DNA of 36,041 nucleotides, taken from the IMG/VR virus record IMGVR_UViG_3300020595_000092, positions 1 to 36,041 of that record. One strand, 5' to 3'. The position numbers were made by a program, and so were the translations under genes. Origin of the DNA: a virus. The stretch's first letter is position 1. Each line of letters begins with the position of its first letter. Positions 1-36,041 of the stretch are shown piece by piece. Under the pieces are notes generated by a model that saw only the letters and a list, made by a program, of their open reading frames with translations, had not been told where the DNA came from and made no database searches.

Positions 1-94
1 AATGCTCTATTGTAGGCTCGTTATTTATGCCACATCTCTTTGCTGTAGTTGATTTAATTACCTCAGCAACGCTTAAGTTATCTGATAATTTCAT
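1..94 (-). CDS. Probable M15-family peptidoglycan peptidase (endolysin), 5' part only
   Basis: A reading frame opens with ATG at 94-92 and stays open to the window edge (31 codons), so only the N-terminus is seen. It begins MKLSDNLSVAEVIKSTTAKR and continues with GINNEP. The pattern 'K-L-S-x-N-x-S/T-x-x-E-x-x-x-S-x-T-A-x-R-x-G-I-x-N-x-P' is, in my knowledge, the usual start of phage M15A/M15_3 zinc D,D- or L,D-peptidases, which cut peptide cross-links in peptidoglycan and serve as endolysins. The His/Asp zinc ligands would lie beyond the window, so catalysis cannot be confirmed. The ATG overlaps the TGA stop of the giant upstream gene as ATGA, indicating coupled translation. A lysis gene directly after the ejection genes is plausible. 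A virion-associated murein peptidase is the alternative. Confidence 0.65.
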   Translation of the reverse strand, partial: MKLSDNLSVAEVIKSTTAKRCGINNEPTIEH

Positions 95-3000
95 CGTTGT
101 CTTGTTGTTCTAGATCTACTTCTAGATCTTGTTCTTTTTCTACTTTTGCCTTCTTGCACGTCAACACCTATTTGGTAATCAGGCCAGCCGAGGAACATTA
201 ATATCTGCTCGTACGTTTTAAACTCACCTTCAAGATCTACAGAGTTAAGTATATTTTCATACTTCTGCATAAGCCTGTCTAGTGGTATATTCGATGCTAC
301 CGATGTACTAACAGCCATAGCTTTTAAGAAGTTTGTATCACTAAGCATTTCTAAAGTACCCAAGTTGTCTTTGGATTTTTGTAAGTAATAACCAACACTC
401 TTAATCTTGTTCAGCTTCGAACCAATAGATGGTGCTATATTAGCTGCTTCAAACGCTAGCATTTCAAAGTCAGGGTTAGGTCTGCCAGATCTCTCTACAA
501 ACTCAACGCCTACATTTTTAATTACAGACATGATGTGACCTCTAATACCAGCACCGCGTAAAAATGAATCAAGCATACCATTAACTAGCTTGAACTCATC
601 AGATTTAACCAATCTCTCTTCGTCATCGTCAGAAAAACCAATAAGTGTGCCTAATAAAGCACTCTGTAAAGACACAAACAAAGCATGCTGTGCCATACCG
701 TAGTAAGCTATTCTAGACATCGAAACAGCAGCACTACCTCTTTTGTTTTTTAAGTTTCTAAGCTCTTTCTTAATTATCCTGTCATACTGGGACTGAGTGT
801 TAGCGAACGTTAATAGAAGTCTACCACCAAGGCTAGCTTGCTGAGCACTAATTCTGTCAGGTCTAGACGACTGTTGTGATTCTTCTGTTTTATTTCTAAA
901 ATCAATAAACGCTCTTGCTTCAGCTTCTTCTTGTGTTAAGCCCTGCTTTAAATACTCGTTAATATAGTTTCTGTAGTAAGGAGCACCACCCATTACAATA
1001 GCTAAGCTATCCGCAATTTGTGTTGGCATAAAGCCTTTTGATAGTAACCACCCTACGGCCGCTTTAAACTTGTTTGTAGCGTTTTTAGTTGCATCAACAA
1101 GTTCAGCTTCATTAATGTCGATTTTAAGACCCTCACGACGCTCTCTCATGTAGTTAGAGTTGACCAGTGTCATCACATCAGACCAGAACTGCTTTTGATT
1201 AGCGTACGCTGCGCCTGCTTTCAGTACGTTGTTAGGACCAGCGGCTTCAATATAGTTTGTAAACGAGATTAACTGCAATACAGCTGATCTAGTGTTAGCA
1301 AACATAACAACACCAACAGAACCATTTAACCAGTTCATGATGTTATTAGTAAACTGTGAGTCACCTGTTTCTAACCTGTTTCTACCCGTTTTCATTCTGG
1401 TAATTATGTTATCAAGAGACTTGATATAATCCTCACCAAATGCTGCTCTCATTTTGTTTTTATTCTTCTCGTTAAAGATAAAATCAACGTTTCTATTCCA
1501 CTCTTCTAAGTATTTCTTTCTACTGTTCTTTTTCAAAGAGTCGATGATGTCACCTATAATACCACCAGAGTTCCAGTTTTTACCAGGTTCTACGTGACCG
1601 TGAAGATCAGTAATTTTCATTATCTCAATAGCGGCTTCTCTAGCCATACCATCTTTAACGACAAATGCTTGAGCTTGCTTTATTTCGTTTTCAGATATAC
1701 CAGATATGTCATAACCTTTTCTACTCCATATGTATATTCTGATAGCGTTTTCAACACTCATACCAGGGAAAGCATCAGCTTTTAACTGCTTAAACAAGGG
1801 CTTAAACGTCTTCTTGATATCACGGTACTGCCTGATCATTCTAACTCTTTCAGCTGAGTAGTTGTTTACACCTTCATAGTAAGGCTCTAACAAGTACTCT
1901 TCAAAGAAAGATATATGCTTTTGTGATTGATCACCTTTACCAACGAGATAGTTTTCTATAAGACCTCTGTAATCGTCGTGTGACGGTGGTACAAAGAATA
2001 CATTTTTATTCTTATCTCTACCCAGTTGTTTCGATGCTACCTCAGAGAATTCTGTTTTAGCGTTTAAACCAGTAACATCTTCAAGTATACTGTTAAACTC
2101 AGCATCTAGATCAGCAGCAAGCCTATTCAACCTTTCTTCCTCTTCTGCTTTTGCTATCTTTTCAGGATCTTGATTGATAGTCCCTGTCTCTTCTATTTCC
2201 TCCTTTAGATTCTCTAAGAATTTCTTTACCTCTTGTTCCTTGTCTTTTAGAGATTTTTTATCTTGGTTAGACATGTCATCTTTAGAAAAATTACCAAGAT
2301 TATCTATTAAGTTCTGTATGTTTCTACCAACACTTCTGTTGTAGTCTAAAGAAACTAAAGCAGAGTGATCTATAGTTACTGCGTCTCCGTTTTCTTTGTA
2401 AATCTCAATATTATTAGAACCTTGTTTACCTACCGGTACTCTAGATATTCTAGACAAGAAGGTAGGCTCTACGTTGTTTCTAAAATGAGGCATAACAACA
2501 CCTTGTTTAGCCAAGAGTTTTTTAGCGTACGCTTTAGAAACTTGTACGGTTACGAAGTCATCTAGTATATCTATAGACGAGTTGTCTTTTCTAGGGTTTG
2601 TTACAACGTTGGCTAAATAACCAGATAAGTACTTAGTTGGTATAGAATACATCAACGACTTAGGTGTTGATTTTTCAAGTACCATGTTTACCCCAAACCT
2701 AGAAGCTTTACCTATAATAGGATTTTTAGCTTCAAATACTGTATCGAATATAAAAGCAACTTCTTCTCTAGTTAAATTACCATTAGCATAAAGTGCTTTT
2801 ACTTTATAGAAGCTGTCTTTTAGTTTGTTTTTTAAAGTCAAAGGATCTAAGCTCACACTTTCGTTAAGAACACTTAACACGTCGTTATCAAAAACCTTTT
2901 CAAGAACGTTGACTTTAGCTTCGTTAGATATAGTGTTTTCACTGACGTTTAGCAAGCTCTTATGTCCTTCGTTTAAAACAGTGTTTTGAGCTATGTTAAA

Positions 3001-6000
3001 CAAGTTATCAGCAAGAGAATCAGTGAACTCTGCTTCAACAGCTTTATGTGTTCTTAATCTAACAGTATCGATGTTTCTAGCGATATTAGCAAAGTCTAAA
3101 GCTAATTGTCTAGAAAGAACAACAGCGCTAGCCTCGTTCAACCATGGGTATTCTTTAGCAAAAGTATTTACAAGGTTGTTTGTCAATGCTATTCTAAGCT
3201 GACCCAATTGCTTATCACGCATCATGTTAGGCATTAGCTTGTAAGGAGCAATACCGTCTTTAAATGCTTTAAGTAAAGGATCTGGGTTTTGCATGATTAG
3301 CTCAGCCATACGTAAACCACCCATTCCAGCGTCTAAAGCGTTAGCACTAAACTTCATTAATGGGTCACGTTCAATTAAGTATGCTACCCTACCTATAACT
3401 TGGTTTTCTTCAACCACATCAGCGTTTTTCTCAATCATGCGCTCGTACATGTCGATGACTCTACCCTCAACAGGGTTGCCTTCTAAATCGTAGAACTGCT
3501 GGTTAGGGTTTTGCATAACTTCAAGAGTAGCGTCGAGACCAAGGTCTATAGACATAGCTTCAGCTAAAACTCTTTTATGCTCATGTGGCATGTTTCTACT
3601 TCTACCGACACGTGTTGGGTCTAAGTAGTTTAACCACTCTTCTTTCGTTGGGTAACGTCTTTGTACTTTGTTTACACCTGAGTAAGCGTCTCTAATGCCT
3701 AACATCCTAGACTCTTCAGCTGTGTAACGCATTACGTTGCCCTTAGCGTCTTTTTGGAACTCATATAAAACTCCGTTTAATGCAGGGAATTTTCTAAGCG
3801 TGTTAAGGCTTAGCTCATCTTGAATCCAGTTTTGATTCTTAGAAGCCCACTCAATAAACTTAGCTGATCGTGTTGGGAACTTTTCAAGTATGGTCTTGTA
3901 TATAAGACCCTTGTATGCTTCAAACAAGTACGACCTAAACAAGCTTGGTTTCCATTTTTTAGTAGACATCAAATCAGGAGACATGCTCAGCGTTCTAGTA
4001 ACAACGCCTCTAATCTTGTTCATCTCCTGTGGTTCTAAACCTAACTTTCTTCTAATTCTACTAAACTCACCTAGTGAAGCTGGTTTATCAATAGCTTCTT
4101 CTATACTTTGCTCGTCACTTACAGATGGACCACCACCAGCGAGATCATCAACATTAGTGTTGAAGGTTTCACTTAGGTATTTGTTTTTTATAGAAGCAGC
4201 TCTTAAAGCAAAATACTTATTGATATAAGCAGCTAATGGCACTCCTTTATCAGGGTTGTAGCTCATCACTATACCCATCAAACCGTTTACATCTGTTAAC
4301 GCTTCATCTTCTATAATATCAGCGTAGTTGTTCCAACCAGGTAATGTGTCCCAGTTACCGCGTGTTACGATTTTACGGAACATTGGTCTGTACATTTCAG
4401 ATATATCATACACGGAAGCAACACCTTGCTCGTCCCATAATCTCTGAACCTCAGCACTCATCTCTTGCTGAGCTTTAGTAGGGCCTCTTTTTTTATCTTC
4501 AAACTCGTTTGCAGAGTTCATATCTTCAGCAGCTAACCAACCCTTAGAGTTTTTATCTACTTGAAGTAAAACACCTTTACCACCGTACTCAGCAAACTGT
4601 CTTTGTGCTTTAGTTGACTTTCCTTTTACAATAGAATTATTGTAGTCTCTAACAAAGTTAAACACGTCTTTACCGGTGTTAAACTCGATGTTCTTGAGAC
4701 CTAGGTCCTGCATTATTCTTCTTATAAAGTCTCCTATTTTTTCAAAGAAACTTTGGTCATAAGTAACTCTTCCAGTTAACAAAGAATCAGATAGCACCGT
4801 AATGAATTCCTCTAGGTTTCTAGGATCAAAAGTTATGTCAGACATAGAAGCCAGCTTATTAAACTGCTCCATGTTTCGGTCTGCTTTTTCAAAAAGCTGT
4901 TGTGCAGAGTATTTTTTACCAAGAAGAGTATACGTTTGGTAAGACCTCATCCTAGACCTCCAGTTGTCTAGGTCTTTTATTTTTCCAGAATCTTCTAGTT
5001 CTAATAAGTAGTTGTTTAAAGCACCTACTGTTTGGTTTAAAGCGTCTGTATTGATCTTGCTTTTACCATCTTTTAGTGCCGTAAAAGTATTGTACAGAAC
5101 AGCGTGTAAAACCTCGTGGCTACCAGTAGTGACGTTTCCAGAAGCTACAGAGCCTTGCGCGTTGACGATGATTTTACCTTTAGATGTAAATACACCTGGT
5201 TTTCTTTTTAATTCGCCTTCAACGTAGTCTAGTTCTTCTTTAGTCGGGTTGTTTATACCTCTATCTTTTAAAACCTCAGCAGCGTATTGTCTAGTGTTTT
5301 CAGCAACAACAACGTTATCACCAACAATTTCTAGATCAGCAAAAGCTTTTACCGTGTTGTTCAGGTTAGCATTGAACTCTTCCATAGAGACTAGTTCAAA
5401 GTTTGCGTCAACAACCTGGGATTTTAAAGTGTTTGATTTTCTAACTAAATCGCTTTTGTTGTGGTTTAAATCGATGTTCTTTATTTCAGCAGCGTGTTGC
5501 TCTTCGGTTATAGAACCTTCTTTCAACTGAGTGTTTAAGACGTCAATTTGCTGCTTTCTTATAGACTCTAGGTCTTTTACTTTTTTACCATCTTCAGAGC
5601 TTTGGAAATCAGATAGCTTTTTTTCAGCATCGTTCTTTTTGTACTCAGCATCCATCAACTTCGACTTCTGATCACTACTCATTGACCTATCAAAGTTCTG
5701 AGAGCTCATCATAAAATTATCGAGCTGCTGCTTTTTTTCCTCGTATGCTTCTTTTGTTATAACACCGTCTTGAAGGTCCTTGTTTAATCTAGCAATATTG
5801 TGTTGATGAAACTCTCTTAGACCTTTTATATCTAGTTTTCCAGCGGCTACAGCATAAGCGTTTGAAACCTCAGTTATCGTAGATGACGTTACATTACCGC
5901 TAAATGGTAATAAAAAACCCATGATAAACCCAGCTCCACCACCTTGTATGTAGTTTTCTCTAATGTATTCACCCACTGTTACATCACTAGCGGCTTGTTG

Positions 6001-7653
6001 AAACACCTCAGTCATCATCTCGTCAAAACCACCTCTTACGGATGTTAATCCGTTTTTAGACTGTTTCTTTAACCAGTGTTTAAATTGTCCTTTGACTAGA
6101 GAAGCAGCATTTTGCCTAGCGCCTTCTTTAAGAATGCTCATACCTAAAGACCTGCCTAAGACAGATGTTGCACCAACGTACTCAGCGGCACCACTAACGA
6201 AACCAACGCCCATGGCACTATTAAACATTTCGTTATTCACGTCCTCTTCAACAACCCTCATTAATTGGTCGATGCTAGGCTGCAGTGTATTGTATTTTAC
6301 TTTAGCTTGTTTTTGTACTTGTCTCAAGTAGTTATCACCGGCCATTTGAGCTGCTGGTAATGTACCAAAGGTTAATATCGCAGACAATATCTGTGGAAAC
6401 TGCTCAGAGGCGATTGTTTTAAGCGTCTGTAAGGACTTACCAGACTCTAATACATCTCTTACATCAGCGTGGCCAAAATGAGACTCTAGAGCTTGTCTTT
6501 CGAATACTAGTTCTAGGTCTTGCTTTTGGTTTTTGCGGCCATCTTCAATGATTTTCTTAGCTTGCTCTTGAGCTTCACCCCAAGTGCCTTTTTTAGTATA
6601 GCCTGATGCTACTGGGTGAAAACCATCTTGCTTTGGCACCATGAAAGCACCTTTGTTATTAAAGTAACCCACGGTGTTGTCATCCCAGCCTTGCTCTTCA
6701 GCTAACTTCTGGTTTACTTGGTACTGTCTTTCTACTTGTAAGTAATCAGCTGTGCCTAAACCACCTGCTTTTACAGCTGTACCTATACCGTGTATGGTTT
6801 TATACGCACCTTTAACAAGCGTTGGCATGTTTTGGTAACCTAGCCTAATAGCGCCTCCAATAGGCGATTTATTCACTAAGTCAATAATAGTATCATCAAC
6901 TATGTAGTTGTCGTAATCAGCTTTATGGCTATCACCAATAAGCTCTTGGTATTTGGATATACGGTTTTGTATGTCTGGATCAGCAAAAATTGTCTGATTT
7001 ATAAGCTTAGAGTATTCTCTTTGCGCTTTTTCAAGCTCTTCTTGAGAAACGTCCTCTATCTCCATGTCTTTAAACGGAGCCATTATGTTCGAAAGACCCT
7101 CTTGAAGATCAGTCTGCTTGTTATCTAACGTTTGAGATATCATGCCTTGTAACTTCTCGTCCTTCGTTACAACAGCATTAAGTGTCTCGTTGTTAAAGTC
7201 GTCTATTACAACTTCATCACCGTAGGGCAAAACAGGACCATAAGGTGTGTTTTTTAATTTACGAGAGGCTTTTCTACCCTTAAACTCTTCTTGAGTTCGC
7301 CTCTTCATATCTTGATAATCAGAGTCGTCGGGTATGAGTATAGGTTTTCTAGAAACACCCATATACTTTTCTTCTTCTTGCGGTACTTTGCCTAAAGTAG
7401 AAGGGTCGAATATAGGGTTACCAAATTCATCAGTCTCTTGTGATTCCGAAGAACCAGCTTCCGAAGACAAATCCGTAGCGGGCTTTTGATTTGGGCTTTC
7501 TGTGGTCTCGCCCTCTACCACGCCCTGTTGCTTTCCCTCGTCTAAAGGTTTTAAACCAGCGTTAGCAACGTAGTCTTCAATAGATAAACCGCTTTCATCA
7601 GCGGCTTTTTGAACCTCTTCAAGAGAATACTGTTGTCCTTCGTATTCAAACAT
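91..7653 (-). CDS. Giant polyvalent internal/ejection protein (2520 aa) with metallopeptidase and sigma-like segments
   Basis: Probably a virion protein ejected with the genome, corresponding in position to P22 gp16-type or T7 gp16-type ejection proteins but far larger. It opens MFEYEGQQYSLEEVQKAADE, a start I associate with large marine-phage proteins. Seen in order: hydrophobic helices near residues 418-435 and 572-590; a coiled coil near 615-758; a zinc-peptidase site HEVLH at 846-850, with a candidate third ligand in the E-E-F motif at 948-949 (gluzincin-like spacing, inferred); a segment near 1080-1155 resembling sigma-70 region 2 (GLMGIVMSYNPDKG, then YINKYFALRAASI); a second coiled coil near 1790-1862; an Arg/Gln/Ser-rich conserved-looking block near 2243-2300; a hydrophobic segment near 2318-2340; and a basic tail ending SRKRTRSRSRSRTTRQR. 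I see no D-x-D-G-D RNA-polymerase motif and no clear lysozyme or transglycosylase signature. It starts 16 bases after the 478-aa gene and overlaps the next gene by ATGA. Functions beyond the peptidase are unproven. Confidence 0.72.
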   Translation of the reverse strand: MFEYEGQQYSLEEVQKAADESGLSIEDYVANAGLKPLDEGKQQGVVEGETTESPNQKPATDLSSEAGSSESQETDEFGNPIFDPSTLGKVPQEEEKYMGVSRKPILIPDDSDYQDMKRRTQEEFKGRKASRKLKNTPYGPVLPYGDEVVIDDFNNETLNAVVTKDEKLQGMISQTLDNKQTDLQEGLSNIMAPFKDMEIEDVSQEELEKAQREYSKLINQTIFADPDIQNRISKYQELIGDSHKADYDNYIVDDTIIDLVNKSPIGGAIRLGYQNMPTLVKGAYKTIHGIGTAVKAGGLGTADYLQVERQYQVNQKLAEEQGWDDNTVGYFNNKGAFMVPKQDGFHPVASGYTKKGTWGEAQEQAKKIIEDGRKNQKQDLELVFERQALESHFGHADVRDVLESGKSLQTLKTIASEQFPQILSAILTFGTLPAAQMAGDNYLRQVQKQAKVKYNTLQPSIDQLMRVVEEDVNNEMFNSAMGVGFVSGAAEYVGATSVLGRSLGMSILKEGARQNAASLVKGQFKHWLKKQSKNGLTSVRGGFDEMMTEVFQQAASDVTVGEYIRENYIQGGGAGFIMGFLLPFSGNVTSSTITEVSNAYAVAAGKLDIKGLREFHQHNIARLNKDLQDGVITKEAYEEKKQQLDNFMMSSQNFDRSMSSDQKSKLMDAEYKKNDAEKKLSDFQSSEDGKKVKDLESIRKQQIDVLNTQLKEGSITEEQHAAEIKNIDLNHNKSDLVRKSNTLKSQVVDANFELVSMEEFNANLNNTVKAFADLEIVGDNVVVAENTRQYAAEVLKDRGINNPTKEELDYVEGELKRKPGVFTSKGKIIVNAQGSVASGNVTTGSHEVLHAVLYNTFTALKDGKSKINTDALNQTVGALNNYLLELEDSGKIKDLDNWRSRMRSYQTYTLLGKKYSAQQLFEKADRNMEQFNKLASMSDITFDPRNLEEFITVLSDSLLTGRVTYDQSFFEKIGDFIRRIMQDLGLKNIEFNTGKDVFNFVRDYNNSIVKGKSTKAQRQFAEYGGKGVLLQVDKNSKGWLAAEDMNSANEFEDKKRGPTKAQQEMSAEVQRLWDEQGVASVYDISEMYRPMFRKIVTRGNWDTLPGWNNYADIIEDEALTDVNGLMGIVMSYNPDKGVPLAAYINKYFALRAASIKNKYLSETFNTNVDDLAGGGPSVSDEQSIEEAIDKPASLGEFSRIRRKLGLEPQEMNKIRGVVTRTLSMSPDLMSTKKWKPSLFRSYLFEAYKGLIYKTILEKFPTRSAKFIEWASKNQNWIQDELSLNTLRKFPALNGVLYEFQKDAKGNVMRYTAEESRMLGIRDAYSGVNKVQRRYPTKEEWLNYLDPTRVGRSRNMPHEHKRVLAEAMSIDLGLDATLEVMQNPNQQFYDLEGNPVEGRVIDMYERMIEKNADVVEENQVIGRVAYLIERDPLMKFSANALDAGMGGLRMAELIMQNPDPLLKAFKDGIAPYKLMPNMMRDKQLGQLRIALTNNLVNTFAKEYPWLNEASAVVLSRQLALDFANIARNIDTVRLRTHKAVEAEFTDSLADNLFNIAQNTVLNEGHKSLLNVSENTISNEAKVNVLEKVFDNDVLSVLNESVSLDPLTLKNKLKDSFYKVKALYANGNLTREEVAFIFDTVFEAKNPIIGKASRFGVNMVLEKSTPKSLMYSIPTKYLSGYLANVVTNPRKDNSSIDILDDFVTVQVSKAYAKKLLAKQGVVMPHFRNNVEPTFLSRISRVPVGKQGSNNIEIYKENGDAVTIDHSALVSLDYNRSVGRNIQNLIDNLGNFSKDDMSNQDKKSLKDKEQEVKKFLENLKEEIEETGTINQDPEKIAKAEEEERLNRLAADLDAEFNSILEDVTGLNAKTEFSEVASKQLGRDKNKNVFFVPPSHDDYRGLIENYLVGKGDQSQKHISFFEEYLLEPYYEGVNNYSAERVRMIRQYRDIKKTFKPLFKQLKADAFPGMSVENAIRIYIWSRKGYDISGISENEIKQAQAFVVKDGMAREAAIEIMKITDLHGHVEPGKNWNSGGIIGDIIDSLKKNSRKKYLEEWNRNVDFIFNEKNKNKMRAAFGEDYIKSLDNIITRMKTGRNRLETGDSQFTNNIMNWLNGSVGVVMFANTRSAVLQLISFTNYIEAAGPNNVLKAGAAYANQKQFWSDVMTLVNSNYMRERREGLKIDINEAELVDATKNATNKFKAAVGWLLSKGFMPTQIADSLAIVMGGAPYYRNYINEYLKQGLTQEEAEARAFIDFRNKTEESQQSSRPDRISAQQASLGGRLLLTFANTQSQYDRIIKKELRNLKNKRGSAAVSMSRIAYYGMAQHALFVSLQSALLGTLIGFSDDDEERLVKSDEFKLVNGMLDSFLRGAGIRGHIMSVIKNVGVEFVERSGRPNPDFEMLAFEAANIAPSIGSKLNKIKSVGYYLQKSKDNLGTLEMLSDTNFLKAMAVSTSVASNIPLDRLMQKYENILNSVDLEGEFKTYEQILMFLGWPDYQIGVDVQEGKSRKRTRSRSRSRTTRQR

Positions 7654-7669
7654 TGTAATTAGTTTTTAT

Positions 7670-9106
7670 TTATTGTACAGGACCCAGACTACCAGGTGTG
7701 GATTGCGGACCTACGTTTATTACAGGTAAAACCGGTTTGTTCTTTTCAACATTCATTATAGCAGCGTCAGTTGTGGCATCGTTACCAAACTTACTCTGTA
7801 TAATAGCCGATGTTAGATCTTTTTGAGTAGACTCATTGTATGGGTCTACAACATAGTAGTCCTTATCGGTTATAATCAACATGTCACCAGGAGAGTACTC
7901 TGACTCTAGGAAATCATTTATATCACTTTTAGAGTAACCTATCTTAGATAACGCATCTACAGCTGAAGCTCCATTGCCGCCACCTATATAAGTAGCATTT
8001 AAAACGGTTTCATTAACATATTTAGCACCTATCAAAGGTTTAGTATCGCCATCCATTACCTTACCCATGTACTCTCTACCTAAATCAGAGCGATCTTTAG
8101 CGTCTACTTGCCTAAGCTCTGCGGTTGTCATATCAGAAGCTGATGTTAATCCAGCTGCTTTTTTCTTTTCGGCTAAACTTATTGATCGGCTTATTGACCT
8201 AGAGTCAGCTCTGTTTTCTTTCGCTATCAAAGCTTTGTAACCATCATTAGCTGTCTGACTTAACATCGCAACGTACTGATTCTCGACAAATTGCGAAAGC
8301 TCTTTAGTTCTTTCAGGGTTGTAGAGTAAGTCTTGATCTTGAATACCAAGACCACCGGGCATAATGTAGTCGTCTGTTGCCATTGATAAAACAGCATCTC
8401 TACCACCTTTTGATAACGCGTTTCTAATCTGCATACGCACGACACCTTCTTTACCCTTGTCCATGGGTTGACCAGCGCTGTACAGTGTGCTATTAAGATT
8501 GATAAGCGACTTTGCTGTTTCAAAGTCTTTAGTAGCATACTTGGGCGCGTCGTCAAGAGTAGCGCCTTCACCAAACGTTAACCTACCAGATTCAGATATA
8601 CCCAAAGGTACTTGGTCTGTAGTTAGATTTGTCATGAACTCAACAGCTTCTGGTCTTGACCCTTCAGAAACAAAACCCTTATCGTAGTCGTTGATATAAC
8701 TGTACTTCATTTCTTTCAGCTTCTCAAAGTCTTGGTCAAGATTTTTGAAAGCCATAGTGATACGGTTCATATTAGATACTGCTTCGGCGTATAGAGGGCT
8801 AGATGCTCCTTCTCTAGATGCTATTTTAGCATTTTCAAAGAACTCATCTTTTAGACCAACAAGATACTTATTAGTCTGGTCCCTCATGTTAGCTGGAACT
8901 TTATCAAGATCTACATTTGTAGGCATACTCTCGATAAACTGACCCATCGTAGCATCAGACGCCTGTTTTCTAGCAGCGTCTTGCTGGCGGGTGTCCATCA
9001 TCTGAGCACCAGCTAAAACAGCTTGAGCGCCAGAATTACTAATATAACCCTGATAAACACTGCCTACATTAGGCATAGCTGTTGTATTTTTTATCTGCTT
9101 AGCCAT
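7670..9106 (-). CDS. Putative internal virion/ejection protein, 478 aa
   Basis: I do not recognise a named family. The protein starts MAKQIKNTTAMPNVGSVYQG, has an Ala/Gln-rich first 60 residues (YISNSGAQAVLAGAQMM) that may be helical and membrane-active, then a mixed charged helical body, and ends in a Pro/Gly-rich tail (VINVGPQSTPGSLGPVQ). There is no signal peptide, no clear transmembrane helix and no catalytic motif I can see. It lies between the 219-residue Ala/Gln-rich protein (gap 2 bases) and the 2520-residue giant, matching the place of P22 gp20 or T7 gp15 in their ejection clusters. From position I infer a minor capsid-internal protein delivered with the DNA. The start is fixed by ATG at 9106. 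The upstream AAGGAT is one of the few Shine-Dalgarno-like sequences in the window but lies inside the end of the previous gene. Confidence 0.55.
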   Translation of the reverse strand: MAKQIKNTTAMPNVGSVYQGYISNSGAQAVLAGAQMMDTRQQDAARKQASDATMGQFIESMPTNVDLDKVPANMRDQTNKYLVGLKDEFFENAKIASREGASSPLYAEAVSNMNRITMAFKNLDQDFEKLKEMKYSYINDYDKGFVSEGSRPEAVEFMTNLTTDQVPLGISESGRLTFGEGATLDDAPKYATKDFETAKSLINLNSTLYSAGQPMDKGKEGVVRMQIRNALSKGGRDAVLSMATDDYIMPGGLGIQDQDLLYNPERTKELSQFVENQYVAMLSQTANDGYKALIAKENRADSRSISRSISLAEKKKAAGLTSASDMTTAELRQVDAKDRSDLGREYMGKVMDGDTKPLIGAKYVNETVLNATYIGGGNGASAVDALSKIGYSKSDINDFLESEYSPGDMLIITDKDYYVVDPYNESTQKDLTSAIIQSKFGNDATTDAAIMNVEKNKPVLPVINVGPQSTPGSLGPVQ

Positions 9107-9108
9107 TA

Positions 9109-9768
9109 TTATCCTTGTTGTGGCACTCCAAAGAATGCGTTAACTCCAGGTCCTCTACCTTCTGTTCTTTTTAGATATTCATGCGTCTGGCCTATACCGC
9201 CTGAAGCAAGTTGACCAAATCCTTGGAAAGCTTGAGCTGTAGCAGCTTCTCTTTCGGCTCTAGCTTGACCAAACATTTGAGACGCTATATTCAATTCTCC
9301 CACAGCTTGGTTTCTTTCCATATTTCTAGACATAACTTCACCTTGACGCTCCATTGATTGGTTTTGCATAGCGCCTTGAGCGGTTAAAGCTTGATTTCTA
9401 GCTTCTTGATTACCGATGCGAGCACCAGTTTGAACGGCGTTTTGCGACTGTTGGTTTGCCATAGCTTGTGCTAATGAAGCAATACCGCTGCCACCAGCCG
9501 CGCCGGAAAGTTGGTTCATAGTGTTAGCCATACCTTGTTGCTGTTGTTCTGCAACAAAGTCCGATTCCTGTTGGTTAACAGTTAAATCCTCATACGCGTT
9601 CTCCATGTTGAGGTATGGATTTGTGGTATCCAGGTTTTGATAGTTAGCCATTGTACGCTCAAAATCAGCCTTAGACGTGTCGTATCTTTCACGTCTAGCC
9701 TTTCTTCCGTACAGTGTCTGGCCTACGTTTAGTAACCCGGCTGCCGCTAAATATGCTGGAAATGCCAT
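9109..9768 (-). CDS. Putative small ejection / pore-type internal virion protein, 219 aa
   Basis: The first 20 residues are hydrophobic (AFPAYLAAAGLLNVGQTLYG), followed at once by the basic KARRER, which would fit a membrane-inserting helix. Residues from about 75 on are very rich in Gln, Ala, Gly and Asn (for example ASLAQAMANQQSQNAVQ), with a Gly-rich linker GAAGGSG and long predicted helices, and the C-terminus is Gly/Pro-rich (GPGVNAFFGVPQQG). This composition resembles small ejection proteins such as T7 gp14 or P22 gp7/gp14, which help build a channel through the host envelope. That is an analogy of composition and position, not recognised homology. The gene follows the gp10-like tail protein by 32 bases and precedes the 478-aa gene by 2 bases, so the three ejection candidates form one translational group. 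Confidence 0.55.
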   Translation of the reverse strand: MAFPAYLAAAGLLNVGQTLYGRKARRERYDTSKADFERTMANYQNLDTTNPYLNMENAYEDLTVNQQESDFVAEQQQQGMANTMNQLSGAAGGSGIASLAQAMANQQSQNAVQTGARIGNQEARNQALTAQGAMQNQSMERQGEVMSRNMERNQAVGELNIASQMFGQARAEREAATAQAFQGFGQLASGGIGQTHEYLKRTEGRGPGVNAFFGVPQQG

Positions 9769-9800
9769 AACTTATTTTCTTAAATTATTATTACATGTAG

Positions 9801-12800
9801 TTAGCTACTGACAAATATTTCAGAGTTAACTGCAAATAGTTCTTTATTAGTTCCTGTTGTGTTAGTCATTTTAACCGATGCGTAGTAGCCAACTAATCCA
9901 GAAGTGTTGATCTGACTGTTCTTAGCGAAGAATATGAAATCACCATCTTCTATGCTAGTACCACCGTTATCGTATTCTATATTCTCCGTGTTGTTCACGT
10001 CTATATAGTACTGTCCACCTGTAGCTCCAATATCAGCACACGTACCTATCTTGTAAATATTACCATTTGATTTCTGGTAAAAAACAATATCATCAGCCGC
10101 TTCTTGTAAAGATACATTTATCTCGTTATTAAATACCAGCCTCATTGTAGGTGTAACCGTATATACTATATCTAAGGTATCTATGCCTTGAACTGAAAAT
10201 TCACTTGTATCCAAAGAACCAGACTGGGTGTTATTGTCCCAAGCATCTTGTCTACCTCTAATATAATTATAATATATTCCCTCTTTGTTTTTCCAAGTAA
10301 CTACTTCACCGTCCTGCTGATCAGTATCTACAGTAGCTGTCCAGCCAGAATCTCCCTCGTAAGAAAGTGTCTTGAAGTTTTTGATCCTAGAAGCCTCGTC
10401 GTTATGTAGTAGAGTTACTGATGTGTCGTGCTGAGTACCGTAGTAGTTAGCCCTGGTGTTGTTAGTATGAGCATATATATTACCGTTTTTAAAAGTATAG
10501 TACACTGAGTTAAGCGAAACACCTGTCTCAGGTACAAAGCTTAATCTAGTCGACCAACCATCTACGCTTTCTTTAAAGGCTAATGTCTCACCGTTAACAG
10601 TCACGTTGTAAGACGACATGTCTTCATTAAAAGAACCATGTATCGCGCCAGAGTGCGCTGTTAGAGCGTCTGTAATAAAGTCTGACATACCTTTAGATGC
10701 TACATCAGTGATACCGTCTCTAGACAGTCTTATAACAGCTCTTCTAGATTTGTCTACGAAGTACGCTCTAAAACCAAAGCTTACAAAAGATTCTGGATTC
10801 TTAGATATACCATACTCACCAACATAAGGAGTCGATTGACCCAATACCCTGTTTGTAGATACAAGGTTAGCATTGCCATCCGCATTGTAAAGTGCGTCTT
10901 TATTAGCAAGTACTCTAAATACTTTATCCTCACAAAGAACAATAAGATCAGTGTCCCTAGCGTGAAGTTTCTGTATTGTACCATATATTGGGTTAAGGTC
11001 TTTTGTTATTTTCTCTGCAGTGTTAAACTGGTTAAGGTTGTTCACACCAGATGTAGAATTGAATATACCACTGTAAATCATACCGTGGCCTCTTCTCTCT
11101 TGAGAGTAAATTTCTTCGATAGTACTAGAAGCTTTAACACCTTTACCCATTGTCTTGGCATTGAAGTCATCTCTAACTCTATTAGATTCAACACCGTTGC
11201 CAAAGGAGTATACATTAAAGTAATCTAACACTTGTTCGTTTTGCAACTGAGCGATTGGTATTGCCTCTGTAGCTTCGAAGAATATATCTAGATCAATAGC
11301 CTCGTTTGGTTCAACTTCAAAAACAGTAGGGTTAGGAGAACTAAGTGTAATCGTGTTCTCATCAAAGACTATAGGTAAAAACCTTTTTCTTTTAGATATC
11401 CTTACAGCATCAGCTGTAAAGTCCTCGTTAGTAAAAGGTGTAGTCATTTTTATGTTCCAGTAATAACCTGTTTCATCGTCAGTGTCTCCAGAAGACAATG
11501 GTTGTCTGTCGTAGGTACCTTTTGTAACAGTGTCTACAACATATAGTGAGCTCCAAGAGTTATCAGTACTATTTTGGAACTGAATCACATCACCACTGCT
11601 AATAGCCGCGTCGAATGCATTACCGTTAGTGCCAAAGTCTATATTATTGCTGTCGTACGGCGCAAAGTAAAAACCAAACAGGTCAGAACCAATTGTTGGC
11701 TGACCATGTGAGTCGATGCTTGGTTGAGCATTAGCGTGTTCTTCCCAAGCAAACATATCTAGAGCAGCAGGCGGCGTATCAGTAGCGTCTGGATCATCAG
11801 ACAGTGTGTTCTGTATGTAAGGAACATTCTTTATACCATCTTGCTCATAATCACTAGGGTTATTCGTAAAGTTGTATATAACACTTTCTTCAAATAGAAC
11901 ATCTCTGTTGATCTTAACGAAGAATCTTCCCTGGTATTCTTTTCTAGCTTCTTTTTCTTTTTTGTATACCTCTACAGTAAATTTATCAGAGCTGGTGAGA
12001 ATTTGTATAAAACCAACATCAGTTAGTTTTTCTTTTGTTGTTATCTCGTAGCAATCATGTGAATCACCAGTATAACCACCTCTTTCTATCTCGTAAAACT
12101 GGCTAACGTTAGTACCTCTTCTGAATCTTATGTAAGAATCGTAACCAAAAGAATCAAAGAACTCTGGATTTTCAGCTGAGTTTGGTCCTTCAAACTTGAA
12201 CGTCTTTAAGTTGTTAGCGACTGTAGTATCAGAACCTTTAACCACTTCTGAAGCCGTGTTGAAAACTCTTTTTATAGAAACAGCATCTGGTACTTCATTC
12301 TGTATATCTAAAATCTTGTATCTAGAAGGTGATATAACAGGTTCATCTGAATTGTGTTTTTTCTTAAGCGTGAGGAAATCTCCTTCCTGTACTTTGTTAC
12401 GCTCAGCACTTGGCATAGACAACCAAACAGTACCATCTGAATCATCAGCATAGTATCTATCAAGTACAATGTTGTAGTATTCGTTAGATATATCCTTAAC
12501 GTAGTATTTAAAATGCGTTGCCCAAGAAGGTGCGTCTTGACCAGACTCAGCTTTGATTCTATTAACCTTGCTTGACTTGTCTATGTCTATTTTTATAGTA
12601 GAGTAGTCATTCGTAAAAACAGGTGTCTCTCTACCGTTGGTATCCAAGTAAACAATACCTACTTGGTAGTTTCTTAAAGATTTTACACTAGACTCAGGTG
12701 TTTTAACGCTTGTTATAGAGTTAGACTGTAAGCTAACTGTGATATCGGCTTCATCAGTGATATCATAACCCTGAACGTAGTTACCATACACAAGTCTATT

Positions 12801-14081
12801 ACCTATAACTTCTTGAGACTTAGCTTTTAAAGGAACGTTGTCGTATGCTCTTAGTAACTGGTTAGATTCTACTAGGTTACTAATCAGCTCTGATGTTATA
12901 GAGTAATTTGTTCTTGTAGTAGGTACAGACTCAACCTTGTACACGTTGGGTGATGAAGAGTCTTTATATAAAATATCTATATACTCTACGTCGGCTGGTG
13001 GTGTTTCAAACCCGCTTATAGTCAATCGCCTTAGGTTGTTTATCATGCCGGTATTATACGCGTTCATAGATATATACCTAAAATCACCGGGTACAAAAAC
13101 AGCGTTAGTCCAAGGTGAAAAACCAGACACTTCACCATCAACATATCTCCATCTGTAAGCAAATCTAGGGAAAGACAATTCAAACATTGGTCTTTCTTCT
13201 TCAAGAATACACTTCCATGTGTACTCTATAGATTTTATATCAGACGATATAGACTGTATAGTACCAGTAACAAACCTTAGTAAAGCACCAGTTATAGAAA
13301 CAACTTCTATTCTAACCTGGTACTCATCTTCGTAGTTGTTATCGTTTATCTCACTAGCTGTCAGTACGATGATATCACCAGCACTCCAGTTAGGAGAATC
13401 ACTTACAGTAAAAGATATAGAGCTACCTACTTCTCTAGGCACCTTGTTGCCGTTATAAAGCTCTGTAAAGTCTTGTTGAGCGGTTACATAGTTCAAGCCA
13501 GAACCAACACCAGATCTAGTGGTTGAAGCAGCCACATAATGTGGCCTTTCGTTTGGTTTTTTCTTTATAACAGTAATATCTGAAGCTATAAAGTCCCTAC
13601 CATATACAGTCGTGTGGTCTTGACCAGTTTGGTTTGTACCGGACTTAAATCTTGATATTAGTATTTTTCTAGGCTCATTAAGATCATCTGTCCACATGAG
13701 CATACCATCAAATATATTTACACCAGTGATCAAGTTGCCTACACTAAAGCTTAACACACTGTTGTAATCTACTATAACAAAAGATACGGCTTCGTTTGAC
13801 TCATTGTACTCTAAAATAAAGTCACCTTCATCTGCAGTTACAAACCAATATATCTTATTGTTCTGCGTGTCTTTTACATTACCAATGCAGGTAGCGTTTG
13901 TAAAGTTAAATGAAGACTTAGCCGTGTTGCCAAGTACACTTTCTATTGCTCCTACATCAGAACCTTCAGAGTTACTAACCTGTACGTTCAGTGCATCCCT
14001 GTACTGACCATTAGGTACAAGCCTCTCATCAAGGTCTTTGTTCATTTTACCTGATGTGAAAACGCGCTTTAATTCTGGCAT
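9801..14081 (-). CDS. P22 gp10-like / crAss muzzle-like tail stabilisation protein, 1426 aa
   Basis: Large tail component placed right after the connector genes. Its N-terminus (GKMNKDLDERLVPNGQYRDA, then NVQVSNSEGSDVGAIESVLGN) is the pattern I know from the phage stabilisation protein family (P22 gp10) and the muzzle protein of crAss-like phages, which plugs and extends the portal vertex. The rest is beta-rich, with repeated short strands and aromatic turns and a second recognisable block VIGNRLVYGNYVQGY near residue 425. The C-terminus has GDFIFFAKNSQINTSGLVGY, ending NSEIFVSS, which I recall from marine phage homologues. P22 gp10 is about a third of this length, so extra domains are present. 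No membrane segment or catalytic motif is visible. It starts 3 bases after the 288-aa connector gene, with an A-rich leader and no Shine-Dalgarno. I am fairly sure of the family and less sure of its exact place in the particle. Confidence 0.72.
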   Translation of the reverse strand: MPELKRVFTSGKMNKDLDERLVPNGQYRDALNVQVSNSEGSDVGAIESVLGNTAKSSFNFTNATCIGNVKDTQNNKIYWFVTADEGDFILEYNESNEAVSFVIVDYNSVLSFSVGNLITGVNIFDGMLMWTDDLNEPRKILISRFKSGTNQTGQDHTTVYGRDFIASDITVIKKKPNERPHYVAASTTRSGVGSGLNYVTAQQDFTELYNGNKVPREVGSSISFTVSDSPNWSAGDIIVLTASEINDNNYEDEYQVRIEVVSITGALLRFVTGTIQSISSDIKSIEYTWKCILEEERPMFELSFPRFAYRWRYVDGEVSGFSPWTNAVFVPGDFRYISMNAYNTGMINNLRRLTISGFETPPADVEYIDILYKDSSSPNVYKVESVPTTRTNYSITSELISNLVESNQLLRAYDNVPLKAKSQEVIGNRLVYGNYVQGYDITDEADITVSLQSNSITSVKTPESSVKSLRNYQVGIVYLDTNGRETPVFTNDYSTIKIDIDKSSKVNRIKAESGQDAPSWATHFKYYVKDISNEYYNIVLDRYYADDSDGTVWLSMPSAERNKVQEGDFLTLKKKHNSDEPVISPSRYKILDIQNEVPDAVSIKRVFNTASEVVKGSDTTVANNLKTFKFEGPNSAENPEFFDSFGYDSYIRFRRGTNVSQFYEIERGGYTGDSHDCYEITTKEKLTDVGFIQILTSSDKFTVEVYKKEKEARKEYQGRFFVKINRDVLFEESVIYNFTNNPSDYEQDGIKNVPYIQNTLSDDPDATDTPPAALDMFAWEEHANAQPSIDSHGQPTIGSDLFGFYFAPYDSNNIDFGTNGNAFDAAISSGDVIQFQNSTDNSWSSLYVVDTVTKGTYDRQPLSSGDTDDETGYYWNIKMTTPFTNEDFTADAVRISKRKRFLPIVFDENTITLSSPNPTVFEVEPNEAIDLDIFFEATEAIPIAQLQNEQVLDYFNVYSFGNGVESNRVRDDFNAKTMGKGVKASSTIEEIYSQERRGHGMIYSGIFNSTSGVNNLNQFNTAEKITKDLNPIYGTIQKLHARDTDLIVLCEDKVFRVLANKDALYNADGNANLVSTNRVLGQSTPYVGEYGISKNPESFVSFGFRAYFVDKSRRAVIRLSRDGITDVASKGMSDFITDALTAHSGAIHGSFNEDMSSYNVTVNGETLAFKESVDGWSTRLSFVPETGVSLNSVYYTFKNGNIYAHTNNTRANYYGTQHDTSVTLLHNDEASRIKNFKTLSYEGDSGWTATVDTDQQDGEVVTWKNKEGIYYNYIRGRQDAWDNNTQSGSLDTSEFSVQGIDTLDIVYTVTPTMRLVFNNEINVSLQEAADDIVFYQKSNGNIYKIGTCADIGATGGQYYIDVNNTENIEYDNGGTSIEDGDFIFFAKNSQINTSGLVGYYASVKMTNTTGTNKELFAVNSEIFVSS

Positions 14082-14084
14082 TTT

Positions 14085-14951
14085 CTAGTGTTTTATTTGT
14101 TTAGACTTGCCTCTTAGAGTTTGTGTTAGCTCTTCTAGCTTGATGTTAGACAAACGAAGTTTAGCCTGTCTCTTAGCGGCGAATCTCTCTCTTTTAAACC
14201 TAGCAACGATGTACTCAGGCGTGTTAGCTCTAGTGGCTAGTATAGCGTGAGCAACGTGTTTATACACAGCTTCTTCTACAAACTTATGTACCTTCATCTC
14301 AGCATCTGTAGCTACAGAATCACTAATATACTTTAACGTGATTGTTTTACCAACCATCTCAGAACCAAAGTGAATCTTGCTTTTGATCTCGTCGATGTAG
14401 AACGTACCGTTGATCTGTGCGTGTTGAGGATCAATACCAAACCTGCTGCCATACGTAGCGTCGAACTCTGGAGCGTCATCATCAGCTGTATTGTCTGTCG
14501 TAGCTGTTTTAAACTTGCCCCATGTATCTGAATCAGAAGCCAAAAGTAAATTACCGCTACCATCAAAAGTGTAGTCGTAATTAGAAGCTTGTAAAATAGC
14601 GCTAGGGTTAGATGTTTTAGAGGCAGGGTATATAATTCTTTCAATACCAGCATCGTCAACCCAAGTCATCTTAACGTAGTTAACATAATCATGAGGCAAC
14701 ACCATAGTTAAAGAAGGTGGTATCTCTATCTCTTGAGCCTTGTGAGACCTTAATGTATCATAGCTCAACTCCTGCAAAGCCCTGTGAGCGTGAAACGCTA
14801 CATCAGTTCTTTTAATCTTAGAGATAATTTTATCCTCACCAACGTAAGCAATAATAAAGTTATTGATGAGATCTTGTATGCTTACAAACTGATACCCTCC
14901 AAAGTCGGACCCAGTGTAGTAATCTTCTTGTGTTCCTTTAAATAATCCCAT
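14085..14951 (-). CDS. Probable head-tail connector (adaptor/ring) protein, 288 aa
   Basis: It sits between a 230-aa connector candidate and the gp10-like tail protein, the place of head-completion or ring proteins in podoviruses. The N-terminal 80 residues look helical (IQDLINNFIIAYVGEDKIIS, then RALQELSYDTLR). A beta-rich middle begins LPHDYVNYVKMTWVDDAG, a motif I associate with connector/ring-type structural proteins of crAss-like and marine phages. The C-terminus is a long basic helix (ARFKRERFAAKRQAKLR, ending KSKQIKH) that could contact DNA or the portal. There is no signal peptide, membrane helix or catalytic site. The upstream gene stops 3 bases before its ATG. The function is inferred from position and general fold pattern; a tail-tube-like adaptor is the alternative. 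Confidence 0.55.
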   Translation of the reverse strand: MGLFKGTQEDYYTGSDFGGYQFVSIQDLINNFIIAYVGEDKIISKIKRTDVAFHAHRALQELSYDTLRSHKAQEIEIPPSLTMVLPHDYVNYVKMTWVDDAGIERIIYPASKTSNPSAILQASNYDYTFDGSGNLLLASDSDTWGKFKTATTDNTADDDAPEFDATYGSRFGIDPQHAQINGTFYIDEIKSKIHFGSEMVGKTITLKYISDSVATDAEMKVHKFVEEAVYKHVAHAILATRANTPEYIVARFKRERFAAKRQAKLRLSNIKLEELTQTLRGKSKQIKH

Positions 14952-14954
14952 CTA

Positions 14955-15647
14955 TTATTGTTTTTCTTCTTGTGTGTCCCTAATTTCTTCTTGAACAGCT
15001 AGTTGGTATATACTAAGATCTCTAACCTCAACACCACATAATGCCAGTATGTTGATCACTAGATCAGTTTCTTCAGATGGGTGTAACTCAAAGTCTTGTG
15101 AACCAGTAGCCTTGTACTGTGCGTTACCAGCTACAGTCTGGTAGTTCCAAATAACCTTAGCTGGTTTTTTAATATAGTTCAAGCTTACGGTTTTCGTGTT
15201 ATCAAACGCACTATTACCGTATACTTTAAAACCACTGTTATCTTTCACGTATATAGGTCTAGCGTCAGTAGGCTTCGCTAGAGGCGCTTGAGCTATATAT
15301 AAGTATTCATTTTTGTTTACGCGCTCAACTTCTTTGTTGCTATACACAACTGTACCAACCCTGTAAAGATCAGATGGTGGTAGGAAATAACCCGCGCTGT
15401 AAGAGAGTGTAGCGGTTTTTTCAAACTCGCTTATTTTTTCATTTAGATTATCAAGCATGTCTGAGTACTCGGTATCATTACCGTGCATCCTACCAAACTG
15501 ATTGATATCATAAAAGTATTGCTCGAACAAGTCGAGCTGTGCTTGATTGGCAAAAAGGTTGAACTCCTCAGGTGTTACATAACCTCTTTGTTCTTTGTTA
15601 AGGATAGCTAGTACCCTTTGATATACAGTATCTACACTTATTGCCAT
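14955..15647 (-). CDS. Probable connector / ring structural protein, 230 aa
   Basis: The N-terminal third is helical (ISVDTVYQRVLAILNKEQRG, then FNLFANQAQLDLFEQYF), followed by beta strands around YFLPPSDLYRVGTVVYS and NYIKKPAKVIWNY. Near the end is DFELHPSEETDLVINILAL, a helix-start motif that I recall from small structural proteins next to the connector genes in marine and crAss-like phages. The Glu/Gln-rich end is EEIRDTQEEKQ. I infer an adaptor or ring protein bound under the portal. It has no enzymatic motif. The gene lies 3 bases before the 288-aa gene and is preceded by a 12-bp hairpin (15661-15698) and an A-rich leader ending AATAAGAAATG without Shine-Dalgarno. Confidence 0.5.
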   Translation of the reverse strand: MAISVDTVYQRVLAILNKEQRGYVTPEEFNLFANQAQLDLFEQYFYDINQFGRMHGNDTEYSDMLDNLNEKISEFEKTATLSYSAGYFLPPSDLYRVGTVVYSNKEVERVNKNEYLYIAQAPLAKPTDARPIYVKDNSGFKVYGNSAFDNTKTVSLNYIKKPAKVIWNYQTVAGNAQYKATGSQDFELHPSEETDLVINILALCGVEVRDLSIYQLAVQEEIRDTQEEKQ

Positions 15648-15660
15648 TTCTTATTGTTTT

Positions 15661-15698
15661 GTTGAAGGGGTGACCTATATTATAAATCACCCCTCAAC
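15661..15698 (-). other. RNA hairpin between the 255-aa and 230-aa genes
   Basis: On the minus strand GTTGAGGGGTGA (15698-15687) pairs with TCACCCCTTCAAC (15673-15661): 12 base pairs with one bulged base and a 13-base AT-rich loop. No U-run follows it; the next bases are AAAACAATAAGAA and then the ATG of the 230-aa gene. It is therefore not a standard intrinsic terminator. It could be an mRNA-stabilising or processing stem, or could affect translation of the gene starting 14 bases below it. Confidence 0.6.
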
Positions 15699-15701
15699 TA
15701 T

Positions 15702-16469
15702 TTATTTCAACCTTTTTTCGATGTTTTGGTAAATTTCAATACCATCATCGGTTTTAAAGAAGGCTGCAAGCGCTGAATATGGGTTTTCATCGAACGGTAC
15801 AGTCATTACTTTTCTACCGTTGCTTGCCCAGTTAAATGTTCTTTGATCATCAGCAAGTTTAATGATACCAGCTTCGACAGCTTTGATACCAAAGTTTCTG
15901 ATGTGAACGTTCTCATCGTTAGCTAGCTCAACAAACAAACCTGGGTTTCTCTTAGCAAACACCATAAGGTCTCTTCTGATCTCCTTAGAAGTCATCTCTG
16001 TAACTCTAGAACCGTATTCTACCCTTAGGATAGCTTCAGCGTTGTCAACATCCATTGCCGCGGCTAGGTTTAATGCTTCTAATTCTGCTTCGATGCCACC
16101 TAATTCATCTACAGCTTCTTTAACAGCGTCAAACTCTGAAAACAAAACATCCTTCAAAGGGTGATACATTGAAAGTAGTTTTTGTAAAGCTTGCTGCTGC
16201 TTCGGTACAAACAATGTACCATCTCTAAAAATAATATGAGCCAGGGTCACTGGACCTTCTTGCTCATCTGCAAAACAAGAACGCATGTTAGTTGCGTATC
16301 TTAGTTCTCTCTGGTATCCTAACTCTTCGTCAAACCAGAGTAGTGGTCTTTTTTCTGTGTGACGCGATGGAACCGTCATCACGATTGGTCTCTTGTTACC
16401 AATTAGATAGTATACTCTATCTTTCATTTCCCAGCCTACAGCTGGTTTTTCTTTAGCTTTCGTTGCCAT
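15702..16469 (-). CDS. Conserved-looking post-capsid structural protein, 255 aa, function unknown
   Basis: I cannot assign a function. The protein starts MATKAKEKPAVGWEMKDRVY and has a compact first half (YYLIGNKRPIVMTVPS, WFDEELGYQRELRYATN) that looks beta-rich. A helical middle is rich in Glu/Ala (residues about 105-150), and the end has a helix-turn-like stretch LANDENVHIRNFGIKAVEAG followed by VPFDENPYSALAAFF. The overall pattern reminds me of a protein seen near capsid genes of marine phages, but I know no proven role. It has no signal peptide or membrane helix. The gene lies directly after the major capsid gene behind a probable terminator, and its ATG is only about 13 bases past the terminator's U-run, so its expression should depend on read-through. 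A head-decoration, head-completion or assembly role are all possible. Confidence 0.5.
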   Translation of the reverse strand: MATKAKEKPAVGWEMKDRVYYLIGNKRPIVMTVPSRHTEKRPLLWFDEELGYQRELRYATNMRSCFADEQEGPVTLAHIIFRDGTLFVPKQQQALQKLLSMYHPLKDVLFSEFDAVKEAVDELGGIEAELEALNLAAAMDVDNAEAILRVEYGSRVTEMTSKEIRRDLMVFAKRNPGLFVELANDENVHIRNFGIKAVEAGIIKLADDQRTFNWASNGRKVMTVPFDENPYSALAAFFKTDDGIEIYQNIEKRLK

Positions 16470-16482
16470 AATATAATTGTAT

Positions 16483-16531
16483 AAAAAAAAGAGTAAGAAT
16501 TACCCCCGTCCGAAGACGAGGGTAAAATCTT
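16483..16531 (-). terminator. Probable rho-independent (partial) terminator after the major capsid gene
   Basis: Minus strand: TACCCTCGTC (16524-16515), loop TTCG, GACGGGGGTA (16510-16501), a 10-bp stem with one G-U pair closed by a C(UUCG)G loop, a very stable tetraloop. The stem gains two more pairs and, after a small internal loop, a further AAGA/TCTT pairing (16531-16528 with 16498-16495). Four bases later come eight T (16490-16483). It starts 14 bases after the capsid stop codon. Such a site would lower expression of the downstream connector genes relative to capsid protein. Confidence 0.68.
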
Positions 16532-16544
16532 ACAAAAATTACTC

Positions 16545-17966
16545 TTAGACAGTAGTGTCTTTGAACAATAAGAAGTTGTTAGCTCCTTGAACACACAAAC
16601 ATCTTTCAGATAGCATGTGTACGTTCATTTCATCAATGTCGCTAGTGTAGTTACCACCAACAGAACCAGTGATCCAAGACTTCATACGACGATCGTCAGC
16701 TTCAGAAGCTCTGTAACGAACGTGTAGGAATGGACGTTGGATGTTTTTACCTAGTGTTTGGTCGTAAACAGTAGAAACACCTGCTGGTACAAGAACACCG
16801 TCGATATCGCCAGTCAAACCGCGAGTTGCAGCGTCGTTCAAGTATTTCCAGTCAGTTTTGTAGAAGTCGTAAGAGCCTCTGCGGAATCCAGAGAAACCTA
16901 AGTTCAACGCCATGTCTTCGCTGTTTTCAAATACTCCGTAAGAAGTACCGCCAGTTCCGTAAGAGTTAGCGCGAGCAAGCATGTTGTCCATAGCTAAGCT
17001 AGTACCACGATCTAAGAAAAGCATGTTTTCTTCGATAGCACCTTGCTTGTCAAGCTCTTGAAGAACTAGATCAAACTCAGCAAGACCAGTTAAACCAGTA
17101 GCGTTGTTGAAGTCGTGATCGTTAAACTGAAGACCTCTGCTTTCGATAGCAGCGAACAAACCTTCAGTACCACGTACAGTCTGAGAAGCAGCATCGGTGA
17201 TACCAGAAGCAGCTGTTACTTTCTCAGCTTCAACCATGGTCATTTCCAAGTAGTCTTCGAAACGTAAGCGAGTTTCGTGCTCAGACTTCAAGTACCATAG
17301 GTAACCAGAAGTACCCAACTCAGAAGTAACCTCAACCCAACCGATCTGAGCAGTGTCAGAACCGTTGATGTTGTATTTGTCTTTCATGATGATTGGAGAG
17401 TTGCTGAACTTTTGGAAACCTGCATCGATAGATCCAGACATTCCAGCAGCACCTTTACCAAACTCAGAACCAAATACGAATACTTTCAAGTCAGGATTAG
17501 TACCTGCAGCAACGAAAGCAGCTGGCCAAGTATCACTGTCGTATGGGTATGCTTCGATGCTGTTAGTTGTAACAGACTTAACGAAAGCACGAACAGTAGT
17601 AACACCTACAGCAACGATGACAGTTTGGTTAGCGCGGATAGCGTGACCAGTAATGTTGATCGTGTTGTCTGTGTTATCGTTAACAGTAGCAATAACAGCG
17701 TCATTGTAAGCAACGTGTAAACGACCTTGTTCTGTCCATACAACTTCATCAGAAGCCATTGGCATTTCAGCACCAACCATTCTCAAGAATGATGATACAG
17801 AACGGTTACCGTAGCGCTCTACTTCTTTTTCGTAAACCTCAGGCAAGAATTGCTTGGTGAAGTTAAAATCGTTGTCTCCAATAGACAAGTAGTTCTTATC
17901 GAACAATGTTTTAGTGGGTGACGGTGTCAACCCTGCAGGGTATGCCCCTTGTGATGCAAAACTCAT
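16545..17966 (-). CDS. Major capsid protein (HK97-like fold, inferred), 473 aa
   Basis: Forms the icosahedral shell. The assignment rests on position (right after the scaffold, with terminase and portal just before it), on a length typical of podovirus coat proteins, and on sequence character: TLFDKNYLSIGDNDFNFTKQ near the start, then FLRMVGAEMPMASDEVVWTE, a helix rich in Glu (HETRLRFEDYLEMTMVEAE) like the HK97 spine helix, and a beta-rich C-terminal part with FRRGSYDFYKTDWKYLND and RYRASEADDRRMKSWITGS. Base use is somewhat less AT-rich and codons look more selective than in neighbours, as expected for a very highly made protein. The start ATG at 17966 has an A-rich leader (CATTAAGAAATG) and is 18 bases after the scaffold stop. 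A hairpin terminator follows. The HK97 fold itself is inferred. Confidence 0.82.
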   Translation of the reverse strand: MSFASQGAYPAGLTPSPTKTLFDKNYLSIGDNDFNFTKQFLPEVYEKEVERYGNRSVSSFLRMVGAEMPMASDEVVWTEQGRLHVAYNDAVIATVNDNTDNTINITGHAIRANQTVIVAVGVTTVRAFVKSVTTNSIEAYPYDSDTWPAAFVAAGTNPDLKVFVFGSEFGKGAAGMSGSIDAGFQKFSNSPIIMKDKYNINGSDTAQIGWVEVTSELGTSGYLWYLKSEHETRLRFEDYLEMTMVEAEKVTAASGITDAASQTVRGTEGLFAAIESRGLQFNDHDFNNATGLTGLAEFDLVLQELDKQGAIEENMLFLDRGTSLAMDNMLARANSYGTGGTSYGVFENSEDMALNLGFSGFRRGSYDFYKTDWKYLNDAATRGLTGDIDGVLVPAGVSTVYDQTLGKNIQRPFLHVRYRASEADDRRMKSWITGSVGGNYTSDIDEMNVHMLSERCLCVQGANNFLLFKDTTV

Positions 17967-17984
17967 TTCTTAATGTGTTTAAGT

Positions 17985-19184
17985 TTATTTTTTAATTTTC
18001 ACACGCAGTCTACCAGAATCATCCCCACTAATCGCTCTAACCTTAAAGCCGCCAACTTGAGTGGATTGCTCATGAGTACCTCTTGGACTCATATCAACAT
18101 TCTTAGAACGTTGCGCGCTTTCCTTCATCGCGTCAGCTTTACCTTGTTGGTAAAAGTGATTAGCCACAGCATCTGCGTTCATTGCTGTAAACAAGGCTTT
18201 GTGATACCCCTTAGCATCTCCTATAGTACTGTCTTCTCCTAAAAACTTTTTAGTGAAATTACCTAGGTCGCTTTGTTGATCCTTAACCTTACTAGCGTCA
18301 TTAACATTAAATCGGTACTTCTTATCTCCAACCTCATATTCAAAACCTTTGAAGTTCTGGTTGAAAACTTGAGCGGTTTTATCCCTAAACACCGACGTCT
18401 GCTTTTCAGCTAGCTTGAGTGACTCTTCATTTTCCTTATTATAGCGATCGAAAAATTCAACCGCTTTCTGCTGTTCTGGCGTAAGCTTAGAACCAGCTTT
18501 AATATCATCGTAATACTTACCCTTCATTTCGTTCAAGTGTGACTTTGCACGCTGAACCTCTTCTTTGTAGAGTAACTTCTTACGTTTAATATCTCTATCG
18601 TCGTCTAGTTCGTCGTCGTACGAGTAACTGTCTTCGATCAAGAAATTAATCTCATCATCGTCAAGGTGTGGTTTAGTCACCTTGTAGTATTCTCTAACAA
18701 GTTGTTGCTCGTCTAACGAATCAACATCTTGGTTTAATCTAACGTAATCCTCGAGAGTTCCACCAGTTTCGTTCATGAACTCAACTAGCTTCTCGATGTT
18801 TTCAGGTAAATCAACGCTTACCTTTTCTTCTTTTGTTTCAGTAGGCTCAGGCTCTACCTCAGCATTTTTAGCCTCTGTTTCTGTAACTTCCTCTTCGTCT
18901 GTTACTTCTTCGAGCACCCGTACTTCTTGAGCGGGCTCTCCGTCATCTTGTACGGACTCATCTTCGCTGGGCTGTTGTACATCTTCGCTGGGCTCTTCCC
19001 GTACTTCGCTGGGCTCTGACACTGGCAGTTCATCGTCTGACACCCGCATCCCGGTTTGCTCGGCATTTTCGCTTTGTACATCTTCTTCTTGTTTAAAGTT
19101 TCTTAAATCAACTTTGATTACACCATCATCTTCGGCTTGAGCCTGAACTTTTTGTTCTTGGCTCACCATGTTTTCTTCTTCCAT
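17985..19184 (-). CDS. Capsid assembly scaffolding protein, 399 aa
   Basis: Lies exactly between portal and coat genes, the standard scaffold position. Residues 1-130 are extremely acidic and disordered-looking, rich in Glu, Asp, Pro and Ser, including a heptapeptide repeat (PSEVREE, PSEDVQQ, PSEDESV). The middle (about 195-275) is charged and helical (RDIKRKKLLYKEEVQRAK, LTPEQQKAVEFFDRYNKENE). The end is short and basic (GRLRVKIKK), as expected of a scaffold tail that docks on the coat protein. These features fit a dimeric, removable internal scaffold. No protease motif is seen here or next to it. Two in-frame ATGs (19184 and 19169) could serve as start; the second follows a purine-rich GAAGAAGAAAAC and may be used instead. 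Confidence 0.72.
   Translation of the reverse strand: MEEENMVSQEQKVQAQAEDDGVIKVDLRNFKQEEDVQSENAEQTGMRVSDDELPVSEPSEVREEPSEDVQQPSEDESVQDDGEPAQEVRVLEEVTDEEEVTETEAKNAEVEPEPTETKEEKVSVDLPENIEKLVEFMNETGGTLEDYVRLNQDVDSLDEQQLVREYYKVTKPHLDDDEINFLIEDSYSYDDELDDDRDIKRKKLLYKEEVQRAKSHLNEMKGKYYDDIKAGSKLTPEQQKAVEFFDRYNKENEESLKLAEKQTSVFRDKTAQVFNQNFKGFEYEVGDKKYRFNVNDASKVKDQQSDLGNFTKKFLGEDSTIGDAKGYHKALFTAMNADAVANHFYQQGKADAMKESAQRSKNVDMSPRGTHEQSTQVGGFKVRAISGDDSGRLRVKIKK
18962..19015. repeat. 21-base tandem repeat in the scaffold gene (3 copies of the core)
   Basis: The plus-strand core CTTCGCTGGGCT occurs at 18962-18973, 18983-18994 and 19004-19015, exactly 21 bases apart. It encodes three 7-residue units beginning P-S-E in the acidic disordered part of the scaffold protein. 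The block is locally more GC-rich than its surroundings, which suggests recent slippage expansion. Confidence 0.85.
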
Positions 19185-19220
19185 GTCTAAATAAAATATT
19201 AAAAGATACTATTAGTTATA

Positions 19221-21644
19221 TTACCTAGGTTCAAAATAACCTAATCCCATACTTCCGGTAAGCGTATCATTACCAGAGGATTCAAAATCTTTTGGTGGTT
19301 TATTGCTTTTTCTTTGATCAATTAGTTCACTTTGTTGGGTAGCTTGAATTTTTGTTCTTTTATCCTTCCTATCCTCCTTGTACTTTTCGTTTTCTTTTTT
19401 AGAACCAACGTCAATGTTTCTAAGTTGCATGTTATACTCAAACTCCTTAGCCATAAGCTCTTTCTTAATATTAGCCTCTGTCTGCAGTTTCTGCATATCA
19501 AGCTGGGACTGTAGTTGAGCAAGTTGAGCTTTTCCTTGAGAAATAACCTGTTGTTTCTGAGCTTCAGCTTGAGCAACAGCTTGCTGCGTCTGAGCATTTG
19601 CTTGTGCTTGCGCTTGCATGTTTTGTTGAGCGATCTGTTGATCCATCTCCTGCTTCTTACGTCTACGTAGCTTGAGCAACTGATTAGCTAGCTTAACATT
19701 TTTAATATCTCTAACATCAATAGCGTCTTCTAAGTTTATAGACTGTTGAGCCAAAGCTTGTTGTATATTGTTTTCCAGCATCTGCTTTTCTTCTTCATCT
19801 GGCGCAAGCTCAATAAAGATACCAAAATCGTGAAGGTGTAAATCACTTAACTCACCTAGAATTTCTGTTTTATGTGCACCTATTTTATTTATAAGAGCGT
19901 CTTTCATTGGCGAGAACTCAATAACATCAGATATCATCAATGAAATACCTTCAGCGAGCTCAGCTGTCAAGAACAAGCTAGACTGTAAGATATGTCTTGT
20001 CGCTGTATTAGAGTTAGCAGCGGCTAGCTTTTGCACGCCAACCAAAGCGTGTTTATCAGGCATGGAACCATCACGTGCTTCGTTAAGACCCGTAACATCG
20101 CGAATCATCTGCAAGTAATAGTTATACGTGCTTATCAAAGCTTGTATTTTCTGTCCACCAGCACTTGATGTCATCTCTTGAATAGGTACTTTACCTGGAT
20201 TCATATCGCCATCTGATGTAAATGACCTACCTATAATACTACCCGTTTGGAAGAACATATTAAGTGCTTCTTGTGGGTTGTAGTTTGTACCGTTACCTAA
20301 ATCAATTTCAGCTAAGCCATCAGCATCGATGTAAATACCATCCGGTACCATACGGGTCAACACCTGTTGTAGTTTCAAATGTGTTAGCTGAATCATATCA
20401 GCAAAACCAGTGATTCTTGATACTAGTGATTCAATGCGACCTTGGTACATTCTCGGTGCAACGAGGCTGTAGTTCATTTTAACCTTAGTATCATCGCTCT
20501 TAGGTCTCATCATGTTCTTGGCCATATCCCACTTAAGTAAGATATCAGTACCTAAAATCAAAGCACCTTCGTATAAAACCTCTAAAGACCTAGATACCTT
20601 GCTAAACTGTCCTGCTAATTCAGCTGGTGGATCAAACTGATCGTCTTTTAGAATAACCTTGCTAGCACCTGTGGCTGTTTCTTTAACCTTGTAAACCTCA
20701 TTCATGTAGGTTTTATAGTTAAAGTAAAGCACTTGTACAGTGTTAGCATCTATAGTGTGGTTGTTTCTAGGTGAGTTACTGTAGTGACCTCTATCATAGA
20801 TGCTTTTCTTTAGAATGTTATCTAACTGGTCATCAGTAAGATCTGGAAACTGCTTTTTAAGCTCGTTTACAGGTACGTTTTTAACTTCACCCACGTAGTA
20901 TACGTCATCAAAGTATGGAGACTCAGAAAAAGAGTATACCATAGCAGATGGATCAACATACTCAACTTTAATACCTTCTGACTTGTTAAACGTGTTTTTG
21001 ACACAAGCCATACCAAGAACAGTGAGATCATAGTTAAGCCTTTTTCTTATGTTTTCATACTTGTTATCTTCAAGTATAGTTCTAATAGCTTGCTCTTCAG
21101 CGATCTCAACACCTTGCTTGTAGCTTAACTGCATGTGCAGCTCAAGCTCTTCCGTGCTATCAGGTAAAGTTTGCTTTGGATTTTCGTACAAGCTAACACC
21201 AAAAGCCTGCTCAGCAAAATCTGATAACTCTCTAGTTTGCATGTCTTTTAAAATAGACTCCATGTACTGTGTACGTTTTGATACACCGTGTGGATCCTGT
21301 GCAAATGCTTTTACATCATACGTTCTCTCTGAAATACCGTTTACAACGATATCAACAAATTTAGGTATGATAGGTACTGGTTTCCAGTCAAGGTTCAAGT
21401 ATGATAGGTCACCATTGATGGATAATTCGTCTTTGTATTTTTGAATAGACTGCTCTCCACGAGCATACTGTCTTCTGTTGTGAAACGTCTCCTGGTTACT
21501 GTGAAAACGGTATACACCACCATCTCTCTTAAACCATTCGTCTTCGATTGCCTTAGCAACTTTAAGCCCATATTCTGAACTTACTTTTTCTAAATCACTA
21601 GCAACTTGGCTAGGAAAATAACTCTTTACAACTGACTCAGCCAT
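19221..21644 (-). CDS. Portal protein, 807 aa
   Basis: Forms the dodecameric DNA gateway at one capsid vertex. It is recognised by position straight after the large terminase, by length typical of podovirus portals of this size class, and by sequence patterns: NRRQYARGEQSIQKYKDEL, then LNLDWKPVPIIPKFVDIVV with GISERTYDVKAFAQDP, which I know from portal proteins of uncultured marine and crAss-like phages. Around residue 520-550 comes GLNEARDGSMPDKHALVGVQ, a portal-type core motif. Residues about 655-760 form a Gln/Ala-rich coiled coil (NMQAQAQANAQTQQAVAQAE), matching the C-terminal barrel of long portals that projects into the capsid. The start overlaps the terminase stop by 8 bases (ATGGCTGA), so the two are translationally coupled. 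Confidence 0.82.
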   Translation of the reverse strand: MAESVVKSYFPSQVASDLEKVSSEYGLKVAKAIEDEWFKRDGGVYRFHSNQETFHNRRQYARGEQSIQKYKDELSINGDLSYLNLDWKPVPIIPKFVDIVVNGISERTYDVKAFAQDPHGVSKRTQYMESILKDMQTRELSDFAEQAFGVSLYENPKQTLPDSTEELELHMQLSYKQGVEIAEEQAIRTILEDNKYENIRKRLNYDLTVLGMACVKNTFNKSEGIKVEYVDPSAMVYSFSESPYFDDVYYVGEVKNVPVNELKKQFPDLTDDQLDNILKKSIYDRGHYSNSPRNNHTIDANTVQVLYFNYKTYMNEVYKVKETATGASKVILKDDQFDPPAELAGQFSKVSRSLEVLYEGALILGTDILLKWDMAKNMMRPKSDDTKVKMNYSLVAPRMYQGRIESLVSRITGFADMIQLTHLKLQQVLTRMVPDGIYIDADGLAEIDLGNGTNYNPQEALNMFFQTGSIIGRSFTSDGDMNPGKVPIQEMTSSAGGQKIQALISTYNYYLQMIRDVTGLNEARDGSMPDKHALVGVQKLAAANSNTATRHILQSSLFLTAELAEGISLMISDVIEFSPMKDALINKIGAHKTEILGELSDLHLHDFGIFIELAPDEEEKQMLENNIQQALAQQSINLEDAIDVRDIKNVKLANQLLKLRRRKKQEMDQQIAQQNMQAQAQANAQTQQAVAQAEAQKQQVISQGKAQLAQLQSQLDMQKLQTEANIKKELMAKEFEYNMQLRNIDVGSKKENEKYKEDRKDKRTKIQATQQSELIDQRKSNKPPKDFESSGNDTLTGSMGLGYFEPR

Positions 21645-23856
21645 AATCTTCTATTATCTGCGATCTTGAACCGCTATTTTTATATCGTGCAATACCTAAA
21701 TTTATTGTCCTTGTGCCTCTGTCAGCTATTGGTTTGTACAAATGTCTGTTGCAAGCCATAATTGCTAAACCTGAGCTAATAGAAGCATCGTATTTCGTAC
21801 GCTTATTTATATCGAATCTACTCCAATCGTTAAGCGTCCTATTTAGATACATAGTACCATGGGTACCATCTTCTAAATAACCAACATGTTTCTCTATATA
21901 CGTCTCAATAGCAGCAGCGTGTGCTTGCTTTATATCTTCGCTAGTGTTAGGAATACCACCAATCTCTTTTTCAGTAACTGATAGTTTGTTCCAAACTTTA
22001 TCTGGCCTGTTCATTGAGAAACCTCTGTAACCTCTTTGTTTTAAAAAGTATAGAAACCTAGGTTTGTTATTCTCTGCTAAAACAGGCATACCGTAAAACA
22101 CCAGCGCTTTTAATATATCTTCAAAGAAGATCTCAGCTGTTTTCGGCCTAGCAACGTATTCAAGAAAAAAGTGGTTCGGCGGTGCATTTTCCATGGAAAA
22201 CTTAGTTAAACCGTGTAGCGCACCATTTGAACCCTTACCATCAACTGTTCCACTGATATCGTAAGAGTCACATCCAAAAGCGCCAAGGTGTTCGTTTCCA
22301 GGATATTTTACCCCATTTTTTATAATCACTCGGTTTTGCAGTTGTTTATCTGGAACCCAAGAAATTATAAACCTACCTTTAGGATCTGGGCTAAAAAACA
22401 CCTTAGTATCTTTAACACCGTTCTCCCAATGAAAAGAACCTCTAGTTATCAAACCGTCTCTTACAGAGCCCTCGTTGAAATCTATTTGCTCATATATCTT
22501 AGCTAGATTAAATATACTGTTTTTGGTTTCATCCCTAAACGCATGTTCTTCTGTACGAGGAAACTGTCTATAGAATTCATTTAAAGCATCTTGGTCTTTT
22601 TTTAGACCCTCTGCTTCGTTTTCCCAGTTTTCGATAACACCGATGTCAATGTATTCTCCGAACGGTCCTTCAACCGTTTCTTCAGGGGTGTCAAATACGG
22701 GATTACCATACTTGTCAATAAAGCCCTCGTAGTTCCATTCCATCGGTATAAACAAGCTGTACAAGCCAGATCTTGTTTGTCCATTTTTATTTCTTTCGGT
22801 GACGTCAGAGTCGTTGTACAACTTCTTGAAGTTATCACCTCCTTTATCTAGCGAGTTAGATGTTGACCCCATCATACACTTACCGATAATCCTAGATCCA
22901 AGTCTAAGACAGGTTTTTGTAACACGCCAGTTATTAAGTATGTTGTCAGGTCTTTCCCACTTACCGCTTTCATCGTGAACAAGTAGTCTTAACTTTTCAC
23001 CATCGTAAGAGTTATCACCTGTGTTTTTCCAGTCAATAGTAGTATCAAGACCTTCCAGTATTTCTTCGTCACTTTTCTTAATGTTCTTTCTAGTGAGTTT
23101 CGATGCTGGTACTCTATACGCAAGTTCAGACTTTGGTCTGTCCATACCATCTTGTATAGGCTTGAAAAAGAAAGGGTAGTTTACGGATATAGGTACAACC
23201 TTATCAGTAAACATCTTCTTCGCGTCAGCACCAGATTTTGATAGTATACCAAATCTAGCGTCAGATGTTATAGTTGCTTGATTTACGGTTTCAGAGCTGG
23301 ACATAAAACTAAAACCGCTACGTCTGTTTTTTAGATAGCACATGCCATATGATCTGTGATCAGCTTTGCACGCCTCCCAAAATATAAAGAACAATCTGTT
23401 AGCTTCCCTAAAATCAGGCTTACCAACATCGATCTTTGTCCATTGTAGGTACATGTAGTGTGTACCAGTTATATAAGTTGGCTTACCGTTGTTGTAAAAA
23501 CAAAAGCCATTATCTCTTCTATTAAACTCTTCGTCTATATAGTCTTCCCAGGTCTCCTTAAAATCATCCGGGTAATTTTCCCAATCAAATACACTCTTTA
23601 TATTTTTAAGCTCCTTAGGATACTCGAATGGCGTCCATCTGTTCTCTTTAAACTTATGTGTGTTTGATTCTTTTGGTAAAGCTATACGTAGGTTTTGTAT
23701 TTCGTATATCTCACCGATTTGACCAGTCTTACTGATAACGATAAAGTCAAACTCCTTATTGTAGCCGTACTTCCATTTTTTAGCGCGATTATATCTCTTA
23801 ACCGTGCTTTCTTTTATAGGCTGTACAACCTTGTATAGAGTTTGTTCATACATCAT
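21637..23856 (-). CDS. terL: Terminase large subunit (ATPase-nuclease), 739 aa
   Basis: Packages DNA through the portal and cuts the concatemer. The ATPase part shows a Walker-A-like loop NRRSGFSFMSS around residues 176-186 in which the usual G-K-S/T reads G-F-S, and a Walker B strand RLLVHDESGKW with the acidic pair D295-E296. The nuclease part shows FGCDSYDISG (D530), the first metal ligand of an RNase-H-like nuclease, and later FLYFLKQRGYRGFSMN and TKYDASISSGLAIMAC, where further acidic ligands are expected. The length fits large terminases of crAss-like and marine podoviruses. The gene begins ATGATG, the first ATG overlapping the stop of the 92-aa gene, and it overlaps the portal gene by 8 bases. 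Family assignment is firm; the packaging strategy cannot be told from the sequence. Confidence 0.85.
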   Translation of the reverse strand: MMYEQTLYKVVQPIKESTVKRYNRAKKWKYGYNKEFDFIVISKTGQIGEIYEIQNLRIALPKESNTHKFKENRWTPFEYPKELKNIKSVFDWENYPDDFKETWEDYIDEEFNRRDNGFCFYNNGKPTYITGTHYMYLQWTKIDVGKPDFREANRLFFIFWEACKADHRSYGMCYLKNRRSGFSFMSSSETVNQATITSDARFGILSKSGADAKKMFTDKVVPISVNYPFFFKPIQDGMDRPKSELAYRVPASKLTRKNIKKSDEEILEGLDTTIDWKNTGDNSYDGEKLRLLVHDESGKWERPDNILNNWRVTKTCLRLGSRIIGKCMMGSTSNSLDKGGDNFKKLYNDSDVTERNKNGQTRSGLYSLFIPMEWNYEGFIDKYGNPVFDTPEETVEGPFGEYIDIGVIENWENEAEGLKKDQDALNEFYRQFPRTEEHAFRDETKNSIFNLAKIYEQIDFNEGSVRDGLITRGSFHWENGVKDTKVFFSPDPKGRFIISWVPDKQLQNRVIIKNGVKYPGNEHLGAFGCDSYDISGTVDGKGSNGALHGLTKFSMENAPPNHFFLEYVARPKTAEIFFEDILKALVFYGMPVLAENNKPRFLYFLKQRGYRGFSMNRPDKVWNKLSVTEKEIGGIPNTSEDIKQAHAAAIETYIEKHVGYLEDGTHGTMYLNRTLNDWSRFDINKRTKYDASISSGLAIMACNRHLYKPIADRGTRTINLGIARYKNSGSRSQIIEDYG

Positions 23857-24131
23857 CTAGACCTTTTTTCAGCAAAGCCAGAAAAAGATTTCTTTTGTTC
23901 TTTTTCTATAGGCTTATTCTCTAGCATAGCCTCTTCTTCAGTAATCTTGTTTAAGATCTCTAAAGCGTCTAGAATAGCTAGTTTTTTTGTGGCTGCAGCA
24001 TTTTTCAACCTGTCCGCGGAAACATCATCTTCTGTCTTAGTAATAATAGGCTCTTCAGCAACTTTAATAAGTTCTTCAATAGCTTTACGACCAGCTCGGA
24101 TTATATTCCTTTTTGTCTCCTTTATGTCCAT
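23853..24131 (-). CDS. Candidate terminase small subunit, 92 aa
   Basis: Small, charged and helical: MDIKETKRNIIRAGRKAIEE, then SADRLKNAAATKKLAILDAL, followed by EILNKITEEEA and a basic Lys/Ser/Arg-rich tail. A DNA-recognition subunit of terminase usually sits directly before the large subunit, and this gene overlaps terL by 4 bases and the GroES-like gene by 47 bases. I recall similar small helical proteins before terL in marine phages. No classic helix-turn-helix is obvious, so the assignment is mainly positional. An unrelated small head-assembly factor is possible. Confidence 0.42.
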   Translation of the reverse strand: MDIKETKRNIIRAGRKAIEELIKVAEEPIITKTEDDVSADRLKNAAATKKLAILDALEILNKITEEEAMLENKPIEKEQKKSFSGFAEKRSR

Positions 24132-24681
24132 AGTTTATGGTTATAGCTGCGGAGAGAACACGGTATAAACGTTCACCGTCTATAACAAACTCATATTCAC
24201 TCCGGGGTGTGAACCCTACAATGTCGCCCTGCTGCAGACCTTGCGCTTGTAGATCATCACCCAACATTTTCAACACACCTATATTTGGTAGCTCTTTCTC
24301 TGTAGTCCACATGTCGTCAGACTCTAATGGTTTTACGAAACAATAACCGTCCAGCGCTTTCCATTCGCCACCGCGTTTGTACGCAAAGACCTGGTCTTCT
24401 TTACAGAAGTAAGTATCCTCTGCAAAAAAGCTACGGCTATTCTTTTCGTTACCTCTAACATCGTAAAACCTTCTAAAAACATTGTGATGAACTATAACGT
24501 CATCACCAGGTTCAACACCGCCGCAGTGTCTTAGCGGTGCACCCATAACAGTACCAACTCTATTTACATACCTGTGGTCTTGTAGATCAGTATTAAGTAT
24601 AAGCTCTTTTTCACCAAGCTTTTTCTTATTACTGCTTCTAGTTCCCTTAGGTGTTACAACAAAGTCAAAAACAGATCTCAT
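24085..24681 (-). CDS. GroES-like co-chaperonin, apparent double barrel, 198 aa
   Basis: GroES-type proteins cap GroEL; T4 gp31 does this to let the host chaperonin fold the capsid protein. The pattern here is GTVMGAP, then GVEPGDDVIVHHNVFRR, FCKEDQVFAYKRGGEW and GYCFVKPLE, which I associate with phage co-chaperonins. A second, similar unit follows: NIGVLKMLGDD, GLQQGDIVGFTPRSEYEF and DGERLYRVLSAAITINY. At 198 residues the protein is about twice the size of GroES, which fits two fused barrels. No GroEL gene is visible, so the host chaperonin would be the partner. The gene stands directly before the terminase-portal-capsid block, consistent with capsid folding. It overlaps the 73-aa gene stop by one base and the 92-aa gene by 47 bases. 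Family membership is likely; the double-barrel reading is inference. Confidence 0.6.
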   Translation of the reverse strand: MRSVFDFVVTPKGTRSSNKKKLGEKELILNTDLQDHRYVNRVGTVMGAPLRHCGGVEPGDDVIVHHNVFRRFYDVRGNEKNSRSFFAEDTYFCKEDQVFAYKRGGEWKALDGYCFVKPLESDDMWTTEKELPNIGVLKMLGDDLQAQGLQQGDIVGFTPRSEYEFVIDGERLYRVLSAAITINYGHKGDKKEYNPSWS

Positions 24682-24902
24682 TAATATTCTAAATTATACT
24701 CAACCGCGATACCCATGTTTTTATTAAAATCTTTCCAAGGTATCACACTCTCGTCTTTAGTTATATAGATACTAAATCTATCTTCTTCCTCAACGATACT
24801 AGTTATTGTATGCCCTCCGTAGACCTCTTGGCCCACGGAGTAATGCATAGCTTCGTTTTTATAATCTCTTCCGATGCTGATCTTTCTAATCAGCTTGTCC
24901 AT
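24681..24902 (-). CDS. Small protein of unknown function, 73 aa
   Basis: MDKLIRKISIGRDYKNEAMH, then YSVGQEVYGGHTITSIVEEE and a C-terminal NMGIAVEYNLEY. The pattern of short strands with Gly turns looks like a small all-beta barrel. I do not recognise it. It has no membrane segment or cysteines. It follows the coiled-coil gene by 2 bases, and its last base is the first of the GroES-like gene, so it is embedded in a coupled cluster. A role linked to the co-chaperonin or to head assembly is only a guess from neighbourhood. Confidence 0.55.
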   Translation of the reverse strand: MDKLIRKISIGRDYKNEAMHYSVGQEVYGGHTITSIVEEEDRFSIYITKDESVIPWKDFNKNMGIAVEYNLEY

Positions 24903-24904
24903 GA

Positions 24905-25159
24905 TTATTCTACAGTTTCGGCTTCTTGTACAACCTCTTCGTACTCACCGTTTTCTAGATTAACGGTGATTGAACCGTACTCTGCTTCTAGTTTTTCTTG
25001 CTCTAGCTTCAAGGCTGCTTCCAGCTCCATAACTTGAGAGATTAACTGAGACTTTTGGTACTCTAGATCACCTAACGTGCCTTTTGCACGGTTAAAATTA
25101 GAAACAGCTTCACGTACTGCTTGTAATTCTTCTTCTTTGATTTTTTTAGCTTCTGCCAT
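24905..25159 (-). CDS. Small coiled-coil protein of unknown function, 84 aa
   Basis: Residues about 5-62 form one long charged helix with heptad-like hydrophobics (ELQAVREAVSNFNRAKGTLG, then YQKSQLISQVMELEAALKLE), followed by a short strand (GSITVNLENGEY) and an acidic end. It looks like a prefoldin-like or scaffold-like coiled coil, but I recognise no family. It is the first gene after the only clear promoter-like sequence in the window and would head the transcript carrying the co-chaperonin and the packaging genes. Confidence 0.6.
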   Translation of the reverse strand: MAEAKKIKEEELQAVREAVSNFNRAKGTLGDLEYQKSQLISQVMELEAALKLEQEKLEAEYGSITVNLENGEYEEVVQEAETVE

Positions 25160-25187
25160 GATTAAATGATTTTATTATATATCCTAT

Positions 25188-25221
25188 CAAATATAATACT
25201 ATTATTGTAAAGTATGACAAA
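25188..25221 (-). promoter_or_regulatory. Bacteroidota-type promoter upstream of the 84-aa gene
   Basis: Minus strand: TTTG at 25221-25218, a 22-base spacer, then TATATTTG at 25195-25188. This matches the Bacteroides/Flavobacterium vegetative consensus TTTG/TTG ... TAnnTTTG with an allowed spacing. The expected start of transcription is near 25181, about 22 bases before the ATG at 25159. It lies in one of the few gaps of the window (25160-25226). The -33 element directly abuts the stop codon of the 119-aa gene. Confidence 0.6.
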
Positions 25222-25226
25222 ATGTC

Positions 25227-25586
25227 TTAAGCATCTACAGCTCCGTCAAAAGCATCTAGAGTTTTTAAGTATGTATATGCTTGAGCAAGTACATTGTCAG
25301 AAGACTCCCAGTCTGGAGTAAACTTATACTCTGATTGAGATATAGCTTCTTTGTGACCAGTACGTGCAGCAGCGTCTACATACGTTTTAAGAGTAAAGTT
25401 AGCAATCAAATCCTTCTGCCAAGTAGTCGTTGCTACAGGCATAACTGGATTACCGTCTTCGTCTGGTTCTTGTTCTACAAGTGTAGTTCTCTCATACTCA
25501 TGCACGTTATAGCGCAAGTCTGAGATGTTGTGGTAAGCATCTGCAAACGTGCTACCGAATTTTTCAAAGGATTTTGTTAAAGCCAT
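25227..25586 (-). CDS. Small protein of unknown function, 119 aa
   Basis: MALTKSFEKFGSTFADAYHN starts a soluble, mixed protein with a strand-like stretch ATTTWQKDLIANFTLKTYVD and an acidic C-terminus (LKTLDAFDGAVDA). Such small proteins are common between fibre and packaging genes of marine phages, but I know no function. There is no membrane helix, cysteine or catalytic motif. It is preceded by a 49-base AT-rich gap after the second fibre gene and followed by the promoter-bearing gap, so it may be the last gene of the fibre transcript. Its A-rich leader (ACAACAAACAAAATG) lacks Shine-Dalgarno. Confidence 0.6.
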   Translation of the reverse strand: MALTKSFEKFGSTFADAYHNISDLRYNVHEYERTTLVEQEPDEDGNPVMPVATTTWQKDLIANFTLKTYVDAAARTGHKEAISQSEYKFTPDWESSDNVLAQAYTYLKTLDAFDGAVDA

Positions 25587-25635
25587 TTTGTTTGTTGTTA
25601 TTGTTTTTTGTTATATGTTACTAATGTAATTAATA

Positions 25636-28600
25636 TTATCTAGCAAATGCTAATCTAAATGTCTGACCGTCAGCTAGTGTAAATGTAGCTGAGCCTTCGC
25701 CCGCACTAAATGTTATACTAGCAAGTGTTGAATTTTCTCCACCTTCTACAACAGCTTGTACTGGTTCTGTTGCAGCAGGTAATCCACTTACTTGTGAAGC
25801 AGCAATACTTAAAGCACTTTGATGCTGTGTTACACTTGATTGGCTAATACGTGCGTTAGCAAATGTACCAGAAGTGATTTTAGATGCAGCTAAGTTAGGT
25901 ACAGAAGTTAAGTATCCTGCACTACTATGGTTACCCCATCCGTATGCAGTATCCCAGTTGCCGCTATTGTATCCAGGAGCTGTAATGCTTCCTTGTTGTA
26001 CAGTATTTCCTCTATCGTCTACATACCAACCCACACCAAAGCTCCCATTGTTGGTAGAGTTTGTAGCAAGGAATTCAGCACGACCAGAAGTAACATTAAA
26101 TCTCAATGCAACACCATAAGGAATATTAGCGTTACGCTTACCGTAGTAGTGACCAGACTCATGAACATTACCACCAATACCGCTACCTGGGTAACTAATG
26201 CCGGGCTCTGAAGTCCACATTACTAAGTTACCGCTGTACTCGCTACTACTATCACCACTGTGGTTATAAGCGATAACCATACGAGCATCATTGTGACCTG
26301 CTTGGACTTTCAATTTACCTCCCCCATCAATAGTGCTAGCGCTTAACGCTGTGCCTTCTTGATAAGGAGTATACCCTAGTGCATCGGTAACAGAAGTAAC
26401 ATAGCCTGCGCTAGCATGGTTGCCCCACCCATGAGCAGTATTCCAATTACTAATGTTGGTAGAGGTAAAGTCTCCACCATGCCAGTACTTATTCCAGGAC
26501 TGTTTACTTCCGTTAGATATAGTTCTTGTATAAATTCTACCTAAGTCGCTACCAGTCATCTGGACAGCAAGAGTATTGCTGTAGTAGTTAACGGGATGTC
26601 CATGACCAATACGTAAAGAAGTAAACCAATCTGTTGTTGGGTTTTTATCTGGTGTAGATTCTTGCGCATCCCAGCTATGGAAGCTTCCGCTTTCTGCCGC
26701 TGAGTAGTTGTTTGTAATGTAGTGATGTGAATGGCTAGAAGGTGCGTAACCTGCAGAAGCATGATTACCCCATCCATATGCAGTATTCCAATTAGTAGAA
26801 TTGCCACCAGTCGCACTAACAGTTCCCGTTGCATCTAAGTTTCCGTACATAGTACCACCACCCTTGCTCATAAGTGTAGCAGTTAAGCTGCCAGAGTTAT
26901 AGTACTTAGCCCCAATTGCTGCAATACGAACACCAGTTCTATCCCAGCTACCCATAACAACACGAAGCCTATTATAGCTGTAGCTTCTACCACCATCACT
27001 TGTTCTAATATAACTATAAGAACCAGATGTAAATTTTAAGCCAGAGGATACATTATTAAAAGTGCTACCAACAACTTTGTAAAGTTGCTCAGAGTTATTA
27101 GTGTCTGTATGAAATGCTAAGAAAGTTACATCTTTTGCTTGCCAAGCTCCAGCGCCAAAATCTACATACCAAGTATTACCATAGCTTAAGCTAAATGGCA
27201 TTTCTATGTCATATACCACAACGCTTGCAGCTGATGGCAAAGTAGCATAAGTATAGTTTGTGCTACCATTAAAAGGAGTACTTCCACTAAATCCAGAAGC
27301 TCCAAGATTATTTAACTCAAGTCTGGTGTAATCAGTAGAGTCTGTTATATAGGTTGTTACTGTACCCCCTCTATCAATAATAAAAGCTAAATCATTCTCA
27401 AAAGAAGGAGTAAGCAATGCTCCTCCCTCTGGATGGTTAGCAAGTGCTATTCTACCGCTTTGACCCAGAACACCTGCCGTTACGTTTTCAGCTTTGTGAT
27501 TATGGCTGTCGTTATTTACAGTAACACTTAGTGTAGCGTTTCCAAGATTGGTAAACGTAGCACTACCACTAGCGTCTCCGGAAAGTGTAAGTGTTGGATC
27601 TGCAGTGGCAGTTGTAGCTATACTAATATTTCCACTACCGTCAAAGTTAGCATTTCCAGTTACTGCTCCAGTAAGAGCAATATTTCTTGTGGTTGTAAGT
27701 GTTCCTGCGCTACCCGAGGAGGTAGCATAGTTTACAGACTGAGAACCAATATTGCCAGAATGTATAAATTCCCTCCAATCGTGCCAAGTATCATTGTGTT
27801 TACGTCTAAACCAAGCTTGGTCAGTAGCATAGGTAAATGCTAACTGAGTTCTTCTGGCAAAATTTTCTCCAATATTTATAGTACGTAAATTAGGTGACTC
27901 AATAGGTGGTGTACCCGCAGGTACTGGGTCAAATGTTTTAAATGATTGACCCCAATCTGAATCAATATTATCATTAGTTGTACCATAAGCTCTAACAAAC
28001 TGACTGCTATCTAATCCATCTAACAGATTTGAGTCAGCTGCTTTTGCAGTAATACCTAAGTAATCGCTGTTATGATTATGTGCACTTGGAGCAAACGTAG
28101 AAGGCTTTCCAGTAACATTACCCCAAGCAACCGCACCTGCACTATCTGCATAACCTGCAGATATCTTTTGCCATGCGCCTAGTGAACGGTTTTCTTCGTA
28201 TCTTATAGATATATAAGGTGTTGTCGTGTCCCTAGGAATAGCGAGCTGCATACCATAAGTATCGTAATTATAGTCATTACCTAGTCCAACTACTAAAGAG
28301 TAAAATTGGCTGTTATTATTCGTTCCCGGACTATTACTATTTCCTTGAATATATCTCCAACCAAATCCAGTAGTTAAAGCTGCGGTTTCTGCATCAAAAC
28401 CAGTTCTAGTTGTATGATTATCGCCAAAGTTATTCCACCATCTTGCAGCATCTGTTACATCTCCGATACCGTGTGTGTGTGATGAATCAGCTTTGGCAGC
28501 AATAGCATTAGTAACTGTTGTAGAAAAGTTAGCGTCATCTCCCAACGCTGCAGCTAACTCATTTAATGTATTTAATGCGCCAGGCGCAGAGTCTACTAAA

Positions 28601-30180
28601 TTAGATACAGCGGTATCTACATAAGATGTGGTCGCATAGGTAGACGGCACAGATTGTAGATAACGAGCATCACCCTCTGTTTGATTTAGAGTGTTAGAAT
28701 TTACCCAGCTCTGAGTTGCGACTTGATTACCGCCAATAGTAAACGTGCTGCTTGAAGATGTAATAGCTCCATTTGTAGGGTGTATGTACAGCCCTTGACG
28801 AGCAAGTTTATCTAATATAGATCCAGACCAAGAATCGTAGTTAGTTCCTTTGTACGTGGCATTTGCTAAATATGGTAAAGCAATGTATCCTTCAATTTCT
28901 CCTTCAGCATCTGGTATGATAGAAAGAGACATTGCAAGACCGTCAAGACGAGTAATCTGTGATGTACCAAGCATACCAGAAACTCTAATCCAGCCTTGTG
29001 GACCAGCATCTGTCTGAGCTTTAGACGCTAATTGAGTACCGCTTACAGCACGATAGCCTGCATCAGTACCCACCTTAAAAGCAGAACCTCTTACAATCTT
29101 TACAAAACAGCTAAACAACCATTTTGCCCCTAAGTTGTTTTCTTCTTTTGGGGGGTAGATAGCACAGTGTGCAGGACTTACAATACCGCTACCAGTAACC
29201 TTTAATATTTTACCATCACCTTGAGAATGCCAACCAGAACGCATACCACCACGACTAATACGTGGACCGTTGTAATACCTACTAAACCAATATGGATTTG
29301 ACTCTGTAGCAAGCTCTGGGTCTGCAACAGCATTAGCAGGAGCATCCGCTGTATACGGTCCTTCAAAAGCTTTTGTCCAAGGAGATACAGCTTCTATAGT
29401 TATTTCACCTAATACACTCCAACCGTCTGGTACACCATTGGTGACCTTGTTCATGTAAGAGTTGTGTATCAAGTTAGGTGCTAATGGGAATCCACCCCAA
29501 GCAGGCTGCTCTGCAAAGAACTCACCAGTTGTTCTAAAGTTGTATGCTTTTGAATCACCGTTTAAGTTTAAATAATAATTAGTGTCGTTTCTATCATAAA
29601 TGATATTAGGACGCAAATCATTTAGATACGAGATGTTTGCTGGATCTAGGTAGTACGATGTGTTATTTCTATCAGAAAAAACATCCGCGAAGACTGTACC
29701 CACCGTAGTTATATTACCGCTTACTACAGTGAAGTTACCAGACTTATCAAACTCAAAGTGTCTATCCCAAGTATTATTATCTGTTCCGCCACCCTCATAC
29801 ATCTGTAGTTTTCCAGAAGAATCGCTATGAAACAACCACTTGTTGTCTGCAGTTGTGCTTCTTAAGGTTAAAGAAGGATAAGTACCACGAATAGTAAATG
29901 CTTCTGCGGTATAAAAACCAGAACCCCAATTTTTATTTACCCTTAATGCACCAGTGGTTTCATCATCAGCGTCACTGCGTAAGAAAGAACCAGAGTGTAA
30001 ACCATCAACAGTGTCAGCATCATTAGCCTGCTCACCTACTTTTAGATATCCAGTTGTTACGTTACCTTCAGAATCTACTTCCTTGATACGTCCATCTTCA
30101 TCAATCTTGAAAGTGTTCTCGTAAGCAGTACGCTCTGCATTGAGCTTTTGAAATATCCCTCTGTGAATACGAAATCCCAT
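25636..30180 (-). CDS. Tail fibre / host-recognition protein with carbohydrate-binding-like domain, 1514 aa
   Basis: Probable receptor-binding or side-fibre protein. From the N-terminus: MGFRIHRGIFQKLNAERTAY; then VDGLHSGSFLRSDADDETTG; a Tyr/Asn-rich block near 160-200 (DRNNTSYYLDP, DRNDTNYYL), the YADDR-like repeat of phage fibres; and near 236-445 a jelly-roll-like region starting NLIHNSYMNKVTNGVPDGW and ending GYIALPYLANATYKG, which resembles carbohydrate-binding modules. QTEGDARYL near residue 500 is a fibre hallmark. The C-terminal half carries the unit NWNTAYGWGNHASAGY three times and many Gly/Ser/Thr beta segments, as in trimeric beta-helical fibres. There is no S74-type chaperone triad that I can see. 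It starts 1 base after the first fibre gene's stop. The identity of the glycan receptor is unknown. Confidence 0.75.
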   Translation of the reverse strand: MGFRIHRGIFQKLNAERTAYENTFKIDEDGRIKEVDSEGNVTTGYLKVGEQANDADTVDGLHSGSFLRSDADDETTGALRVNKNWGSGFYTAEAFTIRGTYPSLTLRSTTADNKWLFHSDSSGKLQMYEGGGTDNNTWDRHFEFDKSGNFTVVSGNITTVGTVFADVFSDRNNTSYYLDPANISYLNDLRPNIIYDRNDTNYYLNLNGDSKAYNFRTTGEFFAEQPAWGGFPLAPNLIHNSYMNKVTNGVPDGWSVLGEITIEAVSPWTKAFEGPYTADAPANAVADPELATESNPYWFSRYYNGPRISRGGMRSGWHSQGDGKILKVTGSGIVSPAHCAIYPPKEENNLGAKWLFSCFVKIVRGSAFKVGTDAGYRAVSGTQLASKAQTDAGPQGWIRVSGMLGTSQITRLDGLAMSLSIIPDAEGEIEGYIALPYLANATYKGTNYDSWSGSILDKLARQGLYIHPTNGAITSSSSTFTIGGNQVATQSWVNSNTLNQTEGDARYLQSVPSTYATTSYVDTAVSNLVDSAPGALNTLNELAAALGDDANFSTTVTNAIAAKADSSHTHGIGDVTDAARWWNNFGDNHTTRTGFDAETAALTTGFGWRYIQGNSNSPGTNNNSQFYSLVVGLGNDYNYDTYGMQLAIPRDTTTPYISIRYEENRSLGAWQKISAGYADSAGAVAWGNVTGKPSTFAPSAHNHNSDYLGITAKAADSNLLDGLDSSQFVRAYGTTNDNIDSDWGQSFKTFDPVPAGTPPIESPNLRTINIGENFARRTQLAFTYATDQAWFRRKHNDTWHDWREFIHSGNIGSQSVNYATSSGSAGTLTTTRNIALTGAVTGNANFDGSGNISIATTATADPTLTLSGDASGSATFTNLGNATLSVTVNNDSHNHKAENVTAGVLGQSGRIALANHPEGGALLTPSFENDLAFIIDRGGTVTTYITDSTDYTRLELNNLGASGFSGSTPFNGSTNYTYATLPSAASVVVYDIEMPFSLSYGNTWYVDFGAGAWQAKDVTFLAFHTDTNNSEQLYKVVGSTFNNVSSGLKFTSGSYSYIRTSDGGRSYSYNRLRVVMGSWDRTGVRIAAIGAKYYNSGSLTATLMSKGGGTMYGNLDATGTVSATGGNSTNWNTAYGWGNHASAGYAPSSHSHHYITNNYSAAESGSFHSWDAQESTPDKNPTTDWFTSLRIGHGHPVNYYSNTLAVQMTGSDLGRIYTRTISNGSKQSWNKYWHGGDFTSTNISNWNTAHGWGNHASAGYVTSVTDALGYTPYQEGTALSASTIDGGGKLKVQAGHNDARMVIAYNHSGDSSSEYSGNLVMWTSEPGISYPGSGIGGNVHESGHYYGKRNANIPYGVALRFNVTSGRAEFLATNSTNNGSFGVGWYVDDRGNTVQQGSITAPGYNSGNWDTAYGWGNHSSAGYLTSVPNLAASKITSGTFANARISQSSVTQHQSALSIAASQVSGLPAATEPVQAVVEGGENSTLASITFSAGEGSATFTLADGQTFRLAFAR
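25905..26785 (-). repeat. Three copies of the 'GWGNHxSAGY' fibre repeat
   Basis: Within the second fibre gene the peptide NWNTAYGWGNHASAGY and its variants recur at about 26750-26795, 26398-26445 and 25907-25955. The copies differ at a few positions (Y/H, A/S, N/D), so they are old enough to have diverged. They probably mark the joints of repeated shaft segments. Confidence 0.75.
28500..28625 (-). repeat. Fibre module duplicated in the neighbouring fibre gene (copy A)
   Basis: Encodes SNLVDSAPGALNTLNELAAA with LGDDANFSTTV, nearly identical to the module at about 34225-34350 in the giant fibre gene (SNLVDSSPAALDTLNELAAA, LGDDASFSTTV). A second shared pair is DADTVDGLHSGSFLRSD (about 29950-30020) and DADTVDGLQASSFLRSD (about 32385-32455). 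The two fibre genes therefore share exchanged or duplicated segments. Confidence 0.75.
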
Positions 30181-30181
30181 A

Positions 30182-33100
30182 TTATATGTTTATCCAAGTT
30201 TTTATTAGGTGAGAGTCTCCTTTGCCAGACTCCAAAGCTTTTCCAATTACGCAATCAAACAACATGTGTTGTCTCATAAATTGAGGAGTGATTGCCTTAG
30301 CATGTCCTTCTACGGACGAAGTTACTAAGTAATCTCCTTCGTTAACTGATCCAGTTACTAAGACTGGCTCTGCTCCTTGTACAAGTGGAGAGTCAATACC
30401 GTTAACAGCAATACCCATTCTCATGTGGTCAGCAGCTTCCGTACACGGAATATTCTTACCGCCCTTCCAAACCAATACTGTACCAGTAGCATAGTCACCA
30501 ATAGACTTCTCACCTTCTGGGTTTTGCAGTTTGCTTTCATGTTGACCCGCTGAGTCTAACGTCTCACAGTATACTACCGCCCATCTTGTTTCTTCAGCTC
30601 CAAGATCATAAGTTCTATCTGCTTCGGGAAGGATAGTTCTAGAGGTAAGATTACGTATAGATAAAGATGTTGTAGTTGAAGCACCACGACCCGTAACAGA
30701 TGAAAACGTATCAGTCTCTGTATATGAGGTTAGATAGTTAGGATTTGTAGCAGGAACCCAGCTAGGTGTAGCATCAGCATTTGCCGCAACATCCGTAATG
30801 TTAGCTGAAGATATAGATATTGTTCCAGACAGTGTTAAAGTAGGGTCAACAGAATCTCCGTCATCTGAAAGACTTAATCCGCTTACAGTACCTGTACCTG
30901 TTACAGTTTGAACTGTACCAGTGTATATAGTATCAGAATCAAACTTAGTTATGTTACCTGCAACAATACGTACACGGTTGGTGTCAAATTTAATGTAAGT
31001 ATCCGTATCTCCGTTATGGTATATGTACTCTGGTATGTTTAATGCAGCTCCTACAGTAACAGTTCCGCCAAATAGAACGTTTACATTTGTTCTGCTACCA
31101 GACATAACAGCAGCCCCATTTATGTTGTTGTTGTGAGTACGTAAAGACCACGTAGCGTTACCAGTGTTTGGTTGGAATCCAGAAGGAAGTTGTGCGTTGG
31201 GGTCGCCTTCGTAATACAAGGATAAACCATAAAGATTGGTAGCAGTATTATTATTTTCCGAAAAGAATATACGACCAGAACCTTCACCGTTCCCCCCGTT
31301 TGCAGCGCCTTCAATAAGGACAGTACGACCGTTATCGTCTTCTTCCCCTGCTTCGCCTAAAGAAAGCGTAGCACCCCCAGCTATAATAGCGTTGTTGTTA
31401 AACTTAACACCGCTATTAGAAATAGCAGCTCTTACACCACCACCGGTATTAATGTTTATGGTATCTGTGCCAAAAGTAATGCTTGTGTTAGTATCACCTT
31501 CATGATAGATACCATCTGCAATGGTGAGGTTTGTAGATGTTAAAGCCCCTGCAACATCAAAAGTTGCACCAGTACCAGAGAACCTAAGTATATTATCAGA
31601 AGTATCATCTACAATGGCAAGGGTCATATCACCGCTTGAGCCAGACTTAAATACAATACCCTCTCCTGGGTCTGAAATCTCTAATTGGTTAACACCAGTA
31701 ATATTGTAATTAGTTCCAGATATACCTCCGTTAGCAAGAGTAAGCCCATTAATACCTCCAGAAGCTGTTATTGTATTTTGAAAATAAGCTTCTCCAGTGT
31801 CATCCATGTGGAATCTTTCTGTTCCCGCTGCGTCTTTCCATTGCGTTATATAACGAGTACCCGTAGTTCCACCCGCTTGAATAATTAAACCATGACCAGA
31901 CGCTGAGGTGTTTGTCATACTAGCTAACCAAGCAGCATTAGCCGCAGCGCTTATTGTTAATGCCCCAGTCATAGTGTCGCCAGATACAGCAACAAAGTCT
32001 GTTGCTGCACTTGAAGCTGCTGTTCCTAAAGACGATGTAGGAGTGTAAGAAAGTAGCTCTTGTGCTACATACGTTTCAGTATCATCTGATGTTTTGTAGC
32101 TAGTTGTAACAAAAGTTTCTGTAGCTACTTTGTTACTAGCAGCGTAGATGTCACGAGCAACATACAAATCTCCATACTGATTTATGAAGCTATGCGTAAA
32201 ACTATTTGTTCCAGACGTTCTTGTGTAAAAACTAAGTTTACCTCCTCTTGTTGTGGATGTTCCTCCCTCAGTCCAACCTCTAATTAAAGTTGCTCTATCG
32301 TCTGTACCATTTACCGCTGAAGAACTAAAGTTAATGTCTCTAATTATAGCTTCAGTTGAAACATTATTTCTAAACGTAAGTGTTCCAGACATTTCGTCTG
32401 AAGCATCACTACGCAAGAAAGAACTTGCCTGCAATCCATCTACAGTATCTGCGTCAATACCATTACCACTGCCTTCATCTGAAGTTGTAAGAACTCTCTT
32501 GTTGGTTACAGTTTGAGTAGTAATACCAGAGATATCAGTAGTCTGTCTTACATCCCAACCACTAGTAATATCCATATTACTACTATAGAAGCTAGGATGC
32601 GCCATTACATCTACTGTAACGTGACCATAAGACCAAGTATCTGATACACCACCAAGAAGTACATAATCCTTACTAGAGTCGTAACCGAGCTTAATGTCTT
32701 TGTTGCCATTACCGATCTTAGTAACACCATTGTTGTACCAACCGCTTGTCCAGTCGTGACCAGATACATAGTAAATAGTGTGTGCTGTAGAGTTGTATTC
32801 GTATGCTGTAATACGAAGAACAAGCATAGACCAGTTACTGCTATGAGAGCCTGGAATAGTAATCCTAATAGCACCAGTAGAACTACCACTTGCCGCCCAA
32901 TGACCTACAGAAATAGCAGTTCTGTTGTTTACTGAGATTTGGTCTGTAGACGCTATATTACCAACTACATCTAACTTTGCATCTGGACTAGTTGTACCAA
33001 TACCAAACTTCCCATCACCAGTAAGGTTCATAAGGTTATCAGAACCCCAGTGACCAAATGTTAATACATTATCGTTACTACCAGCAGAAGAGTATTTGTA

Positions 33101-36041
33101 ACCTATGTATCCAGAATTTTTAGTACTCCCCGTTCTACCAATAATAAATATATTGTTTTCACCACTTGTTAGATTAGGAGCAAAAGCGTTAATTGTGTGA
33201 TTAAATGTAGCAGAACTAGTATTAGTTAAACTTATAGTAGGTGTCGCTGCAATGCCAGTGCTGTTTACTGCAAGCTTAGCTCCAGGACCAGTAGTTCCAA
33301 TACCTAGATTACCACTACCATCTAATCTCATAGCTTCACCAGCATCATCATAGAATATTACTTCATCTATAGCTGTGTTACCTATTAATAGATTGTCATT
33401 TGATTTTACCAAACGAATTACCGGCTGAGGCAAACCATCTCCCCTTTCCATATATAATGAAGGAACAGAAGAATCATTTACATATAAATTGTTACCTCTT
33501 ATGTTTCCAGTAACATCTAACTTTTGTCCTGGACTTATCGTCCCAATACCAACGTTGCCACCAGAGGTAATGCGCATTCTCTCAGTACTGTTAAACTGGA
33601 AAGACATGTCACCATTACCACTACTAATGTTAAACTGGGAAGAGTATGCTCCTATAACCCCCAGAGAGTCATTATCTGAAGCAGAACCAAATAAAACTAC
33701 AGCACCAGAAGCATCACCGTTAATACTAGTTCTATATGTAGTACCACTGCGAATAGTTCCTGCAACATCTAGTTTATAACCGGGGCTACTAGTTCCTACA
33801 CCTACGTTTCCGTTTGGCTGTAAAACCATGTTCTCAACAAAACTTGCTCCGTTCTTTGTCCACAGATAAAGCTTACCACTTGCCCATGCGTTTGCAGTTC
33901 CGGTTGTTTTTTGAGCAGCAATACCTGCAATAGAAACGGTATTACCACTGCCATTAACCTCTCTAGAGGCAAATGACATTTTAACCCAAGTGTCGTTAGT
34001 ACCGTTGCGATTAAACATTGATAATGCAACTGGAGCTTCATCAAGACCTCCCGTAGCAGAACTGTCTGATCTAATAATTACTTTAGGCTGATGGAAATAA
34101 GCGCTATTAGCATCAAGATAACCATCGTATATGTAGTCGTTTGAAGAAGAAGTATCATCACCAATTTGAAGACGAGTATCTATTTTTAACTTTCCAGTCA
34201 AAGTACCCCCAGCTAACGGAAGCTTGGTTGCAATACTAGTTGTTACCGTGGTAGAGAAACTAGCATCGTCTCCTAACGCAGCTGCAAGCTCATTAAGCGT
34301 GTCTAATGCAGCTGGTGATGAATCTACAAGGTTTGATATCTGTGTGCCTACGTAAGTCTCTGTAGCGTATCCCGTGAGTTCTTGTGCTACATAGCTTTCT
34401 ACAGTATCAGAGTCTTTGTAGTCACTTGTATTAGCAGCAGCCATTGTACCAAGTGTAGGAGTACCAGTAAGGTCTGAATATGCGCCACCAAAGAAATCTC
34501 CAGTATCTACTGTACCATCAGCTTTCAAGAAACCAGTGGAAGCTGTAGAAGTTTTAAACCCAGTAGCTACAAAGTATGAGTTAGCAGAATCATCTACCTC
34601 AAAGCTCGCGCGCTCTGTACCGCTGTTTTGGAATGACACAAGTGTTTCAGTGTCTCCTTGACCGATCTGAGTAGTGGAGTTGATGTTAATTGTACCATTG
34701 ATAGAAGCAATGTCTGACCAGTCTACATCTGTAACATAAGTAGACGTGTCTACACTTACAATACCAGAAGCATTGGTCTTTAATATACCTGCTCCGTATG
34801 CACTAAACTTCAACTCGCCATCTGTATCAATGCCAACATATTCAGTGTATGTTCCAGATACATCTTTACCTAAAGATATTGGAGCGTTATTACCAGAGAT
34901 GATTGCATCGTTGCTAGAGTTGTTACCTAGGTATAATGCAGCGGTATCAGAGTTTGGTCTGTTTATACGTACAAGTTGATGACTAGCGCTAGTTGCTCTA
35001 ATGGATAGCAAAGAGCCTGGATTAGTAGTACCAATACCAACGTTGCCACCTCTAGTTATTATCATTTTTTCTGACGGAGAAGAGGTGTCAGAGGTAGTAA
35101 AGAATCTTAAATCACCAGAACCAGTATTACTATTGCCAGTATCTGTACTTGCGTAAGAACCAATACCAGCTAACTTCCAATTAAACTGAGAACCAGATGC
35201 GTTATTTACATCACCAGCAGCCGGATAGTCTGAATTTCCAAACCATAATGTACCGTTCCATCCTTGTACTCCAGTTTGATTAGCTCCAGTACTAATTACT
35301 AATGAAGCAGCATCATCTTGAGCAATAGGCTGACCACTAGCGAGAGTGTGTATATGAAGGTCTGCAAAATTCGCTGGTGGTGTATCGGTTTCATCTAACC
35401 CGTTTGTTCCGATAAGGACGTTTCCAGCTACGTGCAACTTAGCAGAAGGACTGGTAGTACCAATACCTACGTTACCTGTTGAAGTGATAGCAAATCTATC
35501 TGCGGAATTCGTGTCATCGTAGATTCGTAATGTACCGTTACCGTTAAAAATGCTGTAATCCGAGTTATTATTAGTGTCGGTCAGGTAAATTCTAGGGAAA
35601 ACTCCTTCTAATCTCAGGTTACCTCCAGTACTTCTAATATCTCCAGCAACATCTAGCTTATAAGAAGGACTAATTGTCCCAATACCAACATTGCCATTGT
35701 TACTGCCAGTACCTCCTCTAACTGTTAACCCTATATTTCCTGCTGGAGCAAGATGTATTAGGTTTTCATCAGTTGCACTTTGGTATCCAGTAGCAATCGT
35801 AAGGTTATTCTGACCTCCTTGATTAAAGGTAATTGTAGCATTTTGTGTAGACCCACTACCTTCTTCAAATTTTAAAACAGCGTTACCAGTGCCAGACACT
35901 GGATTTTTTAGAACCAACTGTGGCTCTGAGGAGGCAATTAGTTGTAGTCTTTCAAACGTGGTTGTAGAAGGTGTTTCAGTTACTTGTAAGTCGTTGAACT
36001 GACAAGTGCCATCATAAATAGCAAGACCTACTAATCCTGGA
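30182..36041 (-). CDS. Giant tail fibre/appendage protein, 5'-truncated by the window edge (at least 1952 aa)
   Basis: The frame is open from the window end, so the true start lies outside. The first visible residues are PGLVGLAIYDGTCQFNDLQV. An internal TTG at 35917 could be mistaken for the start, but 41 sense codons precede it. The protein is built of beta-rich repeats: seven copies of G-N-x-G-I/V-G-T-x-x-P (for example GNVGIGTTSPSAKLHVAGNV), then fibre modules shared with the next gene (NLVDSSPAALDTLNELAAAL; DADTVDGLQASSFLRSDASD), and two IYHxGDT units. Near the end, YDLGAEETRWAVVYCETLDS leads into a domain with TGTVLVWKGG, ADHMRMGIAVNG and VNEGDYLVTSS, like the C-terminal G2-type or trimer-forming caps of phage fibres. 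Self-cleavage is not shown. It is probably a long fibre or tailspike shaft. Confidence 0.75.
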   Translation of the reverse strand, partial: PGLVGLAIYDGTCQFNDLQVTETPSTTTFERLQLIASSEPQLVLKNPVSGTGNAVLKFEEGSGSTQNATITFNQGGQNNLTIATGYQSATDENLIHLAPAGNIGLTVRGGTGSNNGNVGIGTISPSYKLDVAGDIRSTGGNLRLEGVFPRIYLTDTNNNSDYSIFNGNGTLRIYDDTNSADRFAITSTGNVGIGTTSPSAKLHVAGNVLIGTNGLDETDTPPANFADLHIHTLASGQPIAQDDAASLVISTGANQTGVQGWNGTLWFGNSDYPAAGDVNNASGSQFNWKLAGIGSYASTDTGNSNTGSGDLRFFTTSDTSSPSEKMIITRGGNVGIGTTNPGSLLSIRATSASHQLVRINRPNSDTAALYLGNNSSNDAIISGNNAPISLGKDVSGTYTEYVGIDTDGELKFSAYGAGILKTNASGIVSVDTSTYVTDVDWSDIASINGTININSTTQIGQGDTETLVSFQNSGTERASFEVDDSANSYFVATGFKTSTASTGFLKADGTVDTGDFFGGAYSDLTGTPTLGTMAAANTSDYKDSDTVESYVAQELTGYATETYVGTQISNLVDSSPAALDTLNELAAALGDDASFSTTVTTSIATKLPLAGGTLTGKLKIDTRLQIGDDTSSSNDYIYDGYLDANSAYFHQPKVIIRSDSSATGGLDEAPVALSMFNRNGTNDTWVKMSFASREVNGSGNTVSIAGIAAQKTTGTANAWASGKLYLWTKNGASFVENMVLQPNGNVGVGTSSPGYKLDVAGTIRSGTTYRTSINGDASGAVVLFGSASDNDSLGVIGAYSSQFNISSGNGDMSFQFNSTERMRITSGGNVGIGTISPGQKLDVTGNIRGNNLYVNDSSVPSLYMERGDGLPQPVIRLVKSNDNLLIGNTAIDEVIFYDDAGEAMRLDGSGNLGIGTTGPGAKLAVNSTGIAATPTISLTNTSSATFNHTINAFAPNLTSGENNIFIIGRTGSTKNSGYIGYKYSSAGSNDNVLTFGHWGSDNLMNLTGDGKFGIGTTSPDAKLDVVGNIASTDQISVNNRTAISVGHWAASGSSTGAIRITIPGSHSSNWSMLVLRITAYEYNSTAHTIYYVSGHDWTSGWYNNGVTKIGNGNKDIKLGYDSSKDYVLLGGVSDTWSYGHVTVDVMAHPSFYSSNMDITSGWDVRQTTDISGITTQTVTNKRVLTTSDEGSGNGIDADTVDGLQASSFLRSDASDEMSGTLTFRNNVSTEAIIRDINFSSSAVNGTDDRATLIRGWTEGGTSTTRGGKLSFYTRTSGTNSFTHSFINQYGDLYVARDIYAASNKVATETFVTTSYKTSDDTETYVAQELLSYTPTSSLGTAASSAATDFVAVSGDTMTGALTISAAANAAWLASMTNTSASGHGLIIQAGGTTGTRYITQWKDAAGTERFHMDDTGEAYFQNTITASGGINGLTLANGGISGTNYNITGVNQLEISDPGEGIVFKSGSSGDMTLAIVDDTSDNILRFSGTGATFDVAGALTSTNLTIADGIYHEGDTNTSITFGTDTININTGGGVRAAISNSGVKFNNNAIIAGGATLSLGEAGEEDDNGRTVLIEGAANGGNGEGSGRIFFSENNNTATNLYGLSLYYEGDPNAQLPSGFQPNTGNATWSLRTHNNNINGAAVMSGSRTNVNVLFGGTVTVGAALNIPEYIYHNGDTDTYIKFDTNRVRIVAGNITKFDSDTIYTGTVQTVTGTGTVSGLSLSDDGDSVDPTLTLSGTISISSANITDVAANADATPSWVPATNPNYLTSYTETDTFSSVTGRGASTTTSLSIRNLTSRTILPEADRTYDLGAEETRWAVVYCETLDSAGQHESKLQNPEGEKSIGDYATGTVLVWKGGKNIPCTEAADHMRMGIAVNGIDSPLVQGAEPVLVTGSVNEGDYLVTSSVEGHAKAITPQFMRQHMLFDCVIGKALESGKGDSHLIKTWINI
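32985..35702 (-). repeat. Seven dispersed 'GIGTxxPxxKLxVxG' repeats in the giant fibre gene
   Basis: On the plus strand, variants of CCAATACCAACGTTGCC occur near 35670, 35458, 35025, 33790, 33540, 33292 and 32992. Each encodes GNVGIGT or a variant, usually followed by S-P-x-x-K-L-x-V-x-G. The intervals are irregular (about 210 to 1235 bases), so the shaft has segments of different length between the same connector motif. The motif is common in phage and bacterial trimeric fibres. Confidence 0.8.
34225..34350 (-). repeat. Fibre module duplicated in the neighbouring fibre gene (copy B)
   Basis: Partner of the module at about 28500-28625. Here it follows TYVGTQI and precedes LPLAGGTLTGKLKID, a usual fibre shaft continuation. 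The flanking sequence differs from copy A, as expected for a mobile or recombining fibre segment. Confidence 0.75.

Follow-up and report, generated by a model that had tools for sequence, protein, structure and literature searches.

Phage particles are known to carry RNA polymerases, as in N4, crass-like and phiKZ-like phages, or modifiers of RNA polymerase, such as T4 Alt. In bacterial sigma factors, it is region 2 that holds on to RNA polymerase and melts promoters open. The N4-type virion RNA polymerase proteins are ejected giants in which a zincin metallopeptidase domain is fused to a transcription module, and the phage polyvalent proteins (Iyer et al. 2017, PMC5512222), described in a study whose main text nowhere mentions sigma, likewise include modular giants that are encoded among the virion genes and bear a zincin-like HExxH domain. 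Crassviruses store large cargo proteins in a virion with a crass-type muzzle tail (phi-crAss001 gp45-gp50; PMC10172136), and the main text of that report is equally silent on sigma. We found no description in the open-access literature of a sigma domain residing in a virion protein of this kind.

Here we analysed a 36-kb virus contig (36,041 nucleotides, hereafter the window) from an uncultured marine phage that encodes a probable virion protein of 2520 residues, within which a preliminary description had noticed a segment resembling sigma-70 region 2. Like the polyvalent proteins, this giant is modular and belongs to the virion cluster, and it contains an HExxH motif in a putative zincin-like domain. 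Like the N4-type proteins, it would join such a domain to a module of transcription type, with the difference that N4 carries a whole single-subunit RNA polymerase whereas the window giant has a sigma-like piece only. The window shares with crassviruses the C-terminal domain of the muzzle, and differs from them in that crassvirus cargo includes RNA polymerase subunits. The features discussed below are listed in Table 1.

Table 1. Features of the window giant, with window positions, strand and residue numbers
Feature	Position (strand)	Residues	Description	Basis
Giant protein of 2520 aa, probable virion cargo/polyvalent protein	91..7653 (-)		Last gene of the virion cluster	ORF
Zincin-like domain and linker	4489..5343 (-)	771-1055	Precedes the sigma-like domain	AlphaFold model and alignment A6
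HExxH motif HEVLH	5104..5118 (-)	846-850	Zincin-like metallopeptidase domain	Alignment of 45 relatives
Sigma-70 region 2-like domain, core	4159..4428 (-)	1076-1165	Regions 1.2/2.1 to 2.4	Profile match and predicted fold
Region 2.1-2.2-like stretch EDEALTDVNGLMGIVMSYNP	4252..4311 (-)	1115-1134	Counterpart of the core-binding helix; aligned to RpoD 402-421	
Region 2.3-2.4-like helix GVPLAAYINKYFALRAASI	4189..4245 (-)	1137-1155	Counterpart of the -10 recognition helix	

Genomic setting of the giant protein

The portal, major capsid and terminase genes of the window match those of podoviruses of marine flavobacteria, namely Cellulophaga phi38:1 and phi18:3, the Flavobacterium elemo phages and Maribacter Panino. 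A GroES-like co-chaperonin gene, identified by a PHROG match, adjoins the terminase gene (24085-24681, minus strand). The gene of the multidomain giant lies after the portal, capsid and muzzle genes, and its positional counterparts are phi38:1 gp101, a 3694-aa structural protein of elemoF and phi18:3 gp123, all of which occupy the same place behind portal, capsid, muzzle and ejection-type genes. The last of these, gp123, is annotated as a virion protein from MS/MS of virions. Because of this synteny with phages in which the terminal giant was found by MS/MS, the window giant is likely to be a packaged virion cargo protein, and the same gene order suggests that it would be ejected into the host together with the DNA. 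Sequence comparison of the window giant with the giants of phi38:1, phi18:3, elemoF, Panino and ctfjg026 gave no detectable similarity, and profile searches of these giants detected no sigma-like domain; the elemoF giant does have an HExxH motif in common with it. Elsewhere in the window, a 1426-aa protein (9801-14081, minus strand) matches the C-terminal domain of the crassvirus muzzle (E 1.3e-9), which links these flavophages to crassvirus-type tails.

The two histidines and the glutamate of HExxH, together with one glutamate downstream, are invariant in 45/45 aligned relatives, and each giant ORF with the sigma-like domain among the contigs retrieved with our six-sequence alignment (see below) also has an upstream HExxH motif, which is retained by giants lacking the sigma-like domain as well. 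The fold search with the model of residues 771-1167 returned one weak zincin-type match only (Z 4.0).

Sequence and predicted fold of the sigma-like domain

The peptides on which the sigma proposal was built were confirmed at residues 1086-1155 of the giant, on the minus strand, starting with EMYRPMFRKIV at residues 1086-1096 (window 4366-4398). The spacing of the motif does parallel that of RpoD (403-439), as had been claimed, and it exceeds chance according to the hhalign controls given below.

When the window sequence was searched alone, the stretch had no match of any kind in Pfam or the PDB and no sigma match in PHROGs, and a tblastn comparison with named phages was likewise negative. Relatives of the protein were collected stepwise; an alignment of six sequences (A3) retrieved 56 viral contigs with the domain, and the family alignments used thereafter comprised 38 (A4), 52 (A5) and, for the core, 28 sequences (A7). 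When A5 was compared by hhalign with region 2 from sigma factors of E. coli and of phages, the score was 35.8, as against a mean of 11.8 (sd 2.6, maximum 22.3) for 150 column-shuffled controls and 13.1 for the reversed profile. The alignment was in register over regions 2.1-2.3, and this register is the one proposed in the preliminary description. Searching all PDB sequences with the core profile A7 returned a sigma factor as the top match (E = 0.002), with sigma factors accounting for 8/13 matches. The longer profile A5 gave no sigma match in the PDB, probably because it is diluted by the variable C-terminal part. The Pfam Sigma70_r2 model matched two members of the A7 core (E up to 1.3e-4), and this same model (PF04542) matched the giants of two relatives with E-values of 1e-5 (in a 2296-aa frame) and 4.5e-4, both below the curated cut-off. 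A significant match to a sigma region 2 profile, proposed earlier as a check on the assignment, was thus obtained for the family profile and not for the window sequence by itself.

Structure prediction was the second check. AlphaFold models of residues 1052-1269 and 771-1167 were built template-free and with no sigma sequences in the alignment. In both, pLDDT was about 90 or more across most of the sigma-like domain (mean of 86 over the whole stretch 771-1167), and in the model of residues 1052-1269 the GVPLAAYINKYFALRAASI region was predicted as a helix (H89-112). With VIA-align, sigma factors filled the first 22 rows for model 1052-1269 (Z up to 7.3) and the first 45 for model 771-1167 (Z up to 7.5), the matches mostly covering 87-97 residues at 2.6-4 A and corresponding to structures of sigma regions 1.2-2.4. 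The best non-sigma match was TFIIB, in the first search, with Z 4.6; other non-sigma folds scored at or below about 4, the exception being a crosslinking-based model containing RpoC. The predicted models, which are not solved structures, therefore present the region 2 helical fold in the 1.2-2.4 arrangement that had been anticipated, with sigma factors leading the structural matches. A Z of 7-7.5 is middling and the Foldseek E-values were >1; what carries the argument is that sequence and fold agree: a predicted fold of some 90 residues and an in-register profile match, both shared with sigma-70 region 2 (PF04542; RpoS, RpoH and RpoD 1.2-2.4).

One could imagine that a generic helical bundle has acquired a short look-alike motif by convergence, with no relationship to sigma factors. 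The missing single-sequence match for the window protein and the middling structural Z for a helical domain are what such an origin would leave behind, but it is hard to reconcile with a profile score far over those of the shuffled and reversed controls, or with the dominance of sigma factors in independent sequence and fold searches, and we consider it improbable. Taken together, the profile and model data argue that the homology of the domain to sigma region 2, and its fold, are very probably real.

Retained residues and spread among relatives

In RpoD, the core-binding residues of region 2.2 are D403, Q406, E407 and N409, and the aromatic residues that melt the -10 element are Y425, F427, Y430, W433 and W434. 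Among the relatives of the window domain, equivalents of D403 (39/52), G408 (44/52) and G411 (all) are kept, as are an aromatic residue at F419 and Y430 (all). Positions Q406, E407 and N409 are changed, so that most of the core-binding set is altered; the EDEALTDVNGLMGIVMSYNP stretch of the window protein keeps the equivalents of D403 and G411. The set of melting aromatics is likewise broken, the equivalents of Y425, F427 and W433 being lost, which bears out the reservation expressed at the outset about the -10-binding residues; in the window protein Y1143 aligns with Y430 and Y1147 with W434, where Tyr stands in place of Trp. Conservation of the PLAAYINKY block was left out as evidence since it is biased by the collection scan, which was seeded on L[AL]AYIN[KT]Y. 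Relatives found by routes other than this seed motif (L172, L177 and L178) read PLAAYINSF, PLGAYMNTY and VAAYINTF, and because they show both residues, the Tyr at 430 and the aromatic at 434 hold independently of the seed.

No Pfam match to region 4, the DNA-binding helix-turn-helix, was found in the whole giant at E up to 10, although a diverged copy could escape Pfam, and none to region 3 was found. Because no region 4 was found and core-binding and melting residues are changed, the domain reads, at the level of sequence, as sigma-derived and not as a complete sigma factor; it differs from sigma-70 factors further in forming part of a protein of 2520 aa that is probably a virion component.

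The variation of the domain was followed across related contigs. In the portal-sampled contigs in which the giant gene could be read (n=7), the domain is present in three (G029, G031 and G037) and was not detected in four (G035, G038, G039 and G040), a distribution that suggests a module subject to gain and loss. A distant giant, that of L094 (ORF 2357-12280), contains at about residue 1527 the sequence WDPAKGTFPSFMANRGMQRANKFV; the profile did not detect it, and it may represent a more strongly diverged version of the region 2.2-2.4 motif. Residues 1081-1140 (about 4234-4413), which cover the sigma-like helices, differ by 23% in nucleotide sequence between the window and its 97%-identical relative L001, against a background of a few percent outside this patch. 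Diversifying selection was considered for this patch and rejected, as dN/dS between the two sequences is 0.145 in the sigma-like domain, indicating purifying selection; given this value, exchange of the module by recombination under purifying selection is likelier.

These observations bear on the main alternative, namely that a sigma descendant now serves a purely structural purpose, as a helical spacer or as an assembly or ejection module, and touches neither RNA polymerase nor promoters. Erosion of the core-binding and promoter-melting residues would be expected of such a part, as would the failure to detect it in some of the related giants that occupy the corresponding place in their genomes. 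Yet the fold and purifying selection have been retained, and the Tyr at Y430 and the aromatic at W434 recur in the three relatives collected without the motif. A purely structural role is accordingly a possibility that we take seriously while doubting it.

A stand-alone sigma factor (~250-300 aa, over the Pfam cut-off) is encoded by 16/26 contigs that have the domain or a close relative, and the related contigs G031, G038 and G040 also encode one. On the relatives' contigs (L160, L161, L162 and L163-L171), these proteins comprise a diverged but conserved type of about 255 aa and RpoD-like ones, the latter in G004 and G006. The named flavophages have no separate sigma factor over the Pfam cut-off. 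For multisubunit RNA polymerase, no Rpb1-type match over the cut-off was found in the relatives; the absence of RNA polymerase is to be read from this Rpb1-type search, the T7-type search being uninformative with its control silent.

Many relatives thus have a sigma factor of their own beside the giant, which speaks against the giant being a complete virion-delivered, sigma-like activator that steers host RNA polymerase to early phage promoters. The predicted region 2 fold and the Tyr residues at the Y430 and W434 positions are compatible with an activator of this sort, but region 3 and region 4 are missing from the giant according to Pfam and the melting aromatics are lost. As region 4 and several promoter-melting residues are missing, a complete promoter-specific sigma factor is unlikely on sequence grounds, and an activator with early-promoter specificity is, in our estimate, very improbable indeed.

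A possible role at the time of infection

The reading that we put forward is that residues about 1060-1165 are a diverged sigma-70 region 2 docking module, set beside a zincin-like domain in an ejected polyvalent virion protein; we hold the chances of its being right or wrong to be evenly balanced. In this model, suggested by synteny for its first step, the virion would carry the giant and release it along with the DNA. Once inside the cell, the module of sigma origin would dock the giant on host RNA polymerase at its clamp, on melted DNA, or on both. Docking could interfere with host sigma factors, or could keep RNA polymerase in the vicinity of the entering genome. The separate sigma factor of most relatives could serve a promoter-specific role later. 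Binding of RNA polymerase or promoter DNA by the domain is what we infer, and the "transcription switch" envisaged in the preliminary description is a possible role for it.

More tentatively, and with more doubt than confidence, we suggest that uncultured marine phages of a widespread group bring in, within the particle, a sigma region 2 module linked to a protease, which at the moment of infection would seize host RNA polymerase or the incoming DNA ahead of any phage gene expression. If true, this would be a virion-borne takeover of transcription that does without a virion RNA polymerase, and it would explain how early transcription might be biased by phages that depend on the polymerase of the host. 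An ejected, protease-like protein with a sigma-type module fused to it would then be a further route to host transcription at time zero and, provided that the giant is virion-borne, the phage may access the host transcription machinery before making any proteins of its own.
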